Made by a program: the position numbers and the translations under genes
Source: Elusimicrobiota bacterium
GTDB lineage: Bacteria > Elusimicrobiota > Elusimicrobia > UBA1565 > UBA9628
Length of the DNA stretch: 64,000 nt
Reading direction: 5' to 3'
NCBI GenBank assembly: GCA_016212855.1
Contig: JACRDP010000010.1
Location: forward strand, 106,954 to 170,953
The notes under the pieces: generated by a model
Told to the model about the DNA's origin: nothing
What the model saw: the letters and a program-made list of their open reading frames with translations, nothing else
The model's database searches: none
Shown here: piece by piece, positions 1 to 64,000 of the stretch
Layout of the letters: each line of letters opens with the position of its first letter
Position numbering within the stretch: position 1 is the stretch's first letter

Positions 1-26
1 CACTGTCGGGCACGCTTACCACGATT

Positions 27-53
27 CGTACCAGTGCCCGCGCCACTGGTACG
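27..53. repeat. 10-bp perfect inverted repeat (hairpin)
   Basis: CGTACCAGTG (27-36) and CACTGGTACG (44-53) are exact reverse complements separated by 7 bases. No T-run follows, so this is not a standard intrinsic terminator on either strand. It could be a terminator-like stem, a recombination-related palindrome or an operator. Confidence 0.5.
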
Positions 54-282
54 CCAGTTTCCGGCACCGCCGACTTCGGCACCCTCTATTATCCTAGACG
101 GTTTCAAAAAGCCAAATCGCTCGCGGGCCATCCGCGACCAATTGAATAAACGCTGAAATCAGAAGGCGATACCTGTGAAAAAAATTCATCGGGGCCGGTC
201 GAGCTTGCGTCTCGGTGCGCCACCGTCGGAATAGGTTCCAGTGCGACAATCATCGTATCTGAGTAGTATCGAAAATGAAGTA

Positions 283-310
283 TTGACAACTAAATACTGT
301 CTGCTACACT
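283..310 (+). promoter_or_regulatory. Sigma-70-type promoter of the AbiE pair
   Basis: A perfect -35 TTGACA (283-288) is followed after 16 bp by TACACT (305-310), a good -10. Just downstream, AATCA (311-315) and TGATT (326-330) form an inverted repeat between the -10 and the start codon. AbiEi antitoxins are known to repress their own promoter by binding inverted repeats, so this is a plausible operator. Confidence 0.65.
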
Positions 311-336
311 AATCATCAATAGCGCTGATTATCCCT

Positions 337-1149
337 ATGACCACTATCCACGGACTGGGCTCCGAGAGCACCCTTCTCCTCAGGCAATTGGCCGGTTCGG
401 GCAAGACCATCTTCACGCACGCGGACGTAAAGAAGCTCTGGCACGACAAACCCGGCTCGCTGAACAACTTCCTGTACCGGCTGGCCAAGCGCCGCTGGAT
501 CAGGCGCCTGGAGCGGGGCAAGTACATGATCCTGCCCTTCGATGCCGGCGTCTCCGGCGAGTACACGGAGCACGAGTTCGTGATCGCCTCCCGACTGGTC
601 TCGCCCTACATGATCGGCCTTTGGACGGCGATGAATCATCATCACCTGACCGAGCAAATCCCCGACCGGGTCTACCTGCTAAGTCCCAAGACCAAGCACA
701 ATAACGTGGGGGAGATCGCCGGCGTTTCGTACCGGGTTTTGACCATCCCCAAGGCCAGGCTTTTCGGAGCGACCTTCACCTGGATCGGCAAGGAGAAGAT
801 ATGGATCACCGACCTTGAGCGCACTTTGTTGGACGCCGTCCTGTGGCCGGAACACTGCGGCGGGTTCGCCGAAGTGGCCAAGGCCTTCCGGGAGGCGAAG
901 GAGAAGGTCGATCTGGGCAAGCTCGATGATTACGCCAAGAAGATGGGCCGAGGCATCGCGTTTAAGCGTCTTGGGCTGCTCGCTGAATGGCTCGGCTGGA
1001 ACCCCGGCATGCGGCGTCTTTGGCGCAAGCAGATCAGCAAGGGCGTGAGCTTCCTGGACCCGCAGGGACCCAAGTCCGGCCCGCAGATTTCCCGGTGGAA
1101 CCTCCGGCTGAACTTCAACTTGGAGGGCTTCCTTGATCCCGATCGCTGA
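337..1149 (+). CDS. AbiEi-type antitoxin / transcriptional repressor
   Basis: This 270-residue protein is probably the antitoxin of a type IV (AbiE) toxin-antitoxin system. The N-terminal ~90 residues look like the winged-helix domain of the family, with a 'LAKRRWIRRLERGKYM' wing region (about residues 49-64). The remainder resembles the AbiEi C-terminal domain that covers 'TAMNHHHLTEQIP' and 'DLERTLLDAVLWPE'. Family members repress their own promoter and counteract the nucleotidyltransferase toxin. The toxin gene overlaps its 3' end, and a good promoter lies just upstream. Assignment rests on motif pattern and gene order. Confidence 0.8.
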   Translation: MTTIHGLGSESTLLLRQLAGSGKTIFTHADVKKLWHDKPGSLNNFLYRLAKRRWIRRLERGKYMILPFDAGVSGEYTEHEFVIASRLVSPYMIGLWTAMNHHHLTEQIPDRVYLLSPKTKHNNVGEIAGVSYRVLTIPKARLFGATFTWIGKEKIWITDLERTLLDAVLWPEHCGGFAEVAKAFREAKEKVDLGKLDDYAKKMGRGIAFKRLGLLAEWLGWNPGMRRLWRKQISKGVSFLDPQGPKSGPQISRWNLRLNFNLEGFLDPDR

Positions 1150-1963
1150 ACTCAAGCGCCTGGCCTCGGACACCGGCATCCATTTCAGCACCCTCGAACT
1201 CGACTACTGCCTGGGTTGGATGCTCTACGGGATTTCCCGGGAGCGGGAGCTCTACAACGGCATCGTGTTCAAGGGCGGCACGTCGCTGCGCAAGTGCTAC
1301 TTCAAGGAGTACCGCTTCTCTCAGGACCTCGACTACACCTGCCGCACGGAGCTTCCGCCCGACCGCCTGGAGCCGCTCCTGCGCAACGCCTGCCGCAACG
1401 CGGCGCACATGTCCGGCGTCGGGTTCGAGTTGGTCGAGTTTAAGAAGCTGCGTGAGGTCTCGGGCGAGGAGGCCTTCAACGCGCGAATCGAGTACCGCGG
1501 CCCGAGCAACCCCTCGTCCAGTCTGCCGCGCATCCAGTTCGATCTGACCTATTATGAGGAAGTCGTTCTGCCCCCCGAGGACAGGAAGATATTCCACTTC
1601 TACAGCGACTCGCTGCGCGGCGCGCGGGCGTGGTCCTACAGTCTTGACGAAATCCTGGCCGAGAAGATGCGCTCGGTTCTCCAGCAACGCAAGCGCGTGC
1701 CCCGGCCGCGCGACTACTACGATCTTTGGTGGGTCCTGAAGAACAAGGACTTCGACCGGAAGACCGTCCGCCAGGCCTTCCTCAAGAAGTGCGAGTTCAA
1801 GAAGGAGGCTTTCAAGACGGTGGACGATTTCTTCGGCAAGGACCTCCTCGTCCGCAACGCCGCGGCGTGGAAGGCTTCGATCGGCCGCCAGGTCAAGGAC
1901 GTGCCGTCGTTCGAGCGGGTCGTCGCTGAACTCCGAACGGGCCTGGAAAGAATCATTACTTGA
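1133..1963 (+). CDS. AbiEii-type nucleotidyltransferase toxin
   Basis: This 276-residue protein is the toxin partner of the preceding gene. It shows the AbiEii nucleotidyltransferase signature: a glycine-rich GGTSLRK motif (about residues 48-54), then the metal-binding pair in SQDLDYT (D65, D67). A later basic block, 'RVPRPRDYYDLWW', is also typical. The start is TTG at 1133, supported by GGAGG at 1122-1126, six bases upstream and inside the antitoxin gene. The 17-bp overlap implies translational coupling. Known AbiEii toxins transfer nucleotides to tRNA or other targets, causing growth arrest or phage abortive infection. The substrate here is not visible from sequence. Confidence 0.85.
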   Translation: MIPIAELKRLASDTGIHFSTLELDYCLGWMLYGISRERELYNGIVFKGGTSLRKCYFKEYRFSQDLDYTCRTELPPDRLEPLLRNACRNAAHMSGVGFELVEFKKLREVSGEEAFNARIEYRGPSNPSSSLPRIQFDLTYYEEVVLPPEDRKIFHFYSDSLRGARAWSYSLDEILAEKMRSVLQQRKRVPRPRDYYDLWWVLKNKDFDRKTVRQAFLKKCEFKKEAFKTVDDFFGKDLLVRNAAAWKASIGRQVKDVPSFERVVAELRTGLERIIT

Positions 1964-2002
1964 ACGTGGGGCCCTGCCGCTCGGGCGGGGAGTGGATGTC
2001 GT

Positions 2003-2018
2003 AGCACCCCGGGGTGCT
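2003..2018. repeat. 16-bp perfect palindrome between operons
   Basis: AGCACCCCGGGGTGCT reads identically on both strands. It lies 40 bp after the toxin stop and about 35 bp before the next promoter, so it may be an operator for the following metal-uptake unit or part of a terminator. It has no loop and no T-run. Confidence 0.4.
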
Positions 2019-2052
2019 TCCCCACCCAGCAGGGGAGAATCGGCAGGTCTTC

Positions 2053-2061
2053 TGATATAAT
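2053..2061 (+). promoter_or_regulatory. Extended -10 promoter directly before a start codon
   Basis: TG-A-TATAAT is a perfect extended -10 element ending at 2061. Transcription would start about 7 bases later, essentially at the ATG at 2069, so the mRNA is probably leaderless or nearly so. An ATG at 2060 overlaps the -10 itself and is therefore unlikely to be the real start. Confidence 0.55.
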
Positions 2062-2068
2062 GCCCCCG

Positions 2069-2449
2069 ATGAAGACGCTCGTCCGCCTGTTGCTCGTTGC
2101 CTCACTGCTCTACGGCACGGGCGCGCATTGGGCGGCCCTGCAGAGTGCAGCATGGGCAGGCATGCTTGCGACGCGCGTGAGCGAATCGTCGTGGGCGGAC
2201 GCAGTCAAGTCCACGTTCTCCGGCGAAAAGCCGTGCCGAGTTTGCCGCGTCGTCGCGAAGGGTTCGTCTGCCGACGAAAATTCAACGCTGATTCGTCCCG
2301 TGCCGAACGTCGACTTCGCCTTTACTGTGGCGCCCCGAACAGGACTCGCCATTACCATAAATTCAATCTCCGTCGCTTCGCCGCCGTTCCCGTCGCTTCT
2401 CTCGTTCCGCCCCATCGCCCCTCCTCCCAAGACCGTCCTCCCCGCCTAA
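2069..2449 (+). CDS. Small exported CxxC protein preceding a TonB receptor
   Basis: This 126-residue protein starts with a signal peptide (MKTLVRLLLVASLLYGTGAH). Next come 'HWAALQSAAW' and a 'STFSGEKPCRVCRVV' segment with a C-x2-C pair. The C-terminal third is Pro/Ser-rich. From memory, similar short exported proteins with an H-W-x2-L-Q...A-W motif and a C-x2-C occur immediately upstream of TonB receptors in other phyla, but I cannot assign a named family. The start at 2069 was chosen because the -10 element covers the alternative ATG at 2060. A metal-binding or receptor-assistant role is inferred only from the cysteines and the neighbouring receptor. Confidence 0.6.
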   Translation: MKTLVRLLLVASLLYGTGAHWAALQSAAWAGMLATRVSESSWADAVKSTFSGEKPCRVCRVVAKGSSADENSTLIRPVPNVDFAFTVAPRTGLAITINSISVASPPFPSLLSFRPIAPPPKTVLPA

Positions 2450-2490
2450 TTCGTTCGCGCCTTTGAGCGCGTTAAACTTTGGGAGGAACC

Positions 2491-4590
2491 TTGAATTTAT
2501 TTTTTACCATCCTGTCGTTCGCCGCCCTATCGTCGCCGTGCCGCGCCGCCGAATCCCTGCTCGAACCCATCACCATACTCAGCTCGCGCATCCAGAGCAA
2601 TCCCGCCGCCCGTTCCATCGGCCGCGTCAAGCGCGACGTCATTGAGTCCGTGGACGCGTTCAGTCTCAAGGACCTGATGGACAAGACGCCCGGCGTGTTC
2701 GCCAAGCAGTCGAACGGTCCGAGAGACGTGTCGATCTCCGTGCGCGGCTCGGGCGCAAAAACGAGCTTCGCGATTCGCAACATAAAAATGTACGAGGACT
2801 GGTTTCCCGTGACTCAGTCGGACGGCCTATCACGCACAGACATCCACGACGCGAACGCGTATGAGGGGATCGACGTGCTGCGCGGGCCCTCGTCGTCCTT
2901 GCACGACAACTACGCCCTCGGCGGCGCGGTGAACTTCCGCACGCGGCTCGGCCGAGACGTGGACGGGCTCGACGCGGGCGTTACCCTAGGTTCGTACGGC
3001 TACCAAAACGAGCGCCTACATCTAGGCCGCCGAACGAAGTCCTTCGATTACTCGGCGTTCGTCAGCCACATTCGGGCCGACGGCTACACTTACCACAACG
3101 GCTATAAGACCGTAACCGAGAACCTCGTCGGTCGCTTCTATCTCGACGAATCGCGCACCGTGATCCTCAAGTTCCTGAACAACGACATGGAGGCGCAGGT
3201 GCCGAGCCGCTTGTCACGCGCGGCGCTGGACGCGGACCCCCGAAGCGCGGGCATCACGAATGTGACCGGGGTGGGGAACGTGACCGCCCAGCAGGCGTCA
3301 CAGAATCGCCGCGACCGGCGGACCATTATCGGTGGGCGTTACGAGGAACAGCTCGATCCCGAAACGGGATGGCGCATCCTCGGCGAATACGACGTCAAGG
3401 ACATCAACCAGACCTTCGGCACTATCGGCGACAACGTCAACCCGAACTTCCACCAATACGCGGACGTTACGCGCGAAGGGGCTCTCGGAGGGATGGGCGC
3501 GAAGCACTACGCGGGAGTGTTCTTCAACAAGATGGAGCAAGAGGCATCGTCGTTCCGCAACCTCGCCGATGGAGCGGGCACTCGCGGCGCGCTGCAGTCG
3601 AACACTCGCGGCTTCCATCAGAACCTCGGCCTTCGTGTTCGGGAGGAACTGGAGTTCGCGCCGCGATGGACGGCGATAGCGGGCTTGGGCGTCGAGCAGT
3701 CACAGGTAAAGGCGGCGGTGCAGACCCGCACGGCGGCGGAGACCTACTCACGAGTGGACGCCGATCGCCTGTTCTACAACGCGGCACCCGAAGCGGCGGT
3801 GAACTACAAGGCGGAGACATGGACCGGCCGCGCACGAGCAGGCATGGGCTACGGCACGCCGAGCATCGGCCAGTTGACGACCACGGCCGACGGCCTGACG
3901 GGCAACAACACCGGGCTCAAACCCCAGCGGAATCTCGGCTTCGAGCTCGGCGCCGGCGGCAAAAACGGGGGGCTATCGTGGGACGCGGCTGTCTACTACG
4001 AGGTATATTGGAACGAGTTCATCACCCAAACGCCCGCCGCGGGTCTCAACGCCTTCACGGCAAACGCCCCGCGCGCCGATCATCGCGGCGTCGAACTGTG
4101 GGCCGACTGGCGCCATCCTCAGGGTTGGCTGCTGGCCGGAGCGTGGACGTTCAATGATCATGTTTATAAGACCTTCCGTGAGTCTGTCGGTGGAGGCGTC
4201 TCGATCGACCGAGCGGGCTCGCGTCTGCCCGGCGTGGAGCGATCCGTGCTCAACGCGCGCGTCGGTTGGGACAAACCGGGCCTGCCCGGAGGGTGGGTCG
4301 AGGTGAATCAGGTCTCGGACTACGCGGTGAACAACGCGAACACCTTGCGAGCGAAGCAGTACACTTTGCTGAACTTGAACGTGCACTGGAAGCGCGACGT
4401 ATCGTGGGGCCGAGTCAAGCGCGTGACGCTCACCTTCGACCTGCGCAACCTGATGAACAAGGCCTACGACGGCTCCGCGGTTACCGTCTCGGACTCGAAC
4501 ACGGATACTGCGACGAGTCTTTTGGCGAAGCAGGCATTCTTTGCGGGACAGGGTCGCTCCGCCTACGGTGGCGTTACTTTCCACTTCTAA
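2491..4590 (+). CDS. TonB-dependent outer-membrane receptor
   Basis: This 699-residue receptor imports a chelated metal or other ligand across the outer membrane using TonB energy. It has a signal peptide (about residues 1-20), a plug domain ('SLKDLMDKTPGVFAKQ', 'ISVRGSG', 'IDVLRGPSSSL', 'LGGAVNFRTR') and a 22-strand-type barrel ending in an aromatic residue (HF). TTG at 2491 is preferred because GGGAGG (2481-2486) is correctly spaced before it. A longer reading from TTG 2479 would include the ribosome-binding site. The cargo is uncertain. The upstream CxxC protein and downstream C-E-C-C propeller suggest a transition metal such as copper, whereas the nearby iron operon would suit a ferri-siderophore. 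Confidence 0.85.
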   Translation: MNLFFTILSFAALSSPCRAAESLLEPITILSSRIQSNPAARSIGRVKRDVIESVDAFSLKDLMDKTPGVFAKQSNGPRDVSISVRGSGAKTSFAIRNIKMYEDWFPVTQSDGLSRTDIHDANAYEGIDVLRGPSSSLHDNYALGGAVNFRTRLGRDVDGLDAGVTLGSYGYQNERLHLGRRTKSFDYSAFVSHIRADGYTYHNGYKTVTENLVGRFYLDESRTVILKFLNNDMEAQVPSRLSRAALDADPRSAGITNVTGVGNVTAQQASQNRRDRRTIIGGRYEEQLDPETGWRILGEYDVKDINQTFGTIGDNVNPNFHQYADVTREGALGGMGAKHYAGVFFNKMEQEASSFRNLADGAGTRGALQSNTRGFHQNLGLRVREELEFAPRWTAIAGLGVEQSQVKAAVQTRTAAETYSRVDADRLFYNAAPEAAVNYKAETWTGRARAGMGYGTPSIGQLTTTADGLTGNNTGLKPQRNLGFELGAGGKNGGLSWDAAVYYEVYWNEFITQTPAAGLNAFTANAPRADHRGVELWADWRHPQGWLLAGAWTFNDHVYKTFRESVGGGVSIDRAGSRLPGVERSVLNARVGWDKPGLPGGWVEVNQVSDYAVNNANTLRAKQYTLLNLNVHWKRDVSWGRVKRVTLTFDLRNLMNKAYDGSAVTVSDSNTDTATSLLAKQAFFAGQGRSAYGGVTFHF

Positions 4591-4598
4591 GGAGAATC

Positions 4599-5675
4599 AT
4601 GATCACTTTTCTATTCACTCTTATCGCGGCGACCGCCTCGGCCGCGCCCGGCGGCTTCGATGTCTACGCAGACCGAGGCCGTCTGCACCGTCTTGAGGGC
4701 GCCTCCGGCACCGAGGTTGCGCTCAACTACCGTCGCTCGGATGATGGCGGCAGCACTTGGACGACTCCAGTGCGCGTGGACGGCGGCCGATTCGCCTACC
4801 GCTTCGGTGCGGGTGACGCGAGGATAATGGCCGAAGGAGATACCCTCTACGCGCTTTGGTCGCGGTCCGGCACGGGGCCATACAACTCTGGGCCATTGGC
4901 GGTCGCGCGTTCGACGGACAGCGGCCGGTCCTGGCAACCCGCGGCCTCCCCATCGGACGAGGCGTCGTTCGGCCGGCGCTTTCCCGCGCTGGCGATCTCC
5001 TCCGGCGTTCTGCACGCGGTCTGGCTCGATCGCGCGACCAACTCGAAGGTGCTGACCTCGCACACGGCCGACGGCGCCCGCGCCTGGTCGTCTCCTGTCA
5101 CCCTCGATCCAGACGTGTGTGAGTGCTGTTGGAACACGGCACTCGCCGTCGGCGACGGCGCGGTGTACGCGCTGTACCGCGGCAAGAACCCTCGCGACAT
5201 GGACTCGGTCGTCTCGCGCGACGGCGGCAAGACCTGGAGCAAGCCTGCGACTGCGGGGGCGTTCGGCTGGGGTTTCAGTGGTTGCCCGCATGTGGGCGGC
5301 GCTCTCGCCTCGACGGCGAGGGGCATATACGCATTGGTGTGGACGGGCAAGGACGGCAATGCAGGGCTATATGTATTCGCCTCACAAGACGGCCGGACCT
5401 GGAAAAGTCCTGCAAAGCTCGGCGGCGCGGGTGCCAAGCACGCGGACCTGACTTCATCCGGCTCGCGGATCGCAGCGGCGTGGGACGACGGCGGCGAGAT
5501 ATGGGGCGCGGTGAGCGACAACGAGAAGACCTGGTCGAAGCCGCGCCGTCTGTCCGGCGAGAATGGCGAAGCCTCCCACCCGCGCGTCGCGGCCTCGGGA
5601 GAGGGTTTCCGGGTGTTCTGGGAAGAGAAAGACCGTCTCGCCGATGCCATGCTCGGGCTCCAAGCGACTCGTTGA
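4599..5675 (+). CDS. Exported Asp-box beta-propeller (sialidase-like fold) with C-E-C-C motif
   Basis: This 358-residue protein has a short signal peptide (MITFLFTLIAATASAA) and at least five Asp-box-like repeats of the S-x-D-x-G-x-T-W type ('SDDGGSTW', 'STDSGRSW', 'SRDGGKTW', 'SQDGRTW', 'SDNEKTW'). These mark a six-bladed sialidase-type propeller. I do not see the arginine triad that would support real sialidase activity. The 'DPDVCECCWNTA' motif (about residues 168-179) puts three cysteines together and suggests metal binding. It follows the receptor by 8 bp with an AAGGAGA ribosome site, so it is cotranscribed and probably works on the same cargo in the periplasm or at the surface. Confidence 0.7.
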   Translation: MITFLFTLIAATASAAPGGFDVYADRGRLHRLEGASGTEVALNYRRSDDGGSTWTTPVRVDGGRFAYRFGAGDARIMAEGDTLYALWSRSGTGPYNSGPLAVARSTDSGRSWQPAASPSDEASFGRRFPALAISSGVLHAVWLDRATNSKVLTSHTADGARAWSSPVTLDPDVCECCWNTALAVGDGAVYALYRGKNPRDMDSVVSRDGGKTWSKPATAGAFGWGFSGCPHVGGALASTARGIYALVWTGKDGNAGLYVFASQDGRTWKSPAKLGGAGAKHADLTSSGSRIAAAWDDGGEIWGAVSDNEKTWSKPRRLSGENGEASHPRVAASGEGFRVFWEEKDRLADAMLGLQATR

Positions 5676-5691
5676 GAGCTGCTCTCTTTAT

Positions 5692-5706
5692 TGAGATTGA
5701 CTTTCA
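5692..5706. promoter_or_regulatory. Fur-box-like operator 1, overlapping a -35 element
   Basis: TGAGATTGACTTTCA matches the 7-1-7 Fur consensus (TGATAAT-N-ATTATCA) at 10 of 14 positions. It is embedded in a longer palindrome, TTATTGA...TCAATAA (5688-5710), centred on 5699. The sequence TTGACT (5697-5702) within it is a plausible -35. Site identity is inferred from its symmetry and from the downstream siderophore genes. Confidence 0.55.
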
Positions 5707-5725
5707 ATAAGAGCATTGGTAGCAT
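5697..5725 (+). promoter_or_regulatory. Candidate promoter of the siderophore operon
   Basis: TTGACT (5697-5702), a 17-bp spacer and TAGCAT (5720-5725) form a promoter whose start point would fall near 5732. The -35 lies inside Fur-box-like site 1 and the start point abuts site 2, the usual arrangement for iron repression. Confidence 0.45.
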
Positions 5726-5732
5726 CTCCTTG

Positions 5733-5891
5733 TTGAAATTGAATCTCAATAAGGAATCCAGCACCAAGGCCGCGGGCTCGACCGCCTGCGAGGGCCGCTG
5801 CGTCTGCGGCAATCTTCTTTTTCGCCGCGTCCCGGGCGGCATAGAGATCAAATGCCGGCGTTGCAAGCAAGTCCATGTGGTGAAAGTTTGA
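5733..5891 (+). CDS. Small Com-like zinc-ribbon protein, first gene of the siderophore operon
   Basis: The open frame runs from TTG 5691, but that start lies inside the putative Fur boxes and promoter. If the promoter is right, translation begins at a TTG at 5733 or 5739, nearly leaderless; no ATG or GTG is available. The ~50-residue product contains 'CEGRCVCGNLLF' and 'IEIKCRRCKQVH', a four-plus-cysteine zinc ribbon. This resembles the Com family of phage Mu, a small zinc-finger translational activator. A regulatory or metal-sensing role in the iron operon is inference. The start coordinate is uncertain. Confidence 0.55.
   Translation: MKLNLNKESSTKAAGSTACEGRCVCGNLLFRRVPGGIEIKCRRCKQVHVVKV
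5734..5748. promoter_or_regulatory. Fur-box-like operator 2
   Basis: TGAAATTGAATCTCA again matches the 7-1-7 Fur consensus at 10 of 14 positions. Its centre (5741) is 42 bp from that of site 1, exactly four helical turns, so two repressor dimers would sit on the same DNA face. Confidence 0.5.
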
Positions 5892-5984
5892 GCTAAGAAC
5901 GAGTCGCAGAGGCCGGAGACCCGCGAGGTCCGGAGCCCGAAGCTCGATGGAGTCGAATCCGTCGGGATTTTTCTTTGGGGGAGC

Positions 5985-6209
5985 ATGGCGAGAGACCTGG
6001 CGAAACGGAAGGACGGACGACACGGCGGCGTGTCGATCTGCGACGGCTGCAACGACGTCCATGTCAGGTGGGGAGAATGGACCGTCTCGCTCGATCGCGC
6101 CGCTTTTGATGAGCTTTCCAGGATGCTCGGCGAAGCCGCGTCAGCGCTCGGCGCTCATGGAAAAAGCCCCGACCTCGCGGGAAAGGAAGTGCCCCGATGG
6201 ACGCACTAA
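5985..6209 (+). CDS. Small C-x2-C protein of the siderophore operon
   Basis: This 74-residue protein has a GGGGAG ribosome site directly before the ATG. It contains 'SICDGCNDVHVRWGEWTVSL' followed by a predicted helix 'DRAAFDELSRMLGEAASAL'. I recall small proteins with a C-x2-C, an H-x-x-(W/F)-G segment and a 'FxxL' helix in iron-uptake loci of other phyla, but I cannot name the family with confidence. Its 3' end overlaps the synthetase gene by 13 bp, so the two are translationally coupled. The function is unknown; a metal-dependent switch is possible. Confidence 0.6.
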   Translation: MARDLAKRKDGRHGGVSICDGCNDVHVRWGEWTVSLDRAAFDELSRMLGEAASALGAHGKSPDLAGKEVPRWTH

Positions 6210-7969
6210 GTCAAGCCGGCCGCGAGGTCGTGGACCGGCTCTTCAACGCGGCCTGGCGCGAGGGCTACGCCGAGGAACGGCGCCTGCGGCCGACCGTGAG
6301 CGGCGATGGGAGTTGGGCGACGGTGCGGTTGGCCGGCGGCCGGGAGTTCGTGGCCGGCGTCGCGTCAATCGGCGCTTTGGACTGGGTCCGCACACAGTCT
6401 CCTTATTATGTGCGGTCGGAGGCGGGGGCAAGCCCCGAACCCGTGACATCCGTGTCCCAAGTCATCGAACTGTGGGACGACGGCTCTTCCGGCTTCGGGC
6501 GCTTTCGCGACGAAGTGCTGCAAAGCGCGGCCAATCTGGGGATGATTCTCGATAAGTCGGACGCGCGCGCCCTCTCTTTTTCCGGCGGTACCGAAGGTCT
6601 CATCAAGCTTGCCCACGATGGCCGCGCCGCGCTCGAGGGCGTTCCGCCGGAGGCGTGGCTCGAAGGGTGGATTCTCCGGGGGCATCCGTTTCATCCCGGC
6701 TGCAAGGCGCGATCGGGCTTCGACGCGGCGGATATGGACCGCTATTCGCCCGAGCTGGGCCGGGAGCTCGACGCCCGTTTCGTCGCGGTACGCCGCTCGC
6801 ATCTGGTCGAGCGCCGCGCGCCCGGAGCGAAGGAAGACTGGCCGACCAGTTGGCGGGAAGCGATTTCGCGGGAGCTCGGCGCGCGCGGTTTCGCCGCGGG
6901 CGGCTTCGGAGTGCTTCCGGCGCATCCCTGGCAGTTCGAGAATTCCTTGCCGCGCATTTTCGCGCGGGAGATATTAGCGGGCGCCGTCGTGCCGCTTGAG
7001 TTCCGGGCGCCGGTCCGGCCGCTTGTGTCTCTTCGGACCTTGGTTCCGGTCGGCGAAGCCGGAGCCTGCCACCTCAAGGTCCCGCTCGCGATTCAGGCGA
7101 CGAGCGCACAGCGCACTGTCTCGGCGCCCTCGGCGGAGAACGGCCCGGCCTTTTCCACCTGGATCGAGGCCGCTCGCGCGGATCTTCCCTGGTCCGGCGA
7201 TTGGGAGCTTCAGGCCGAGGAGCGCAGCCTGCATTTCTGGGACCCAGGCGCGGACCCTCGCGATCCCGCCGCTTTGGAGAAGGCGCGGCATCTGTCGTTC
7301 CTGTGCCGCCGCCCGCCCTCTTCGGTCGCGGGCCGATGGCTTGTTCCCGCGGCCCTGCTCGCCGAGATTTCTCCGGTTAACGGCATGCCCGTGGTGCGCG
7401 AACTGCTTGAACGCTGCGGCACGGGCATCGGCTGGTTCTTTCACGACTATGCCGCGCTGACTTTGCGCGCGATTCTTCCTCTGGCGCTGCGCGAGGGAAT
7501 CGCCCTGGAGGCGCACGCGCAGAACTGCCTCGTGCGCTTTCGCGGCGGCACGCCGGTCGCGCTCGTGATCCGCGATTTGGGAGGCCTTCGCGTCCTCCCT
7601 GAGTGGGCGGGGGAGGCGGGGCGCGGGATCACCCTTCATCCCGGCACCTTGATCAAGGCCGAGTCTCCGCGTGACCTCGTCTCCAAGATTCACCACACCT
7701 GGCTTCACAATCACCTCGCTCCGCTCGCGCGGGCGCTCGCCGATTGCGGGGGAATATCCGAGGCGACGCTTTGGGCGAGCGCGCGCGCCGCGGCGCACGC
7801 CGTGTTCGACGAGGCGGCTGAATCCGCGCCGCCGGGCCGCGCTGACGCCCTGCGCGACGCGTTCTTCGCTCCGCTCGCGCGCGTGAAGGCGTTGACGCGC
7901 ATGCGCCTTGCCGGAAAATATTTTCAGTACGACTATGCGGAGGTCTCCAACCCCCTATATGAGGCCTAG
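6197..7969 (+). CDS. NRPS-independent siderophore synthetase, IucA/IucC family
   Basis: This 590-residue enzyme should use ATP to condense a polycarboxylic acid such as citrate with an amine or hydroxamate to build a siderophore in the cytoplasm. Family signatures are visible: 'GHPFHPGCKAR' (about residues 160-170), 'LPAHPWQFE' (about 240), 'HLKVPL', 'EAHAQN' (about 437) and 'RDLGG' (about 458). The FhuF-like C-terminal half ends 'AGKYFQYDYAEVSNPLYEA'. Length fits single-module members. It is the only synthetase in the window, so the partner enzymes that make the substrate must lie elsewhere or the siderophore is simple. It overlaps genes on both sides inside a Fur-type operon. Confidence 0.93.
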   Translation: MDALSQAGREVVDRLFNAAWREGYAEERRLRPTVSGDGSWATVRLAGGREFVAGVASIGALDWVRTQSPYYVRSEAGASPEPVTSVSQVIELWDDGSSGFGRFRDEVLQSAANLGMILDKSDARALSFSGGTEGLIKLAHDGRAALEGVPPEAWLEGWILRGHPFHPGCKARSGFDAADMDRYSPELGRELDARFVAVRRSHLVERRAPGAKEDWPTSWREAISRELGARGFAAGGFGVLPAHPWQFENSLPRIFAREILAGAVVPLEFRAPVRPLVSLRTLVPVGEAGACHLKVPLAIQATSAQRTVSAPSAENGPAFSTWIEAARADLPWSGDWELQAEERSLHFWDPGADPRDPAALEKARHLSFLCRRPPSSVAGRWLVPAALLAEISPVNGMPVVRELLERCGTGIGWFFHDYAALTLRAILPLALREGIALEAHAQNCLVRFRGGTPVALVIRDLGGLRVLPEWAGEAGRGITLHPGTLIKAESPRDLVSKIHHTWLHNHLAPLARALADCGGISEATLWASARAAAHAVFDEAAESAPPGRADALRDAFFAPLARVKALTRMRLAGKYFQYDYAEVSNPLYEA

Positions 7970-9104
7970 AGACTTCTCGCTGGTCTGTATCGGACAACTG
8001 CTTGGGCTCGCGGCTCTGGAGGCGGGTCTGTGCGCGACGCCTGCGGTGCTGGTGTCCCTTGGCGCGGAGTCGGACGCGAGCCTCGTGTTCTGGACGGGCC
8101 TCTCGCAGGGCGCGGCCGCCGGACTCGCCATCGTCGCGATTCCCGTCTGGGGCCGCGTGGGGGATCGCATGGGACGGGCTCGAATGCTGGCCCGCGCCCA
8201 GGCGGGTTTGGCCATTGCGTTGGCGTTGATGGCTTTCGCTCGTTCGCCGTGGCAGGTGGTTCTGGCGCGCGCGCTCCAGGGCGCTTTCGCCGGGACCACG
8301 CCCGCGGCGCTGGCCCTCGTCGCGGGCGGCGGCGACGGCGCGCGGCGAATGGGCTGGGTCCAGTCTTACGGCCTGGCCGGCGCGGTAGCCGGGCCGTTGC
8401 TCGGGGGTTTGCTCCTTCCCTTCATAGGTCCGGCGACTTTATTTCTGGGTGGAGCGAGCTTGTGCGCGGTCTTGGCCGCGGCTTCCTGGAGCGTGCGCGA
8501 AGAGCTCGTATCGACGGCGCCCCGGGCCGCCGCCGGTTCCGCCCGTCTCTACGCGGCGGCGTCGGGTCTATCCTTCTTCCGCGCCTTGGAGGACCCGCTC
8601 TTGCCGGTGCTCGCCCGCGCGCTGGCGCCCGCGTCGTGGATCGCGCTGGCCGGGGCCGGCTTGTCCGTCAGCCGCGCGGTCCAGGCTCTCGTCTCGCCCT
8701 GGTGGGGACGCGAGTGCCGACGGCGCGGCCTTCAATTCATTCTGGCCTCCAGCGCGCTCGGCGCGGGGTTGTTCACGGGCGCCCAGGCGCTGGCGGGAAC
8801 GCCGGCAACCCTCCTAATCGTCCGTGCGGCGCTGGGTTTCTTCGCCGCGGGGGCCGTCGCCGCTTTGTACGCCGCAGCGGGCGAATCCGGCGAGCGGCGG
8901 GGCGAGGCCGTGGCCTGGACGGCGAGCGGCCTGCGCTTGGGCGGGGCGTTAGCCGCGGGCGCGGCGGGGCCGCTCGCCGCCGTGCTGGGCATTCCGGGGA
9001 CCTTGATTTTGGCCGGGGCCGGGGTCGCCGCCGTCCCGCGTCTCGTTTTCCGCCGTGAAGATAAGGAGGAAGCATGCGTCGTTTCTTGTTCGACTGGCAC
9101 CTGA
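7959..9104 (+). CDS. MFS transporter, likely siderophore exporter
   Basis: This 381-residue polytopic protein has about 12 hydrophobic segments and the MFS loop 2-3 motif 'GRVGDRMGRARML' (about residues 65-77). ATG 7959 overlaps the synthetase stop by 11 bp; a longer reading from ATG 7908 would overlap more and was not preferred. MFS exporters commonly follow IucA/IucC genes and release the finished siderophore to the periplasm. Direction and substrate are inferred from that context. Confidence 0.82.
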   Translation: MRPRDFSLVCIGQLLGLAALEAGLCATPAVLVSLGAESDASLVFWTGLSQGAAAGLAIVAIPVWGRVGDRMGRARMLARAQAGLAIALALMAFARSPWQVVLARALQGAFAGTTPAALALVAGGGDGARRMGWVQSYGLAGAVAGPLLGGLLLPFIGPATLFLGGASLCAVLAAASWSVREELVSTAPRAAAGSARLYAAASGLSFFRALEDPLLPVLARALAPASWIALAGAGLSVSRAVQALVSPWWGRECRRRGLQFILASSALGAGLFTGAQALAGTPATLLIVRAALGFFAAGAVAALYAAAGESGERRGEAVAWTASGLRLGGALAAGAAGPLAAVLGIPGTLILAGAGVAAVPRLVFRREDKEEACVVSCSTGT

Positions 9105-11566
9105 CGCTCGGAAAATTCGCCGGGGCCCTGATCCTGATCTGGAGCGCGAGCGGCGCGCTCATGACGCTCGATCCCGTCGTGCGCCGCGCGTTCGACGCCG
9201 AGCCGCCGAAGGTCAAGGGCGCGCCCGTCGACGGCGCGCGCTTCACTTATCCCGTCTCCCGCCTGCCGGTCGCCGGCGTTTCCGCCGTGGCGCTGCGCTC
9301 GTTTGCCGGCCGCTCCTGGTACGAGGCGCGCTGGCCCGACGGTCGCGTCGCGGGCTTTGACGCCGCGACCGGCGCGCCTGTCCCGGCGGAGATCGGCGCG
9401 GACGAGGCGCGCGAGCGGATCGCGAAGGCGCTTCCTTCGAAATGGACAGTCCTCGGAATCGACGCTTTGACCGCCAACGACGATCACTACCGTCCGACGG
9501 ATTTCCCCGCGTACCGCCTGGCGCTCGCCGGCCCCGGCGCGCCCGTGCTGTACCTGTCGTCGCGCGACGGCTCGGTGCTGAAGACGACGACGCGCATGTC
9601 GCGCTCCGCGCGGTGGCTCGGCATGGGCGTGCATACCTGGAATCCCGAGGCGCTGAGGCGGTCGTTCGATACGCCGCGCCGCTGGGCGCTGGCCTCGCTC
9701 GTGGCCCTGCCTCTGTTCCTTCTGGCCCTGATCTCCTACGCCTTGCTCTATCGCCGCCGCGAAGACGCCCGGACCAAGACCGGGGCGCCCAAGCGCGGCG
9801 TCGCGCTCGTTGCTACGGCTCTGATCGCGGGCGCGCCCGGCCCGGTGTCGGCCCAGGCCGTCGCCCGGGTCGTGATGCCGAGATCGGGGATGTCGTTCGC
9901 GCCGCCGATCTCCGCTCCCGCGCTCGGCGCGTCCATTCTGCCCGCGGCCGTTCTCGGCGTCCCGTCCCTTTCCGTCACCTTGCCCTCGCTCGCGGCGCCG
10001 GCGCTCGCCGTCCCCGTTTCAGCCGCGCCCATCGCGGCGGCCTCGGTCCCGGCCGCGGCCCGCCCCCTGGCCGCGCGCTCGGCGCTGTCCGCGGCCCCCG
10101 CGCTTCCGCACGCTTCCGCCGTCGACACGCGCAGCTCGCTGGAATCCCAGGTCACCGGCGCGCGCGTCGTGTTCGACGGCATCGTCTTGAAAGAGGAAAG
10201 CTCGCTTGTCCCGGCGGCGGCCTTCAACTCGCGCCCAAGCGGGCTGTCCGCCGCGTCCGTTCCCGATCGTCCCTCCGCGCCTGAGGCGGCGAAGTCCGCC
10301 GCGCCGCGAGGTCCGGACCGCAAGGCGTTGTGGGGCATCTACCTTACGCACGGCGCGCACCTGTTCACGATGTCGGCGGCGTGGCGCGTGGCCTGGCCGC
10401 TGCTCGTCATCGATCTCGCGGGCAAGTCGAGCCTAGCCGCGATCGGCTCGGCGGCCGCGCTTGTCGAGATGGGCACCGGCCTCGTCGCCGGGATGATCGT
10501 CGACCGACTCCTGCCGCGCAAGTCTATGGCCGGCGCGGCCGTCGCGCGCGCCGTAATCGCCGTCGCGCTGTATGCGGCCGCCTCGGCCGGCGGCGCGGGC
10601 TTCCCCCTGCTGTTCGGCGCGTTCCTCGCCCACAGCTTCGCGCTGACCACGATTCACATCGGGCAGTCCTCGGCGGCGCCGGCCGCCGCGGGCGACGCGC
10701 CCGGCGCGCTTCGCCGCGTCAACTCGATCCTGAAGATCGTCACCGCGGCCGTTTCAATCCCGGGCTCCTTGCTCGGCGGCTGGGCGGTCGCATCGATGGG
10801 CGTGCCGGTCGCCCTTCTCGCCTACGCGGCGGCGAACGTCCTCGTACTGGCGCCGCTTTACTTCTGGCTCATGCCCAACACGGCCGCCGCCGCTCCGGCC
10901 GCTCCCGCCGCTGTTCCGAAGCCCGTATCGAGGCGCGCTCCCGGCCTCTGGGAGGCGGCGAAGTTGATCTTCACGAGCAGGATACTGCTCGGCGCTCTGA
11001 TCGCGATGGCCGCCGGCGTCGTGCTCGTCGAGCCCCTGCGCAGCACGACCTTGCCGATCCTCGCGAGCGACCTTTCGCCCGCGTCGGCGGCGATGCTGCT
11101 CGGAAGCTTCCAGGCGGCGTTTTACACGGGGCAGTTCGCCGGCAACTTCGGGCTGCTCAAGTGGGGCGAGAAGCTGTCGAACCGCGCCTGGATTCTCTTG
11201 GGGGCGGCGGGCTTGCTCGCCTTCGGCCTATTCGCGCTTGCGCCGGTCCATATCGCGTTTGCATTCGCCGCGGCGGCGCTCATTGGACTGCTGACGCAGC
11301 CCCTTTCGGTCGTGGCCAAGACCGCGTTCCAAGGGGAGGTCAGGCGCCTGCGTCCCGACCTGCTCGGCCGCGCGATGGGCGTCAACAACCTGTTCTACCG
11401 CTTGGCGGTGAGCGCGGGCGCCGCGCTCATCGGTTGGGCGGCCGTGGCGGGCGCGGCGCTCGCGCTCGGCGCGGCCGGAACTTTGGCGGCGGTTTACGGC
11501 GGCGTGGCCGTTGTGCTCGTCGCCTCCACGCTCTGGCTGATGCGCCGTACGGGAGATAAGAAATGA
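9074..11566 (+). CDS. PepSY membrane protein fused to an MFS transporter
   Basis: One 830-residue ORF joins two membrane proteins. Residues 1-235 form a PepSY-associated unit: a TM helix (about 12-35), a periplasmic PepSY region ('WYEARWPDGRVAGFDAATG', 'YLSSRDGSVLKT', 'GVHTWNP') and a second TM (about 203-225). Residues 240-265 look like an embedded signal peptide ('VALVATALIAGAPGPVSAQA'). A Pro/Ala-rich stretch to about residue 415 contains 'VVFDGIV' (about 365). Residues 419-830 are a complete MFS domain ('GMIVDRLLPRKSM'). GGAGG precedes the ATG, and the gene overlaps its neighbours. PepSY-TM proteins are often linked to ferric-siderophore reduction or uptake, so this may couple reduction with transport of siderophore or iron. 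No internal start is visible at the join. Confidence 0.85.
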   Translation: MRRFLFDWHLTLGKFAGALILIWSASGALMTLDPVVRRAFDAEPPKVKGAPVDGARFTYPVSRLPVAGVSAVALRSFAGRSWYEARWPDGRVAGFDAATGAPVPAEIGADEARERIAKALPSKWTVLGIDALTANDDHYRPTDFPAYRLALAGPGAPVLYLSSRDGSVLKTTTRMSRSARWLGMGVHTWNPEALRRSFDTPRRWALASLVALPLFLLALISYALLYRRREDARTKTGAPKRGVALVATALIAGAPGPVSAQAVARVVMPRSGMSFAPPISAPALGASILPAAVLGVPSLSVTLPSLAAPALAVPVSAAPIAAASVPAAARPLAARSALSAAPALPHASAVDTRSSLESQVTGARVVFDGIVLKEESSLVPAAAFNSRPSGLSAASVPDRPSAPEAAKSAAPRGPDRKALWGIYLTHGAHLFTMSAAWRVAWPLLVIDLAGKSSLAAIGSAAALVEMGTGLVAGMIVDRLLPRKSMAGAAVARAVIAVALYAAASAGGAGFPLLFGAFLAHSFALTTIHIGQSSAAPAAAGDAPGALRRVNSILKIVTAAVSIPGSLLGGWAVASMGVPVALLAYAAANVLVLAPLYFWLMPNTAAAAPAAPAAVPKPVSRRAPGLWEAAKLIFTSRILLGALIAMAAGVVLVEPLRSTTLPILASDLSPASAAMLLGSFQAAFYTGQFAGNFGLLKWGEKLSNRAWILLGAAGLLAFGLFALAPVHIAFAFAAAALIGLLTQPLSVVAKTAFQGEVRRLRPDLLGRAMGVNNLFYRLAVSAGAALIGWAAVAGAALALGAAGTLAAVYGGVAVVLVASTLWLMRRTGDKK

Positions 11567-12456
11567 TCATCGCGCGAATGGGTCTCGTTTTACTGCTGGC
11601 GGTCGGAGCGTCGGCCGCGGATCGCGACGGCGACGCCGCGGCCATCAAGGCCCAGGCCGGCTGTTTCGACGTGACCTACGAGTTCGTCGAGACCTTTGGC
11701 CCGAAGGACCGCGTGATGTCGACTCCCTACAAAACCACCGGCCTCGAGTGGATCGTCGTGGACGAGGACGCGCCCGGCCGTGTCGTACTGCAGCATCTTC
11801 TCGTGATCTCGTCGGCGACGGTGATGAAGCATTGGCGCCAGGAGTGGTTCTACGAGCCCTCGGAGCGCTTTGAGTTCAAGGGAAGCGACTCGTGGGTTAA
11901 GACGCCGCTCGCGTCCGCGGACCGCGCAGGGCGCTGGCGCCAACGCGTGCTGCAAGTCGACGACGGGCCGCGCTACGAGTGCGCGGCGCCCTGGGTTCGC
12001 TGGGGCGGCGTCCGATACTGGGAATGCCGCGCCTGGTCGCCGTTGCCGCGCCGCGAGTTCACGCGCCGCAGCGACTATCAGGTCCTCGACCGACGCAACC
12101 GTCAAGAACTGACGGCGAACGGGTGGACGCACGAGCAGGACAACGCGAAACTCAAGCTTGAAGCGGGCAAGACCAACGAACTCGCGTGGGAGAAGGGCCG
12201 CAACACCTACGCCCGCGTCGCCGAAGATCGTTGCGAACTCGCCCGTAAATGGTGGGCGGAGAACGCCGCGCGATGGGGCGAGGTCCGCGCGGCGTGGGCC
12301 GAAGTCTACGCCGGCGCCGAACGCCTCGACCTCTCGGCCAAGCCCGGTGAGAAGCCGCTGTGGGACGAGTTGACCGCCCTGGTCGAGTCCGCGCCCAAGG
12401 ACCTGCGTGCGAAGGCCCGCGACCTCATCTTGAGTCGCGCCGAGAGGAAAAAATAA
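11563..12456 (+). CDS. Exported DUF6607-like protein of iron-uptake loci
   Basis: This 297-residue exported protein starts with a signal peptide (about residues 1-18). A first conserved block, 'IKAQAGCFDVTYEFVETFGP', is followed by 'TGLEWIVVDED', 'VMKHWRQEWFYEP', 'GRWRQRVLQVDDGPRYEC' and 'WECRAWSPLPRREFTRRSDY'. From memory this is the DUF6607 family, commonly encoded with PepSY proteins and TonB receptors; its biochemical role is unknown. ATGA overlap with the PepSY::MFS gene and TAATG overlap with the next gene place it inside the operon. The family name is recalled, not searched. Confidence 0.65.
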   Translation: MIIARMGLVLLLAVGASAADRDGDAAAIKAQAGCFDVTYEFVETFGPKDRVMSTPYKTTGLEWIVVDEDAPGRVVLQHLLVISSATVMKHWRQEWFYEPSERFEFKGSDSWVKTPLASADRAGRWRQRVLQVDDGPRYECAAPWVRWGGVRYWECRAWSPLPRREFTRRSDYQVLDRRNRQELTANGWTHEQDNAKLKLEAGKTNELAWEKGRNTYARVAEDRCELARKWWAENAARWGEVRAAWAEVYAGAERLDLSAKPGEKPLWDELTALVESAPKDLRAKARDLILSRAERKK

Positions 12457-13088
12457 TGAGTTCTCGAGTTTTTGCCCTGATGCTGCTGTTCCCCGCTTCG
12501 GCCTTCGCTGTTTTACCGCGGGTTCCTGCTGCGAGCTTCGCCCCGTTTTCGTCTGCCCTGCCGATCGCGCCGCCGTCGGGCCTTCCGGCGCCCGGCTCCA
12601 CTTTGTCGTCGTCTCTCGCCCCGCCGGCCCTGATCGCGAGCCTGATCCCGGCTCCGGCCGCGCCCGAGTACCGCGGCTCACGCGAGATCGCTCGCGACGA
12701 GGCCGCCGAGAAGCTTGAAGCCGCGGGCATGCCCGCGATGCTCGCCGGGCAGGGGTTGACGATGTGGCAGATCCTGCGCCATCGTGGACGCAGCGGCGAG
12801 CAGGTGCACCTGACGTTCGGTCTGCCTCCCGACGGCCGCCCATTCGAGCGCGGCGGCGGCGACCCGGCTCGGCGGGAAGAGCTCAAGCGCCGCCTTGAGT
12901 CGTCCGAGGCGCGCATCACGGCGCTCGTCGCCGAGACCCTCGGCGTCGACCCGGCGAGCGTCGTCCTTCACGAGCGCCTAGTCGAGGGTTGCTGCGGCGC
13001 CGGCTGCGAATCGTGCCTTCTCGGCGCCGGCAAGTCGAAGCACGCGAAGAAGTGGACCGGGCTCAAGAAAGGCCCGGAGAGCCGATGA
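12456..13088 (+). CDS. Exported protein with a C-terminal cysteine cluster, iron operon
   Basis: This 210-residue protein has a signal peptide (MSSRVFALMLLFPASAFA), a Pro/Ala/Ser-rich leader to about residue 70, a globular region ('EKLEAAGMPAMLAGQGLTMW', 'GEQVHLTFGLPPDG'), and 'EGCCGAGCESC' near the end. Four cysteines in nine positions could hold an Fe-S cluster or a metal. The ferric reductase FhuF also has a C-C...C-x2-C terminus, but spacing differs and I see no wider similarity. GAGAGGA precedes the ATG, and the stop overlaps the next ATG. I do not recognise the family. Confidence 0.65.
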   Translation: MSSRVFALMLLFPASAFAVLPRVPAASFAPFSSALPIAPPSGLPAPGSTLSSSLAPPALIASLIPAPAAPEYRGSREIARDEAAEKLEAAGMPAMLAGQGLTMWQILRHRGRSGEQVHLTFGLPPDGRPFERGGGDPARREELKRRLESSEARITALVAETLGVDPASVVLHERLVEGCCGAGCESCLLGAGKSKHAKKWTGLKKGPESR

Positions 13089-15124
13089 GAGCGCTCACCC
13101 GCCGCGCGACGGCGCTGCTCACGGCGGCGTCCATCGTCGTTGCCGCTCCCGGCGGTTCGGCGTGGGCCCAGGCCGCGCGCGCGACCGCGGCGGGAGTGCA
13201 TGCTCCCTCGATCGTCTTTCTTCCGGGACTGCCCGCGTCGCCGGCCACGGCGCCGTTCCTCACGCTTGGCCTTTCTGTGCCTTCTCTCATCGCGCCCGCG
13301 CTGCTTCCCATCCCTGCTCCCGCGCTCGACGCCGCGCCGGTCCTCGCCGCTGCTGCCGTTGCGTTGCCCGTTCTCGTCGCTCCGCTCACCGTCGCCGCCC
13401 CGGCCCGCATGTCCGCGCCGCCGGTCGCGGCGAGGCCCAAGTTGCTTGCGCCCGTCTCGGCGCCGCAGGAGGCCCCCGCCGAGACGCAGGCAGCCCTCGC
13501 CGCCGCCGCGTTCGATGGCGCGAATGAGAAGGCCGCGCTCGATGAGGGAACTCCCGCCGTAGCGGCCGTTTCGGGAGACGGAGCGCCGCGGCTTACGGCC
13601 GCGCGCCGCTCCGTCTTCTCGGTCGCGTCTCTGCCCGCGATACTACCGCTCGCCGCGTCCATGCCGCAGGGCGCCTATGAGTGGCACCTCCTCGCGGGCA
13701 CGGCCTTTGGCGCGATCGCCTTGATCTACGCGGTCACGGGCACGATCAGTCTGCTGACGGCGCCGATTAAATCCTTGTTCGAGCCCGCGCTTCCAGTCTT
13801 CCCGGAAGTCGTCGTCGAGCCCGGTCAGTTCCCGCTCTCGCCCGCGAAGGCGGCCGCGGCGCTGACGGAAGAGGAGCGCGGGGCGCTCGCGCCAGGGATG
13901 CCGCTGCTGCGCGCGGCGGCGGGCTCGCCGCAACGGCGTTGGTACGAGTTCCGGACGACGGACGGAAGGACGATCGAGGTGCACGCGCGCACCGGACGGC
14001 GCATGCGTTCGCCGCGCAGCCCGGTCTTCGCGCGGGGACAGGTCAACCGCTGGCTCGCTGGCTCGCGCTGGAAAGCAGCGGGTCCAGGGAAGCTCATCAC
14101 GACGCAGGGGGAATATTACCGGAAGGGGGAGTTGCCGCACTATCAGGTGGACCTGGAGGGTCCCGGCGGCTGGCAGGCCTTCGTGTCCGCCAAGGACGGG
14201 CGCATCCTCGCGGTTCACTCGCGCTTGTCGCGGACGCTCAAGTGGATCGGCAAGGGGCCGCACGCCTGGGGCATCAAAGCGCTCGATAAGGTGGACACGC
14301 TCAAGCGCCTGCTGGCGCCGCTGCTTCTGGGTCTGCCGATCCTTTCGCTCGCCGTCACCGCGCTCTGGCTCAAGACGAGCCGCGGCTTTCCAATCGATCT
14401 TCCGACCTTGGCGGACGGTGCGTGGGCGTGGCACAAGTTCTTCGGCTCATGGTCCTTGTTCGTTCTCTTGTACATGGGCGTGACCGGACCGCTGACCTTG
14501 TTCATGCCGATCGTCACCAAGAAGCTGACGCCGAAGCTGCCGATGGGCGGAAGCCTCGGGGCGGAGGCGTTCGTCCTCTCGCCGTCCGAGGCCGTGTCGC
14601 GCCTGCCGGCCGGCGCTGTCGCCGTCCGCGTCCAGGCGCGCGCGTCGCGTCATCGCGCGTGGTACGAGTTCCAACTCGCAGACGGCTCTCGCCGCGCTGT
14701 ATCGGCCTTGAACGGGAACGAGGTTCCCGTGTTCTTGAGCAGCGAGGAACTTGAAACCGAGGCGCGGGAGTGGCTGGCGGGAACCTCATGGACGCCGAAG
14801 CCCGGCGCCGTTCTCCTTGAATCCCACGACTCGCACTATCGGGACTTCCAAGACGCCGAGGTTCCCGTCTACAAGCTCGAACTCGATGGGCCGGGCGGCC
14901 TGCGCGTGTACCTGTCGGCGCGCGATGGACGCCTGACGGCCTCGACGATGGCCGTGCGCTCGCGCCTGTCGCGGATACTTGGGACCTTCGTCAAGTCTGT
15001 GCACGCGCTGGAGTGCGGGCCGTTCGCCCGTCACCCGAACCTGCGCCGCGCGGCGATGATCTTTCTGCTGACCTTGCCGGTGGCGCTGACGGTGATTTTC
15101 GGTCTCTGGGCGCGATTTACTTGA
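13085..15124 (+). CDS. Double PepSY membrane protein with long Ala/Pro leader
   Basis: This 679-residue protein has a signal peptide (to about residue 30), an Ala/Pro/Val-rich leader ending near 'AAFDGANE' (about residue 142), and two successive PepSY-TM units. Unit 1 starts 'YEWHLLAGTAFGAIALIYAV' (about 198), with 'WYEFRTTDGRTIEVHARTG' and 'GPHAWGIKALD'. Unit 2 starts 'AWHKFFGSWSLFVLLYMGVT' (about 448), with 'WYEFQLADGSRRAVSALNG' and a final TM. The parallel motifs indicate internal duplication. PepSY-TM proteins occur in ferric-siderophore reductase systems; as the last gene of the siderophore operon it may reduce or receive imported iron at the inner membrane. It overlaps the previous gene by ATGA. 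Confidence 0.8.
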   Translation: MRALTRRATALLTAASIVVAAPGGSAWAQAARATAAGVHAPSIVFLPGLPASPATAPFLTLGLSVPSLIAPALLPIPAPALDAAPVLAAAAVALPVLVAPLTVAAPARMSAPPVAARPKLLAPVSAPQEAPAETQAALAAAAFDGANEKAALDEGTPAVAAVSGDGAPRLTAARRSVFSVASLPAILPLAASMPQGAYEWHLLAGTAFGAIALIYAVTGTISLLTAPIKSLFEPALPVFPEVVVEPGQFPLSPAKAAAALTEEERGALAPGMPLLRAAAGSPQRRWYEFRTTDGRTIEVHARTGRRMRSPRSPVFARGQVNRWLAGSRWKAAGPGKLITTQGEYYRKGELPHYQVDLEGPGGWQAFVSAKDGRILAVHSRLSRTLKWIGKGPHAWGIKALDKVDTLKRLLAPLLLGLPILSLAVTALWLKTSRGFPIDLPTLADGAWAWHKFFGSWSLFVLLYMGVTGPLTLFMPIVTKKLTPKLPMGGSLGAEAFVLSPSEAVSRLPAGAVAVRVQARASRHRAWYEFQLADGSRRAVSALNGNEVPVFLSSEELETEAREWLAGTSWTPKPGAVLLESHDSHYRDFQDAEVPVYKLELDGPGGLRVYLSARDGRLTASTMAVRSRLSRILGTFVKSVHALECGPFARHPNLRRAAMIFLLTLPVALTVIFGLWARFT

Positions 15125-15170
15125 AAGATGCTAGACTCAACTCGACAAAACAGCTTCAGGGAGAAATTCG

Positions 15171-15626
15171 ATGAAAGGACTGGACAAGAAGAAGGTCGTG
15201 AGCATTCTCAATCGGATCATGGAGCTCGAACTGGCCGGCGTCGTGCGCTACACGCACTACTCGCTCATGGTCTACGGCTACAACCGCCTGCCCATCGTCT
15301 CCTGGCTCAAGGATAACGCCGCGGAAAGTCTCACGCATGCGCACAAAGCCGGGGAGCTCGTCACCTTGATGGGCGGGCACCCTTCGCTCAAGATCGGCCC
15401 GCTGCTTGAGACCGAGAAGCACGATATCGGCGACATCCTCCGCGAGAGCCTCGAACACGAGAACACTTCGGTCAAGACCTACAATGATCTGCTGGCGGCC
15501 TCCGAAGGCCGGTCCGTGCTCCTCGAGGAGCATGCGCGCGAGATGATCGTCCTCGAAGAGTTGCATCTCGACGAAGTCAACAAGATGCTTCGCAAGCCGG
15601 GCGAGATCGGTCGTTTCGACGACTGA
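15171..15626 (+). CDS. Bacterioferritin-like diiron protein
   Basis: This 151-residue four-helix ferritin-like protein should oxidise and store iron. Diiron ligands are recognisable as 'ELELAGVVRYTHYS' (helix A), 'ESLTHAHKAGE' (helix B), 'LEHENTSVKTYNDLL' (helix C) and 'EEHAREMIVLEELHLDEV' (helix D). The length is typical of bacterioferritins. An extended -10 (TG-C-TAGACT, 15131-15139) and AGGGAGA before the ATG suggest it has its own promoter, independent of the upstream operon. I did not identify the haem-ligating methionine with certainty. Confidence 0.85.
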   Translation: MKGLDKKKVVSILNRIMELELAGVVRYTHYSLMVYGYNRLPIVSWLKDNAAESLTHAHKAGELVTLMGGHPSLKIGPLLETEKHDIGDILRESLEHENTSVKTYNDLLAASEGRSVLLEEHAREMIVLEELHLDEVNKMLRKPGEIGRFDD

Positions 15627-15631
15627 CTTCC

Positions 15632-15872
15632 TTATCGCCGGACTGCCCTTAGGAATTTTCGGAACTTTTCGGCTTGAATAGCAGGATCGCCGTTGTCGAG
15701 CAGGCGAAGCAATGCTCGGTCTGAGAGTCGGACGCATTCATGGGGCTTGAGGGCGAGTATTTCTCGCCGAATCCCCGGCGCGAGTTCCAGCAGACTGAGA
15801 ATTTGGTTCAACCGGGCGGCAGTCATGCGGAGCTGCCCTGCGAGCATCTTGCGCGTCAGGGCCGGACAGGCT
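15632..15872 (-). pseudogene. Truncated HTH protein of recombinase-associated type
   Basis: The minus-strand frame reads 'ALTRKMLAGQLRMTAARLNQ' then 'ILSLLELAPGIRREILALKP' and 'RLSDRALLRLLDNGDPAIQAE'. This is a helix-turn-helix followed by a 'S-x-R-A-L-x-x-L' region, as in small proteins encoded beside site-specific recombinases. Its 5' part is missing: homology ends exactly where the duplicated block begins at 15873. A related, longer copy lies at 49332-49836. Probably a remnant of a mobile element. Confidence 0.5.
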
Positions 15873-16118
15873 GCGCGGACACCAGAGCTCGCCGCACTTG
15901 TCGCACTTCTTCCAATTCGTCTGCGCGGACTCCGGCTTCATATTGCAGCTGTGACAGGCGAGGGCGTTGTCTTCCATGGGATTTCCCTTGATCAACGCGC
16001 CGGAGCCATCTCCAACTCGGCTCCGAGGTTCTTGCCGATGCGTTGGATGAAGTTGCCGGCGGCCACGACGAAGGCGAGTTCGGCGATTTCCTTGGGCGAG
16101 AAATTCCGCTTGAGGGCT
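15873..16118. repeat. 246-bp segmental duplication, copy 1
   Basis: Bases 15873-16118 match 25823-26068 with about six differences by eye (roughly 97-98% identity). On the minus strand the block carries the C-terminal ~42 codons of the AhpD-like gene (ending 'GKNLGAELEMAPAR') and the first ~35 codons of the small zinc-ribbon gene ('MEDNALACHSCNMKPESAQT' onward). Both are cut at the block ends, so this copy is non-functional debris. Confidence 0.9.
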
Positions 16119-16372
16119 GGACGCTGGACAAGTTCGTCCGGGCGGACCACGCCGCCAAGGTGTTTTCCAATTTCTACCTGCTGCCCGGTTGGGGAGCGGG
16201 CGCGTTCCGGCTCATCGACGCGCTGGAACTTGTGCTTCTGCTCGCGTTCCTGGCCGGTTTCAAGAATAGACTCGCCTACGGGGCCGTGCTCGGCCTGCAC
16301 GCGATCTCGACTTTCTCCTCGTACATGTCGCGCCGGCTAGTCCAAGGCGGAGAACCGATCCATGACGATTAA
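16119..16372 (+). pseudogene. 5'-truncated small membrane protein
   Basis: The frame reads 'LDKFVRADHAAKVFSNFYLL' then 'AFRLIDALELVLLLAFLAGF' and 'YGAVLGLHAISTFSSYMS'. It gives two hydrophobic helices of a small membrane protein (DoxX-like in general appearance). It has no start of its own: at 16118/16119 it is joined to the duplicated block, so the nominal ORF from 16043 is a chimera. Its stop overlaps the start of the following thioredoxin-domain gene, suggesting the two once formed an operon. Confidence 0.55.
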
Positions 16373-17264
16373 GGCAGTGATGACGCGGGCAAGACGGCTC
16401 GCGCTGGGAGGCGTCGCGCTGCTGACGGCGGCGGGGCTCGTCAGCGCGGCGGCGACCGGGCGCAAGCCGAACCACCTCCTCGGTGAGAAAAGCCCCTATC
16501 TGATCCAGCACGCCTATAATCCCGTGGACTGGCATCCCTGGGGCGAGGAATCCTTCGCCAAGGCCAAGAGAGAGAACAAGCCCATCTTCTTGTCCATCGG
16601 CTACTCCACTTGCCACTGGTGCCACGTCATGGAGCGGGAGTCCTTCTCCAATCCGAAGATCGCCGCCGTCATGAACGTGAGCTTCGTCTCGATCAAGGTG
16701 GATCGCGAGGAGCGCCCGGACGTGGACAAGGTCTACATGACGGCCGCGACCGGCGCCGGCTGGGGCGGCGGCTGGCCGCTCAATCTCTGGTTGACGCCCG
16801 ACCTCAAGCCTTTCTTCGGCGGGACCTACTTCCCGCCGGACTCGCGAGGGGGGCGGCCGGGACTGGCGCAGCTCTCGGAAAGGATCGCGGAGCTATGGAA
16901 GAGCAAGCGCGACGGCCTGCAAACGGACGCGGACCGCCTCGGCCGCGCGCTGGAGAAATACACGAAGGTCGAGGGCCGCGGCGGCCCACTCGACCCCGCG
17001 GCGCTGGAAAGCGGCTTCAAGGCCTTCGTAAAAAGCTACGAGCCCTCGCGCGGCGGCTTCGGCGGCGCGCCGAAGTTCCCCATGCCGGCCAACCTCGACT
17101 TCCTCCTGCGCTATCACGCCCGGACGAAGGCGGAGACGGCGCTCGAGATGAGCGTGCGGACCCTGCGCGAGATGGCCAAAGGCGGCATCCACGACCACGT
17201 CGGCGGGGGCTTCCACCGCTACTCCACGGACGAGCGGTGGCACATCCCGCACTTCGAGAAGATC
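16362..17264 (+). pseudogene. 3'-truncated thioredoxin-domain protein (DUF255/YyaL family)
   Basis: About 300 codons match the start of the large DUF255 family (usually ~650-700 residues). They comprise a signal-peptide-like N-terminus ([20 protein letters not shown] from ATG 16380), '[20 protein letters not shown]', '[18 protein letters not shown]' with the C-x2-C redox pair, '[13 protein letters not shown]', and '[20 protein letters not shown]'. The family continues 'FEKMLYDQ...', but here similarity stops at about 17262 and runs into the convergent gene. The long nominal ORF to 18857 is an artefact that also swallows the HTH gene. The ~400 missing C-terminal residues make a functional product unlikely. 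Confidence 0.75.
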
Positions 17265-17285
17265 GTATTCTCAGCCCGGCCCGCC

Positions 17286-17864
17286 CTAGTCGCCGGCTCC
17301 GCCGCAGGTCCCGACCGATTGCAGATCGGTTCCGTAGCTCATATTCAAGAGGATAACGCCGTCAGGGTCAACGGACGCCCACTTCGCGTCGATGAGCATC
17401 CGGCGCAGAGCCGCCTCGCGCGCGACGAGTTCCGACTGCTTCTTTCGTCCCTCCGCGACTTCCTGCTCCAAGCGCGCGAGGTCGTGGACGTCCCCGGCGT
17501 TCGTTCCTGTCAGAGCGGAGGCGAATCCGGCCAGCATCTGGGTGTGCCGGAGCAAGGTCTCCCGGCTTTTCTGCAGGGCCTCTCCCGGCTTCACGGCCGC
17601 GTATATCTCCATGTAGAGGAACGAGGCCTCTCCTTGAGCGCTCACCGAGCGCACGCCCCCGTTATGACACCAGGAGAACCAGCCATCTATGATGACGGCG
17701 CCGGTCAGCCGCGGCGCCAGATACGGATCATGCATCCGGCCGATGCCTCGGTTGATCTCGGTCGCCACGGTGACGGCCGCGGCGCCGAGGTCCGTCGGCG
17801 TCGCGGCGCGGCACGTCGGTCCAAGGACGAAAACGGCGGCGGCGAGTACGAGAGTCGTCTTCAT
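17286..17864 (-). CDS. Exported protein of unknown function
   Basis: This 192-residue protein has a signal peptide ([20 protein letters not shown]) and a strong AGGAGG ribosome site upstream of the ATG at 17864. The mature part includes '[20 protein letters not shown]', '[20 protein letters not shown]' and a charged helical stretch, '[20 protein letters not shown]', likely a short coiled coil. I do not recognise the family. It is divergent from the HTH regulator at 18009 and shares its 144-bp upstream region, so that regulator may control it. Confidence 0.6.
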
Positions 17865-17985
17865 GTTCGAACCTCCTTGCGTCATGCCTTCAGTATAGCC
17901 GCGAACGGCCAAGGCGCCGAGAAGCGTAAGTCCCGGCCGTCGCCGGAAAAGTACCCATGTTTTCACCAACGCGCCGAAGGCCATT

Positions 17986-18010
17986 TAGTTATTTGCTATA
18001 TAACTATAAT
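17986..18010 (+). promoter_or_regulatory. Promoter/operator of the HTH gene
   Basis: TAGTTAT (17986-17992) and ATAACTA (18000-18006) form a 7-bp inverted repeat with a 7-bp spacer. -10-like sequences (TATAAC 17999-18004, TATAAT 18005-18010) lie against or over the ATG at 18009. The message would be leaderless or nearly so, and the dyad is a candidate auto-operator. Confidence 0.45.
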
Positions 18011-18857
18011 GAGCCTCTCACCCGCTTTCGGCGCTGCCCTGGCCCGCACCCGCGCGCGCGCCGGACACAAGTCGCCGTACGCGTTCCACAAAGCGCGTGG
18101 CCGGGGGCTCGAGGTCGCTTACGTGAACTACCTGCGCCTGGAGGCGGGCGAGTCCCTGCCGAAGCCGGTGACGTTGCGCCGCCTGCTGTCCGCGCTCGGC
18201 CACGAGCCCGGCACGGTCGAGGCCGTCGAGCTCGTGCGCGCCTACGTTCGGGCGCATTTGGCCTCCGACGAGCTGTACGCCTGCCTCGACGCCTCGCCGG
18301 CGCGGCGCGATCGCGCCCCCGAAAACGTGCGCCTATCCGAGGACGCGTCGCGCGGCACGCGCGAGGGACGCACCGCGCACCTCACTCCGGCCCAGTACCG
18401 CGTCATCGCCGCCGACGCGGACGCCTACGTCTGTAACGCGATTTTGGTCAACAGCGAGACCTGGGTGCCTCTGAGCGAGTTAGCGGTGGAAGCCGGCCTG
18501 TCCGCGCCGCGCACCAAGCAGGCGATGCGCAAGCTGATCACCGGCGAGTTGGCGGAGCTCACCGCGCGCGGGGCGCGCAGCCGTTTTTGGAACAAGTATC
18601 TCGCGGGAGCCCCGCGCAGCGCGGAGTTCGCCTCGATCCAAGCCAAGTTCGACGCGCACCGTGCGTGCTGGGCCGAGTCTCGCGGCCGCGGCGTGCACCG
18701 CGCCTACCTGCTCGTGCGCGCGCGCGAGGCCGATCTCAAGCGCTACTACGCACACCTCGACGAGACGGTGTACATGTCGTCGATGTACGGAGACTCGGAT
18801 CGCGCTGAGGGCGGGGCGATGCACCTCGTTGAGGCGCGCGTGACGCGCCTCGGTTGA
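18009..18857 (+). CDS. Helix-turn-helix transcriptional regulator
   Basis: This 282-residue protein begins with an Xre-like region ('[20 protein letters not shown]', then '[20 protein letters not shown]'). A middle segment looks like a second winged helix ('[20 protein letters not shown]' with '[16 protein letters not shown]'), and a basic C-terminal part includes '[20 protein letters not shown]'. The general plan resembles TIGR02147-type regulators seen in Fibrobacter and related groups, but I cannot assign a family. No Shine-Dalgarno is visible; -10-like sequence abuts the ATG. The stop codon lies inside the hairpin at 18854-18889. Confidence 0.65.
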
Positions 18858-18889
18858 TAAGCACTATTCCCGGTAATAGTGCTTATCAA
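18854..18889. terminator. 15-bp perfect hairpin at the end of the HTH gene
   Basis: TTGATAAGCACTATT (18854-18868) and AATAGTGCTTATCAA (18875-18889) are exact reverse complements around CCCGGT. The stop codon TGA (18855-18857) is part of the left arm. It lacks a T-run and is AT-rich, so it is either a weak terminator, a transcript-stabilising stem or a binding site. Confidence 0.55.
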
Positions 18890-19151
18890 TAGGGACTGCG
18901 CTGGGCCTCCAAGGTGTCACGGCTTGGCACGCCCGCCAGACCCCGGCGCGAGTTCGCCCCATGCTGACGCTGGTCCTCGGCGGAGCCAAGAGCGGGAAGA
19001 GCCGCTCCAGAGCGCGCCGGAGATACTCCTGAATCCGGGGGGCATGTTTGGCTTTAATCTTAGCCGCCCCCGGTATCGGGCGCTGCGGGAGGCTAAACCG
19101 GGCCCGGAAGGTTCTTTCTATCGCATCGCCCAGGGAGGCGATTTTATCAAT
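18890..19151. other. Intergenic debris with a cobU fragment
   Basis: Apart from the cobU remnant (separate entry), this stretch holds a short open segment from ATG 19044 ('MFGFNLSRPRYRALREAKPG') that runs antisense into chrA and is not recognisable. I see no complete gene. Confidence 0.4.
18961..19032 (+). pseudogene. N-terminal remnant of cobU (adenosylcobinamide kinase)
   Basis: The 23-codon frame begins 'MLTLVLGGAKSGKS', the start and P-loop (G-G-x-x-S-G-K-S) of CobU/CobP nucleotide-loop enzymes of cobalamin assembly. It then diverges into an Arg-rich tail and stops. The rest of the ~180-residue gene is absent, so this is a relic. Confidence 0.5.
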
Positions 19152-20267
19152 TCAACGAAAGGCAAGGACCCCTATCGTTCCGGCAAGCAGAACGATCCAG
19201 GGCTCCGGCACGCGCCGCCACACGAGAACCGCGGAAGCGATCGCTGCGGCGGCCGTCGTCCAATCCACGACAGAACGCCGACCCAGCACGACGACGGCTC
19301 CGGCGATGGTCCCGACAGCCGCAGCTGTCACGCCGTCCACGAAGGCGACGACGGCGGGATTCTTGCCGTATCGCTTGAAATACGGCGCAGGAAGGATGGT
19401 GAACAGGTAGCAGGGCAGGAAGGTCGCGGCGGCGGCGACGCAGGCGCCGGGAAGACCCGCTACGAGGTAACCGATGAAGCCGACGGTGATCACGACCGGC
19501 CCCGGCGTGATCATCGCGACGGCAACGGCGTCCAGGAACTGGCGATCGGTCAGCCACTGATGTTCGCGCACGACTCCGCCGTAGAGAAACGGGACGATCG
19601 CTAGGCCGCTGCCGAACACGAACGCCCCCGCTTTGCCGAAGAAGGCGGCGATGGCCAGCAGGGTATGCGGGTCCACCGAGCGCGCGGCGAAGCGCCGGAG
19701 AGCCTTGGGCGGCGCCTCGACCAGCCAGACGACGACGCCGGCCGCCAGGAACAGCGCGATCCACTCGCTCTCCGTCCACGCCGTGACGAGGGCGGCGGCA
19801 AGGAACAGCGTCCAAAGCAAACGGCGGTCGCCGAGCGTCTTCTTGGTGAGTTTGTAGGCGCTGTTGGCGATGATGCCGATGACGCAGGCGCCGATCAGAT
19901 AAAAGGCCGCCTGCATCCAGGGCAGGCCGCCATAGCGGCGATAAGCCCAGCCAAGGCCGAGCACCATCAAAAACGACGGCACGATGAAGGCGACGCCCGT
20001 CGCCGTCGCGCCGATCACGCCGTAGTGGACGTAGCCCAGATACATCGAGAGTTGCGCGGCCAACGGGCCCGGCGCGAGCTGGGAGAGCGCCAGCCCGTCC
20101 TTGTAGTCCTCTTCCGATATCCAGCCGCGCTCCTCTACGAGATCACGGTGCATATAGCCGATCAAGGCTACAGGACCGCCGAAGCCGATTGCACCCAGCT
20201 TCAGGAAGTAGAGGACCAACTCCTTTAGGTTATAGGGCTTTTCTTGCGCAGTAGGCATATAGGGCAT
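19152..20267 (-). CDS. chrA: Chromate transporter ChrA (CHR family)
   Basis: This 371-residue inner-membrane protein should export chromate from the cytoplasm. Two homologous CHR halves are visible. The first has 'LGAIGFGGPVALIGYMHRDL', 'EEDYKDGLALSQLAPGPLAA' and 'QLSMYLGYVHYGVIGA'. The second has 'KAGAFVFGSGLAIVPFLYGG', 'LTDRQFLDAVAVAMITPGPV' and 'VGFIGYLVAGLPGA'. About ten hydrophobic segments are present. GGGAG lies 7 bases before ATG 20267. It is the last gene of a minus-strand operon headed by chrB, 39 bp after the propeller gene. Confidence 0.92.
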   Translation of the reverse strand: MPYMPTAQEKPYNLKELVLYFLKLGAIGFGGPVALIGYMHRDLVEERGWISEEDYKDGLALSQLAPGPLAAQLSMYLGYVHYGVIGATATGVAFIVPSFLMVLGLGWAYRRYGGLPWMQAAFYLIGACVIGIIANSAYKLTKKTLGDRRLLWTLFLAAALVTAWTESEWIALFLAAGVVVWLVEAPPKALRRFAARSVDPHTLLAIAAFFGKAGAFVFGSGLAIVPFLYGGVVREHQWLTDRQFLDAVAVAMITPGPVVITVGFIGYLVAGLPGACVAAAATFLPCYLFTILPAPYFKRYGKNPAVVAFVDGVTAAAVGTIAGAVVVLGRRSVVDWTTAAAAIASAVLVWRRVPEPWIVLLAGTIGVLAFR

Positions 20268-20306
20268 CGTCTCGGCTCCCTCCCTCGCGCGCGACTCATT
20301 TCATGA

Positions 20307-21323
20307 TCATTCGCCTTCTGTTTTTACATAACCTACGGCCAGCCTCTTCGGGGCCTTCACGACCGGGATCGTCTTTATAAGCGACCGCTTCCTGCGATCG
20401 ATCAGGCTCACGTCGTTCGAAGAGGTATTGCTCACGACGGCGATCTTGCCGTCTTGAGTGAATTCGATCCAGTTGGGGTTCCTCCCGGCCCCGAGAGAGG
20501 CGATTGTTTTGAGCGTGCTCGGATCGATGATGGTGATCCGATCATTGAGCTGGGTCGTGAGCCAAAGTTCCTTCCCGTCGGGAGTGACGCGAAGGCCATG
20601 CGCTACCATGCCATCCTTAGGGAAGCCTTTGGGTTCCGCCAAACCGATCCGATCCACCACTTTGTCCTTATCGAGATCGATCACGAGCGCGCCATTCGTC
20701 CAGCGAATGGTTTGAAACAATCGCTTCCCATCCGGCGTCACGGCGGGGACTCGGGGCCAGGCCCAAATGGGGATGCTTTTCACGACCTGCTTGGTCTCGG
20801 TATCGACAACGACGATCTTTTCGTCGCCCTCGCAGGTGATGTAAATTCGCTTTGACGCAGGGCTTGCGAGGACGATATGCGGGTTTCGCCCCACGGGCAG
20901 AACGGACGCGACTTCGCGCCGCTTGACGTCGACGATAGCCACGGCATGATCCGCATTCAACGGCACGTAGAGCGTCGCGCCATCCTGAGAGAGCGCCGGC
21001 TGCTGAGGACGCGCGCCCACCTTGATCGTAGCGGTGACTTTATTCTCTTTGGGGTCGATAAAACTGAGCGTGCCGTCCCCTTCGTTGGTCACAAACACTT
21101 CGGAACCGTCGGGAGCGATGGCGACGCCGTGCGGTTTTTGTCCCGTCGTGATTTGCGCGATTTCCTTTCGGCCCTCGACATCAATGACGGAAATCTTTTC
21201 GCCCTCGAAGTTGGTGACGTAGGCGCGAAGCCGCGACTCCGCGGCCTGGCCGTCGACGGCAATCAATACGAGGCTCATGAGCAACGGCAGAGTCCTGAAG
21301 ACTATGGAGCTGATTCTATTCAT
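20307..21323 (-). CDS. Exported YVTN/YncE-type beta-propeller
   Basis: This 338-residue protein has a signal peptide (to about residue 28) and seven ~40-residue repeats of the YVTN type ('RAYVTNFEGEKISVIDVEGR', 'EVFVTNEGDGTLSFIDPKEN', 'RIYITCEGDEKIVVVDTETK', 'ELWLTTQLNDRITIIDPSTL'). They form a seven-bladed periplasmic propeller. GGAGG precedes the ATG, and the start overlaps the previous stop as ATGA. Such propellers bind ligands or scaffold complexes. A link to the adjacent ABC exporter or to chromate handling is inferred only from the operon. Confidence 0.75.
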   Translation of the reverse strand: MNRISSIVFRTLPLLMSLVLIAVDGQAAESRLRAYVTNFEGEKISVIDVEGRKEIAQITTGQKPHGVAIAPDGSEVFVTNEGDGTLSFIDPKENKVTATIKVGARPQQPALSQDGATLYVPLNADHAVAIVDVKRREVASVLPVGRNPHIVLASPASKRIYITCEGDEKIVVVDTETKQVVKSIPIWAWPRVPAVTPDGKRLFQTIRWTNGALVIDLDKDKVVDRIGLAEPKGFPKDGMVAHGLRVTPDGKELWLTTQLNDRITIIDPSTLKTIASLGAGRNPNWIEFTQDGKIAVVSNTSSNDVSLIDRRKRSLIKTIPVVKAPKRLAVGYVKTEGE

Positions 21324-22045
21324 GGCTTGCCTCCTTTCTTGATCTTAATGTCGTCAAGATATACCACCGAGTCGGCTTTCGACCACAGTCCCACCTTGCC
21401 GGAGATCGGGTCCTCCCACTCATGCTCGAGGGTCAGCTTGCCGTTGAGATAACCTTCGATCCTCCTGCCTCGGACGACCAGCTTCAGGTCGTGCCATTGC
21501 AGCGTCGGCGTGGGTATTTTCTTGATCCATTGGACCGAACTGCGCTTGCCGCGGATGTACTTGAAGAGCACCAGGTTGTCCTCGAGCGCGTTGCCCCGCA
21601 GCACGAGATAGTCCCCGTTGGGCTTCAGGTTGAAGACGATCCCGGCCGCTTGGTCGACGCGACCGCTCATGGGCTTGAACCTCAGGCTGATCTCGCCGTT
21701 GCGGAAGTCGTCGATCTCCTTGGCCACCGCCAGCGGGAAATAGGCGTAGGCTTTGACGTTGTCCAGGAACTCGGCGTAGCGCTCTCCATACAGGGCGCGC
21801 GCCTTGTCCGCCAGGCCCGCGGACGCCTGTCCCTGCTTCCATTTGCCGCCGTCGATGACGAGCACCTTGTTCTTTCCCTCGACCCCGATCCGCCAGACGC
21901 CCACGACCGGGGTGAAAGCGGATGGCTCGGCGCCGACCGTATCCGCCGAGAAGTCGTAGCGGCTGGGAGCGGCGACGCATACGGCGGCGCTCAGCAGCGG
22001 CCACAGCGCGACGGCTATTCGCAGCGTCGATTTGGCATGGTGCAT
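21320..22045 (-). CDS. Exported concanavalin-like (LamG/DUF1080-type) protein
   Basis: This 241-residue protein has a signal peptide (to about residue 26) and one jelly-roll domain. The pattern 'RYDFSADTVGAEPSAFTPVV', 'AYAYFPLAVAKEIDDFRNGE', 'GIVFNLKPNGDYLVLRGNAL', 'WHDLKLVVRGRRIEGYLNGK' and 'VGLWSKADSVVYLDDIKI' is that of DUF1080/3-keto-disaccharide hydrolase-like sandwiches. The start at 22045 is preferred over 22051 because GGAGG directly abuts the upstream ATG but is six bases from this one. The substrate is unknown; it lies inside the chr operon. Confidence 0.65.
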   Translation of the reverse strand: MHHAKSTLRIAVALWPLLSAAVCVAAPSRYDFSADTVGAEPSAFTPVVGVWRIGVEGKNKVLVIDGGKWKQGQASAGLADKARALYGERYAEFLDNVKAYAYFPLAVAKEIDDFRNGEISLRFKPMSGRVDQAAGIVFNLKPNGDYLVLRGNALEDNLVLFKYIRGKRSSVQWIKKIPTPTLQWHDLKLVVRGRRIEGYLNGKLTLEHEWEDPISGKVGLWSKADSVVYLDDIKIKKGGKP

Positions 22046-22055
22046 GGTCATCCTC

Positions 22056-23399
22056 CTAGAATCCCCATCTCATCGGGGCGCCGCGCCCGTTGAACCAGCA
22101 CCCGAGCCCGGCAATAAGCGGCAGAACTCCATAGAACCACCATTCCCACCAGCCGGTATCGGCCACGAGCGGATAACCGGGATAGTCGGTACCGGCCTCG
22201 GTCGATACGGTCTGCCCGGAGAGATTGAAAAGAATGGGGAGTATCTCTTCCTCGCTGTTGGAGCGGCTTTGCTCCCTTTTCCCATCGTAGTCGTAGGCGA
22301 TGACGCCGTAGTCGTCTTGGCCCTCAGCCTGCCCGGAAAGTCTCCGCGCGTCGGCATACACGACCGCCAGCTTGGGGACCAAGCGGCGCAGCTTGTCTAA
22401 GATGTTGCGCTCCAAGTCGGCGAGGCGGGAATCCTCCGGAGAAAGGTGAACCGTGATCCGAAGCGGCTTATCCAGACGCCGCAGGGCCAGCTCCACCGCC
22501 GGGGGAAACGAGTTGCGCCGGTCCTCGGTGACGTCCCTCGATACGTTCAGCATCGCCCCCAGCGTCCAGACGCCGGCGATCGCCAATGCCGCGAAGAGCC
22601 CCAAAGCCGCCCTTCGCCTCGGCGCCGCGCCGAGCCACGCGCCGGTCAGGAAGATGAGCCCGAGTCCGAGGGCCGCCAGCGCGAGGGCCGATTCGAGAGA
22701 GAAAAGTCCGCGTTCGAACGGCCTCAAAGCCGCGGTAAGCGAGAGAAACGAGACCCGACTCAGCAAACCGTCTCCTGCCGCGGCGAAATCAAGCACCCAC
22801 GAACTTGTCGTGCAGGCCAGGGCGATGATGGCGGCCGTGGAAACGGAATCCGCCACGGCGGCCGCGAAGAACGCGATCCCAGCGATGGCCAGAGCGTAGA
22901 GACTGTGCCCGACGATGAGGTTGAGCGTTTCGGGCCAATGGATATGCCCGCCCAACGCCCGCCAGATGACGAGCGCCGATAAGGCGGGCAGAAGCGCCAC
23001 CACCCAGGCCAAGCCGACCGCCAAGGCCTTCGATGCCGCGAGTACGGAAGGTTTCATCGGAAGCTGAAGCAACAGCTTGATCGAGCCGCTCTGCTTCTCG
23101 CCTCCGATCAGCCGTATGGCGATGAAGGGGAATAGCAACGTCGCGACCAGGTAATAGGCGCCGAAAGTCGGCACAAGAACGCCGTCCAAGGGCGTCATGG
23201 CTCGCGCCATCTCCGGGAACGGAAGGGCGGAGCGGCTCGCCTCGGCGAAGAGCCGGACGGCTTGGCTGAAGCTGTAGCCGGTGACTATGGAGAGAAGGGC
23301 CAGCATCACCCATAGGGACCGCGAACGGAGAAGTTCTCGGACCTCCTTTTGGAGTAAGGCGCCGGCGCGTCCAAGGGCCATGCCGTCAGGTGAGCGCAA
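22056..23399 (-). CDS. ABC-2 type permease with GldG-like periplasmic part
   Basis: This 447-residue integral membrane protein pairs with the ATPase encoded upstream. It has about six TM helices in the first ~270 residues, with the ABC-2 feature 'RLIGGEKQSGSIKLLLQLPM'. A soluble segment, 'RRLDKPLRITVHLSPEDSRL' followed by 'LDKLRRLVPKLAVVYAD', resembles the GldG/DUF7088 extracytoplasmic domain, and a final TM helix lies near the C-terminus. TTG at 23399 is chosen because GGAGG sits six bases upstream; ATG 23381 has none. It overlaps the ATPase gene by 14 bp. The transported substrate is unknown. Confidence 0.75.
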   Translation of the reverse strand: MRSPDGMALGRAGALLQKEVRELLRSRSLWVMLALLSIVTGYSFSQAVRLFAEASRSALPFPEMARAMTPLDGVLVPTFGAYYLVATLLFPFIAIRLIGGEKQSGSIKLLLQLPMKPSVLAASKALAVGLAWVVALLPALSALVIWRALGGHIHWPETLNLIVGHSLYALAIAGIAFFAAAVADSVSTAAIIALACTTSSWVLDFAAAGDGLLSRVSFLSLTAALRPFERGLFSLESALALAALGLGLIFLTGAWLGAAPRRRAALGLFAALAIAGVWTLGAMLNVSRDVTEDRRNSFPPAVELALRRLDKPLRITVHLSPEDSRLADLERNILDKLRRLVPKLAVVYADARRLSGQAEGQDDYGVIAYDYDGKREQSRSNSEEEILPILFNLSGQTVSTEAGTDYPGYPLVADTGWWEWWFYGVLPLIAGLGCWFNGRGAPMRWGF

Positions 23400-24096
23400 G
23401 GAAGACCTCCTCGAGGCTCCCGGCAGGGCCCGGCGCCCGGGTCTTTAGTTCTTCGAGCGTGCCGCTTCCCAGCAGCCTCCCGTCCTTTAGGAGCAGGAAC
23501 CGGTCGCAGACTCTCTCCGCGTCCGCAAGCTGGTGGATGGACAGGAGCAAAATCCGCCCAAGAGTACGGACCTCCTTAAGCAGGGCCATCACGCTTCGAG
23601 TCTGCCGAAGATCCAGGCCGTCGAAAGGCTCGTCGAGCAGGAGCAGCGGCTGGGGCGTCAGCAGACCGATGGCCAATAGCAGTCTCTTGAGCGTCCCCTT
23701 GGACAGCGCGCCGACCCGCTTCTCCAGGGCCGAGCGCAGGTCCAATCTCCTGATGAGATCTTCGACGCGACCTAGGTCCGCTCCATACAGTTGGGCGTAA
23801 AGCCGGAGAGTCTCCGATGAACAGAGCTCCCGGTGCGGCAGAATCCCATCAGGCAGGTAGAACAGTTCTTCCTTCCTGCGTCCTGAGGGGAAATCGCCAC
23901 CTCGCCAGCTCAGTGCGCCGGACTCGTGGTGCATGAGGCCGGCCACGCATTCGAGAAGCGTCGTTTTTCCGGCTCCGTTGGGACCGATCAGTCCAAGAAT
24001 CTGGCCCGGATAAACTTCGAAGCTCACCTCATCAAGCGCGGAAAAACCGGCGAACCGCTTCGAGAGGCCTTGGACCTTAAGCAGTGCCTCAGCCAC
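23386..24096 (-). CDS. ABC transporter ATP-binding protein
   Basis: This 236-residue ATPase contains Walker A 'GLIGPNGAGKTTLLE', a signature variant 'LSKGTLKRLLLAIG' (LSKG in place of LSGG), Walker B 'LLLLDEPFDGLD' and the switch histidine 'LSIHQLADAE'. The start is GTG at 24096 (upstream GGAG); the longer reading into chrB has no support. It overlaps chrB by 8 bp and the permease by 14 bp, so ATPase and permease are a coupled ABC-2 exporter pair embedded in the chromate operon. Confidence 0.88.
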   Translation of the reverse strand: MAEALLKVQGLSKRFAGFSALDEVSFEVYPGQILGLIGPNGAGKTTLLECVAGLMHHESGALSWRGGDFPSGRRKEELFYLPDGILPHRELCSSETLRLYAQLYGADLGRVEDLIRRLDLRSALEKRVGALSKGTLKRLLLAIGLLTPQPLLLLDEPFDGLDLRQTRSVMALLKEVRTLGRILLLSIHQLADAERVCDRFLLLKDGRLLGSGTLEELKTRAPGPAGSLEEVFLALT

Positions 24097-25084
24097 GGTT
24101 CGACTCCTCTTGCGCCAGGCCCGCATGGACGGCGTCGAAGAAGGCGATGCCTGCTTCCAGCCGGTCCGCGTCCTTCTTATGCAGGCGGCAGAGTCCCTGC
24201 ACGGCCATCGCCACTCCAGACGCCTCCCGCCGGCCGAACTTCCCATCCTTTAGATCGATGTCATGTATGATCTCGGCCAACTCCCGCAGCGCCTGGTCGG
24301 TGAGCTTCAGGCGGCGGATCAACGTCTCGAACGTGCACCAGTCTCCAAAGTGCGTGAACTCGGCATCGGACATGTCGAAGCGCAGTTCGCCGCGGCGCGG
24401 CGCGTACGGCTCCGCCGCGAATTTGAACCGGGCGCTTGGATCGACGTAGCGGCGGATCAGCCAGGCCGAGACGAGGCGGTCGATGTGGGGAGAGGGCCTC
24501 GTGACCCATACGCGGCCTTGAAGTTCGGCCGCCGAGATCGGCGGTGGCGGTTCGGGCGCCGCCTGGCGCCTCAGCGTATCCGCCTGCGCGATGAGCTTTT
24601 GGACCTTGAGGACGACCGCTCCAGCCCTGCCGCGCTCCGGAGAAGCGAAGAAATCAATTTTCCGCAGGCGCTCCCACTCGGCTTTCAGCGCCAGCCACTG
24701 CTTCTGCAACCGCGCAAACGTCTCTTCGGAAGGTCGCCCGCCTTCCAGATTATTGCGCACGGTCTGTGCCAAAGCGGCCGCCGCGTTCGCCAATTCCGCG
24801 AAGTCCTCATCGCGCGCCTTGCGGAACGCGGCGATAATGTCCCTATTTTCCGCCTCGGTGATGGAGTCGGCGACGAATACCGAGGCCTCACCGTTGAACT
24901 GGAGGATCTCCTTTCTCAGCCACTCGAAGTCTTCCCTTGTCTCCGCCTGATTGGGGAGCGCATAGATCGAGTTCTTGATGGGCACCGCACCGAGCGCCTT
25001 AAGCTTTCGCCACACCCGCACCCTGACATTGGATGGGTGGGCCGGAAGTTGGTGCGTCAACAGCAGCCACCGCGACGTCTTCAT
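24089..25084 (-). CDS. chrB: Chromate resistance regulator ChrB
   Basis: This 331-residue protein matches ChrB: an N-terminal domain with 'HQLPAHPSNVRVRVWRKLKA', 'YALPNQAETREDFEWLRKEI', and a C-terminal domain with 'RPSPHIDRLVSAWLIRRYVD', 'FDMSDAEFTHFGDWCTFETL' and 'LAEIIHDIDLKDGKFGR'. Some characterised ChrB proteins are chromate-sensing repressors of chr operons. The start at ATG 25084 is preferred to the track-style ATG 25108, which lies inside a palindrome and -10. It is the first gene of a six-gene operon ending with chrA. Confidence 0.88.
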   Translation of the reverse strand: MKTSRWLLLTHQLPAHPSNVRVRVWRKLKALGAVPIKNSIYALPNQAETREDFEWLRKEILQFNGEASVFVADSITEAENRDIIAAFRKARDEDFAELANAAAALAQTVRNNLEGGRPSEETFARLQKQWLALKAEWERLRKIDFFASPERGRAGAVVLKVQKLIAQADTLRRQAAPEPPPPISAAELQGRVWVTRPSPHIDRLVSAWLIRRYVDPSARFKFAAEPYAPRRGELRFDMSDAEFTHFGDWCTFETLIRRLKLTDQALRELAEIIHDIDLKDGKFGRREASGVAMAVQGLCRLHKKDADRLEAGIAFFDAVHAGLAQEESNRG

Positions 25085-25091
25085 GGAACAT

Positions 25092-25109
25092 GATGTTATA
25101 TAAAACATC
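25092..25109 (-). promoter_or_regulatory. Operator and promoter of the chr operon
   Basis: GATGTT (25092-25097) and AACATC (25104-25109) form a perfect 6-bp dyad with a 6-bp AT spacer. On the minus strand, TATAAC (25100-25095) is a -10 candidate, with TTGCGG (25122-25117) 16 bp upstream as a weak -35. Two TGTAACAGA direct repeats lie just upstream. ChrB is the likely ligand-responsive repressor. Confidence 0.45.
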
Positions 25110-25193
25110 TGTTACACCGCAATGTTCTGTTACATAAACATCGGCAACTGTGATTTAAACCTGTACCTGTTGCCGTCACGGCACAAGCGCTCT

Positions 25194-25763
25194 CTAATAT
25201 CGATAGCCGCCCCTTTCCTCCTCAAGCCCGACGCCCAGCCCGAGCACGAGCCGGTTGACGAAGTTGAAGTAGGCCGCGATCTGCGCGGCGTCGAGTATCG
25301 CTCGGTCGTCGAGGCCCGTATCGCGCAGAGAAGCGACGTCGGCCTCGCGCACGGACGCGGGGTTTCGGGTGAGCTTTTCGGCATATTGGCAGAGGCGCGC
25401 GGTGCGTGAGTCGAGGACGTTCCATCGTCCCTCCCGAACCGCGATCAGGGAGTCCGGACTCTTCTCGTAGCGCGACAAGGCCTCGGCATGGTGCGCGACG
25501 CAGTAGGCGCAGCCGTTGGTCCGGGAGACGGCGACGGCGATCGCTTCCCGCTCGCGGCGGGTCAGGGGAGACTGGCCGAACAACAGCTCCATGTAAAGCG
25601 CCATGTGCGCCGTCAAAGTCTCCGGATGAAGGCTGTGGATCTTGTGGATTGCGGCGAGCGTGCCGCGCTTGGCGCTCGTCGCGTCATAGACGGCCTTAAG
25701 CGCGCCCTCGGCCTCGTCAGGCTCAATGATCCGAATCCAAGCGCGGCCCTTCTCTCCGCTCAT
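25194..25763 (-). CDS. AhpD-like peroxidase-related enzyme
   Basis: This 189-residue protein of the carboxymuconolactone decarboxylase/AhpD superfamily has the redox centre 'AVSRTNGCAYCVAHHAEAL' (C-x2-C-x3-H, about residues 80-90). The upstream pattern 'SLHPETLTAHMALYMELLFG' and 'LTRREREAIAVAVS' is typical of peroxidase-related (TIGR01926-type) members. The start at 25763 overlaps the preceding zinc-ribbon stop as ATGA. Family members use the CxxC pair as a thiol-dependent peroxidase or reductase; the physiological substrate is unknown. Confidence 0.85.
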   Translation of the reverse strand: MSGEKGRAWIRIIEPDEAEGALKAVYDATSAKRGTLAAIHKIHSLHPETLTAHMALYMELLFGQSPLTRREREAIAVAVSRTNGCAYCVAHHAEALSRYEKSPDSLIAVREGRWNVLDSRTARLCQYAEKLTRNPASVREADVASLRDTGLDDRAILDAAQIAAYFNFVNRLVLGLGVGLEEERGGYRY

Positions 25764-25927
25764 GGCAGCGACTTCAGCGTCCCGCCGACGCAGATCGAAC
25801 AGCGGTCCTCGACCGGGGCGCAGCGCGGACACCAGAGCTCGCCGCACTTGTCGCACTTCTTCCAATTCGTCTGCGCGGACTCCGGCTTCATATTGCAGCT
25901 GTGACAGGCGAGGGCATTGTCTTCCAT
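25760..25927 (-). CDS. Small zinc-ribbon protein
   Basis: This 55-residue protein has eight cysteines in four pairs or near-pairs: 'ACHSCNMK', 'KCDKCGELWCPRC' and 'DRCSIC'. It is probably a structural zinc (or redox) protein. It is sandwiched between two AhpD-like genes and coupled to the downstream one by ATGA. A 5' fragment of the same gene is present in the duplication at 15873-15977. Function is unknown. Confidence 0.6.
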   Translation of the reverse strand: MEDNALACHSCNMKPESAQTNWKKCDKCGELWCPRCAPVEDRCSICVGGTLKSLP

Positions 25928-26068
25928 GGGATTCTCCTTGATCAACGCGTCGGAGCCGTCTCCAGCTCGGCTCCGAGGTTCTTGCCGATGCGTTGGATGA
26001 AGTTGCCGGCGGCCACGACGAAGGCGAGTTCGGCGATTTCCTTGGGCGAGAAATTCCGCTTGAGGGCT
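25823..26068. repeat. 246-bp segmental duplication, copy 2 (intact locus)
   Basis: This is the parental-looking copy of the block at 15873-16118; here it lies within complete genes. The offset is 9,950 bp and both copies have the same orientation. Confidence 0.9.
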
Positions 26069-26481
26069 TCCAGCGCCTGGTCGTCGGCTTTGACCACCTG
26101 AGTGGTCTGGTAGGCGAAACGGATCACGGCGCGCTCCGCCTCGTTGAATGCCGGGTTTTCGAACCCCTGGGGCCCAATGAGCGCGATCTGCGCGTCGGTG
26201 AGGCCGGCGGCCTTCCCCATCGGAACGTGATGTCCCTGACAATAAGCGCACTCATTGGCGCGGGCGACGGTCAGGTAGGCGATCTCCCGCACGCGCGGCG
26301 TCAGCGAGAGCTTGTTGAAGTAGGCGTCAAGGACGCCGCCCAGGGCCTGGGTGACGGGGCCGGAGTGGCCGACGAGCTTGACGACGTTGGGCACCATTCC
26401 GAATCCCTTCTTGAGGTTCTGGTAGACCGGCGTGGCTTGGGGCGCTTCCTGACCTTCGTGCGCGCAGGTCGTTCGCGGCAT
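25942..26481 (-). CDS. Carboxymuconolactone decarboxylase/AhpD family protein
   Basis: This 179-residue protein has the AhpD active-site motif 'ARANECAYCQGHHVPMGKAA' (C-x2-C-x3-H, about residues 77-84) and the C-terminal 'FSPKEIAELAFVVAAGNFIQ' region. AGGAGG precedes the ATG. It is separated from the bufferin-like gene by 83 bp and from the zinc ribbon by 14 bp, so the four genes form one operon. Two different AhpD-type enzymes in the same operon suggest thiol-redox handling of a shared substrate, possibly the Cys-rich peptide upstream. Confidence 0.82.
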   Translation of the reverse strand: MPRTTCAHEGQEAPQATPVYQNLKKGFGMVPNVVKLVGHSGPVTQALGGVLDAYFNKLSLTPRVREIAYLTVARANECAYCQGHHVPMGKAAGLTDAQIALIGPQGFENPAFNEAERAVIRFAYQTTQVVKADDQALEALKRNFSPKEIAELAFVVAAGNFIQRIGKNLGAELETAPTR

Positions 26482-26564
26482 GTCGATGTCCTCCTGGCGT
26501 CAATTCACGCGGCCGTCGCCCGCGGGCTCGGGGCCGCCGAGCCCCGAACCCGCAGGCGGAACGG

Positions 26565-26891
26565 TTACTTGCTGCCCATGTCCTTCATGGGGTCCTTCTT
26601 CGCGTCCGACTTCTCGGCGGCGGGCTCCCGGGTGGTGCCGCCCTCGATGTTGTCGCACGATTCCTTGGGCATGGGCAGCCAGCCCTTGCCCTTGCAGGCG
26701 TTCTTGCCCGCGCAGGCGTTGCCCGCGCCGGCGCACTTGTTGTGCCCGGCGCACTTGTTGACGCCGTAACACTTGACCTCGTCCTTCGCGTCTTTCGTCT
26801 TCTTTTTGTCGTTCTTCGCGAGCGCCGGCGCCGAGGCGGCGACGAGCCCCGCGAGCGCGGCGGCGACGATGAGACCGTCTCTGTTCTTCAT
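26565..26891 (-). CDS. BufA2-like bufferin-type periplasmic metallophore peptide
   Basis: This 108-residue Cys-rich exported peptide has a signal peptide (to about residue 25). A core 'EVKCYGVNKCAGHNKCAG' is followed by 'NACAGKNACKGKGW' and 'KESCDNIEGG'. The KCYGVNxC and NACKGxGW motifs are those I recall for BufA2 bufferins, ribosomal peptides whose cysteines are modified by an MNIO/DUF692 maturase (BufB) with a BufC partner to bind copper. No BufB or BufC gene is in this window. GGAGG precedes the ATG. Whether the peptide is modified, and by what, is open. Confidence 0.72.
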   Translation of the reverse strand: MKNRDGLIVAAALAGLVAASAPALAKNDKKKTKDAKDEVKCYGVNKCAGHNKCAGAGNACAGKNACKGKGWLPMPKESCDNIEGGTTREPAAEKSDAKKDPMKDMGSK

Positions 26892-26905
26892 TTACTGCCT
26901 CCTGT

Positions 26906-27601
26906 TCATGGATTAACGCCGTCTCCGACGGGCATACGGAGATGGTCTCCTAAGATCAACTGGTGTAGGACCTCGCGCGAGTTCGGCGCTGCGGCCGAGC
27001 CTGTGGAAAGCCTGCGCGCGAGAGCCCGCAAATCGCTGAAGGTGTCCACATCAGCACGCACGGGCAGGAGCGAGAACGACTCGCCGCGCAGATTCAGGCG
27101 TTCGAGAGTTCGTTTGAAAACGCATGAGTCAGACCATTCCATCTTCGCAAAAAGGTGCGGCTTGGGCGCGCGCAAGCCAACAAGATAATATCCGCCGTCC
27201 TCGGCGGGACCGAGGACGACTTCTGCGCCGTCGAGACCCGCGAAGGCTTGGCGCAGAATGTCGGGGTCCAAATCGGGACAATCGCTTCCGATGACGACGA
27301 CCTTGGCGGCCCCGGCGCGGAAAGCTTGGTCAAAGGCGGCGATGAGCCGCGCGCCTAGGTCACCCTCCGCTTGGCGAAACCAAGCGGGCGCATCCTCGAG
27401 CCAGTTCAAGTCAGGATGCTTGGGATGGGGCTCATAGGCAATCGAAACGGCCGCCTCGCCGATGTTACGGGCGCAGGCGACGGTATCCCGCACGAAGGCC
27501 TTGTAAATGCGGGCGACCTGCGAGGCGGACAAGGGAATCTGAAGCCGCGTCTTGACCTTCCCAGGCACCGGCGCCTTGATGAAAACGATCAGCGCGTTCA
27601 T
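26906..27601 (-). CDS. DUF2064 (TIGR04282-type) glycosyltransferase
   Basis: This 231-residue nucleotide-diphospho-sugar transferase-like protein begins 'MNALIVFIKAPVPGKVKTRL' and has 'VVVIGSDCPDLDPDILRQAF' and 'LGPAEDGGYYLVGLRAPKPH', the signature of DUF2064/TIGR04282. Such genes are paired with TIGR04283 glycosyltransferases in arsenosugar-type clusters. The ATG overlaps the upstream glycosyltransferase stop as ATGA. The acceptor is unknown. Confidence 0.85.
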   Translation of the reverse strand: MNALIVFIKAPVPGKVKTRLQIPLSASQVARIYKAFVRDTVACARNIGEAAVSIAYEPHPKHPDLNWLEDAPAWFRQAEGDLGARLIAAFDQAFRAGAAKVVVIGSDCPDLDPDILRQAFAGLDGAEVVLGPAEDGGYYLVGLRAPKPHLFAKMEWSDSCVFKRTLERLNLRGESFSLLPVRADVDTFSDLRALARRLSTGSAAAPNSREVLHQLILGDHLRMPVGDGVNP

Positions 27602-28290
27602 AAGTAGAGTCTCCTCAGCCTCTCGGGCGAGACCCCGGCCTTGAAGAGCGCGATGATGGCGACGTTCCTCAAAGCGTTGAACACCGGGCCGTTGCGCTCA
27701 TAGCGTCGCACCGAGGTCAACACGGCTTCCTCCATGACGACGACGGGGCCCAAGCGCGCGAGCTTGGGCAGCAGATAATATTCCTCCATGATGCTCACGG
27801 GGGGGAATCCTCCGACTCGCGCGTAGTCTTCACGACGGCAGGCGACCGCCTGGTCGCCGTGCGGCACTCCCGTCTTTCGCGAGCGCCAGTGCCCGAGCGT
27901 CGCGATGAGACGGTAGACCGGCTTCGCCGACTCGAAGTCAAGCCGGTAGGCGGTAGCGCCGGGCCTGGGTTTGGAGGCCCAGGCGTCGAGCAATGCGCCG
28001 AGCCAGCCTCCGGGCAGGCGCGTGTCGGCATGCAGGAAAAGCAGTATATCTCCGGTCGCCGCGAGGGCGCCCTGATGCATCTGTACGGCTCGTCCGCGCA
28101 CGGGCGAATCCACGAGCTTGTCGGCGACGCGGCGGGCGATCTCCGCGGTGCCGTCCGTGCTGGCGCCGTCGGCCACGATGACCTCGATGTCGCCTCTTCC
28201 GGCGGTCAGGCGCAGGCGCGCGACCGTCTCCGCCAGGCGCCGGCGCTCGTTGACGGTCGGGATGACGACGGAGACTTTCATGCGGCGCAT
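27598..28290 (-). CDS. TIGR04283-type family 2 glycosyltransferase
   Basis: This 230-residue GT-A enzyme starts 'MRRMKVSVVIPTVNERRRLA' and has 'VIVADGASTDGTAEIAR', the D-x-D-like 'LFLHADTRLP' and 'VPHGDQAVACRREDYARVGG'. It fits the TIGR04283 group annotated with arsenosugar biosynthesis. GGAGGAGGG five bases before ATG 28290 supports this start. It overlaps the radical SAM gene by 13 bp and the DUF2064 gene by 4 bp, so the three are translationally coupled. Confidence 0.85.
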   Translation of the reverse strand: MRRMKVSVVIPTVNERRRLAETVARLRLTAGRGDIEVIVADGASTDGTAEIARRVADKLVDSPVRGRAVQMHQGALAATGDILLFLHADTRLPGGWLGALLDAWASKPRPGATAYRLDFESAKPVYRLIATLGHWRSRKTGVPHGDQAVACRREDYARVGGFPPVSIMEEYYLLPKLARLGPVVVMEEAVLTSVRRYERNGPVFNALRNVAIIALFKAGVSPERLRRLYL

Positions 28291-29108
28291 GACCCTCCTC
28301 CGAGCACGCAGAACGAGGCGCAGTGAGGGTGCTGCAGGGCGACCGGACGCCACGACTCACGCACGGTCCGGCCGAGTTCGAAGCGCGCGTCGTAGGGGAT
28401 GAGCGTGCAGGCGACGACCGCGGGGTGCTCCTCTCCGCGACGTTTGACCACCATGCGCGAGGAGGCGCACATCACCGACTCCGGCGCTTTGCCGAGCAAT
28501 CCCCAGCACTCGGTGGTGATCTCGGGGAGTTCGCCGGCCACACCCATCTCGGGGAACACCGTCAGTTCGACCTCCCGGCCGATGGCGAGTCGGTAGCCTT
28601 CACGCGCGACCGCTTCGTCCTCCTCGACGAAGGTACGCCCGGCCACGGAGGCGTTAAATCCCGTGTCGAGCAGCCACCGCAGGCCGGTCACGGCCTTGTC
28701 GAAGGCTCCCGCGCCGCGCTCGGCGTCGTGGGCGGCGGCGGTGTGATGGTCGAGCGAGACGCGCAGACGCAAACCGCGCTCGTGCCGCTTGAGCAGGGCG
28801 AGCAGCTCCGCCTTGCGGTTCGTCATCGGCGCCATCGCGTTGGTCAGAATCAGGACGGAGAAGCCGCGCCCCAGGCACTCTCCGGCCATGGCGAGCAGGT
28901 CCGGATTCATGAACGGCTCGCCGCCGGTAAATCCGATCTCGCCGGCTCCCATCTCCCGGGCCTCGTCGAGGAAGGGCCGGATCTCGGTCAGCTTGAGATA
29001 TTCGAGACGATCATTGCGCGGGGAGGACTCGATGTAGCAATTCGCGCACTCGATATTGCACCGGGTGCCAGTGTTGAACCACAGAGTCTTCAACGCGCCG
29101 GGCGGCAC
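28278..29108 (-). CDS. Radical SAM protein of the arsenic cluster
   Basis: This ~276-residue enzyme has the 4Fe-4S/SAM motif 'GTRCNIECANCYIESSP' (C-x3-C-x2-C), 'GAGEIGFTGGEPFMNPDLLA' and a Cys-containing tail 'HPHCASFCVLGGGSCAA' that could hold an auxiliary cluster. GTG at 29108 is chosen (weak GGGAAAG upstream); GTG 29168, inside arsM, would add 20 residues. It follows arsM and precedes two arsenosugar-type glycosyltransferases. The known arsenosugar enzyme ArsS has a C-terminal DUF3641 domain that I do not see here, so this is a different radical SAM type, reaction unknown. Confidence 0.8.
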   Translation of the reverse strand: MPPGALKTLWFNTGTRCNIECANCYIESSPRNDRLEYLKLTEIRPFLDEAREMGAGEIGFTGGEPFMNPDLLAMAGECLGRGFSVLILTNAMAPMTNRKAELLALLKRHERGLRLRVSLDHHTAAAHDAERGAGAFDKAVTGLRWLLDTGFNASVAGRTFVEEDEAVAREGYRLAIGREVELTVFPEMGVAGELPEITTECWGLLGKAPESVMCASSRMVVKRRGEEHPAVVACTLIPYDARFELGRTVRESWRPVALQHPHCASFCVLGGGSCAA

Positions 29109-29154
29109 GACGGCGCGGGACTTTCCCTGGGCCGTGGTCTCGGCGTCGGCCCAC

Positions 29155-30201
29155 TTAGCAGCAGGCACCGTCGTTGCTCGCTTGCGTCGAGAACGGCATG
29201 TTCGTCCCGCAGCCCGGGAAGATGCCGAAGTGTCGCGCCGTGTCTCCAAAGAAGTCGAAGTGGCGGCCGAAGCGGCTCTTCTCGAGCATCGCCGCGGTGT
29301 TGCCGCACACCGTCATGATCCGCCCGGCCTCGAAGCGGTGATGGCCGTCGAGTTGGAAGGCCTGCGGCGCGTCTTCGACCGTGCCTTTGTACCTCACGGC
29401 CTGGCCGTAGTCCTCGCAAGCGGGCTCCAGACCTTCGATCTTGAACAGCCGGTAGGTCGCCGAGTAAAAGCCGATGTGGCCGGCGCGCTCCCGGATCGGT
29501 CCCTTGTCGAGGGCCAGCGGCCGCGATTCGACGAGCCGCGGGTCGGCGAAGCCCGCGCTCTTGGCGAGTTGCAGGAAATCGTTCCAATACAACGCGCCAC
29601 CCAGGCATTCCCCGTACAGCACGGGATCGTTCCTCAATTCCTCGGGCACGCGCCGGTCGGCGTAGACGTCCGAAAAATACAGCTCGCCGCCGTCCTTCAG
29701 CACGCGCCGGGCCTGGCGCAGGACGGCCGCCTTGTCGCGGGCGAGGTTGATCACGCAGTTGGACACGATCAGGTCGAAGGCGGCGTCCTTGAGGCCGATC
29801 GCGTCGAGGCGCGAGATGTCGCCATTGATGAACTCCACGTTTCCGTAGCCGAAGGCGTTCGCGTGATGCGCGCGGTTGCGCTCGGCGACTTCCAACTGCT
29901 CGGCGGTCATGTCGACGCCGGTCACGCGTCCCGCGGCGCCGACTAATTGGGAGAGGATGTAGCAGTCGCGCCCGGAGCCGGAGCCCAGGTCGAGGACGCT
30001 CAGTCCCGCCAGCTCGCTCGGGATGGTCAGGCCGCAGCCGTAGTAGCGGGAGACGACCTCGTCGCTCACTTTCGAGAGCGCCGCGCGCACGGCGCGCGGC
30101 AGGTCGGAAGGCGAGCAGCAGGCGTCGGTTTTCAGGTCGGCGCCGCTTTTCAGGGTCTTACCGTAATAGTCGCGGACTCCGGCTTCGATGTCGGCGGGCA
30201 T
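29155..30201 (-). CDS. arsM: Arsenite S-adenosylmethyltransferase ArsM
   Basis: This 348-residue cytoplasmic methyltransferase should methylate As(III). Visible are the SAM motif 'LSVLDLGSGSGRDCYILSQL', 'DLIVSNCVINLARDKAAVLR', and the ArsM-type 'YFSDVYADRRVPEELRNDPV' with 'LYGECLGGALYWNDFLQLAK'. Candidate arsenic-binding cysteines include the 'DACCSP' pair (about 27-28), the one in 'SNCVIN' and that in 'GECLGG'. The C-terminal extension ends in a Cys pair ('NDGACC'). GGAGG lies 8 bases before the ATG. It lies 32 bp downstream of the PiT gene. Confidence 0.88.
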   Translation of the reverse strand: MPADIEAGVRDYYGKTLKSGADLKTDACCSPSDLPRAVRAALSKVSDEVVSRYYGCGLTIPSELAGLSVLDLGSGSGRDCYILSQLVGAAGRVTGVDMTAEQLEVAERNRAHHANAFGYGNVEFINGDISRLDAIGLKDAAFDLIVSNCVINLARDKAAVLRQARRVLKDGGELYFSDVYADRRVPEELRNDPVLYGECLGGALYWNDFLQLAKSAGFADPRLVESRPLALDKGPIRERAGHIGFYSATYRLFKIEGLEPACEDYGQAVRYKGTVEDAPQAFQLDGHHRFEAGRIMTVCGNTAAMLEKSRFGRHFDFFGDTARHFGIFPGCGTNMPFSTQASNDGACC

Positions 30202-30233
30202 AAGTCAAACCTCCACGGAAGTATCAACTGTCA

Positions 30234-31226
30234 TCACAAAAGTTGCAGACGCGTCAAAGTCCAATACGCCGCCACGCCGATCACTCCGGCGGTCGGCAAG
30301 GTCACGAGCCAGGCCAGGGCGATCTGGCCGACAATGGCGCGGTTCACTCCGCCCGTCCCCTTGCGCAGGCCCATGCCCATGATCGCGGAGCTCGACACGT
30401 GGGTCGTCGATACCGGGAAGCCGTGGAGGGCGGTGGCCACGACCATCGCGGTCGTGGCGAGGTTCGCGGCGAAGCCCTCCAGATGATCCATCTTGGCGAC
30501 CTTGTGCGCGAGGGTGTCGGTGACCGCGAGCCCCAGGATGATCCCGCCCGCCGCGTTGGCGGCGGCGAGGACGAGGAAGAACCAGCGCGGCGCCACCGTG
30601 GCGCTCGGATCGAGCACGGCGTAAAAGAAGAAGCCGAGACCCGCGATCTTCGGGGTGTCGTTCAAGCCCCGCGCGAAGCCGCTCGAAATCGCGCTCGCCC
30701 AGTGCGCCCAGTGGCAGTTGAGACAGTACCGTTCGCGGCAAAGCCAGTTCAGTCCGCGGAACAGCAGCCAGGCCGTGCCGAACGCGGCGACGGGCGAAAG
30801 CAGCAGCGGCAAAGCGACTTTCTTCCACACGCTGGACCAAAGGACTTGGTCGAAGCCGAAGGCGTACAGGCCGGTCAGAAGCGTGGCGCCCACGATGGCG
30901 TGCGTGGTCGAGACCGGCATGCCGATACGCGTCGACAGCAGGACCCAGCCCACGGCCCCGGCCAGGATGGCGAGCGCGAAGGTCTGGTTGAGCTGAACCT
31001 GTGGGGAGAGCATGCCCTTGGTGAAGAGCAAGGTCATCTTCACGGCCCAGGCGGAGGCGAGCACGGCGCCGGCCGCGACGGCTAGAGAAGCGACGACGAC
31101 GGCCTTCTTGTAATCCGACTCTCCGCTTCCGACCAAGGTCGCGATCGACTTGGAGATGTCGTTGGCGCCGTTGGCGAAGGCGAGACCGGCGGCGGCGGTC
31201 AGTCCCACGATGGTCACGATGTTCAT
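30234..31226 (-). CDS. PiT-family inorganic phosphate transporter
   Basis: This 330-residue permease has both halves of the PiT signature: 'LAFANGANDISKSIATLVG' with 'RIGMPVSTTHAIVGATLLTG' and 'ARGLNDTPKIAGLGFF' with 'LHGFPVSTTHVSSSAIMGMG'. A short cytoplasmic insert contains 'CRERYCLNCHW', an unusual Cys cluster. GGAG precedes ATG 31226, which overlaps the upstream glycosyltransferase stop (ATGA). PiT carriers move phosphate and also arsenate, so placement in an arsenic cluster is suggestive. Confidence 0.9.
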   Translation of the reverse strand: MNIVTIVGLTAAAGLAFANGANDISKSIATLVGSGESDYKKAVVVASLAVAAGAVLASAWAVKMTLLFTKGMLSPQVQLNQTFALAILAGAVGWVLLSTRIGMPVSTTHAIVGATLLTGLYAFGFDQVLWSSVWKKVALPLLLSPVAAFGTAWLLFRGLNWLCRERYCLNCHWAHWASAISSGFARGLNDTPKIAGLGFFFYAVLDPSATVAPRWFFLVLAAANAAGGIILGLAVTDTLAHKVAKMDHLEGFAANLATTAMVVATALHGFPVSTTHVSSSAIMGMGLRKGTGGVNRAIVGQIALAWLVTLPTAGVIGVAAYWTLTRLQLL

Positions 31227-32584
31227 TCGATCTCCATGGTCGCTAAGTGAGTCTGCCCGGGCCGCCATTCGTTACACGCGTTGTAGAGGCCTCGGCCGAG
31301 CAGTCCGTAGACCACGGCGTACTCGCCGATCCACAGCCAATGCCACCAGGGCAGGCGTGCCGACGACTCTCTCAGGGCAGGATCGATCGCGAAATACATG
31401 AAGCCGACGATCCAGGACCAGGCCAAGGCGGTCGGCGAGGGAGCCAGGAGGGCGAAAGGCAAGGCCCAGAGCACATACCAGGGTTGGACCACGGGGCTGG
31501 AGAGGAGGATGGCGAGGATCATCCCGCACAGGTAGCGAGCGGCGGCCTCTCCGCAGCGCCGGGCCCACGGCAGGCTGAACGCTCCTACCGCGGCCACGAG
31601 GATGAAACGACGCGCGGACTCGGATTTGACGAAAAGCCACAAGACGGCGTACAAGCTGGAGTTGGCCTGCCATTCGGAGGCGAAGGCGGCGATACCGCTC
31701 TCCGGAGCGGCGTGCAGCGCTGCGGCGAGGCCGGGAACGGCCGGAATCAACCCGACGCATATGACCGCGAGAAAGAGCGCCGCATAGCGCGGACGCCGAA
31801 GGAACAGCCAAGGCAGCAGGATGATCGGGGCCACCTTCACCAACGCCGCCGCCGCCCATACCGTAGCGCCGAGTCCGCGAGGCCCGGATTCCCAAAAGTC
31901 GAGGCCGGCGAGGAGCCCAAGGATCATCAGGGAGTCGAGATGCCCAGCCGCCGAGAACTCGACGAGCACGAGGGGATGCCAGGCGTAGACGACGGCCCAG
32001 ACCGCAGAAAGGTTCCGGCGGCGCAACAGGCGCATCAACAGGGCGCATGCGAGAAGATCACAGAGCGAGAAGAAGGCCTTCTGCGCGCGCGCATCGGATG
32101 AAAAGACGGCCGCAACGCGAAAAGCCGCCAAGGCGAGAGGCGGATAGATCGCGGTCAGGCCCTGGTTGTTGATCCGCCCGTCTTGAGCGGTACGCAGATG
32201 TGAGAGTTGGGGCGATGATGGAGGAAGGAGGTAGGGGTCGAAACCGGCGTTGGCGACCCGCCCTTCCCACGAATAACGGTACGCGTCGCTCGAAGGGGTC
32301 GGCGCGACCAAGACCAGTGGGACGCGCAGAAATACGGCGACAGCGAGTACGACCGCCGCGGTTGAGGGATGCTCGGCATCGAACGCGCCTCTGAGCTTCA
32401 GCCGCAGCCATAACTGCCATGTAACGACGGTCCAAAGCGCCAAGAGGACGAGGAACACCGCGAGGTGATTCTCGATTGGTGCCAGCAGGGCCATGACGAT
32501 CGCGCCCAGCGCGGACGCGAACCCCGTGCCGAGGAGGAATACCGGGGCGGGGGGCGCGTGCATCTTAGGAAGTCGTCGAGGCAT
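31223..32584 (-). CDS. Polytopic membrane glycosyltransferase (GT87/mannosyltransferase type)
   Basis: This 453-residue protein has about 11 hydrophobic segments and the GT-C features 'PTPSSDAYRYSWEGRVANAG' (acidic motif in the first extracytoplasmic loop), 'TAIYPPLALAAFR' and 'SSPVVQPWYVLWALPFALLA'. It resembles GT87/PIG-M-like polyprenyl-phosphate-dependent mannosyltransferases. It is the first gene of the minus-strand arsenic cluster and is coupled to the PiT gene. The acceptor could be a lipid or an arsenosugar; this is not decidable from sequence. Confidence 0.75.
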   Translation of the reverse strand: MPRRLPKMHAPPAPVFLLGTGFASALGAIVMALLAPIENHLAVFLVLLALWTVVTWQLWLRLKLRGAFDAEHPSTAAVVLAVAVFLRVPLVLVAPTPSSDAYRYSWEGRVANAGFDPYLLPPSSPQLSHLRTAQDGRINNQGLTAIYPPLALAAFRVAAVFSSDARAQKAFFSLCDLLACALLMRLLRRRNLSAVWAVVYAWHPLVLVEFSAAGHLDSLMILGLLAGLDFWESGPRGLGATVWAAAALVKVAPIILLPWLFLRRPRYAALFLAVICVGLIPAVPGLAAALHAAPESGIAAFASEWQANSSLYAVLWLFVKSESARRFILVAAVGAFSLPWARRCGEAAARYLCGMILAILLSSPVVQPWYVLWALPFALLAPSPTALAWSWIVGFMYFAIDPALRESSARLPWWHWLWIGEYAVVYGLLGRGLYNACNEWRPGQTHLATMEIE

Positions 32585-32671
32585 CTCTCATGAAATTACG
32601 CGGCCGGCGCCGTTTTGGATTCATGGGTAAATCCGGCGTATTTGCTATCGTAGCCTTGTAGCGACGACTCA

Positions 32672-33274
32672 ATGAATCCGGAAACCAACGACGGGCGTAC
32701 ATCTAAGCAGCAGGCCCTGATGAGCGAGGAGGCCGACTGCCTTTCACGCATCGCGCGCGAGCGCGACGAGGATGCGTTCTCCCGCCTCTACGACCTGCAG
32801 TCGCCGCTCTTGTTCGGCCTCGCCTGCCGGATCTTGGCGAGGAAGGACGAGGCGGAGGAGGTTCTCCAGGAGATCATGTTGAAGGTGTGGCACGAGGCCG
32901 ACCGCTACGACGCGGCGCGGGGCTCCGCGCGCGCGTGGCGGGTCATGATGACCCGCAGCCGTTGCCTGGACCGCCTGCGCCGGCGCTCCACGGCTCTTCG
33001 GCGCGAGCCGCCGGCTCCCGAGAACTTGGACCAGACGCCAGACGATTCCGTCATGGCGGTCGAGGAGATGACGCGCGCCGAGGAGCGGGCGGCGGTTCGG
33101 CAGGCGCTTAACTCTCTGCCGGAGGCCCAGCGCCGTGCGCTCGAGGCGGCGTTTTTCGAAGGGCTGACCCATGCTGAGATCGCCGCGAAGACGGGAGATC
33201 CTTTGGGCACGGTCAAGACCCGCGTGCGCCTGGGCATGATGAAGCTCGCCGAGTTGTTGAAGGCCTACACATGA
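32672..33274 (+). CDS. ECF-type RNA polymerase sigma factor
   Basis: This 200-residue sigma factor has region 2 ('DAFSRLYDLQSPLLFGLACR', 'DEAEEVLQEIMLKVWHEADR', 'GSARAWRVMMTRSRCLDRLR') and region 4 ('LPEAQRRALEAAFFEGLTHA', 'EIAAKTGDPLGTVKTRVRLG'). It looks like the SigK-type ECF group. Its stop overlaps the FecR-like gene (ATGA), the usual sigma/anti-sigma arrangement. A possible extended -10 (TG-C-TATCGT) lies about 25 bp upstream. Confidence 0.9.
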   Translation: MNPETNDGRTSKQQALMSEEADCLSRIARERDEDAFSRLYDLQSPLLFGLACRILARKDEAEEVLQEIMLKVWHEADRYDAARGSARAWRVMMTRSRCLDRLRRRSTALRREPPAPENLDQTPDDSVMAVEEMTRAEERAAVRQALNSLPEAQRRALEAAFFEGLTHAEIAAKTGDPLGTVKTRVRLGMMKLAELLKAYT

Positions 33275-34035
33275 CGGACGATAAAGACCCCTTAAACGCG
33301 AAATCTTTGGACCTGCCGCCTTCGCGCGAGCTTGACGAGGCGGCCGCGCTCCTGGCTTACGCGGCGGTCGAACGCAATCCACCTGCGGAGTTGAAGGATC
33401 GGCTGATGGCGGGACTACGACCAGTTCCCACGTGGTACCAGGGCAAGCGCTGGCTGCGTCCCGCGGCGGCCGCGGCGCTGGCATCCGTTCTTCTCTTCGT
33501 CATGTGGACTCGCACCCCGAGAAGCGGCCCGATCTTGATCGCCTCCCAGGGGGCGGTGACGGTCGACGGCCGAGCCGCCGCCGCCGGCGCCCGCGTCAGT
33601 TGGGGAAGCGTGATCGAAGTCTCCTCCGACGGCGAGGCGGTCGTCCGCGTCGACGATCGCGCGGGATTCAGCCTGAGCCGTGGGGGCCGGGCGGCGCTTT
33701 CGCGCGACGGCGCGGCCCTCTCCGTGCGTCTTTTCTCCGGTTGGCTGCTCAGCGCCGTGAAAACGGGGACCGCCTACGCCGTCGTGACCGAGCACAGCCG
33801 AGTTTCCGCTTTGGGCACGGATTTCATCGTCAAAGTGCGCGATGCGCGGGCTTATGTCTGCATCTGCCACGGACATCTCGGCCTCGGCGGGGATTTCCCC
33901 GAGCCCGAAATCGCTTCTCAGGCTCACGGCTCCTTGACGGAGCCTCTCTATAAGCCCGGATCAGAGGGCGCCATGGAAGGGCATTCCGATGACGCCATCG
34001 CGCGGTTGCGCGACCTTGTCGGCCTCCAGCATTGA
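33271..34035 (+). CDS. FecR-domain membrane protein, putative anti-sigma factor
   Basis: This 254-residue protein has a cytoplasmic N-terminus ('LAYAAVERNPPAELKDRLMA', the pattern of anti-sigma N-terminal helices), one TM helix ('AAAAALASVLLFVMWTR', about residues 69-85), and a periplasmic FecR-like domain ('GPILIASQGAVTVDGRAAAA', 'VLSSDGEAVV'-type strands, 'VVTEHSRVSALGTDFIVKVR'). The start overlaps the sigma gene. It probably holds the sigma factor inactive until an envelope signal arrives. A C-I-C-H motif in the FecR domain is unusual. Confidence 0.75.
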   Translation: MTDDKDPLNAKSLDLPPSRELDEAAALLAYAAVERNPPAELKDRLMAGLRPVPTWYQGKRWLRPAAAAALASVLLFVMWTRTPRSGPILIASQGAVTVDGRAAAAGARVSWGSVIEVSSDGEAVVRVDDRAGFSLSRGGRAALSRDGAALSVRLFSGWLLSAVKTGTAYAVVTEHSRVSALGTDFIVKVRDARAYVCICHGHLGLGGDFPEPEIASQAHGSLTEPLYKPGSEGAMEGHSDDAIARLRDLVGLQH

Positions 34036-34122
34036 CGCCGCACCGCTTCGGATCGGTCACACTCGCGCCTCACTCCGAGTCTAAACTTATGCAGCCGTCA
34101 AGCGGTTCCACGGCTCGGGGGA

Positions 34123-34258
34123 TATAATGAACAGCGCAACCAAGAGCATCGTCATCGAGGCGGACGCAAAGACGGTTTACGAATATGTAGCCAAGCCCGA
34201 ATCGCTTCCGCTATGGGCGATCCATTTTTGCCAAGGAATCCGGAAGGAGCGTCGATGA
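34123..34258 (+). pseudogene. Truncated SRPBCC-domain gene with -10 over its start codon
   Basis: From ATG 34127 the frame reads 'MNSATKSIVIEADAKTVYEY' then 'VAKPESLPLWAIHFCQGIRK', the opening strand and helix of an SRPBCC (START-like) ligand-binding domain, but it stops at 34256-34258 after 43 residues instead of ~140. TATAAT (34123-34128) overlaps the ATG. It is probably a decayed gene whose 3' part has been replaced. Confidence 0.5.
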
Positions 34259-34259
34259 G

Positions 34260-34385
34260 ATGGATGAACTTCACCGCGCGGCCCAGATATATCGCAACCA
34301 CCCCGATTACGCGGTGCCAGGGCGCGTCATCGAGGAGATCAAGGAGCTTCTCGCCTCCGGCAGATACGGCATCTTCAGCGAGTGA
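34260..34385 (+). CDS. Short ORF, 41 residues, unknown
   Basis: The ORF starts at ATG 34260, two bases after the truncated SRPBCC stop, and reads 'MDELHRAAQIYRNHPDYAVP' then 'GRVIEEIKELLASGRYGIFS'. GGAG lies about 12 bases upstream. It is helical and soluble-looking. It could be a genuine small protein translated by reinitiation or the C-terminal fragment of another gene joined here; I do not recognise it. Confidence 0.35.
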   Translation: MDELHRAAQIYRNHPDYAVPGRVIEEIKELLASGRYGIFSE

Positions 34386-34438
34386 CATTGAATCCACAGG
34401 TAATAGATCCGCGTTATTCTGCGAGACGCAATAAAACC

Positions 34439-35887
34439 ATGATCGACGCTTCGCCGATGCGCTTCACCGCAATGGCTTTGACCCTGGCGCTGATTCTACA
34501 ACCGCGAGTTGCTAAGGCAGAGCCTTCCTCTGATCCGCAGTACTTGGTTTTTTGGCTCTCTGGGCAAGGGATTCTGCGGACCTCACTGGACATCAAGGGG
34601 CGGCTGATCGACTCCTCGATGAAGCCTTTCGTCAAGGCGGGCGGTAACCCTGGAGAGATACAGCCGCTGGTTCGGCACATGGAACAGTCCATGAAAGCCG
34701 GAGATGTGGCCGAGGTCGAGCGAACCATGGATAAGATTCTGTCTCTCCAGCGCGGCCGCATCGGCGGCGCCGAGCCGGACACCTCGACGTTCGACTCCTC
34801 CGAGCTCGACAAACAGGTCGCGGGTCTCATAGCCCGCATCGGGACGACCGGCGACGGTAAGGCCCGCAAACTCGGCTTCGGGATCACGATACCCACTTTC
34901 ATGCTTGAGAAACAGATTCCGGGCGTCCTCAAGGCCGCATTTCGCATCGCCGGGGAGCGTGACGTCGCCGTCCACTTGAACTTCGACTCCCACAACTTCT
35001 GGCAGAACCGTTCGGATCTTTGGAAGAACCCGGAGAACGTCGAGTGGTCGGATTGGAACGGTACGCTCAACGCCGCACGGGTGTTGGACTGGGGCGAGCC
35101 CCAGAGACTGCCCCCGCACATGTGCTACAACAGCCCGGCGATTCTGGAAGAAATATCCCGTATCGTCAAACAGGTGATCGGTCCGGCCCTCGGTGCTGAA
35201 TTGGGCGCTTTGCGCGACGCGAAAAAGGAGCATCTGTTCGCCGGAATCACAGTCGGATCGGAACCGGCCATCGACGATTACACGCAGATACAAAGGATAA
35301 ACCCTAACCAAGCCGCCTTCATGGACCGCGAAGGACTGCCGAGGGTACGACTGGGTTACCATGCGCTCAAGAACCTGGGTTTCGGCCCGAAGAATCACCC
35401 CAAGGACTTCAAGCGGGAATTGGCCAAGGTGAACCGGGATTTCATCGCCTATTGGGCGCGACAGTTCGTCGAGGCCGGCGTACCTGCGGCACGCCTCTAC
35501 ACTCATGTCCCGGCCCAAGGCATCGACTTCGGCGACCCGGTCGTCGATTACAACAACGCCCCGGCCTCGACTGCCTTCAATCCCTATGCGCGGCCGGGCT
35601 GGACCACCTATCCAGTCGACCGCATAAAGAATGATTTCAAACCACTATACGCATTGCTCGAGGCCCATGGGAACCCTGCCTGGGGAGGCGTTGAGGCGAA
35701 CACCGCCTTTGGTTCGGCTTCCGTCGATTGGAATGAATACCTCTCGCGCCACTTCAAACATGGCGCGAAGCTCGTTGGAATCAACGTCGGGGCCAGCAGT
35801 CCCGTTTTGACGGGACGCCTCACGAAGAGCGCTTACAGCTCCCAGGCACTTGGCGCTTATCGTGATTTTTTCTCCGGCAAGCTTTGA
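34439..35887 (+). CDS. Large exported protein of unknown function
   Basis: This 482-residue protein has a signal peptide from ATG 34439 or 34457 ('MRFTAMALTLALILQPRVAK'). The mature part includes 'QYLVFWLSGQGILRTSLDIK', 'GFGITIPTFMLEKQIPGVLK', 'VAVHLNFDSHNFWQNRSDLW', 'AGITVGSEPAIDDYTQIQRI', 'ARLYTHVPAQGIDFGDPVVD' and 'PAWGGVEANTAFGSASVDWN'. The alternating pattern, with acids near predicted strand ends, looks like a TIM-barrel glycoside-hydrolase-like fold. No family is recognised. No clear ribosome site is visible. Confidence 0.65.
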   Translation: MIDASPMRFTAMALTLALILQPRVAKAEPSSDPQYLVFWLSGQGILRTSLDIKGRLIDSSMKPFVKAGGNPGEIQPLVRHMEQSMKAGDVAEVERTMDKILSLQRGRIGGAEPDTSTFDSSELDKQVAGLIARIGTTGDGKARKLGFGITIPTFMLEKQIPGVLKAAFRIAGERDVAVHLNFDSHNFWQNRSDLWKNPENVEWSDWNGTLNAARVLDWGEPQRLPPHMCYNSPAILEEISRIVKQVIGPALGAELGALRDAKKEHLFAGITVGSEPAIDDYTQIQRINPNQAAFMDREGLPRVRLGYHALKNLGFGPKNHPKDFKRELAKVNRDFIAYWARQFVEAGVPAARLYTHVPAQGIDFGDPVVDYNNAPASTAFNPYARPGWTTYPVDRIKNDFKPLYALLEAHGNPAWGGVEANTAFGSASVDWNEYLSRHFKHGAKLVGINVGASSPVLTGRLTKSAYSSQALGAYRDFFSGKL

Positions 35888-36024
35888 GCGGATATTTGAA
35901 GAAAGAAGCTCCGAAGATACCTTCTTCTGAACGGGCATTCCGCGGCCAAAGAGCCGTCCATAGCAGGTTCTACAGGGGATGCCATGCCGACGTCGTTATT
36001 GGGGATCTACAGAAGAACGCGGGG
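35888..36024. other. Convergent intergenic region
   Basis: This stretch separates two convergent genes. GAAGAAAGAAG (about 35897-35907) faces CTTCTTC (about 35922-35928), an imperfect stem that could act as a weak bidirectional terminator. Nothing else is apparent. Confidence 0.3.
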
Positions 36025-36699
36025 TCATGGTTTGATCGCCCGGCACCAAAGCATAACGCCCATGAGCGTCAGCAGCGCACCCGAGACTACCTCGCCCGCA
36101 CGGATGAAGCGCGGATAACGGGCGAAGATGGATAGAAGCGAACTCGTCGCCAGTCCCGCGGCGATGAAGGGAAGTCCGAGGCCGAGCGAGTACGTGAACA
36201 GCAACGCGCTGCCGCGCGCGACGCTCTCCCCGGCGGATAAAGCGAGGATTCCGCCTAATACCGGTCCGACGCAGGGCACCCAGCCGAAGGCGAAGGCAAG
36301 TCCCATCGCGAAGGCTCCCGCTGCTCCTGCGCTGAAGCGCGTGAGCGGAACGCTCATCGGCTTGTACAAAAGTTGGATGGGAAATAAATCGGTCAAGTGG
36401 AGGCCGAAGGCGATTACGATGAGGCTTGAGAGCCTCTTAAGCGCCGGGAGATGGGGGGTGAGCGGCGCTGTGACTTCCGACGCTAAAGCGCCGAGGGCCG
36501 TGAAAGCTAGCGCGAAGCCGAGTACGAAGCAAGTCGAAGCGATCCCCGCGCGACGCCTTCCGCTTCGGCCGTTCGTCTCTATTTCCTGGAGTGACAGGCC
36601 CGTCATCATCGAGATATACCCGGGAATCAGCGGCAGGACGCAAGGCGAGAGGAATGAGAGCGCTCCCGCGCAGAGTGCCCTGCCGAAGCCGATGTTCAT
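36025..36699 (-). CDS. ccdA: CcdA/DsbD-type thiol-disulfide membrane protein
   Basis: This 224-residue protein has six TM helices and carries electrons from cytoplasmic thioredoxin to the periplasm. The paired redox cysteines are in 'SFLSPCVLPLIPGYISMM' and 'FGWVPCVGPVLGGILALS', the two halves of the CcdA fold. AGGAT precedes ATG 36699. It is divergent from the DUF1223 and MsrAB genes, which would use its reducing power in the periplasm. Confidence 0.88.
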   Translation of the reverse strand: MNIGFGRALCAGALSFLSPCVLPLIPGYISMMTGLSLQEIETNGRSGRRRAGIASTCFVLGFALAFTALGALASEVTAPLTPHLPALKRLSSLIVIAFGLHLTDLFPIQLLYKPMSVPLTRFSAGAAGAFAMGLAFAFGWVPCVGPVLGGILALSAGESVARGSALLFTYSLGLGLPFIAAGLATSSLLSIFARYPRFIRAGEVVSGALLTLMGVMLWCRAIKP

Positions 36700-36841
36700 T
36701 CTATCCTCAGGGTCTGTCGACAGATGATATACGCGCGCCGCCCCCGTTTGGATGCCTGGTATTCGCGCACCCGACCGCGGCACGCTCCGTCTAGATGAAT
36801 CCATGCCCGGCCGAGCCGCGTACTACAGACATGGAGGAATC

Positions 36842-37558
36842 ATGATCAAACATCTTGGGCGTGTCCTGACCGTCGTCGTCGCTCTGAATCTGCCCGTCTC
36901 CGCCGCAGAATCCGTTTTTCGCAGCGCACCCGGAGGCACCTCGTTGCTGGAGTTGTACAGTTCGGAGGGCTGCAGCTCCTGTCCGCCGGCCGATGCATGG
37001 GTGGGTTCCCTGCGGCGCGAGCCCGGCCTGTGGCGGGATTTCGTGCCGGTCGCGTTCCAGGTCGACTATTGGGACTACCTCGGTTGGCGCGATATCCTCG
37101 CGACTCCGGAGAACAGCGCGAGGCAGCAATCTTACGGGCGTCTGGTGACGCCGCAGCTCCTGCTCAACGGCCGCTCATTCGGAGGGATCGGCGCCGCGAT
37201 CCGTAAGCCGAAGTCGGACGCCGGGACCCTTGAAATCCGTTCTGACGGGATCGCGAGCCAGCGCGTCGTCTTCAAGCCGAGCGGCGCCGACGCAGGCGGC
37301 TTGGTGGCCCACGCCGCCTTGCTCGGCTTCGGCGTCGCGTCCACCGTCACCCGTGGAGAGAACAGCGGCTCGGTTTTGCGGCACGAGTTCGTCGTGCTCG
37401 ATCACGCCGCACGGCCGCTCGACGACGGCCGGGCCGCGTTCAGCTTGCGGCCGAATCCCGCGGTAAGAGCGGGCCGCTTGGGCGTGGCCGCGTGGGTGTC
37501 CCGCGGGGACGACCCGACGCCTCTTCAAGCTGCGGGCGGGTATCTAGGCGCGGAGTAG
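36842..37558 (+). CDS. Exported DUF1223 thioredoxin-like protein
   Basis: This 238-residue protein has a signal peptide (to about residue 21) and the DUF1223 hallmark 'SLLELYSSEGCSSCPPADAW', with a C-x2-C-P thioredoxin-like centre, then 'FQVDYWDYLGWRDILATPEN' and 'QQSYGRLVTPQLLLNGR'. GGAGGA precedes the ATG. It is 12 bp upstream of msrAB. Function of the family is not established; a periplasmic redox role fits the neighbours. Confidence 0.85.
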   Translation: MIKHLGRVLTVVVALNLPVSAAESVFRSAPGGTSLLELYSSEGCSSCPPADAWVGSLRREPGLWRDFVPVAFQVDYWDYLGWRDILATPENSARQQSYGRLVTPQLLLNGRSFGGIGAAIRKPKSDAGTLEIRSDGIASQRVVFKPSGADAGGLVAHAALLGFGVASTVTRGENSGSVLRHEFVVLDHAARPLDDGRAAFSLRPNPAVRAGRLGVAAWVSRGDDPTPLQAAGGYLGAE

Positions 37559-37570
37559 GGGGTCATTTCC

Positions 37571-38590
37571 ATGAAATCCATCATCGCCGCTCTTTGCCTA
37601 GGCGTCGCCGGCGTTCCGCTGCGCGCCGCGGACAAACCCGCGCGAAGCGCCGTCGCTACCTTCGCCGGCGGTTGCTTCTGGTGCATGGAGCCGCCCTTTG
37701 AAAAACTAGCGGGAGTGAAGACCGTCATCTCCGGCTATACCGGGGGGACGGAGAAGAACCCGACGTATAAGCAGGTGTCGGCGGGCCAAACCGGGCACGC
37801 CGAATCCGTGCAGGTGACGTATGATCCGGATAAAGTCTCCTACGAGAAGCTGCTCGACGTCTTCTGGCACAACATCGATCCGACCACGATCGACCGTGAG
37901 TTCGTGGACGAAGGTCATCAGTACCGCACCGCGATCTTCTTCCACGACTCCGAGCAGAAGAAACTGGCGCTCGCGAGCAAGGAGAGTCTGGATAAGTCGG
38001 AAGTCTTCGGCGCACCGATCGTCACGGAGATCGTCGCCGCGACCGCCTTCTATCCCGCGGAGGAGTACCACCAGGACTACTACAAGAAGTCCGCGGTAAA
38101 ATATAAATACTACCGTTATCTCTCTGGCCGGGACGCCTATCTCGGCAAGACCTGGAAAGGCAGGAAGGCCGCGGCGGCGACCGCCCGACTGACGCCGCTG
38201 CAGTATCACGTCGTCAAGGAGAACGGGACCGAGCCCCCCTTCAAGAACGCCTACTGGGACAACCACGAGGAGGGCATCTACGTCGACATCGTCTCCGGGG
38301 AGGCGCTGTTCAGTTCCAAGGATAAGTACGACTCCGGAACGGGGTGGCCGAGTTTCTCCGCGCCGCTGGTGGAAGGCAACATCGTCCTCAAGACGGACCG
38401 TTCGCTTTGGAGCGTCCGGACCGAGGTCCGCTCAAAAAGCGCGGACTCCCACCTCGGGCATGTCTTCGACGACGGCCCTGAGCCAACCCATAAGCGTTAC
38501 TGCATGAATTCGGCGGCGCTCAGGTTCATCCCGGCGGGAGAGCTTGTCGCGGCGGGCTACGGGAAATACGCCGCCCTGCTCGTCAAATAG
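37571..38590 (+). CDS. msrAB: Exported methionine sulfoxide reductase MsrA-MsrB fusion
   Basis: This 339-residue bifunctional enzyme repairs both S- and R-methionine sulfoxide. The signal peptide (to about residue 20) indicates periplasmic action. The MsrA domain has '[20 protein letters not shown]' with its catalytic Cys and '[16 protein letters not shown]'. The MsrB domain has '[20 protein letters not shown]', '[20 protein letters not shown]', its catalytic Cys in '[11 protein letters not shown]'. The MsrB zinc CxxC pairs are absent, as in zinc-free types. Reducing equivalents could come from the adjacent CcdA/DUF1223. Confidence 0.93.
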
Positions 38591-38592
38591 CA

Positions 38593-40380
38593 ATGGCACG
38601 CCCCCGAAGCCCCGAGCCTCCTCGGTCCGAACTGTCCGACCCGGGAGGCTGGTATGCCGCGCACGGCCGCAGGCTGTATCTTTACGCTTATTCGCGGGTG
38701 CGCGACGCGAACGAAGCGGACGAACTCGTCCATCAGACCTTACTGACCGCGTTCGCGGCGCGCGGACGATTTCGGGGGGAGTCGAGCGAACTCACCTGGA
38801 TGACCGGAATCCTGCGCTACAAAGTCCTGGAGCACTTCAGGCGCCGTAGTCGGGACAGATGCTTGGAGCCGATCGATATCTCCGACGCGCGAAAGGATTC
38901 GCCCGAACGCAAAGCCGAAGCCTCGGAGTTCGACTCCATCGTGCGAGAAGGGTTGGGAACTCTATCGCCTCAGATGGCGCGGGCATTCTCCCTGCGCCGC
39001 ATCGAGGGGGTGAGCCAGCAAGAAGCCGCCAAAATCTTGGGCGTTCCCGCCGGACGAGTCGCGGTCATGGTCTATCGTGCGCGAATGCGATTGATCCGTC
39101 ATCTGGGACAAGCGGCGGCGGTTGTTGCTCTTCTCAGCGCTGTAGCCGTACCGGGCGCTTTCGCGGCCCCCGTAGGCAGCATCGAGATCGAAGGGGCCAA
39201 AACGCGCCCTGAGACGGTCCGTGCCTTGCTGGACACCCGGATCGGCGCGGAGTTCGATCCTGCGGCTTGGGAAAGGGACTTGCGGCGCCTGCGCAACCTC
39301 GATTACTTTTACGACGTGATGGGCGACGCCCGTGAAGTCGACGGCAGGATGGAACTGCACCTTCATCTTCGCAACAAGTTTTCCACGCTGCCGATCTTCA
39401 AATTCAAAAGAGGCGGCGGCTCGTCTTTGATTACCGCGGGGCTTTATGAGATCAACTTCCTGGACCGCCTCCTCGAGGTCGGAGGCCAATACGAGCGGTT
39501 CAACGGCAAGCCGGGCTATGCTCTCTGGTTCCGCCATCCATACCTCTTTTCCAGACGCAACCGCTTCGGTACGGAAGTCCTCGCTCACGCCATCGATCTC
39601 CCGCTTCTAACCGACCGCGGGGAGGAGGAGGCCTTCTTCGAGAATAAGGAGACGCGCTGGAACGGACGGCTCCAGCGGGAACTGGCCGAGTCCTTGCGCG
39701 TCGGAGTCGAGTTGAGCGTGTATCAGAACGACTTCAAGCGCGACGACGGCTCGGCGGAAAAGAGGGCCCGCAACGACGGCTTCCTGCGCACGACCACCCT
39801 GCACTCCGGACGCACGGTCTCGCTGACGCCGAGTGTAACGGTAGGCCGGCTTGATCACGACCGCTATTTTATCTCGGGGCACGAGGGCTTCGCGCAGGTG
39901 GAATTGGCGCACCGCAGCTTAGGCTCCGGTTTCGCCTTCGCCAAGGGGCAAGCGGGGGTCACAGGAGGCTGGCGCCCGGGAGAGCGTTGGAACCTGGTCT
40001 ATCAGGCCAAACTCGGAAGCAAGACCGGACGCGAGTTCCAACATAAGTTCTATCTCGGCGGGCTTGATACGGCCCGAGGCTTCTTGGACCGTCAATTCCG
40101 AGGCGAGCACATGTGGTTAGTGAACCTCGAGGCGCGACCGACTCTCGTCGAGAAGCCGCTGTGGGTGCTCCAGGGCGCTCTATTCACGGACCTCGCCAAA
40201 ACCTGGGACGCCCGCAATTTCGGCGTCGACGGCTTCGGGCGGCCGATCATCAGCTACGGCATCGGCGGGCGAGTGATATTCCCGCGCGTCTATCGCGCCA
40301 TCTTGCGCCTGGACGTCGCACGGACGCAGCGGCCTGTCGGGCAGTACGGCGTCAGTCTCGGGCTGCAGCAGTTTTTTTAG
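38593..40380 (+). CDS. ECF sigma factor fused in frame to an Omp85/TamA-like outer-membrane protein
   Basis: One uninterrupted 595-codon ORF joins two unrelated proteins. Residues ~22-170 form an ECF sigma factor: region 2 'RVRDANEADELVHQTLLTAF' with 'ESSELTWMTGILRYKVLEHF', and region 4 'LSPQMARAFSLRRIEGVSQQ' with 'AAKILGVPAGRVAVMVYRAR'. Residues 165-191 read as a complete signal peptide starting at an internal ATG (39085): 'MRLIRHLGQAAAVVALLSAV' then 'AVPGAFA'. Then come one POTRA-like unit ('VGSIEIEGAKTRPETVRALL', 'RRLRNLDYFYDV') and a barrel ending 'GVSLGLQQFF' (terminal Phe). The ORF starts 2 bp after msrAB. Either internal initiation yields a normal outer-membrane protein, or a tethered precursor exists. 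A missed frameshift is possible. Confidence 0.8.
   Translation: MARPRSPEPPRSELSDPGGWYAAHGRRLYLYAYSRVRDANEADELVHQTLLTAFAARGRFRGESSELTWMTGILRYKVLEHFRRRSRDRCLEPIDISDARKDSPERKAEASEFDSIVREGLGTLSPQMARAFSLRRIEGVSQQEAAKILGVPAGRVAVMVYRARMRLIRHLGQAAAVVALLSAVAVPGAFAAPVGSIEIEGAKTRPETVRALLDTRIGAEFDPAAWERDLRRLRNLDYFYDVMGDAREVDGRMELHLHLRNKFSTLPIFKFKRGGGSSLITAGLYEINFLDRLLEVGGQYERFNGKPGYALWFRHPYLFSRRNRFGTEVLAHAIDLPLLTDRGEEEAFFENKETRWNGRLQRELAESLRVGVELSVYQNDFKRDDGSAEKRARNDGFLRTTTLHSGRTVSLTPSVTVGRLDHDRYFISGHEGFAQVELAHRSLGSGFAFAKGQAGVTGGWRPGERWNLVYQAKLGSKTGREFQHKFYLGGLDTARGFLDRQFRGEHMWLVNLEARPTLVEKPLWVLQGALFTDLAKTWDARNFGVDGFGRPIISYGIGGRVIFPRVYRAILRLDVARTQRPVGQYGVSLGLQQFF
39085..40380 (+). CDS. Possible nested product: exported Omp85/TamA-like protein
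   Basis: This is the same reading frame as the fusion ORF, starting at internal ATG 39085. The 431-residue product would have a textbook signal peptide, one POTRA-like domain and a ~16-strand barrel including 'FYLGGLDTARGFLDRQFRGE', which resembles the conserved R-G-F loop (lid-lock) motif of Omp85 proteins. No Shine-Dalgarno is visible before this ATG, so it would depend on coupling to translation of the sigma part. A single POTRA is fewer than in BamA or TamA. Confidence 0.45.
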   Translation: MRLIRHLGQAAAVVALLSAVAVPGAFAAPVGSIEIEGAKTRPETVRALLDTRIGAEFDPAAWERDLRRLRNLDYFYDVMGDAREVDGRMELHLHLRNKFSTLPIFKFKRGGGSSLITAGLYEINFLDRLLEVGGQYERFNGKPGYALWFRHPYLFSRRNRFGTEVLAHAIDLPLLTDRGEEEAFFENKETRWNGRLQRELAESLRVGVELSVYQNDFKRDDGSAEKRARNDGFLRTTTLHSGRTVSLTPSVTVGRLDHDRYFISGHEGFAQVELAHRSLGSGFAFAKGQAGVTGGWRPGERWNLVYQAKLGSKTGREFQHKFYLGGLDTARGFLDRQFRGEHMWLVNLEARPTLVEKPLWVLQGALFTDLAKTWDARNFGVDGFGRPIISYGIGGRVIFPRVYRAILRLDVARTQRPVGQYGVSLGLQQFF

Positions 40381-40392
40381 GAGAGGAAAAGA

Positions 40393-41508
40393 ATGACCGA
40401 CTCGAACGACGCATCGGCGGAAGTCCCCGCATACTGCGTCGTGTGCGCGACTCCCCTGGCCGGGCCATGGGGGCTTCTCTTCTATGCCGCCGGAATCAGG
40501 CGCAGCGCGCTCAATCCCGGGATATGCTCGCGCTGCAACCAGCACATCGAGGAGGGCGCTCTCGTCGAGCTAACCGTGCTCTTCGCCGATCTCTCCGACT
40601 TCACCGCCCTCACCAACGAGCTCGGCCCGGAAAAAGCTCACGAAGTCGCCGAGGCCTTTCTCAAATCCGCTTCCACAGTGATCGTTTCCCGCGAGGGCGC
40701 CATCGACAAATACATCGGCGACGCCGTGATGGCGCTTTTCAACGCTCCGATCGCCAATAAACGTCATGCGGAACTTGCCTTGGATGCGGCGACGACGATC
40801 ATAGACGACATGGATGTGCTCTCCAGACGCTTCCGGCGACCCCTGACCGCCCAAGCGGGCATCGCGACCGGCTGGGCGAGGATAGGCCGGCTGGCTGGAG
40901 GCGCGGTGACCGCCATCGGCGCGCCGGTCAACCTCGCGTCGCGTCTGGAAAGCCACGCCGCAGCGGGGGAGATCGTCGTGGATGAGGCCGTCATCCGGCT
41001 TTCCGGTCGGCGCTTGCCGGGAGGCCGTCGCGAGAAGCTCGCGATCAGCGGCTTTCCTGCGCCGGTTCATGCCTACAGACTCGGCGGCGACGGGCGGCCC
41101 GCGTCTGCGCCCGGCACCTCGGCCGGCAGCGGCGGAACGTCGGGCGGGGCATCGACGGCTGGGCTTCTCTTCGCTCTCTTGGGCGCCCCATGCGCCGCCG
41201 CCACACTCTTGGGGCCTATGGTCGTTCCTCTCGGGTTGAGCTCCGTGTTCGCCGCGTCGAGCGCGGTATGGCTGCTCGACGGCGGATTCGTCCGCCACGC
41301 GCTCGCCGTACTCGCAGTCGCTGGCGTCGGAGCGAACTTGTTCGCGCTCTTGCGCGCCCGGTCGCAGCGGCGGGGCTTAGCCGCCACACCGCTGGAGCGA
41401 GCGCGGGCGGCGTGGATCGTGGCGACGGCCATCCTGGTCGCCGGAGCGATCGCGGCGGAGACATGGGCGCACGCCCGGATGGCGGCGAAGATGATGATGA
41501 TGCCCTAA
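40393..41508 (+). CDS. Membrane-associated class III adenylate/guanylate cyclase
   Basis: This 371-residue protein opens with a zinc-finger-like pair (CVVC, residues 15-18; CSRC, 45-48). A class III cyclase domain follows: 'VLFADLSDFTALTNELGPEK' with the first metal Asp, 'GAIDKYIGDAVMALFNAP' with the second, and 'ASRLESHAAAGEIVVDEAVI'. A Gly/Ser linker leads to about four TM helices ('LLFALLGAPCAAATLLGPMV' onward) ending in a Met-rich tail. GAGAGG precedes the ATG. It probably makes cAMP or cGMP; C-terminal rather than N-terminal membrane anchoring and the zinc module are less common. Confidence 0.8.
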   Translation: MTDSNDASAEVPAYCVVCATPLAGPWGLLFYAAGIRRSALNPGICSRCNQHIEEGALVELTVLFADLSDFTALTNELGPEKAHEVAEAFLKSASTVIVSREGAIDKYIGDAVMALFNAPIANKRHAELALDAATTIIDDMDVLSRRFRRPLTAQAGIATGWARIGRLAGGAVTAIGAPVNLASRLESHAAAGEIVVDEAVIRLSGRRLPGGRREKLAISGFPAPVHAYRLGGDGRPASAPGTSAGSGGTSGGASTAGLLFALLGAPCAAATLLGPMVVPLGLSSVFAASSAVWLLDGGFVRHALAVLAVAGVGANLFALLRARSQRRGLAATPLERARAAWIVATAILVAGAIAAETWAHARMAAKMMMMP

Positions 41509-41525
41509 TCGAGGTGTAACAACAG

Positions 41526-42230
41526 ATGATGAGCCTCGCGATTGTCGTTGCGGCGATATGGAACGTGCCGTCTGCTGCGGCGCAAACGCACCCGCAGGCC
41601 GTCTCGGCCGAGAATGTTTCGCAAGCGCCTGCGCCGTTCGCCGTGCCCGTCCATGCCGCCGCGGGTTGGGAAAAGCTGACCTATCGCCGGATTCCCCCGA
41701 ACGAGGTCGTGTTCTCGCCGGCCGGAATCGAGATCGGCGTGCGGGCGTCAGCCAGTCCTCTGATTTATCCGTTGCCGGCGCCGAGACGACTTTCGCGGGT
41801 GCGGGTGCGACTGAAGATCTCCGGGTCGCTGAAAAGCGCCGTCGAGAAAGGGAGGTGGGACGAAGACTCGCAGTTCCGGCTGGGTCTGGTCGTCAGCGGG
41901 AACAAGCGACTGTCGGGTTTGTCCAAGGCCGCGGCGCCGGCGTGGGTGAAGCGGTTGTTTTCATTGGCGCCGAGAGGCGGCGGGATCGACCGCATCGTGT
42001 TCCTGATGATGGGGCGCTCTCCGTCGAACATAGGAGACAAACGCCGTCATCCCTCTTCCGATCTCATCGAGGAGCGCATCGCCTGGTTGTCCGACGCCAA
42101 GGGCGTAAGGCTGGATCTCGACTCCGCCGTCGACCCGTCTCTGCTCGTTTCGGCCTTGTGGATCAGCGTCGACGGCGACGACACCGGCTCCGCATACGAA
42201 GTGCTCATCGAGTCGATCGAGCTGGATTAG
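41526..42230 (+). CDS. Exported DUF3047-like protein
   Basis: This 234-residue protein has a signal peptide (MMSLAIVVAAIWNVPSAAAQ) and a single beta-rich domain: 'WEKLTYRRIPPNEVVFSPAG', 'RRLSRVRVRLKISGSLKSAV', 'EDSQFRLGLVVSGNKRLSG', 'RIVFLMMGRSPSNIGDKRRH' and 'SALWISVDGDDTGSAYEVLI'. The pattern recalls DUF3047 exported sandwiches, without certainty. It follows the cyclase by 17 bp and ends before the mercury promoter, so it closes the msrAB-sigma::Omp85-cyclase series. Confidence 0.6.
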   Translation: MMSLAIVVAAIWNVPSAAAQTHPQAVSAENVSQAPAPFAVPVHAAAGWEKLTYRRIPPNEVVFSPAGIEIGVRASASPLIYPLPAPRRLSRVRVRLKISGSLKSAVEKGRWDEDSQFRLGLVVSGNKRLSGLSKAAAPAWVKRLFSLAPRGGGIDRIVFLMMGRSPSNIGDKRRHPSSDLIEERIAWLSDAKGVRLDLDSAVDPSLLVSALWISVDGDDTGSAYEVLIESIELD

Positions 42231-42287
42231 CGGTTTCGTACCTATTCGAGACGCGCTAACTCCATCCCGTCCGCCACCGCGCGCCAC

Positions 42288-42319
42288 TTGACTCCATACC
42301 TGGGTATAGGGTCTATACT
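42288..42319 (+). promoter_or_regulatory. MerR-type operator-promoter of the mercury operon
   Basis: TTGACT (42288-42293) and TATACT (42314-42319) are separated by 20 bp, the over-long spacer that MerR-family activators untwist. The spacer contains the dyad ATACC-TG-GGTAT (42296-42307). TTGACTCC-x-TAC-x-TG-x-GTA closely follows the known mer operator. Transcription would start within a base or two of the merR ATG (42326), giving a leaderless message. Confidence 0.8.
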
Positions 42320-42325
42320 GAGGGC

Positions 42326-42739
42326 ATGGGCAGCGCGACGAAGAAATATCTGACGGTGGGGAAGGTGGCCCGGCAGGCCGGGGTCAACCTGCAGACCGTT
42401 CTCTATTACGAGCGGCGGAGATTGCTGCTGCCTGTCCGGCGCTCCGGCTCCGGCTACCGTTTATACGCGCCGGAGACCGTGCGGGTCATCCGCTTTATTA
42501 AGAATGCCCAGGCGTTGGGCTTTACGCTCGACGAGGTCGCCAAGCTTCTGCGGCTGCGAGTCAACCATCGCAGCCAATGCGAGTCGGTCAAGCGGCAAGC
42601 CCGAGCGCGGCTGGAGATGGTGCATGAGAAGATCGCGGGGTTGAGGGCGATGGAGAGGACTTTGCGGCGGCTGCTCAAGACTTGCGCGGCGCGCGGCACC
42701 ACGGACTCATGCCCGATCCTGGAAAGTCTTGGGAGGTAG
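42326..42739 (+). CDS. merR: Mercury-responsive regulator MerR
   Basis: This 137-residue MerR-family activator has the winged HTH 'LTVGKVARQAGVNLQTVLYY', a dimerisation helix, and the three cysteines that define Hg(II) sensors: 'RSQCESV', 'LKTCAARG' and 'TDSCPILESL', matching C82, C117 and C126 of Tn501 MerR by position. It therefore should sense Hg(II) rather than Cu or Zn. It is transcribed from the operator immediately upstream in the same direction as the structural genes, a Gram-positive-like layout instead of the divergent one of Tn501. Confidence 0.9.
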   Translation: MGSATKKYLTVGKVARQAGVNLQTVLYYERRRLLLPVRRSGSGYRLYAPETVRVIRFIKNAQALGFTLDEVAKLLRLRVNHRSQCESVKRQARARLEMVHEKIAGLRAMERTLRRLLKTCAARGTTDSCPILESLGR

Positions 42740-42743
42740 CGCT

Positions 42744-43331
42744 ATGGATAGGAAATTGGCGGGACTGGCGGCCCTGGCCTCGGCCGGGCTCGCGTCCATC
42801 TGCTGCCTCGGGCCGCTCGTCGTGACGGGCCTGGGGTTGGGAAGCCTGGGGCTGGCGGCGGGCTTGACCAAGTATCGGCCTCTCTTCCTGGCTCTGAGCG
42901 GCGTCGTCCTCGCCGTCGCTTTCTACCTCGCCTATCGGAAGCGTTCCGTGACATGCGCCGACGGCAGCTGCGAGTTCCACTCGGGAAGCCGGGCGATGAA
43001 GGCCGGCGTTTGGACGGTGGCGGCGCTGGCGGCGATTCTGGCGACTTTCCCGAGTTGGTCGGGGCACTTCATCTCGGGGGATACCGCCGCCGTTCCGGCT
43101 GGCGCTCAAGTCCTGTCGCTGAAAATCGCAGGCATGGATTGCGCGGCCTGCACCGTGGCGATCAAGCAGTCGGTGGAAAAAGTGCCGGGTGTTCTCTCCG
43201 CGGACATAGACTTTTCCCGTGGGCAGGCGACCGTCGTTTCGGACGGCAAGGCCGACCCCGAAGCCGTGATTCGGGCCGTGGCGACCGCTGGATACAAGGC
43301 CGAATTAATCAATGGAGGCGGTCATGAGTAA
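42744..43331 (+). CDS. merTP: MerT-MerP fusion mercuric ion transporter
   Basis: This 195-residue protein has MerT-like membrane helices with the Cys pair 'ASICCLGPLVVTGLGLGSLG' (residues 20-21), a loop with 'CADGSC', and a further TM near residues 90-110. A C-terminal heavy-metal-associated domain carries 'KIAGMDCAACTVAIKQSVEK' (C-x2-C). MerT/MerP fusions import Hg(II) from the periplasm for reduction. GGGAGG is 7 bases before ATG 42744. It overlaps the next gene by 8 bp. Confidence 0.85.
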   Translation: MDRKLAGLAALASAGLASICCLGPLVVTGLGLGSLGLAAGLTKYRPLFLALSGVVLAVAFYLAYRKRSVTCADGSCEFHSGSRAMKAGVWTVAALAAILATFPSWSGHFISGDTAAVPAGAQVLSLKIAGMDCAACTVAIKQSVEKVPGVLSADIDFSRGQATVVSDGKADPEAVIRAVATAGYKAELINGGGHE

Positions 43332-43800
43332 CTCGGATGAGCACGCAACGTGCTGTCGTCTTCCGGCCGTCGCCCTTACCTGTCCCATCTGCAAGAAGCA
43401 GGGCCGGAAGGTGGGGGAAGTAACCTTGGATCAACACCTGGCTCCGGTCGCCCGCGCTCGATTCGATAGTGAGGCGGGCTTCTGCCCAAATCCGGTTTGC
43501 GAGGTCGTGTACTTCAACGGCGCGACTATCGTCCGCAAGGGCGAGACAGTGCAGGCGGTCACGCAGAAGGACCTGCGCGACGAGGTGTTCGTCTGCTACT
43601 GCTTCGAGCACACGCGCGGAGATTTGCGGCGCGATTTGACGCTGAAGGGCGTGACGGACATCCCGGATTTGATCAAGCAGGGGATCAAGGAGGGGCGTTG
43701 CGATTGCGCGCGGAGGAATCCGCAGGGTGCGTGCTGCCTGGGCAACGTCGCGGAAGCGATCAATGAAATCAAACGGCGTCCGCTTTCGAGACCATCATGA
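43324..43800 (+). CDS. CopZ-like 2Fe-2S/zinc-binding protein
   Basis: This 158-residue Cys-rich protein has 'ATCCRLPAVALTCPICKKQG', 'GFCPNPVCEVVYFNGATIV', 'VFVCYCFEHTRGDLRRDL' and 'EGRCDCARRNPQGACCLGNV'. This fits the N-terminal [2Fe-2S]/zinc domain of the Archaeoglobus CopZ type (Csac_0668/DUF family), here without the HMA domain. ATG 43324 is chosen because GGAGG (43314-43318) lies six bases upstream; ATG 43312 would contain it. In the operon it could pass Hg or Cu between MerTP and a partner or supply electrons. Confidence 0.8.
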   Translation: MSNSDEHATCCRLPAVALTCPICKKQGRKVGEVTLDQHLAPVARARFDSEAGFCPNPVCEVVYFNGATIVRKGETVQAVTQKDLRDEVFVCYCFEHTRGDLRRDLTLKGVTDIPDLIKQGIKEGRCDCARRNPQGACCLGNVAEAINEIKRRPLSRPS

Positions 43801-44126
43801 AACCGCTTTTCAGAATTCTCGCGGCGGCGTTGGCTTTGCACCTGTTTTCCCCGGCGGCTCAAGCGGAATCAGCCAAGCTCTCCGGGGCGGTGATTGTCCG
43901 TATCAAAGGCATGAGTTGCCCGATGTGCACCTTCGGCTTCAAGAAGCGACTTAAGAAACTTCCTGGAGCAGAGACCGTGCGGCTCGACTATAAGGCTGGA
44001 ACGGCGCTTATCACGCTTCTGCGCGACGCCCAGATCAGCCCGGACGATATCCGCAAAGCCGTCAAGGACGCCGGATTCGAGGCGGTCGAGATCGGTTCTG
44101 TCATACGGTCGACGCAGTCGCGATAG
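43797..44126 (+). CDS. Periplasmic MerP-like heavy-metal-binding protein
   Basis: This 109-residue protein has a signal peptide (to about residue 23) and an HMA fold with 'VRIKGMSCPMCTFGFKKRLK' (C-x2-C, about residues 40-43). It starts at an ATGA overlap with the CopZ-like gene and is the last gene of the MerR-controlled run. It is a second MerP-like carrier in addition to the domain fused to MerT. Confidence 0.85.
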   Translation: MKPLFRILAAALALHLFSPAAQAESAKLSGAVIVRIKGMSCPMCTFGFKKRLKKLPGAETVRLDYKAGTALITLLRDAQISPDDIRKAVKDAGFEAVEIGSVIRSTQSR

Positions 44127-44164
44127 CGCAGTCGGACGGCGACGCGACGCAGGTTCCGGGGGAA

Positions 44165-44173
44165 TGATAGAAT
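44165..44173 (+). promoter_or_regulatory. Extended -10 promoter before the ECF sigma gene
   Basis: TG-A-TAGAAT ends five bases before ATG 44179, implying a leaderless or nearly leaderless transcript. The alternative ATG at 44164 overlaps the element and is less likely. Confidence 0.45.
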
Positions 44174-44178
44174 CGGGC

Positions 44179-44763
44179 ATGGCGATTACGACGACCCGAT
44201 TGAGCATGGAAGACCTGCGCGCGCGCAAACCGGAGGCGTTGACGGCGATGGTCAACGACCACCTGCCGACTCTGCTCGCGGGCGCGCTCGCCATCGGCCT
44301 TTCCCGCGCCGACGCCGAGGAGGTCGTCCAGGAGACCTTCGTCGCCTTCCTCACTGGGCTCGATCGTTTCGAAGGGCGCTCCAGCCTGCGCACCTATTTG
44401 TTCGGCATCCTCTACCATAAAGCGTCGAACCTGCGCGCCAAGGCGCGGCGGGAAGAGGGCTCGGACGACATCGAGGCGGTCGTCGGCGCGCGCTTCAACG
44501 AGGATGGCATGTGGTCCCGCCCTCCGCGCGGTCCCGAGGCCATGGCCCTCGACGCCGAGACCCGGCGCTGGGTGGAGAAGTGCTCGGAAGGGCTGCCGGA
44601 CGCCCAGAGGGCGGCCTTCTTCCTCAAAGAAGTCGAGGGAGAGACTCCGGAGGCGATCTGTAACGTTTTGGGCGTGAACCCGACGAACTTACGAGTGATG
44701 CTCCATCGCGCCCGCCTGAAGCTGAGAGAGTGCCTGGAGCTGAACTGGGAAAGAAACCGGTGA
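44179..44763 (+). CDS. ECF-type RNA polymerase sigma factor
   Basis: This 194-residue sigma factor has region 2 ('GLSRADAEEVVQETFVAFLT', 'FEGRSSLRTYLFGILYHKAS') and region 4 ('LPDAQRAAFFLKEVEGETPE', 'AICNVLGVNPTNLRVMLHRA'). The stop overlaps the next gene (TGATG). The following Cys/His protein is its likely anti-sigma factor. Confidence 0.9.
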   Translation: MAITTTRLSMEDLRARKPEALTAMVNDHLPTLLAGALAIGLSRADAEEVVQETFVAFLTGLDRFEGRSSLRTYLFGILYHKASNLRAKARREEGSDDIEAVVGARFNEDGMWSRPPRGPEAMALDAETRRWVEKCSEGLPDAQRAAFFLKEVEGETPEAICNVLGVNPTNLRVMLHRARLKLRECLELNWERNR

Positions 44764-45017
44764 TGAAGCTGATGATGGCGTTCATGCCCACCTGCCGCGA
44801 GGTCGCCAAGACCTTGTGCGGCGACGGTCTCGCGGCCGAGCCATGGCACCGGCGCCTTCTGATCCGTCTCCATCTCAGTCAATGCGATTTTTGCTCCCGC
44901 TTCGCCCGTCAGATGGACCGCATCTGCGAGGCGTTGAAGGCGGCCTGGTCCGCGCCTCAAGGCGACGACGTCGAGGCGTTCAAGCGGCGCGTCATCGATC
45001 GGCTGGGCCCGTCCTGA
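44763..45017 (+). CDS. Small zinc-binding anti-sigma factor (zf-HC2-like)
   Basis: This 84-residue protein has 'MPTCREVAKTLCGDGL', then 'LLIRLHLSQCDFCSRFARQM', the H-x3-C-x2-C motif of ZAS-type anti-sigma domains. No TM helix is present, so it is a cytoplasmic, possibly redox-sensitive, inhibitor of the upstream sigma factor. It overlaps the sigma stop by one base. Confidence 0.8.
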   Translation: MKLMMAFMPTCREVAKTLCGDGLAAEPWHRRLLIRLHLSQCDFCSRFARQMDRICEALKAAWSAPQGDDVEAFKRRVIDRLGPS

Positions 45018-45121
45018 TCCCCCGCTGTAACGAACCCGAGTCTCGCGACACTCACTGGCATGGGCGAGCTTATCTTCATCGTGTCCTCGGTGAGCGCCGC
45101 GGCAAACAGGGAGAAGCGGCT

Positions 45122-46414
45122 GTGAGCGTCCCGTTGTGGCTGTGGAGGCTGTCATGGCCCCTGCGCGCCAAGCTGCATCCCGGCGCCGAGATCGGAGGCT
45201 GCTTCCCCGATTTCACTTTACGCGACGGCTCCGGTCGGGAGCACTCCTTGTATGACGGAAAGCCGGGGGCGCACACCGTGCTGTGGCTGACGAACCTCTG
45301 CGAGGACTGCCGCGCGAAAATCCCGCTCCTCGAGGAGGTCCGACGCGAGTCGAACGGGCGCGTCCGCGTTCTCGCCGTCAGCATCCTGGCCGTCGACGAT
45401 CCTCTGCCTGGGCAGACCGCGCCGAAGTGCGGCTTTCCGATCCTCCTGGATCCCGCCGACGTCGTAGCACTCCGGCTCGGCCAGGCGCATCCGCCGGGCG
45501 CCTGTCCGATGCGCAACGTCTACATAGTCGATGGGCGCGGGACCATACGCTTCAAGCATCACCTCTCGGCCGTCCGGCCGGATGAGTTCCGTTCCGTCTG
45601 CAGGAAGCTGAGCGAGGCCGCGGAACGAAGTCGCCGCGAGGCGGACTCACATTCAGGAGCATCCCATATGAAGCGACCGGTCCTCTACCTGATTTTGATC
45701 CTGTCGGCGAGCGGAGTCTGCCGGGCCGCGGAATTCGACCGCGAGCGGTCGCGCTTGACAGCGACTCTCTTCGCGCATGTTCGCGAGGGTCGCGTCGATT
45801 ACGCCGGTCTTAAGAAAGACTCGGCCGGCCTGAATGCGTGGCTCGCCGCCGCCGCCAAGGCCGACGAGACCGATTTCAAGGGCTGGCCGCGTGAAGAGCG
45901 GCTGGCCTTTTTAATCAACGTGTATAACGCCGCGACCATAAGGCTCATCCTCGACCATTACCCGATCGAGTCCATCCGCAAGATCGGCCCGGTCTGGGAC
46001 CCGAACAAAGCGTGGAAGCTGCCGGCGGTCAAGCTCTGCGGCCGGATCGTCACCCTCAACGCGGTCGAGCACGAGATGATCCGGCCCGTCTACAAGGACC
46101 CGCGCGTCCACTTCGCGCTCGTCTGCGCCGCCAAGGGCTGCCCGCCCTTGCGCTCGGAAGCATACGATGGGGCGCGCCTAAACGCGCAACTCGACGACCA
46201 AGCCCGCGCGTTCCTGTCTCAGAAGGCCAAAAACGACGCCAGCCGCGCGGGCGAAACGGCCTATCTCTCTCCGATCTTCAAATGGTACATGGAGGACTTC
46301 GGTGGTTCGAAGAAGTCCGTCCTGAATTTTGTCAAGAAGTGGCTGCCGGTCGAGGACGGGTGGTCGGTGGACTGGACGGAGTACGATTGGTCGCTTAACG
46401 AGGATAAAAGATGA
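45122..46414 (+). CDS. Redoxin (AhpC/TSA-like) running in frame into DUF547
   Basis: From GTG 45122 (GGGAGA upstream), a ~175-residue thioredoxin-fold protein ('IGGCFPDFTLRDGSGREHSL', 'LWLTNLCEDCRAKIPLLEEV' with C-x2-C, 'NVYIVDGRGTIRFKHHLSAV') has no stop codon. It continues through 'READSHSGASH' into the signal peptide and DUF547 domain of the next protein. Topologically, a cytoplasmic redoxin anchored by one helix with a periplasmic DUF547 is possible. However, AGGAG (about 45656-45660) before ATG 45668 suggests DUF547 is also, or only, made separately. Confidence 0.6.
   Translation: MSVPLWLWRLSWPLRAKLHPGAEIGGCFPDFTLRDGSGREHSLYDGKPGAHTVLWLTNLCEDCRAKIPLLEEVRRESNGRVRVLAVSILAVDDPLPGQTAPKCGFPILLDPADVVALRLGQAHPPGACPMRNVYIVDGRGTIRFKHHLSAVRPDEFRSVCRKLSEAAERSRREADSHSGASHMKRPVLYLILILSASGVCRAAEFDRERSRLTATLFAHVREGRVDYAGLKKDSAGLNAWLAAAAKADETDFKGWPREERLAFLINVYNAATIRLILDHYPIESIRKIGPVWDPNKAWKLPAVKLCGRIVTLNAVEHEMIRPVYKDPRVHFALVCAAKGCPPLRSEAYDGARLNAQLDDQARAFLSQKAKNDASRAGETAYLSPIFKWYMEDFGGSKKSVLNFVKKWLPVEDGWSVDWTEYDWSLNEDKR
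45668..46414 (+). CDS. Exported DUF547 protein
   Basis: This 248-residue protein starts at ATG 45668 inside the same frame as the redoxin, with AGGAG upstream and a signal peptide 'MKRPVLYLILILSASGVCRA'. The DUF547 domain is clear: 'RVDYAGLKKDSAGLNAWLAA', 'REERLAFLINVYNAATIRLI', 'ILDHYPIESIRKIG', 'TLNAVEHEMIRPVYKDPRVH' and 'FALVCAAKGCPPLRSEAYDG'. DUF547 genes are often found beside TVP38 and pyridine-nucleotide-disulfide oxidoreductase genes, as here. The biochemical function is unknown, although a papain-like/thiol fold has been suggested for the family. Confidence 0.8.
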   Translation: MKRPVLYLILILSASGVCRAAEFDRERSRLTATLFAHVREGRVDYAGLKKDSAGLNAWLAAAAKADETDFKGWPREERLAFLINVYNAATIRLILDHYPIESIRKIGPVWDPNKAWKLPAVKLCGRIVTLNAVEHEMIRPVYKDPRVHFALVCAAKGCPPLRSEAYDGARLNAQLDDQARAFLSQKAKNDASRAGETAYLSPIFKWYMEDFGGSKKSVLNFVKKWLPVEDGWSVDWTEYDWSLNEDKR

Positions 46415-47034
46415 GAGAGTTCCTGGCGTCGGCGCTGGCCTGGACGGCCGCTGCCGGCCTCGCCGGCCAGGCGGCCTTCGTGGGGCTCTATGTCCTTGCC
46501 TGCGTGGCCTTTCTACCGGGCTCGGTGCTGACCTTGGGAGCCGGGGCCGCTTTCGGACTCTGGAAGGGGTTCGTTCTCGTCTCCATCGGTTCGACCGTGG
46601 GCGCCTGGGCCTCGTTCCTCGTCGGCCGCTATCTTATGCGCGATTGGGTGTCGCGGCGCTTGGAAAAAGTCCCCGCGTTCGCCGCGGTCGCCGGGGCCGT
46701 CGGCCAGGAAGGCTGGAAGGTCGTGTTCCTGACGCGGCTGTCGCCGGTGCTGCCGTTCAACCTGCTCAATTACGGCTACGGCCTGACTACGGTCGGCGCG
46801 GGCGAGTACGCGCTCGCGTCCTGGATCGGGATGATGCCCGGGACCTTCTTATACGTCTATCTCGGCGCCGCGGCCGGCGAGGCCGCGCGAGGCGGCTCTC
46901 GCGCGCGCTCTCCCGCCGAATGGGCGCTGTACGGCGCGGGGCTGGCCGCCACCGCCGTCGCGGCTTGGTTGGTCGGCCGGACCGCCAAGCGCGCGTTGTC
47001 CGCCACGGTCCCGATGGATCAAAAGGAGAACTGA
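46411..47034 (+). CDS. TVP38/TMEM64 family membrane protein
   Basis: This 207-residue protein has about five TM helices and the VTT-domain pattern 'ACVAFLPGSVLTLGAGAAFG', 'VSIGSTVGAWASFLVGRYLM', 'VFLTRLSPVLPFNLLNYGYG' and 'SWIGMMPGTFLYVYLG'. Related proteins influence membrane lipid distribution or, in selenium/mercury contexts, ion movement. The ATGA overlap with DUF547 and direct abutment with the oxidoreductase indicate one operon. Confidence 0.9.
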   Translation: MREFLASALAWTAAAGLAGQAAFVGLYVLACVAFLPGSVLTLGAGAAFGLWKGFVLVSIGSTVGAWASFLVGRYLMRDWVSRRLEKVPAFAAVAGAVGQEGWKVVFLTRLSPVLPFNLLNYGYGLTTVGAGEYALASWIGMMPGTFLYVYLGAAAGEAARGGSRARSPAEWALYGAGLAATAVAAWLVGRTAKRALSATVPMDQKEN

Positions 47035-48552
47035 ATGTCGAACGAACTGATCTCACCCATGGACGAGCACAACCGCAAGCTGCTGTCCAACGTCCATCCG
47101 CCGGACTGGGTGAACCCCGAGCCCTCGGGCCGCTACAATCTCGTCGTCATCGGCGGGGGGACGGCGGGCCTCGTCACCGCCATCGGCGCGGCCGGGCTGG
47201 GCGCCAAGGTCGCCTTGATCGAGAGGCACCTGATGGGCGGCGACTGCCTCAATGTGGGCTGCGTGCCGTCCAAGGCGTTGATCCGCGCCTCGCGTGCCGT
47301 CGCCCAGGTTCGCGCCGCGGGCGAATTCGGAGTCAAAGTGCCGGACGGCGTGAGCGTGGATTTTCCGGCGGTGATGGAGCGCCTGCGCCGCTTGCGCGCG
47401 GAGATCAGCACGAACGACTCGGCGGCGCGTTTCAAAAAGCTGGGGGTGGACGTGTTCGTCGGCCAAGGCCGCTTTACGGGCTCCGACAGTGTCGAGGTCG
47501 GAGGGAAGACCTTGCGCTTCGCCAAAGCCGTGATCGCCACGGGGGCTCGCGCCGTCACCTTGCCCATTCCGGGCCTCAAGGAGGCCGGGGCGCTCACCAA
47601 CGAGACGGTATTCAACCTGACCGAACTCCCCAAGCGCCTGCTCGTCATCGGCGCCGGTCCGATCGGCGTGGAGATGGCGCAGGCCTTCGCGCGCTTCGGC
47701 TCGCAGGTGACCTTGTTCGAGGCCATGCACGGCATTTTAACGCGCGAGGACCAGGACGCGGCGGAGATCGTGCGCAAGTCCCTCGACCGGGACAAGGTCG
47801 ACTTCTTGTGCTGCGTCGACATCGAGCGCGTGGAGCGTTCGGGCGCCGTGAGCACGGTTCGATTCAAGAGCAAGCACGGGCCTTCCGGCGTGAAGGAATT
47901 CGACGCGATCCTGGTCGGCGTCGGCCGCGCGCCCAACATCGAGGACCTCGATCTCGACAAGGTCGGCGTGGAGTATGACAAGTCCGGCGTCAAGGTCGAC
48001 GATCATCTGCGCACCGCCAACCCGAGGATCTACGCCGCCGGCGACATCTGCTTGGCGCCCAAGTTCACCCATACCGCGGACTTCTCGGCGCGCATCGTCA
48101 TCCAGAACGCGCTGTTCATGGGCCGCAAGCGCTTCAGCGCGTTGACCATCCCTTGGTGCACCTATACCGACCCGGAGATCGCCCATGTCGGGATGTATGA
48201 GAAGGAGGCATTGGCGAAGGGACTTAAGGTCAGGACCTTCATCCAGAAACTCGACGAGGTCGATCGCGCGATTCTCGATGGCGAGAGCGAGGGTTTCGTG
48301 AAGGTCATGGTGGAGGACGGCGGCGATAAAATCCTCGGAGCCACCATCGTGGCCGCGCACGCGGGAGATATGATCAGCGAGATCTCCGTCGCGATGAACA
48401 ACGGCGTGGGGCTTTCCGGCATCGGGGCGACCATCCATCCTTACCCGACCCAGGCCGAAGCCGTGCGCAAGCTCGGCGACGCCTACAACCGCACGCGCTT
48501 GACGCCGCTGGCCAAGTCCGCGCTCGGCGCCTGGCTCAACTGGAGCCGCTGA
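47035..48552 (+). CDS. FAD-dependent pyridine nucleotide-disulfide oxidoreductase, MercA-like without C-terminal cysteines
   Basis: This 505-residue flavoprotein has 'YNLVVIGGGTAGLVTAIGAA' (FAD), the redox disulfide 'MGGDCLNVGCVPSKALIRAS', an NAD(P) site 'RLLVIGAGPIGVEMAQAFAR', 'RIYAAGDICLAPKFTHTADF' and the C-terminal dyad region 'ATIHPYPTQAEAVRKLGDAY'. It ends 'LGAWLNWSR' and lacks both the N-terminal HMA domain and the C-terminal Cys pair required for Hg delivery in MerA. It belongs to the oxidoreductase type found with TVP38 and DUF547. A true mercuric reductase activity is therefore unlikely, although the mer genes are 3 kb away. Confidence 0.85.
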   Translation: MSNELISPMDEHNRKLLSNVHPPDWVNPEPSGRYNLVVIGGGTAGLVTAIGAAGLGAKVALIERHLMGGDCLNVGCVPSKALIRASRAVAQVRAAGEFGVKVPDGVSVDFPAVMERLRRLRAEISTNDSAARFKKLGVDVFVGQGRFTGSDSVEVGGKTLRFAKAVIATGARAVTLPIPGLKEAGALTNETVFNLTELPKRLLVIGAGPIGVEMAQAFARFGSQVTLFEAMHGILTREDQDAAEIVRKSLDRDKVDFLCCVDIERVERSGAVSTVRFKSKHGPSGVKEFDAILVGVGRAPNIEDLDLDKVGVEYDKSGVKVDDHLRTANPRIYAAGDICLAPKFTHTADFSARIVIQNALFMGRKRFSALTIPWCTYTDPEIAHVGMYEKEALAKGLKVRTFIQKLDEVDRAILDGESEGFVKVMVEDGGDKILGATIVAAHAGDMISEISVAMNNGVGLSGIGATIHPYPTQAEAVRKLGDAYNRTRLTPLAKSALGAWLNWSR

Positions 48553-48562
48553 GGGATACCTC

Positions 48563-49453
48563 ATGAACTCGCCCATCTCCGGGAAAACGGCCTTCGTCCT
48601 CGCAGGAGGGGGGAGCTTGGGCGCGGTTCAGGTGGGGATGCTGAAGGCCCTGGCGCGAGCCGGGATCGTCCCGGATTTGGTCGTCGGGGCTTCCGTCGGC
48701 GCGATCAACGGCGCCTTCTATGCGGGCGACCCGACGCCGGCGGGCGTCGAGCGCATCGAGCGCATCTGGCTCGGACTGTCTCGAAGCGACGTGTTCCCAT
48801 TCCCATTCATCCAGAGCTGCCTTGGTCTCAGCGGACGCTCGTCCCATGTTTCGGACCCCGCTCGTCTGCGCTCGATCCTGGAACCGCTTCTCCCGTGCCG
48901 CAGGCTCGAGGAGTGCGCGGTGCCGTGCGCGGTCGTGGCGACCGACCTCATGGACGGCTCCGAACGCGTCTACCGCGAGGGGCCGACGATGGACCTCCTG
49001 CTGGCCAGCGCGGCGATCCCGGCCGTTTTCCCGCCGGTGTTCCATGAGGGGCGCTACCTCGGCGACGGCGGCCTGTCCAACAACGCGCCGGTCTCGACCG
49101 CCGTCTCCCTCGGCGCGGCCAAGGTGATCGCGCTCTCGACGGGGTTCTCCTGCGCGCTCGCAGCACCTCCCCGCGGCGCAGTCGCGACGGCGCTTCACGC
49201 CCTGAATCTTCTCATCAACCGACGGCTGGTCCACGACTTGGAGGGGATGCTCGGACGCATCGAGGTCGCCGTGGTCCCGCCGCTGTGCCCGGTGGAAGTG
49301 ACGCCGTTCGACTTCTCAAGGAGCGCCGACCTCATCCGCCGGGCCGAGGCCTCGACGCGGCTTTGGCTGCGCCAAGGCGGGCTGTCCCGCCGGGGGATCC
49401 CGGAGGAGTTTTCGCCGCACGCGCACGGCTCGCCGACAGAAGCAGCTTGTTGA
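48563..49453 (+). CDS. Patatin-like phospholipase
   Basis: This 296-residue hydrolase has the oxyanion glycine-rich loop 'VLAGGGSLGAVQVGMLKALA', the nucleophile elbow 'VVGASVGAINGAFYAG' (G-x-S-x-G) and the catalytic Asp in 'GRYLGDGGLSNNAPVSTAVS'. It is probably a cytoplasmic or peripheral lipid acyl hydrolase of the RssA/YlbK type. GAGGG precedes the ATG. The last ~120 bp overlap the convergent HTH remnant, so its native C-terminus may have been altered there. Confidence 0.9.
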   Translation: MNSPISGKTAFVLAGGGSLGAVQVGMLKALARAGIVPDLVVGASVGAINGAFYAGDPTPAGVERIERIWLGLSRSDVFPFPFIQSCLGLSGRSSHVSDPARLRSILEPLLPCRRLEECAVPCAVVATDLMDGSERVYREGPTMDLLLASAAIPAVFPPVFHEGRYLGDGGLSNNAPVSTAVSLGAAKVIALSTGFSCALAAPPRGAVATALHALNLLINRRLVHDLEGMLGRIEVAVVPPLCPVEVTPFDFSRSADLIRRAEASTRLWLRQGGLSRRGIPEEFSPHAHGSPTEAAC

Positions 49454-49836
49454 ACTCTCCGATTTGCCGCTCGCGGGCGTATTGGAGGGCTATCGTCCGG
49501 AGGCGCTCCTCCGAGAGGACGGAACGCCGCATCGTCGTCCGCGGCAGCGCAAGTACGCGGCGCTGGACCTCCGGGTCGAGCTTCAACAAGTGAAGAAGAT
49601 TCGTCAGGCGGACCCGGCTGACGCCCGCCTCGCGCGCGAGCGCGGCTTGGCTCAAGCCAGGGGTGCAATCGAGCCTGCGGCGGTACTCCAGGGCCTGCCG
49701 TAGGCATACCTGAACGGCGGGAGAGCGCGGTTCCTTGCGGCCAGCACGAATGCGCGCCTCCAGATCCTCATGGAGCAGGACTTCCTTCTGCCCCTTGCGG
49801 GTGGTCGTAATTCCGAAAGAAAACTCATAAAATAGG
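49332..49836 (-). pseudogene. HTH protein of recombinase-associated type, no clear start
   Basis: On the minus strand a continuous frame reads 'FYEFSFGITTTRKGQKEVLL', 'SPAVQVCLRQALEYRRRLDC', 'LSQAALAREAGVSRVRLTNL', 'LHLLKLDPEVQRRVLALPRT' and 'RQIGEFNKLLLS'. It is an HTH protein of the kind encoded beside site-specific recombinases, related to the fragment at 15632-15872. The only start codons are an internal TTG (49655) or codons in other frames, and the 3' end overlaps the patatin gene, so it is probably a decayed mobile-element accessory gene. Confidence 0.5.
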
Positions 49837-49891
49837 CCGTTCCCGTTTTGAGGAGCGTCCGACTCGCGGAGCCATTTTTAGACGAGCAGTC

Positions 49892-50680
49892 TCACCGCGC
49901 GGGCTGGAGCTTGCGCTCTGATAGTTCTCCGGGATAGACGACTTTCGCCAAGCGATGGCCGGCCAAAATCTCCCGGGCCGCGCGCGCCGCTTCCCGGCCG
50001 CAATCGCGAAAGGACACGGCCAAATCGCCGCGGACATCACCTGTAGCGAGCCCGACCGACGGCGCGAAGAAAGGGATTCCTCGCACGCGCGCGTACTCCT
50101 TCGCGACGGCGAAATTCACCGGCGTGACCGTCACCGGATCGGGCGCGAGCCAGAGCGCGTTCGCGCGGGAACCGTCGCCGCGCAAGAGCCCGGGCAAGTC
50201 CCCCGGGAAATCAAGGAGCCCGTCCACGATCGACACGCCGTTCGCCTTACCGGCCGCCGCCGCGCGGCGGGCGAAGTCATCATCCGCGCGAGTCGAGCGC
50301 ACGGCGAGCAGCCGTTTCACGCCCGCTGCCGCCAGGAAGCGCACTAAGCGCTCCGGGGACGGCGTCATCGCGATGACGACGGCGTCGGAGCGCGCGCCGT
50401 CCGCGCGGAAGGACGGCGCGAGAGCGACGACCAGCGGCGCCGCCGCCGCCTTCGCTTGCAACGCCGAGCGTTGCCCGAGCGCGATGATGACGCCGTGCGG
50501 TCCTGGAGGCAACGGCCGGCTTGCGGGCGAAGTCTCGATCGGCTCCGGCCATTCGGCGCGCAGGCCCTCGAGAGCCTCGCGGTAGGAGAACGAGGCGGGT
50601 TCGTTCAACACGACGAGCATTTGAGCGGCACGGATCGTGGCGGGGAGCAGGAGCAACGACAAAATAAACAGGCAGTTCAT
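49892..50680 (-). CDS. Exported PF04392-type ABC solute-binding protein
   Basis: This 262-residue protein starts at ATG 50680 with the signal peptide 'MNCLFILSLLLLPATIRAAQ'. A periplasmic-binding-protein-like fold follows: 'GPHGVIIALGQRSALQAKA', 'VKRLLAVRSTRADDDFARRA', 'RANALWLAPDPVTVTPVNFA' and 'VRGIPFFAPSVGLATGDVRG'. This is the pattern of PF04392 (tryptophan/tyrosine ABC substrate-binding) proteins, often shorter and linked to two-component or TonB systems. No permease or ATPase is adjacent. It may act as a sensor partner for the nearby response regulator. Confidence 0.7.
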   Translation of the reverse strand: MNCLFILSLLLLPATIRAAQMLVVLNEPASFSYREALEGLRAEWPEPIETSPASRPLPPGPHGVIIALGQRSALQAKAAAAPLVVALAPSFRADGARSDAVVIAMTPSPERLVRFLAAAGVKRLLAVRSTRADDDFARRAAAAGKANGVSIVDGLLDFPGDLPGLLRGDGSRANALWLAPDPVTVTPVNFAVAKEYARVRGIPFFAPSVGLATGDVRGDLAVSFRDCGREAARAAREILAGHRLAKVVYPGELSERKLQPAR

Positions 50681-50721
50681 CGAGATCGCGGCGCCACGGC
50701 CGTCAGCGCTAAGCCCTAATA

Positions 50722-51435
50722 TCAGGCGTTCGGGCACACGAACTCGTAGCCCTTGCCTTTGTGGACCTGGATACGCCCGCCCCAATCCGGGCCCAGTTTT
50801 CGTCTTAAGGCCGAAATCGTGACGGCCAATACGTACTCCCAACTCTCGGATTCGTAGCCCCAGAGCGTTTCCCATAGGTCGGCATTCGTGTAAACCCAGT
50901 TCGGACGACGGAGAAAGAGCGCCAATACTCCCATCTCCTTGGACGTCAGGCGCACTCGCCGCCCATCGATGCGGACGAGGTCCGTGTCGAGGTCGAATTC
51001 GAGCCCCGGGTAACGATTCGCCTCGTGCCGGCCGATCTCAAGATCGCGCCGCCGGCTCAAGCTGAGCAGCCGTGCAAGGAGCTCGTTTTCGGCAAACGGC
51101 TTGGCCAGATGGTCATCGGCGCCGGAGTCGAGCGCCGTGATCTCATCCTCGGGCGCGCATCGGCCGGTCACCATCAGCACGCCGGCGGACCTCGTCATCG
51201 GATTGGCGCGCACGGCGCGCAGGAGAGCTTCGCCGGAAATTCCCGGGAGGTTCCAGTCGAGCAGCAGGATGTCCACCGGCTCGCGCTGCAGGACGTCGAG
51301 CGCCTTCTCTCCGTCTTCAACGACGACGGCGCTGTACCCGGAGTCCGCCAACCTCTCAAAAAAACGGACGTAATATCCGCGCATTTCCGAATCGTCTTCG
51401 ACGACCAAGGTCCTCCGCCGCTTGGGGATAACCAT
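50722..51435 (-). CDS. OmpR-family response regulator
   Basis: This 237-residue protein has a receiver domain ('TLVVEDDSEMRGYYVRFFER', phosphoacceptor Asp in 'DILLLDWNLPGISG', Lys in 'HLAKPFAENE') and a C-terminal winged helix ('RIDGRRVRLTSKEMGVLALF', 'TNADLWETLWGYESESWEYV', 'LAVTISALRRKLG'). It is divergent from the HTH-receiver gene. The cognate kinase is not adjacent; the hybrid kinase at 56809 is a candidate. Confidence 0.92.
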   Translation of the reverse strand: MVIPKRRRTLVVEDDSEMRGYYVRFFERLADSGYSAVVVEDGEKALDVLQREPVDILLLDWNLPGISGEALLRAVRANPMTRSAGVLMVTGRCAPEDEITALDSGADDHLAKPFAENELLARLLSLSRRRDLEIGRHEANRYPGLEFDLDTDLVRIDGRRVRLTSKEMGVLALFLRRPNWVYTNADLWETLWGYESESWEYVLAVTISALRRKLGPDWGGRIQVHKGKGYEFVCPNA

Positions 51436-51523
51436 GCCTCAGTGTAGGCGAGAAACCCGTTGACCGCAGGTGGCCTAACGGTGTATACTAAGCAAACGAA
51501 GCAAACGAAGTATAAGCTCGCCA
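51436..51523. promoter_or_regulatory. Divergent promoter region with tandem repeats
   Basis: Between the OmpR-type gene and the HTH-receiver gene lie a -10-like TATACT (51484-51489) and tandem 9-bp repeats AAGCAAACG (51490-51498, 51499-51507) followed by AAGTATAAG. The repeats lie between the -10 and ATG 51524 and could be a binding site or an unstructured leader. Confidence 0.4.
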
Positions 51524-52123
51524 ATGCCCGAACGAACCTACACGACGCACGACATCGCGAAATTCTGCGACGTCTATCCCTCGAGCGTGATGCACTGGAT
51601 CAACGGCGGCAAGCTGCGCACGCAGCGGACCGCCGGGGGACACCATCGCGTGACGCGGGAAGACCTCGTCGCCTTTCTGCGCGGGCTCAACATCCGCATT
51701 CCCGACGAGCTCGTCGCTCGCCGGCGCGTCCTCGTCGTGGACGACGACGCCGAACTGGCCAAGGTCGTCGCCCGGGCTTTCTCCCGGCGCGCCGAATACG
51801 AGGTGGAGACCTGCGGCGACGGCATCAACGCGCTGATCCGCATCGGCCAGCAGCCCCCGAATCTCGTCATCCTCGACATCGTCATCCCCAAGATGGACGG
51901 CATCCAGGTGTGCCGCGTCCTCAAGAGCCAGCCGAAGACGAAAGACATCAAAATCATCGCGATCAGCGGCCAGAAGCTGCCGTTCAGCGAGAAGAAGCTC
52001 CTCGACCTCAAGGTCGACGGTTTTTTCCGCAAGCCGCTCGATCTGAAGGAACTGACGGCACTCGCCGCCGAACTGCTGCGCGTCGAGACCTCGCCGCGCA
52101 AGTCCGCTCGAGCGGAGCGCTGA
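51524..52123 (+). CDS. Excisionase-type HTH fused to a receiver domain
   Basis: This 199-residue protein has the MerR/excisionase HTH first ('TTHDIAKFCDVYPSSVMHWI', 'GGKLRTQRTAGGHHRVTRED'). A CheY-like receiver follows ('RRVLVVDDDAELAKVVARAF', Asp in 'NLVILDIVIPKMDG', Lys in 'FFRKPLDLKELT'). The N-terminal position of the DNA-binding domain is the reverse of ordinary response regulators. It probably switches target genes after phosphorylation by a kinase elsewhere. Confidence 0.85.
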   Translation: MPERTYTTHDIAKFCDVYPSSVMHWINGGKLRTQRTAGGHHRVTREDLVAFLRGLNIRIPDELVARRRVLVVDDDAELAKVVARAFSRRAEYEVETCGDGINALIRIGQQPPNLVILDIVIPKMDGIQVCRVLKSQPKTKDIKIIAISGQKLPFSEKKLLDLKVDGFFRKPLDLKELTALAAELLRVETSPRKSARAER

Positions 52124-52140
52124 CACTCGGGCTTACGCCC

Positions 52141-53913
52141 ATGCCGATAGAGATCGCCTCGCCGCCGCAGACGCCTCCGGATGCGATCGATGGGATGAGC
52201 GTCGCGAGGCTGATTCTCGAGCAGCTGAAGAAGGAAGGCGTGCGAACGATTTTCGGCATCCCCGGCGGCCCCGCCACGCCTCTTTTCGACGCGTTCCACG
52301 GCGACGCGGGGCTGCGCCTGGTGGCTCCGCGGCACGAGGCGGGCGCCGCGTTCATGGCGTTGGGCGACGCGCGCGTCACAGGCGGAATCGGGGTTTGCCT
52401 GCTGACGACGGGGCCGGGTGCGACCAACGCGATCACCGCCGTGGCCGCCGCTAAGGCCGACGGCCTTCCCGTGCTGGTGCTCACCGCTCAGACGGCCACC
52501 TCTTCCTTCGGCAAAGGCTCGCTCCAGGACTCGACGGAGAGCGGCGTGGATACGGTCGCGCTTTTCCGGCCGATCACGAAGCTGAGCTCGATGCTGGCCA
52601 ATCCCGCCGCAGCCGGCACTCTTATCCGTCAAGCCCTCCGGACCGCGATGGCCGGCCGCCGGGGCCCTGTGCACCTCAGCATACCGACCGATTTGATGCG
52701 CCGGCCGGCCGCGGGGACGGCCCTCGCGCCCGCGCAGTATCGCTGCGAGCCGCGCCTGTTCGATCGCGAGGCGGTCCGGCGCTGCGCTCAAGTGCTTTTG
52801 GAGGCCCGGCGTCCGGCCATTTTGGCCGGCCACGGGCTCAATCTCGGGTGCGCGCAGCCGGAACTCCTGGAACTGGCGGAACTGCTGTCAATTCCCGTCG
52901 CGACCACGCCGAAAGGGAAGGGGGCATTCCCCGAAGCGCATCCGTTGTCCCTGCGGGTATTCGGCTTGGCGAGTTCGCCGCTGTCCGAGCGCTACCTGCT
53001 GTCTGAAGGCGTCGACGCGCTCCTGGTCCTGGGCAGCAGCCTGCACGAGAACTCCACCTCGGGCTGGGACCCCCGGCTCGGCGCCGGCCACGTGATGCAG
53101 CAGGACATCGACGCATCGGTGATCGGACGAAATTATCCCGTCTCCGTGTCCCTAGCCGGCGACGCAAAGACGACCCTGCGCGAGCTCCTGTTCGAACTGC
53201 GTCGTCGGCTCGACCGCGGCGAGCAGCCGCAGGCCGGATCCGGCCAGGCTTTCGCGCGTTTTAAGGCGGGCGTCCCGGCTTACCTCGACTCGGCGGCGAG
53301 GCTCTCGGACGGCGAGCCGATCAAGCCTCAGCGGCTGATGCGCGAACTCGACGCCGCGCTCCCCGCGGACGCGCTGATCTTTCTCGATGTCGGCAATAAC
53401 ACCCTCTGGGCCACGCACTACATGAGCGCGACGGGGCGCAATGCCTTCATCCACAACTGGGGGGAATTCGCGGCGATGGGCTACGGCGTCGCCGCGGCCG
53501 TGGGCGGCAAGCTCGCCGCCCCCGGCCGTCCCGTGATCGCCGTCGTGGGCGACGGCGGGTTCGCGATGGCCGGGATGGAGGTTTCGACGGCCGTAACCGA
53601 GAACGTCCCGGTGGTCTGGATCGTCCTCAATGACTCCCGTCTCAACGCGGTGCACCACGGCCAGACTTTGCAGTACGCCGGCCGCACGATCGGCACGGAA
53701 TTCCACCGCATGGACGTCGCGGGCGTGGCCGCGGCGCTGGGCGCATGGTCGCGGCGCGTGGACCGCCCCGGCGATATCGCCGCCGCCGTCGCCGACGCGT
53801 TCGCCTCGGGCCGCCCCGCGGTGATCGACGCGCGCATCGACGCCGAGGAGGTCCCGCCGATTCACTCGCGGGTGCGCGCGCTCGACAAGCTCTTCGTGGG
53901 AGAGAACGCATGA
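52141..53913 (+). CDS. Thiamine-diphosphate-dependent enzyme, acetolactate-synthase-like
   Basis: This 590-residue enzyme has the N-terminal ThDP-binding part with the catalytic Glu ('LVAPRHEAGAAFMALGDARV', about residue 65), 'CLLTTGPGATNAITAVAAAK' and 'GRRGPVHLSIPTDLM'. A central domain includes 'PAILAGHGLNLGCAQPELLE', and the C-terminal ThDP motif is 'VIAVVGDGGFAMAGMEVSTA' with 'VVWIVLNDSRLNAVHHGQTL'. The sequence fits the ALS/benzoylformate decarboxylase superfamily. No small regulatory subunit or ilvC is nearby, so branched-chain amino acid synthesis is unlikely; a carboligase or decarboxylase of secondary metabolism is more plausible. It overlaps the methyltransferase gene by ATGA. Confidence 0.85.
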   Translation: MPIEIASPPQTPPDAIDGMSVARLILEQLKKEGVRTIFGIPGGPATPLFDAFHGDAGLRLVAPRHEAGAAFMALGDARVTGGIGVCLLTTGPGATNAITAVAAAKADGLPVLVLTAQTATSSFGKGSLQDSTESGVDTVALFRPITKLSSMLANPAAAGTLIRQALRTAMAGRRGPVHLSIPTDLMRRPAAGTALAPAQYRCEPRLFDREAVRRCAQVLLEARRPAILAGHGLNLGCAQPELLELAELLSIPVATTPKGKGAFPEAHPLSLRVFGLASSPLSERYLLSEGVDALLVLGSSLHENSTSGWDPRLGAGHVMQQDIDASVIGRNYPVSVSLAGDAKTTLRELLFELRRRLDRGEQPQAGSGQAFARFKAGVPAYLDSAARLSDGEPIKPQRLMRELDAALPADALIFLDVGNNTLWATHYMSATGRNAFIHNWGEFAAMGYGVAAAVGGKLAAPGRPVIAVVGDGGFAMAGMEVSTAVTENVPVVWIVLNDSRLNAVHHGQTLQYAGRTIGTEFHRMDVAGVAAALGAWSRRVDRPGDIAAAVADAFASGRPAVIDARIDAEEVPPIHSRVRALDKLFVGENA

Positions 53914-54929
53914 AAACCGTGACCCCGCCGTCCGCCGACCGGTTGATCGACGAGATCATGGGCTACCGCAAGGCGAAGATCCTCATGGTCGCGGCCTACC
54001 TGGACGTCTTTACCCCGCTGGAATCGGCTCGGACCGCGTCCGCGCTCGCGCGGCGCCTGGCCTTGGACTCACGGGCCGTTGAAATACTCCTCGATGCGCT
54101 GACCGCCATCGGCTATCTGCGCAAACGCGGACGGCAATACGTGAACGCTCCGATCAGCCGCCGCTATCTGGTACGAGGCCGGCCGGGATACATGGGCGAC
54201 AACCTCAAGTACCAGGAAATGATCTGGGACGCCTGGGGCGACCTGCGCCATTCCATCGGCAAGGGCGGCGCGGTCCGGCCGCTCGAGTACTGGCTCCTGC
54301 GCCACAAGGGCTTTACCCAGGAGTACATCCGCGGCATGGACAACATCGCCCGCGGGCCGGCGGCGGAGATCTCCGCCATCGTGGCACCCGCGCCCGGCAG
54401 CCGGCTGCTCGACGTCGGCGCGGGACCGGGAACGTACAGCCTCGCGTTTCTGCGCGCCAACCCGGCGATGCGCGCCACACTGCTCGATCTGCCGAGCACG
54501 CTCAAAGTCACGCGCCGGATGCTCGCCCAATTCCCGGCCCTGGCCGCGCGGACGCGGCTGAAGGCGGGGAACTACCGCGACGCCGCCTTCGGCAGGGAAG
54601 ACTTCGATCTCGTCCTGCTGTCGCACATCACGCACGATGAAAACCCCGAGGTCAACCGGCGTCTCATCGAGGAAAGCTTCCGGGCCCTGAAACCGGGGGG
54701 ACGCGTCATCATTCACGACTTCATGCTCGACCCCAACCGGGTGCAGCCCGTGTTCGGCGCGCTGTTCTCCGTGCATATGCTGGCCTACACCGAGGGAGGG
54801 CGGACCTACACGGCCGCGGAATACGGGAACTGGCTGCGCCGCGCGGGCTTTTCGCGCCTCACGGAGCGCCGAATTGCGGTAAAATCGAGAAATTCGTCGC
54901 GGATCATTATCGGCGTAAAGGATCAATAG
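53910..54929 (+). CDS. SAM-dependent O-methyltransferase with winged-helix dimer domain
   Basis: This 339-residue protein has an N-terminal winged helix ('LARRLALDSRAVEILLDALT', 'AIGYLRKRGRQYVNAPIS') and a Rossmann methyltransferase domain ('SRLLDVGAGPGTYSLAFLRA', 'FDLVLLSHITHDENPEVNRR', 'ALKPGGRVIIHDFMLDPNRV'). It is the HIOMT/O-methyltransferase type common in natural-product pathways. Coupling to the ThDP gene suggests it methylates that enzyme's product. Confidence 0.85.
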   Translation: MKTVTPPSADRLIDEIMGYRKAKILMVAAYLDVFTPLESARTASALARRLALDSRAVEILLDALTAIGYLRKRGRQYVNAPISRRYLVRGRPGYMGDNLKYQEMIWDAWGDLRHSIGKGGAVRPLEYWLLRHKGFTQEYIRGMDNIARGPAAEISAIVAPAPGSRLLDVGAGPGTYSLAFLRANPAMRATLLDLPSTLKVTRRMLAQFPALAARTRLKAGNYRDAAFGREDFDLVLLSHITHDENPEVNRRLIEESFRALKPGGRVIIHDFMLDPNRVQPVFGALFSVHMLAYTEGGRTYTAAEYGNWLRRAGFSRLTERRIAVKSRNSSRIIIGVKDQ

Positions 54930-54935
54930 ACCTTG

Positions 54936-56429
54936 ATGACGCTGTTGGCGCTGCTTCCGCTTCTCCTGTCTCCGGCGGCCGCCTCGCCGGCGGCCGCGTC
55001 AACGAGGAACGTTCTGGCCGTCTGCGACGACGTGCAGGATCCGTTGACGCTCGATCCGCATAAGCAGTTCGCCGAAAAGAATCACACTCTGCTTCAGCAG
55101 ATATTCGAGGGCTTGGTCCGTTTCGATCCTCAGGGCCGAATCGAGCCCGCGTTGGCGATTTCCTGGGAGCGACGAGATCCGCTCCGCATGCGATTCCATC
55201 TGCGGAGGGACGTTCGCTTTCACGACGGGGAACCCTTCGACGCCGAGTCCGTTCGTTTCACGGTCGCGCGCTACCTGGATCCGAAAACCGGATTTCCCGC
55301 GCTGGGCTTCATCAGTTCTCTCGACAAGGTTGAAATCGTCGACGATCACACGGTGGATATAGTCACGAAGTTTCCCGACGGTCTGCTGCTCAATCGCTTG
55401 GCGGGCTTCGTGCTGGTCGTGCCTGCGAGGTACATGAAGGAGAAGGGGGAAACCTCCCTGGAACTCACCCCGGTCGGAACGGGCCCCTTCCGCTTCGAGA
55501 GGTGGGATCGCGGGCGCTCGCTCACGCTGAGCCGCAACGAGGCCTATTGGAACCGCGGCTATCCGAAGGCGGGGGGGCTCGTATTTAAATTCATACCGAC
55601 GTCGGGGCAACTCAAGGCGCTTCTCGCCGGCGAGATCGATATCGCGACCGAGTTGGCGGGCACGCAGACGACGGAAGCCATGCGCAGCGGGTTCTTGAAA
55701 GTGATCAAGACTCCCAGCTTCTATACCGTGACTGGTTCGCTGAACTCCTCCCGCGCACCGCTTTCCGACAAACGCGTCCGTCAAGCGCTGAATTACGCCG
55801 TCAACACCGAGGAACTGATTCGCTACGATCTCTTGGGCAACGGTCGAGAGATCGCGACGGTGACGATGGCGGGAGAGGAAGGCCACAATCCCCGGCTTAA
55901 GCCCTACCCTTACGATCCGCGCAAGGCCAAGAGCCTGCTCAAGGAAGCCGGTTATGAGGCCGGGTTCACCCTCAAGGCCCTGGTCAAAGTCCAAGGGGAG
56001 AGGGCGGCAAAAATTGTGGGCGGGCAGTTGGCTAAGATAGGGGTCGTTCTCGATGCACATCTGATCACCGACGCCGAGGTGGTTAGGGCTTTGACGAACG
56101 ATAAATGGGACGTGTTTATCGCGGGCTGCCCCGACCCGATGGCGCATTCGTACTTCATACAAAGCGTCTATCTTTACGGCCGTTCCCCGTACCGCGTCGC
56201 CGATAACCCGGCCTATGACGCGCTTCTTGAGCGCATGGTCGCGACGCTCGACGACGGCAAGCGACGCGAGCTTGCGGAAGATCTCGACCGCTATATGTAC
56301 GACGAGGCGCTCCTGATCTTTCTCTATCAGAGAATAAAGACTTACGGTGTCGGCAAAGGCGTCGATTTCGTTCCGGCCATCACCGGCATGCCGTACTTCT
56401 TCGGAGTCGGCAAGGCGGGAGTCCCATGA
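54936..56429 (+). CDS. Exported family 5 ABC solute-binding protein
   Basis: This 497-residue protein has a signal peptide (to about residue 22) and the SBP_bac_5 pattern: 'PLTLDPHKQFAEKNHTLLQQ', 'IFEGLVRFDPQGRIEPALAI', 'SWERRDPLRMRFHLRRDVRF', 'GTGPFRFERWDRGRSLTLSR', 'KRVRQALNYAVNTEELIRYD'. ATG 54936 is preferred to the TTG three bases before. The usual Dpp/Opp permease and ATPase genes are absent, so it may deliver its ligand to the adjacent hybrid kinase or TonB system. It overlaps the cupin gene by ATGA. Confidence 0.88.
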   Translation: MTLLALLPLLLSPAAASPAAASTRNVLAVCDDVQDPLTLDPHKQFAEKNHTLLQQIFEGLVRFDPQGRIEPALAISWERRDPLRMRFHLRRDVRFHDGEPFDAESVRFTVARYLDPKTGFPALGFISSLDKVEIVDDHTVDIVTKFPDGLLLNRLAGFVLVVPARYMKEKGETSLELTPVGTGPFRFERWDRGRSLTLSRNEAYWNRGYPKAGGLVFKFIPTSGQLKALLAGEIDIATELAGTQTTEAMRSGFLKVIKTPSFYTVTGSLNSSRAPLSDKRVRQALNYAVNTEELIRYDLLGNGREIATVTMAGEEGHNPRLKPYPYDPRKAKSLLKEAGYEAGFTLKALVKVQGERAAKIVGGQLAKIGVVLDAHLITDAEVVRALTNDKWDVFIAGCPDPMAHSYFIQSVYLYGRSPYRVADNPAYDALLERMVATLDDGKRRELAEDLDRYMYDEALLIFLYQRIKTYGVGKGVDFVPAITGMPYFFGVGKAGVP

Positions 56430-56812
56430 AAGCGGCGAAAAAAAGAGCCTGTTTTTGCATGGATCGTCTTGAGCGGATCGCGACGCGTAAGCTGGGCCCC
56501 GTGCGCTTGAAAGCCGTGTCGCAGTTCGGCCAGCTCCCCGGCGCCGCCGTCTTCCACGTCACTGTTCCTCCGCGCAGCCGCCATGACATGATCTTCCACC
56601 GCCGAACCAGAGAATGGTTCATGGTCGTGAAGGGACGAGGCCGCGGCGTCATCGGCAGGCGTCGCGTGAAGTTCCGGCCGGGCGTAATCGTCTTCATGCC
56701 TCCGGGCGTCCCGCACCAGATGATCACGGATGCTTCCGCGATGGAGGCCGTCGTTATCTTCTCGCCGCCGCTGAAGTTGTCGGGGCGCGGCATGGACGTC
56801 CACCGAGCTTGA
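56426..56812 (+). CDS. Small cupin-domain protein
   Basis: This 128-residue single-domain cupin has motif 1 'RHDMIFHRRTREWFMVVKGR' (one likely metal His and a Glu) and motif 2 'PGVIVFMPPGVPHQMITDA' (His). It could bind a metal and act as an isomerase or dioxygenase on a small molecule, or as a ligand sensor. It is coupled to both neighbours (ATGA overlap before, TTGA overlap after). Confidence 0.82.
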   Translation: MKAAKKRACFCMDRLERIATRKLGPVRLKAVSQFGQLPGAAVFHVTVPPRSRHDMIFHRRTREWFMVVKGRGRGVIGRRRVKFRPGVIVFMPPGVPHQMITDASAMEAVVIFSPPLKLSGRGMDVHRA

Positions 56813-59001
56813 AGCTCCGTCCCCCGTCGCGTCTATCCTGGCGGCTGCTCGCCGCGATCTTGCCGCCGGTGCTCGTGGCCGTGAGCGGGATCGTGTGGGT
56901 GCAATACCATCTGGCGCGGCGCGAGATTCTCGGCGCGATCAACAAGGAGATCGCCGCGCAGGCGAAACGGCTCTCCTCGGACATCGACGAGCTCTTCAAC
57001 CAGCGCCGGCGCGACCTGCTCACGCTGTCGGAGACGCCGCTGATCTCGGACTATTACCGCAACGTGGAGTTCGGCCTGCTCGATGAGGCCGGGTCCTATC
57101 AATGCGAGCTCGAGCGCTACCTGGGGAACTTCTTTACGCGCGCGGGCGTCTATGTGCGCATCGTTTTTCTCGACAAGAACGGCGCCGTCGTGGCCGGGGC
57201 AGGCGCGACGTTGCCGCCCTCGGAGCTGAGCCGCATCCGCAACGACTCGTTTCTCAAGGCGCGCGCTTCGGGCCGCGGAAGTATGTGGTCCTCCTCGATC
57301 GACGATCGCTCCGGAGTCGGACCGGTCGTTTACTACTGGATTCCCGTATTCGACGAGAGCGGGAGTTTCAAGGGCGCGCTGGGGCTCGCTTACGATCTGG
57401 CCGGCATGCGCGAGAAGCTCCGCGGAGCCGTCGTGGGCCGGCGCGGACGCGCGTACGTCCAGGCCGAAGACGGACGCCGCATCGAGGGACGAGCTCCGGC
57501 GGAGGACGGCCTGGAACTCTTGACGGCGACGAGCGGACTCGCCGGCCGTCCCTGGACGGTCGTCGTCGAAGCGCCGCTCGACGACTTTTTGGGGCCGCTG
57601 CGCATCGTGCGCAACGCCGCCCTCGCAACCCTGTTCCTGGGCATGGCCGGGCTCGGGGTGATTCTCCTGCTCCTGGTCCGCTCGATCACGCGCCCGATCG
57701 CGGTGCTCGTGGAAACCGCGCGAAAGATCGGCGCGGGCGATTTCACGCAACGAATACGCGATGCGGGCACGGACGAACTCGGAACTTTGTCCGGGGCGTT
57801 CAACGACATGGGCGAGCGCCTCGAGCTCAACCGTCTCGCCAACGCGGAGCTGCAGTCCCAGCTCATCCAGGCCGAGAAGCTGTCGGCGGTGGGGCAGCTG
57901 ATCTCGGCTGTGGCCCACGAACTGAATAACCCGCTCGGCGCGATCTCGGGCTACGTCCAGTTGGCGCAGCTCGACGAGTGCCCGCCCGCGTTGCGCCGGG
58001 ACCTCGAGCACGTCTATGCGAACGTGCTCCGCTGCCGCAAGGTCGTCGACAATCTTCTGTTCTTCGTGCGCAAGAGCCGGCAAGAGCGAGGAAAAGTTGA
58101 TTTGAACCAGGCCGTGGATTCGGCGCTTGAGCTGCTCGAGTATCGCCTGCTCAAGACCGAGGACGTCTCGGTGACGAAATTGCCGGCGCCCGCGGCGCCG
58201 CTGATCGTCGGCGACTTCCAGCAGGTCGTGCAGGTCCTGATCAACCTGATCAACAACGCCTGCGACGCGATGGCGGGCGTCGTGCGCTATCCGGAGGGCA
58301 AGTGCCTGACGATCCGCACCGGCGCGGAGGGCGGCCGGGCGTACATCCGCATCGAAGACAACGGTCCCGGAGTTCCGCCCGAGGCCGCGTCGAAATTGTT
58401 CCAGCCTTTTTTCACGACGAAGGAGCCGGGGCGCGGGACCGGACTCGGCCTGTCGATCTGCCGGCAGATCGCGCGCGAGCACGGCGGCGACATCGCGCTC
58501 GAAAACCGCCCCGGACTGGGCTGCGCCTTCACCCTGGAACTGCCCTTGGGCAGCGAGAGCGACTTCGAGCAATTCGACAAGCGCGAGGCCCCGGTCTGTC
58601 ATCCGCCCGTGCCCGGCAAGCGCGTTTTGGTCGCCGACGACGAGCAAGACATCGCCGAGGTCATCGCCCGGCTCTTGAGGGAAGACGGCGACACGGTGTC
58701 GGTCGCCGGAGGCGGGGCCGAAGCCCTGAAACTGCTGGAGGCTCAGGAGTTCGATCTGGTCATCTCCGACATGGAGATGGAGCAGGTCAAGGGGCCGGAC
58801 GTCTACAAGCGCCTGGCCATAGGCGGCGGACGATCCGCCGCGAAACTGCTTTTCGTGACCGGAGACATCCTCAATCCGAAAGTCCTCGAATTTCTATCCA
58901 AAACGGGGGCGGAGTATCTCGCCAAGCCGTTCGATATCGACGATCTGCGTCAAGCCGCGCGGCGGCTGCTGGCGAGCGGCGACACGACCAGGCGCGACTG
59001 A
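56809..59001 (+). CDS. Hybrid sensor histidine kinase with C-terminal receiver
   Basis: This 730-residue membrane kinase has a TM helix (about 10-30) and a large periplasmic Cache-like sensor ('SSDIDELFNQRRRDLLTLSE', 'VYVRIVFLDKNGAVVAG', 'VVYYWIPVFDESGSFKGALG'). A second TM (about 265-290) leads to HAMP ('SITRPIAVLVETARKIGAGD'), HisKA ('LISAVAHELNNPLGAISGYV', His about 368), HATPase ('VQVLINLINNACDAM', 'GTGLGLSICRQIAREHGG') and a receiver (Asp in 'DLVISDMEME', about 653). TTG 56809 is the only plausible start next to the cupin stop. It probably reads out a ligand linked to the solute-binding protein or cupin upstream. Confidence 0.9.
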   Translation: MKLRPPSRLSWRLLAAILPPVLVAVSGIVWVQYHLARREILGAINKEIAAQAKRLSSDIDELFNQRRRDLLTLSETPLISDYYRNVEFGLLDEAGSYQCELERYLGNFFTRAGVYVRIVFLDKNGAVVAGAGATLPPSELSRIRNDSFLKARASGRGSMWSSSIDDRSGVGPVVYYWIPVFDESGSFKGALGLAYDLAGMREKLRGAVVGRRGRAYVQAEDGRRIEGRAPAEDGLELLTATSGLAGRPWTVVVEAPLDDFLGPLRIVRNAALATLFLGMAGLGVILLLLVRSITRPIAVLVETARKIGAGDFTQRIRDAGTDELGTLSGAFNDMGERLELNRLANAELQSQLIQAEKLSAVGQLISAVAHELNNPLGAISGYVQLAQLDECPPALRRDLEHVYANVLRCRKVVDNLLFFVRKSRQERGKVDLNQAVDSALELLEYRLLKTEDVSVTKLPAPAAPLIVGDFQQVVQVLINLINNACDAMAGVVRYPEGKCLTIRTGAEGGRAYIRIEDNGPGVPPEAASKLFQPFFTTKEPGRGTGLGLSICRQIAREHGGDIALENRPGLGCAFTLELPLGSESDFEQFDKREAPVCHPPVPGKRVLVADDEQDIAEVIARLLREDGDTVSVAGGGAEALKLLEAQEFDLVISDMEMEQVKGPDVYKRLAIGGGRSAAKLLFVTGDILNPKVLEFLSKTGAEYLAKPFDIDDLRQAARRLLASGDTTRRD

Positions 59002-59010
59002 GTTCCGGCG

Positions 59011-59445
59011 TCAGACGTCCAAATCGAGGATCTCGGATTCCGCATAATCCGACACGGGCGCAGGCGGAGGCGAGGGCATGCCCCCGCCGAGCAGTTCCGC
59101 GGCCAGCGCGGCGAATCGGGTGAAATTGACCGGCTTCTGCATGAGCCGGAGCAGAGGGTCGTCGCCCATCTCGCTCGCCACCTGGGCCAGCGGCGAGGCG
59201 GTCAGGACGATGATCGGCGTCGTCGCCGTGAAGGTGCAGCCGCGCAGGCGCTCGCGGACCTTGGCGCCGTTGGCCGCCGGCATGCTGTAGTCGAGGACGA
59301 TCAGATCGGGTCTTTCGTTCGTCGCCACCATAGAACCGGACATGCCGTCCAGGGCCGCGACGACTTTGTGGCCGGCGGCGCGGAGCTTCACCGCGAGCAG
59401 CTCGATGATCGTGGTATCGTCGTCGATGATCAGAACTTTAGCCAT
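59011..59445 (-). CDS. Single-domain response regulator
   Basis: This 144-residue CheY-like protein has 'KVLIIDDDTTIIELLAVKLR', phosphoacceptor Asp in 'PDLIVLDYSMPAANG' and Lys in 'RLMQKPVNFTRF', followed by a Pro/acidic tail ('PSPPPAPVSDYAESEILDLD'). No output domain is present. It is 5 bp downstream of the TonB receptor on the minus strand and convergent with the hybrid kinase, an unusual pairing of receptor and phosphorelay component. Confidence 0.9.
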   Translation of the reverse strand: MAKVLIIDDDTTIIELLAVKLRAAGHKVVAALDGMSGSMVATNERPDLIVLDYSMPAANGAKVRERLRGCTFTATTPIIVLTASPLAQVASEMGDDPLLRLMQKPVNFTRFAALAAELLGGGMPSPPPAPVSDYAESEILDLDV

Positions 59446-59450
59446 GACAC

Positions 59451-61478
59451 TTAGAAACGATAGTTGACCGTATAGCTCACCCGGCGGCCGTTGACGAGAG
59501 GCATGGATTCGACGACGCGCTGGCGGACGTATTCCGGCACGACGACCGTGCTGCCGGTGACGTTTTGAATGCCGACGGTGTGCTTGAACGAGCCCGTTTT
59601 ATAGCCGATGCTCAGATCCGCCCAGGCCTGACCGGGCAGGCGCGTGCGTAAAGTGTCCATGGGCGAATAGTGGTTGGCGGTGAGGCTGCCGAAGAAGTCG
59701 CCGGGACCGCGGGGATTGGCCGCGCTGAACGAGACGCCTCCCGAGAGGGTATAGCGCGGCACATATTTAAAATTGGAGGTCTGGGCGGCGGCGAGGCCGC
59801 CTGCGGCTACGACCGTTTCGGCGTCGCCGTGGCTGCCCTTGATGTAGTTGAAGGCGGAGAAGGCGCTGAAGCGGGCGGCCGTGTAGCGCAGTTCGACCTC
59901 CGCGCCTTTGGCGTTGTATGACGCGGCGTTGGCGTAGAAATTCGCGTTGGCGTACGCGACGCCGTCGCGCGTAAAGTCGCCGATTTCACGATGGATCGCG
60001 TTCTTGTAATCCTCATAGTAGACCGTCACTTGCGCGAACAGGTTCTGCCAGGTGGTCAAGTAAGACGCTTCCGCCGAGGACGTCTTCTCCGGTCTCAGAG
60101 CGGGGTTGCCCAGAACGGTCACCGGGGCGTTTTGGAAATACAACTCAAATGGCGTGGGGGCGCGGAACGACTGTCCGGCCATGAACTTCGTGCTGTTGCG
60201 CTCGTTGATCATGTACACGGCGGAGAAGCGGGAGGAGACGTTGTCGCCGCAAATCGAGTTATGCGTGAAGTTTGTGCCCAGGGCGAGTTTCCAGGGTCCG
60301 CCGGAGTAACCGAGTTGGCCGAACAGCGAACCCTCCCATAGGACTCGGTTGTCCATTTTGTTGTCGGCGACGACGCTCTGCGAGGTGGAAACGAAGTTGT
60401 TGTAGTGCTCGGCCACGCGGTATTCGTGCTTGCCGCCCAAATCGAGGGAGACCGCGTCAGTGAGCGGCACGCTCGCGCTCAAGTCGCTGGCATAGCGGGT
60501 GCCCAGGATGTCGGAGCGCAGGGAGTCGGCGGCATCGCGCGGAATCTGACGCCGCTGGCGGTCGAAGGTGGCGGAGTATTTCAAGCCGCTCCAGTCCGGG
60601 TCGAAGCTGTAGGAGTAGTTGAGCAGGGCCAGTTCCTTCTCATGCCGGTTTTGCGCGCCGGAGGCGAGCGTGATGCTGTTGCCTCCGTAGTTCTGCTCGC
60701 TGTTGGTGAGGTTAGCCAGAAGGCTGTGGCCTCCGCGGCTCCAAGCCGCATTGATGGTTTTAGCGCTGAAGTATTCGCGAAGCTCAAATGTGTTCCTCGC
60801 CTCGTCGGTGAATGAAAAATGCGCCTTGCGCTGGCTGTAATAATCGGCCGAAATGAAGAGTCTAGACCCGTCTTTTTCGCGGGCGAAAAGGCCCGCCGCA
60901 CGCGAGACCTCCGCCGACCCGGAGAAGCCGCCGTGACCGCTCGCCACCCCGACGCTGGCCGCGGCTAGGCGCGCCCTCCTCGGAGCGTGGCGTAGGACGA
61001 TGTTGATGGCGCCGTTGAGGGCATTGGTGCCGTACAGCACGGAGGCGGGACCGCGCAGGATCTCGATGCGTTCGACCGAGTCGATGCCGACGCGATCGAT
61101 GTCGCCCTCGCCCGTCACCGAGTGGAACGCCGGTATGTTGTTGATCATCACCAGCACCTTATTGGCGTAATGCTCTTGGAGTGCGCCGCGGAAGGTGGGG
61201 ATGCGTTGCATGGCGTAGGTGCGCCAGACCGTGACGCCGGCGACGGACTGCAGGGCGTCGGACACGCTCTCGTAGTTGTAGCGTTCGATCTGCTCCCGGT
61301 CGATGACCGTGACGTTGGAGACGCTGTTGAATACGGTTTCCGGCCTGGCGGCGGCGACGGTGATTGCCTGGGCCTCTTCCTTGAAAAATTCAAACGCGTC
61401 TTCGGCGCGCGCCGGCGAGGGCAGGAGCAGCGCGAGACTCAGGAAGACGGCGGCCGATTGGACGAGTATAGACTTCAT
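59451..61478 (-). CDS. TonB-dependent outer-membrane receptor
   Basis: This 675-residue receptor has a signal peptide (to about residue 25) and an N-terminal segment 'EEAQAITVAAARPETVFNSV' containing a TonB-box-like 'AITVAA'. The plug has 'SVSDALQSVAGVTVWRTYAM', 'IPTFRGALQEHYANKVLVMI' and 'VERIEILRGPASVLYGTNAL'. The barrel ends 'VSYTVNYRF' with the terminal Phe. It resembles colicin I/BtuB-like receptors more than large siderophore receptors. The cargo is unknown. The 11-bp repeats 45-75 bp upstream may be its operator. Confidence 0.9.
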   Translation of the reverse strand: MKSILVQSAAVFLSLALLLPSPARAEDAFEFFKEEAQAITVAAARPETVFNSVSNVTVIDREQIERYNYESVSDALQSVAGVTVWRTYAMQRIPTFRGALQEHYANKVLVMINNIPAFHSVTGEGDIDRVGIDSVERIEILRGPASVLYGTNALNGAINIVLRHAPRRARLAAASVGVASGHGGFSGSAEVSRAAGLFAREKDGSRLFISADYYSQRKAHFSFTDEARNTFELREYFSAKTINAAWSRGGHSLLANLTNSEQNYGGNSITLASGAQNRHEKELALLNYSYSFDPDWSGLKYSATFDRQRRQIPRDAADSLRSDILGTRYASDLSASVPLTDAVSLDLGGKHEYRVAEHYNNFVSTSQSVVADNKMDNRVLWEGSLFGQLGYSGGPWKLALGTNFTHNSICGDNVSSRFSAVYMINERNSTKFMAGQSFRAPTPFELYFQNAPVTVLGNPALRPEKTSSAEASYLTTWQNLFAQVTVYYEDYKNAIHREIGDFTRDGVAYANANFYANAASYNAKGAEVELRYTAARFSAFSAFNYIKGSHGDAETVVAAGGLAAAQTSNFKYVPRYTLSGGVSFSAANPRGPGDFFGSLTANHYSPMDTLRTRLPGQAWADLSIGYKTGSFKHTVGIQNVTGSTVVVPEYVRQRVVESMPLVNGRRVSYTVNYRF

Positions 61479-61522
61479 GGCTCCGATCTCACATAAGTTA
61501 TAGCCCCGCGCATTGGCGGCGC

Positions 61523-61552
61523 GCTGAAGTGTGACTTAAGTCCCACTTAAGT
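61523..61552 (-). promoter_or_regulatory. Three 11-bp-spaced repeats upstream of the TonB receptor
   Basis: ACTTAAGT occurs at 61545-61552 and 61534-61541, and GCTGAAGT (6 of 8 matches) at 61523-61530, an exact 11-bp period. Direct repeats at 11-bp spacing are the classic binding pattern of OmpR/PhoB-type regulators. The array lies 45-75 bp upstream of the receptor start and covers the end of the receiver-HPt gene. Confidence 0.5.
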
Positions 61553-62255
61553 GCGCCTGGACGCGGGCGAATTCGATCTCGGCCGCGGCGGCCAGCAGCC
61601 GTGCGCGGGAAGCGTGCGACAGCTCGCAGGCTTCCTCGATCATCACGCAGAGATCAGAAAGCCTCTTGGCCCCGAAACTGCCGCTGGCGCCCTTGATGAA
61701 GTGCGCGGCCTCGCGCAACGGCCCGATATCGCCGCGCTCGGCGGCGGCGCGCAGCCGGGAGACCGCGGCGGCCTCGTTGCGGAGAAATTCGCCGATCATC
61801 TTCTTGAACGCGTCGTCGTTGCCGCCGAGAAGCTCCTTAAGTTCGCGCAGGAACTCTTCCTGGACCGGGGCGGCGTGGGCGCTCAACGCGCGTTCCAGCT
61901 CCGCCGAGCGCGCCGGCTTTTCGAGATAGTCGTCCATCCCGGCCTGCAGGCAACGCGCGCGGTTGCCGTCCGCCGAGTCGGCCGTCAAGGCCACGATCGG
62001 CACGCGGCGGCGAGCGCCTTCGCGCAGCCGGATCGCGCGAGTCGCTTCGTAGCCGTCCATTTCCGGCATCTGGCAGTCCATCAGCACCAACCCGTACGGA
62101 ATATCCTCGAGCGCGGCCAGAGCCTCTCGGCCGTTGGCGACGGCGTCGGCCTCGTAGCCGAGCACGGTCAGATGAAGCAGGGCCAGCTGCTGATTGGCGG
62201 AGTTGTCCTCGACGACCAATACTCGAAACCCGCGCGGTTGGAGCGTCGCGCTCAT
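61536..62255 (-). CDS. Receiver-HPt phosphorelay protein
   Basis: This 239-residue protein has a receiver ('FRVLVVEDNSANQQLALLHL', Asp in 'GLVLMDCQMPEMDGYEATRA', Lys in 'YLEKPARSAE') followed by a histidine phosphotransfer domain ('PLREAAHFIKGASGSFGAKR', His about 183). Such proteins shuttle phosphate from hybrid kinases to final regulators. It overlaps the GGDDF gene by ATGA and probably belongs to the same relay as the hybrid kinase at 56809. Confidence 0.9.
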   Translation of the reverse strand: MSATLQPRGFRVLVVEDNSANQQLALLHLTVLGYEADAVANGREALAALEDIPYGLVLMDCQMPEMDGYEATRAIRLREGARRRVPIVALTADSADGNRARCLQAGMDDYLEKPARSAELERALSAHAAPVQEEFLRELKELLGGNDDAFKKMIGEFLRNEAAAVSRLRAAAERGDIGPLREAAHFIKGASGSFGAKRLSDLCVMIEEACELSHASRARLLAAAAEIEFARVQAHLSGT

Positions 62256-63205
62256 GGCTCGCTCGCGCAGTCGCCTCTTAACAGGCCTGCGTCCTCGCTG
62301 AATGCGTAGCGGCTGAAGCGCGACGCGACGGCTTTAAGACGCGCCTTGGCCCGGCCGGCCTGGGCGCAGATGTCGGCCACGCATTCGCCGCCGCCCGGGA
62401 CGGCCAGAGCGATGCCGATGGAGAGCGCCGGACAGCCCGGTTCCGCGCCGACGTCGCCGCAAACGTGAGACAGGGCCATGAGCCTGGGGGACTGCGCGTC
62501 GAAGCGCAAAGTCATGTCCAGGGCCGTGCACTCCGCGTTTGCGGCGTCGACGACGAACCCGAAATCGTCGCCGCCGACGTGAGCCACGAACGCGCCGTCC
62601 GCGCCTTGGCGGCGTGCGGCCTCTTGCGCGCAGCGCGCCGCCAGACGTATCGCGTCGTCGCCGCGAGCCAGGCCGTAAGCGTCGTTGAATATTTTGAAGC
62701 GGTCGATATCGGCATGCAGGACTGCGAACGGCTCCTCACCCTCTAGACGCCTGCGGATTTCGTCTTCCAGGGCCGCGGGGCCGGGCAAGCCGGTCAAGGG
62801 GCTGGCTTGGCGGCGATCATGGCTGCGCGAGAGCTGGGATTCGACGCGCGCGCGCAGTTCCCGGACCGAGAATGGCTTGACGATGTAGTCGTCGGCGCCG
62901 CTCTCGAGGCCGAGCTCCTTGTCCTCGACGCGTCCGCGTCCGGTCAGCATGAGAATCGGCGTCAGACGCGTCCGCCACGAGGCGCGAAGCTTCAGCACGA
63001 CCTCCAAACCCGAAAGTGCGGGCATGCTCCAGTCGAGCAGAACGAGATCGGGCGCGGCCGCGTCGGCGCGCCGCAACGCCTGTTCGCCGTCGGCGGCCTC
63101 CTCCAGGAGAAAATCGCCGCCCGCGAGAGCGCGCGTGATGGTGCGACGGACCACGGCCTCGTCGTCGACGATGAAAATACGGGGACGGGCTTGGACGGAA
63201 CTCAT
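62252..63205 (-). CDS. Receiver-GGDEF-type protein with a GGDDF active site
   Basis: This 317-residue protein has a receiver ('RIFIVDDEAVVRRTITRALA', Asp in 'DLVLLDWSMPALSG', Lys in 'YIVKPFSVREL') and a diguanylate-cyclase domain ('DIDRFKIFNDAYGLARGDDA', then 'VAHVGGDDFGFVVDAAN', about residue 211). The usual G-G-(D/E)-E-F is G-G-D-D-F here, which may reduce or alter c-di-GMP synthesis. It is coupled to the CsgG-like gene upstream and the receiver-HPt gene downstream. Confidence 0.85.
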   Translation of the reverse strand: MSSVQARPRIFIVDDEAVVRRTITRALAGGDFLLEEAADGEQALRRADAAAPDLVLLDWSMPALSGLEVVLKLRASWRTRLTPILMLTGRGRVEDKELGLESGADDYIVKPFSVRELRARVESQLSRSHDRRQASPLTGLPGPAALEDEIRRRLEGEEPFAVLHADIDRFKIFNDAYGLARGDDAIRLAARCAQEAARRQGADGAFVAHVGGDDFGFVVDAANAECTALDMTLRFDAQSPRLMALSHVCGDVGAEPGCPALSIGIALAVPGGGECVADICAQAGRAKARLKAVASRFSRYAFSEDAGLLRGDCASEP

Positions 63206-64000
63206 ATGCCGCACTCCTGTGAGAGCCGGTAGGCCTCGCCGTCCACGGCCACGAAGCGCTTGACCTCGGCCTTGTTCAGGGCCGGCACGCGCTTGAGGTC
63301 GTACCATTCCTTCATGCGCGCGTAGAAGCGGCGACGCAGTGCGGGGTCCGGGATGGTGGAGCCCGGATTGGCCTTGAGCGTCTTGAGATCCAAGCCGGTG
63401 ATCAGGCGCCCCGCCCAATAGCGGGCCTTGATCTCGAGGATGGAGGACTCGAGGCTGTTGATGCGCGCCTGCGCGGAGGTGCACGCCGAAGCAGGCGCGT
63501 CGTTGGGCACGTCGCGCATCTCCAGGAAATCCTCGCGGGGGATCTCCGGAGGTTCGACCTCGAAAACGGGCGCGGGGACGACGATCTCAGATCGGCTCAT
63601 CGCAGGCTGCTGTTCGGGCGACGGGACCCAATCGCGCTTGATCTCCTGCTCCTCGGCCGCGACGATGAGTCCGGTTTGGATGTCGATGAGGCGCGCGGTC
63701 ACCACGGCTTGGCCGTCCATAATCGTGAAGCTTCCCGTGACGATCGCGTCCACCGCCATGAGGCGGCCCAGGCTTTTCATCCCGTTGGCGTCGAGCGCGC
63801 CGGTGCGGCCGAGGCGATGCTCGCTCATCACCCGGTCGAGCAAAGTGCGCTCCACGGCTTGAATGCCGCCGGCACGCACCAGTTGAGTGAGCAGGCGCTC
63901 GGAGAGTATCCAGCCGTCGGCCTTTTGACCGCCGGGGCCCGGCTCCAGGGGAAGCACCGCGACGCGCGAGAGGCCCGAGCGACTTGCCTGCCTCGCCAGT
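63202..64000 (-). CDS. CsgG/FlgO-like outer-membrane-associated protein, partial
   Basis: The frame continues beyond the right edge of the window, so the start is not seen. It reads 'SGLSRVAVLPLEPGPGG' at the edge, then 'GGIQAVERTLLDRVMSEHRL' and 'AVDAIVTGSFTIMDGQAVVT' with 'ARLIDIQTGLIVAAEEQEIK', the nucleotide-binding-like fold of CsgG/FlgO/LpoB proteins. A ~100-residue C-terminal helical part follows ('AQARINSLESSILEIKARYW'). Members are periplasmic or outer-membrane lipoproteins. The stop overlaps the GGDDF gene start (ATGA). Confidence 0.7.
   Translation of the reverse strand, partial: LARQASRSGLSRVAVLPLEPGPGGQKADGWILSERLLTQLVRAGGIQAVERTLLDRVMSEHRLGRTGALDANGMKSLGRLMAVDAIVTGSFTIMDGQAVVTARLIDIQTGLIVAAEEQEIKRDWVPSPEQQPAMSRSEIVVPAPVFEVEPPEIPREDFLEMRDVPNDAPASACTSAQARINSLESSILEIKARYWAGRLITGLDLKTLKANPGSTIPDPALRRRFYARMKEWYDLKRVPALNKAEVKRFVAVDGEAYRLSQECGI

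Follow-up and report, generated by a model that had tools for sequence, protein, structure and literature searches.

An ECF sigma factor and an Omp85 outer-membrane protein in a single reading frame of an Elusimicrobia genome

The locus and its reading frame

The window, by which we mean the whole 64,000-nt stretch of DNA analysed here, derives from the draft genome assembly of an uncultured Elusimicrobia bacterium, 2.5 Mb in size (30 contigs, 72.7% complete), and the fusion gene under study lies within a 239-kb contig. The gene belongs to an operon that starts with genes for a DUF1223 exported protein and MsrAB; a gap of 2 nt separates msrAB from the fusion gene, which is followed after 12 nt by a class III nucleotide cyclase gene and, after a further 17 nt, by a gene for a 234-aa exported protein (Table 1). 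Given that the msrAB stop codon stands only 2 nt before the ATG of the fusion gene, we placed these two genes in one operon. The ccdA gene is divergent to the operon. The cyclase adjoining the fusion gene on its 3′ side has an unusual layout, with two CxxC motifs near the N-terminus and C-terminal hydrophobic segments. Three ECF sigma genes, at 32672, 38593 and 44164, lie within about 12 kb of the window, and the first of them is overlapped downstream by a gene for a FecR-like membrane protein (32672-34035 for this locus).

Table 1 Features of the fusion gene and its operon, with positions in the window
Feature	Position	Strand	Basis
DUF1223 exported protein, operon gene 1 (probable real start about 36842)	36752..37558	+	Pfam
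Exported MsrAB (methionine sulfoxide reductase A+B)	37571..38590	+	Pfam PMSR, SelR
ECF sigma, signal peptide, POTRA and Omp85 barrel in one chain, 595 aa	38593..40380	+	ORF
Sigma-70 region 2, residues 21-87	38653..38853	+	Pfam PF04542; AF2 helices, pLDDT mostly >90
Sigma-70 region 4, residues 117-167	38941..39093	+	Pfam PF08281
Predicted signal peptide MRLIRHLGQAAAVVALLSAVAVPGAFA, residues 165-191	39085..39165	+	Sequence, hydropathy, charge; AF2 continuous helix 153-182
POTRA domain, residues 194-248	39172..39336	+	Pfam PF07244
16-strand Omp85 barrel, residues 265-593	39385..40371	+	Pfam PF01103; AF2 strands; Foldseek BamA/TamA
Class III nucleotide cyclase, SD AGGAG	40393..41508	+	Pfam Guanylate_cyc

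A preliminary description of this DNA had reported one stop-free frame in which sigma regions 2 and 4 pass into a signal peptide, a POTRA unit and an Omp85 barrel ending in Phe, and each of these points was borne out. The frame runs from its ATG to a TAG at 40380 with zero internal stops, and all four Pfam domains scored above their curated cut-offs, with E-values of 4.6e-10 for Sigma70_r2, 2.3e-11 for Sigma70_r4_2, 1.5e-7 for POTRA and 4.9e-12 for Omp85 (matched over residues 308-576). The N-terminal half, which scored 72 bits against TIGR02937 (sigma70-ECF; cut-off 42.9), carries regions 2 and 4 and none of the other sigma domains, as is characteristic of ECF sigma factors, and its putative function would be to direct RNA polymerase to promoters. 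The C-terminal half combines a POTRA domain, of which the Omp85 superfamily has at least one, with the 16-strand barrel and aromatic C-terminus of that superfamily; the protein terminates in Phe-Phe. Because both halves have close homologues that are real genes, we do not regard the frame as a chance one.

Structure prediction with AlphaFold2, using an input alignment of separate sigma relatives and separate Omp85 relatives, returned confident sigma-2 and sigma-4 folds together with the POTRA domain and the 16 barrel strands, and the best PDB fold matches of the model (Foldseek) were BamA and TamA. A helix spanning residues 153-182 runs unbroken from sigma-4 into the hydrophobic signal core, in agreement with the earlier proposal that the last sigma helix doubles as the n-region of the signal peptide. 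Confidence was low at residues 181-189, where cleavage is predicted (AFA|AP). On the basis of charge, core hydropathy and the A-x-A rule, the signal peptide was called as MRLIRHLGQAAAVVALLSAVAVPGAFA|APVG, between region 4 and POTRA, with the last helix of sigma region 4 as its n-region; the 17 residues behind residue 173 have a hydropathy of 2.18, as expected of a membrane-spanning segment. Two more specific assignments of the C-terminal half were rejected. The BamA equivalog TIGR03303 gave 49.8 bits against a cut-off of 297.15, and the chain has one POTRA rather than several; a PlpD-type patatin Omp85 or type Vd autotransporter was discarded in view of the absence of any patatin match from the fusion chain.

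Relatives of the two halves and a second fusion

The preliminary description had looked to conservation of the join in relatives for support, and this expectation failed. Across the phylum, the Omp85 of the fusion was found in 5 of 341 Elusimicrobia genomes, and in the other four it stands apart, as a gene that has a start codon and a signal peptide of its own. No relative in the genus, family, order or phylum had the sigma::Omp85 join; a search of GTDB contigs with the Omp85 alignment returned only Elusimicrobia loci, none of them fused, and a search of viral contigs returned nothing. The Omp85 of a congener, genome G016, is 79% identical and lies directly behind a patatin gene; this block is syntenic with 42.3-49.5 kb of the window, where the patatin gene (48563-49453) is separate and has no Omp85 gene behind it. 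The sigma half is about 47-53% identical to its nearest relatives, which are free proteins; all but one measure 182-196 aa, the exception being annotated with a longer N-terminus. Similarity breaks exactly at the join: sigma homologues extend to residue 172-175, and Omp85 homologues begin at the signal peptide. Since the Omp85 is separate elsewhere and the nearest sigmas are free, the join is lineage-specific, neither ancestral nor conserved. Adjacent sigma and Omp85 genes with a stop codon between them, the arrangement named beforehand as speaking against a fusion, were not seen in the relatives, whose Omp85 genes do not lie beside a sigma gene. A conserved pairing of Omp85 with DUF3047 was also considered (G230 locus against window 41526-42230), and we do not claim it, as it came down to an 11-residue match.

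The congener G016 encodes a second fusion (G016:C5:36837-38624, equivalent to L054:2838-4625), in which an ECF sigma, a signal peptide, an NHL propeller and an HMA domain share one frame. Its sigma belongs to a different ECF group from the fused sigma of the window and shares about 72% identity with a free copy 9 kb away, whereas two relatives encode its NHL and HMA cargo as a gene of its own (85% and 76% identity). Both fusions are joined at the same point, with region 4 complete through its last helix and the cargo complete from the signal core on. The two sigma-export fusions are independent of each other. Each is known from a single genome assembly, and the presence of a second fusion with a different cargo in a close relative makes the arrangement look real. 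The G016 fusion gene is followed by a gene for a putative outer-membrane channel (Phenol_MetA_deg), with a merR gene close by. The ECF group of the G016 fused sigma also has a free member in the window (44164-44763), within a block syntenic with G016:C5, and a ZAS-like anti-sigma gene (about 44736-45015) overlaps it.

These comparisons bear on whether two genes were joined artificially. The assembly is an incomplete draft and the join is known from one genome of the species, as would be expected of an assembly or binning artefact; however, the join is in frame and stop-free within a long contig and a closely spaced operon, and in G016 other partners are joined at the equivalent sigma position, a coincidence that misassembly by chance would not produce. 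We therefore consider an artefact very improbable.

Export fusions accounted for 2 of 141 distinct sigma-like proteins, in a biased sample of loci that included sigma genes with long open frames. In 3 of the 141, all from the same taxonomic order as the window, a transmembrane tail follows region 4 directly. An ECF sigma with a transmembrane helix and a short tail, and no further domain, is encoded at L022:672-1352, L027:1441-2046 and L063:1315-2256, and these proteins are candidate membrane-tethered sigmas.

Anti-sigma genes, selection and a promoter motif

A small anti-sigma-type gene overlapping the sigma gene from behind was present at all 21 stand-alone relatives (9 of the window's sigma group and 12 of the G016 fused-sigma group) and at neither of the two fusions; the corresponding Fisher value of 0.004 is merely descriptive, because the relatives are not independent samples. 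At all 21 stand-alone loci, these genes carry a Cys...H-x3-C-x2-C pattern, which is typical of soluble ZAS-type anti-sigma factors. In both fusions, the signal peptide and cargo occupy the usual place of the anti-sigma gene. Pfam and NCBIfam scans found no ZAS-like anti-sigma domain within the fusion chain, no ZAS-like ORF was found directly behind the fusion, and no ZAS motif was found in the cyclase gene that follows. The simplest history would be a single deletion that took out the tail of the sigma with its stop codon, the whole anti-sigma gene and the beginning of the gene for the exported protein.

Subsequently, we considered whether the two halves are still maintained. Pairwise dN/dS for the Omp85 half against G016 was 0.12, whereas the branch estimate for the window sigma was 0.34 (CI 0.19-0.55) and those for the fused sigma of G016 were 0.28-0.43. 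Purifying selection accordingly still acts on both halves; for the sigma the evidence is moderate, because the branches may partly pre-date the fusion and dS is high. The fused sigma branches nevertheless evolve faster (0.28-0.43 against 0.05-0.28 for free copies, all below 1), and the window sigma lacks a linker stretch conserved in its stand-alone relatives; the lost linker and the faster evolution together suggest that the fused sigma may be losing function. Both observations would suit evolutionary debris, in which a deletion fused a redundant sigma to the Omp85 gene and left the sigma as a passenger heading for loss, as would the lineage-specific distribution of the fusion and the persistence of paralogues of both fused sigmas elsewhere in the genomes. 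Conversely, debris would not lead one to expect a complete region 4 and signal core at both joins, branch ratios still below 1, sigma regions 2 and 4 that score above cut-off and fold confidently in the model, or the independent appearance of a comparable fusion in G016. We regard this explanation as unlikely.

The internal ATG at 39085 (Met165, in the last sigma helix) opens another alternative, namely a nested gene whose working product is an Omp85 started there, with the sigma fusion as a by-product; this we hold to be rather doubtful. The ATG is indeed in frame and at the right place, and initiation there would yield a textbook signal peptide with a net charge of +2. However, a Shine-Dalgarno sequence is absent at this ATG and at its G016 equivalent, although one precedes the first start in about half of the long ORFs of the window and the downstream cyclase has its AGGAG, so that the earlier suggestion of internal initiation keeps its start codon and signal peptide and loses its ribosome-binding site. 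Methionine also occupies that site in 5 of the 9 stand-alone members of the window's sigma group, and being common there it points to Met165 as inherited. Moreover, a nested gene leaves the origin of a free sigma unexplained, since the sigma has no stop behind it. On the other side, the internal Met of the G016 fusion (ARMK) is absent from the listed stand-alone relatives, which have L, N, I, V or A, and looks like a gained start specific to the fusion; because this Met is unique to the fused copy, we kept the internal start under consideration.

The preliminary description had also taken the msrAB neighbourhood as a regulatory hint, and the promoter analysis gave it meaning. The promoter-like motif TGWCAT-N17-CACTSA, which we assign to the stand-alone relatives of the window sigma, was identified upstream of four DUF692/DUF2063 operons and recurs about 8 nt before the free sigma genes of G003, G007, G009, G015 and G016. 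A scan of two whole genomes gave five sites, and the reversed pattern gave zero matches; in the genome of the window the sites include one at a DUF692 operon and one at an msrBA gene, and in G016 they include the ccdA-msrBA gap. The motif occurs at loci L207, L208, L209, L210, L012, L013, L015, L016, L114, L216 and L213, and its putative targets comprise DUF692/DUF2063 operons, sigma genes, the msrBA gene and ccdA. It probably marks an oxidative-stress ECF regulon in Elusimicrobia. The motif is absent before the fusion's own operon, where the best matches (8-9 of 12 positions) were judged background, and no clear motif emerged for the second, G016-type sigma group. In Haemophilus and Neisseria, RpoE2 and SigE control msrAB and a UPF0276/DUF2063 cluster, and Haemophilus RpoE2 acts in the hypochlorite response (PMC7907618). 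Since the msr and DUF692/DUF2063 targets are common to both systems, the fused copy appears to be a relative of this envelope oxidative-stress sigma.

Proposed processing and known systems

The reading that we favour, and to which as a whole we give an even chance, is that the gene is a real, lineage-specific fusion whose product is a precursor for secretion, by which the attached sigma is tethered to the inner membrane. Beyond the reading frame, its steps (whole-frame translation, cleavage, tethering, release and sigma activity) are what we infer from the domain order and the comparisons above. A stress ECF sigma of the msr/DUF692-DUF2063 type would have lost its last residues, its stop and the overlapping soluble anti-sigma gene, and the truncated sigma would have been fused, without a change of frame, to a single-POTRA Omp85 from the core of its signal peptide onward. 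As there is no stop between the halves, a ribosome starting at 38593 would make the whole chain. The internal signal would then target the nascent chain to Sec, the strongly basic sigma-4 helix before the hydrophobic core would keep the N-terminus inside (N-in, C-out insertion), and signal peptidase I would cut at AFA|AP, allowing the Omp85 to proceed to the outer membrane. The signal-peptide helix would hold the sigma at the cytoplasmic side of the inner membrane, and this tether would replace the restraining role of the lost anti-sigma until a site-2 protease, or loss of export, released the sigma. The genome of the window has an S2P gene (G000:C9), and by analogy S2P/RseP-type proteolysis could free the fused sigma; RseP is known to remove remnant signal peptides once the mature protein has detached (PMC10470546).

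One point against the tether model is that a folded domain, about 165 residues long, would precede the export signal, a less usual arrangement than a signal at the N-terminus. The idea of a sigma-carrying precursor, already put forward in the preliminary description, nonetheless fits all the findings and is backed by the second fusion and by the loss of the anti-sigma gene in both. Overall, that description stands in part, for the join, the shared helix and the precursor, and falls short on conservation of the join and on a ribosome-binding site at 39085. Processing of the chain along these lines would couple transcription stoichiometrically to export and turn signal-peptide cleavage into a regulatory step; the arrangement may thus tie gene control to protein export. 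A broader reading, which we offer tentatively as a possibility, is that anti-sigma genes in this genus have repeatedly been replaced by a signal peptide and an exported protein, with release of the tethered sigma reporting the state of export or of the envelope. Each exported molecule, whether an Omp85 barrel or an NHL/HMA metal-binding protein, would then deposit one membrane-tethered sigma. The fusions offer a testable route for the loss and replacement of anti-sigma control.

Extensions that anchor a sigma factor in the membrane or act as sensors are already known, and those reviewed are anti-sigma, sensor, or ligand- or protein-binding domains. In the present fusions the sigma instead carries an entire exported protein, signal peptide included, and the two genes differ in both sigma and cargo. 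In the open-access literature, we found neither a sigma/Omp85 fusion, groups described only in the 2021 ECF reclassification being outside this scope, nor a sigma joined via a signal peptide to a complete exported protein.

The closest described systems differ in what follows the sigma. IutY of Pseudomonas putida (ECF243) likewise comprises an ECF sigma, a C-terminal membrane segment and a periplasmic part in one chain, but its extension is its own membrane anti-sigma, whereas that of the fusion is a cleavable-looking signal peptide with a complete outer-membrane barrel; release by regulated proteolysis, through Prc and RseP, has been demonstrated for IutY and is proposed for the fusion (PMC8999054). 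Similarly, ECF52 (SCO4117 of Streptomyces), known from Actinobacteria only, encodes a sigma, a transmembrane region and an exported domain in one ORF, but it differs from the fusion by a zinc-finger anti-sigma-like domain that precedes the membrane part and by a carbohydrate-binding module on the outside of the cell (PMC5826349). Compared with the proteolysis-activated fused sigmas in general (IutY and ECF48/52/53), the fusion has the membrane segment without a ZAS-like domain. RpoE2-HseR of Haemophilus influenzae and SigE-MseR of Neisseria resemble the fusion in that the sigma is encoded beside msrAB, and their regulon of msrAB and UPF0276(DUF692)/DUF2063 matches the motif-bearing genes of this Elusimicrobia genus; RpoE2 and SigE are, however, free proteins restrained by a small soluble anti-sigma, which the fused copy has lost (PMC7907618). 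On the Omp85 side, the single-POTRA 'BamA-like' proteins and the patatin-like PlpD share with the fusion one POTRA and a 16-strand barrel, but none of the ten described Omp85 architectures has a cytoplasmic sigma in front, and the patatin that PlpD carries in the same chain is here a separate protein without a signal peptide (PMC4104836, PMC11116518).
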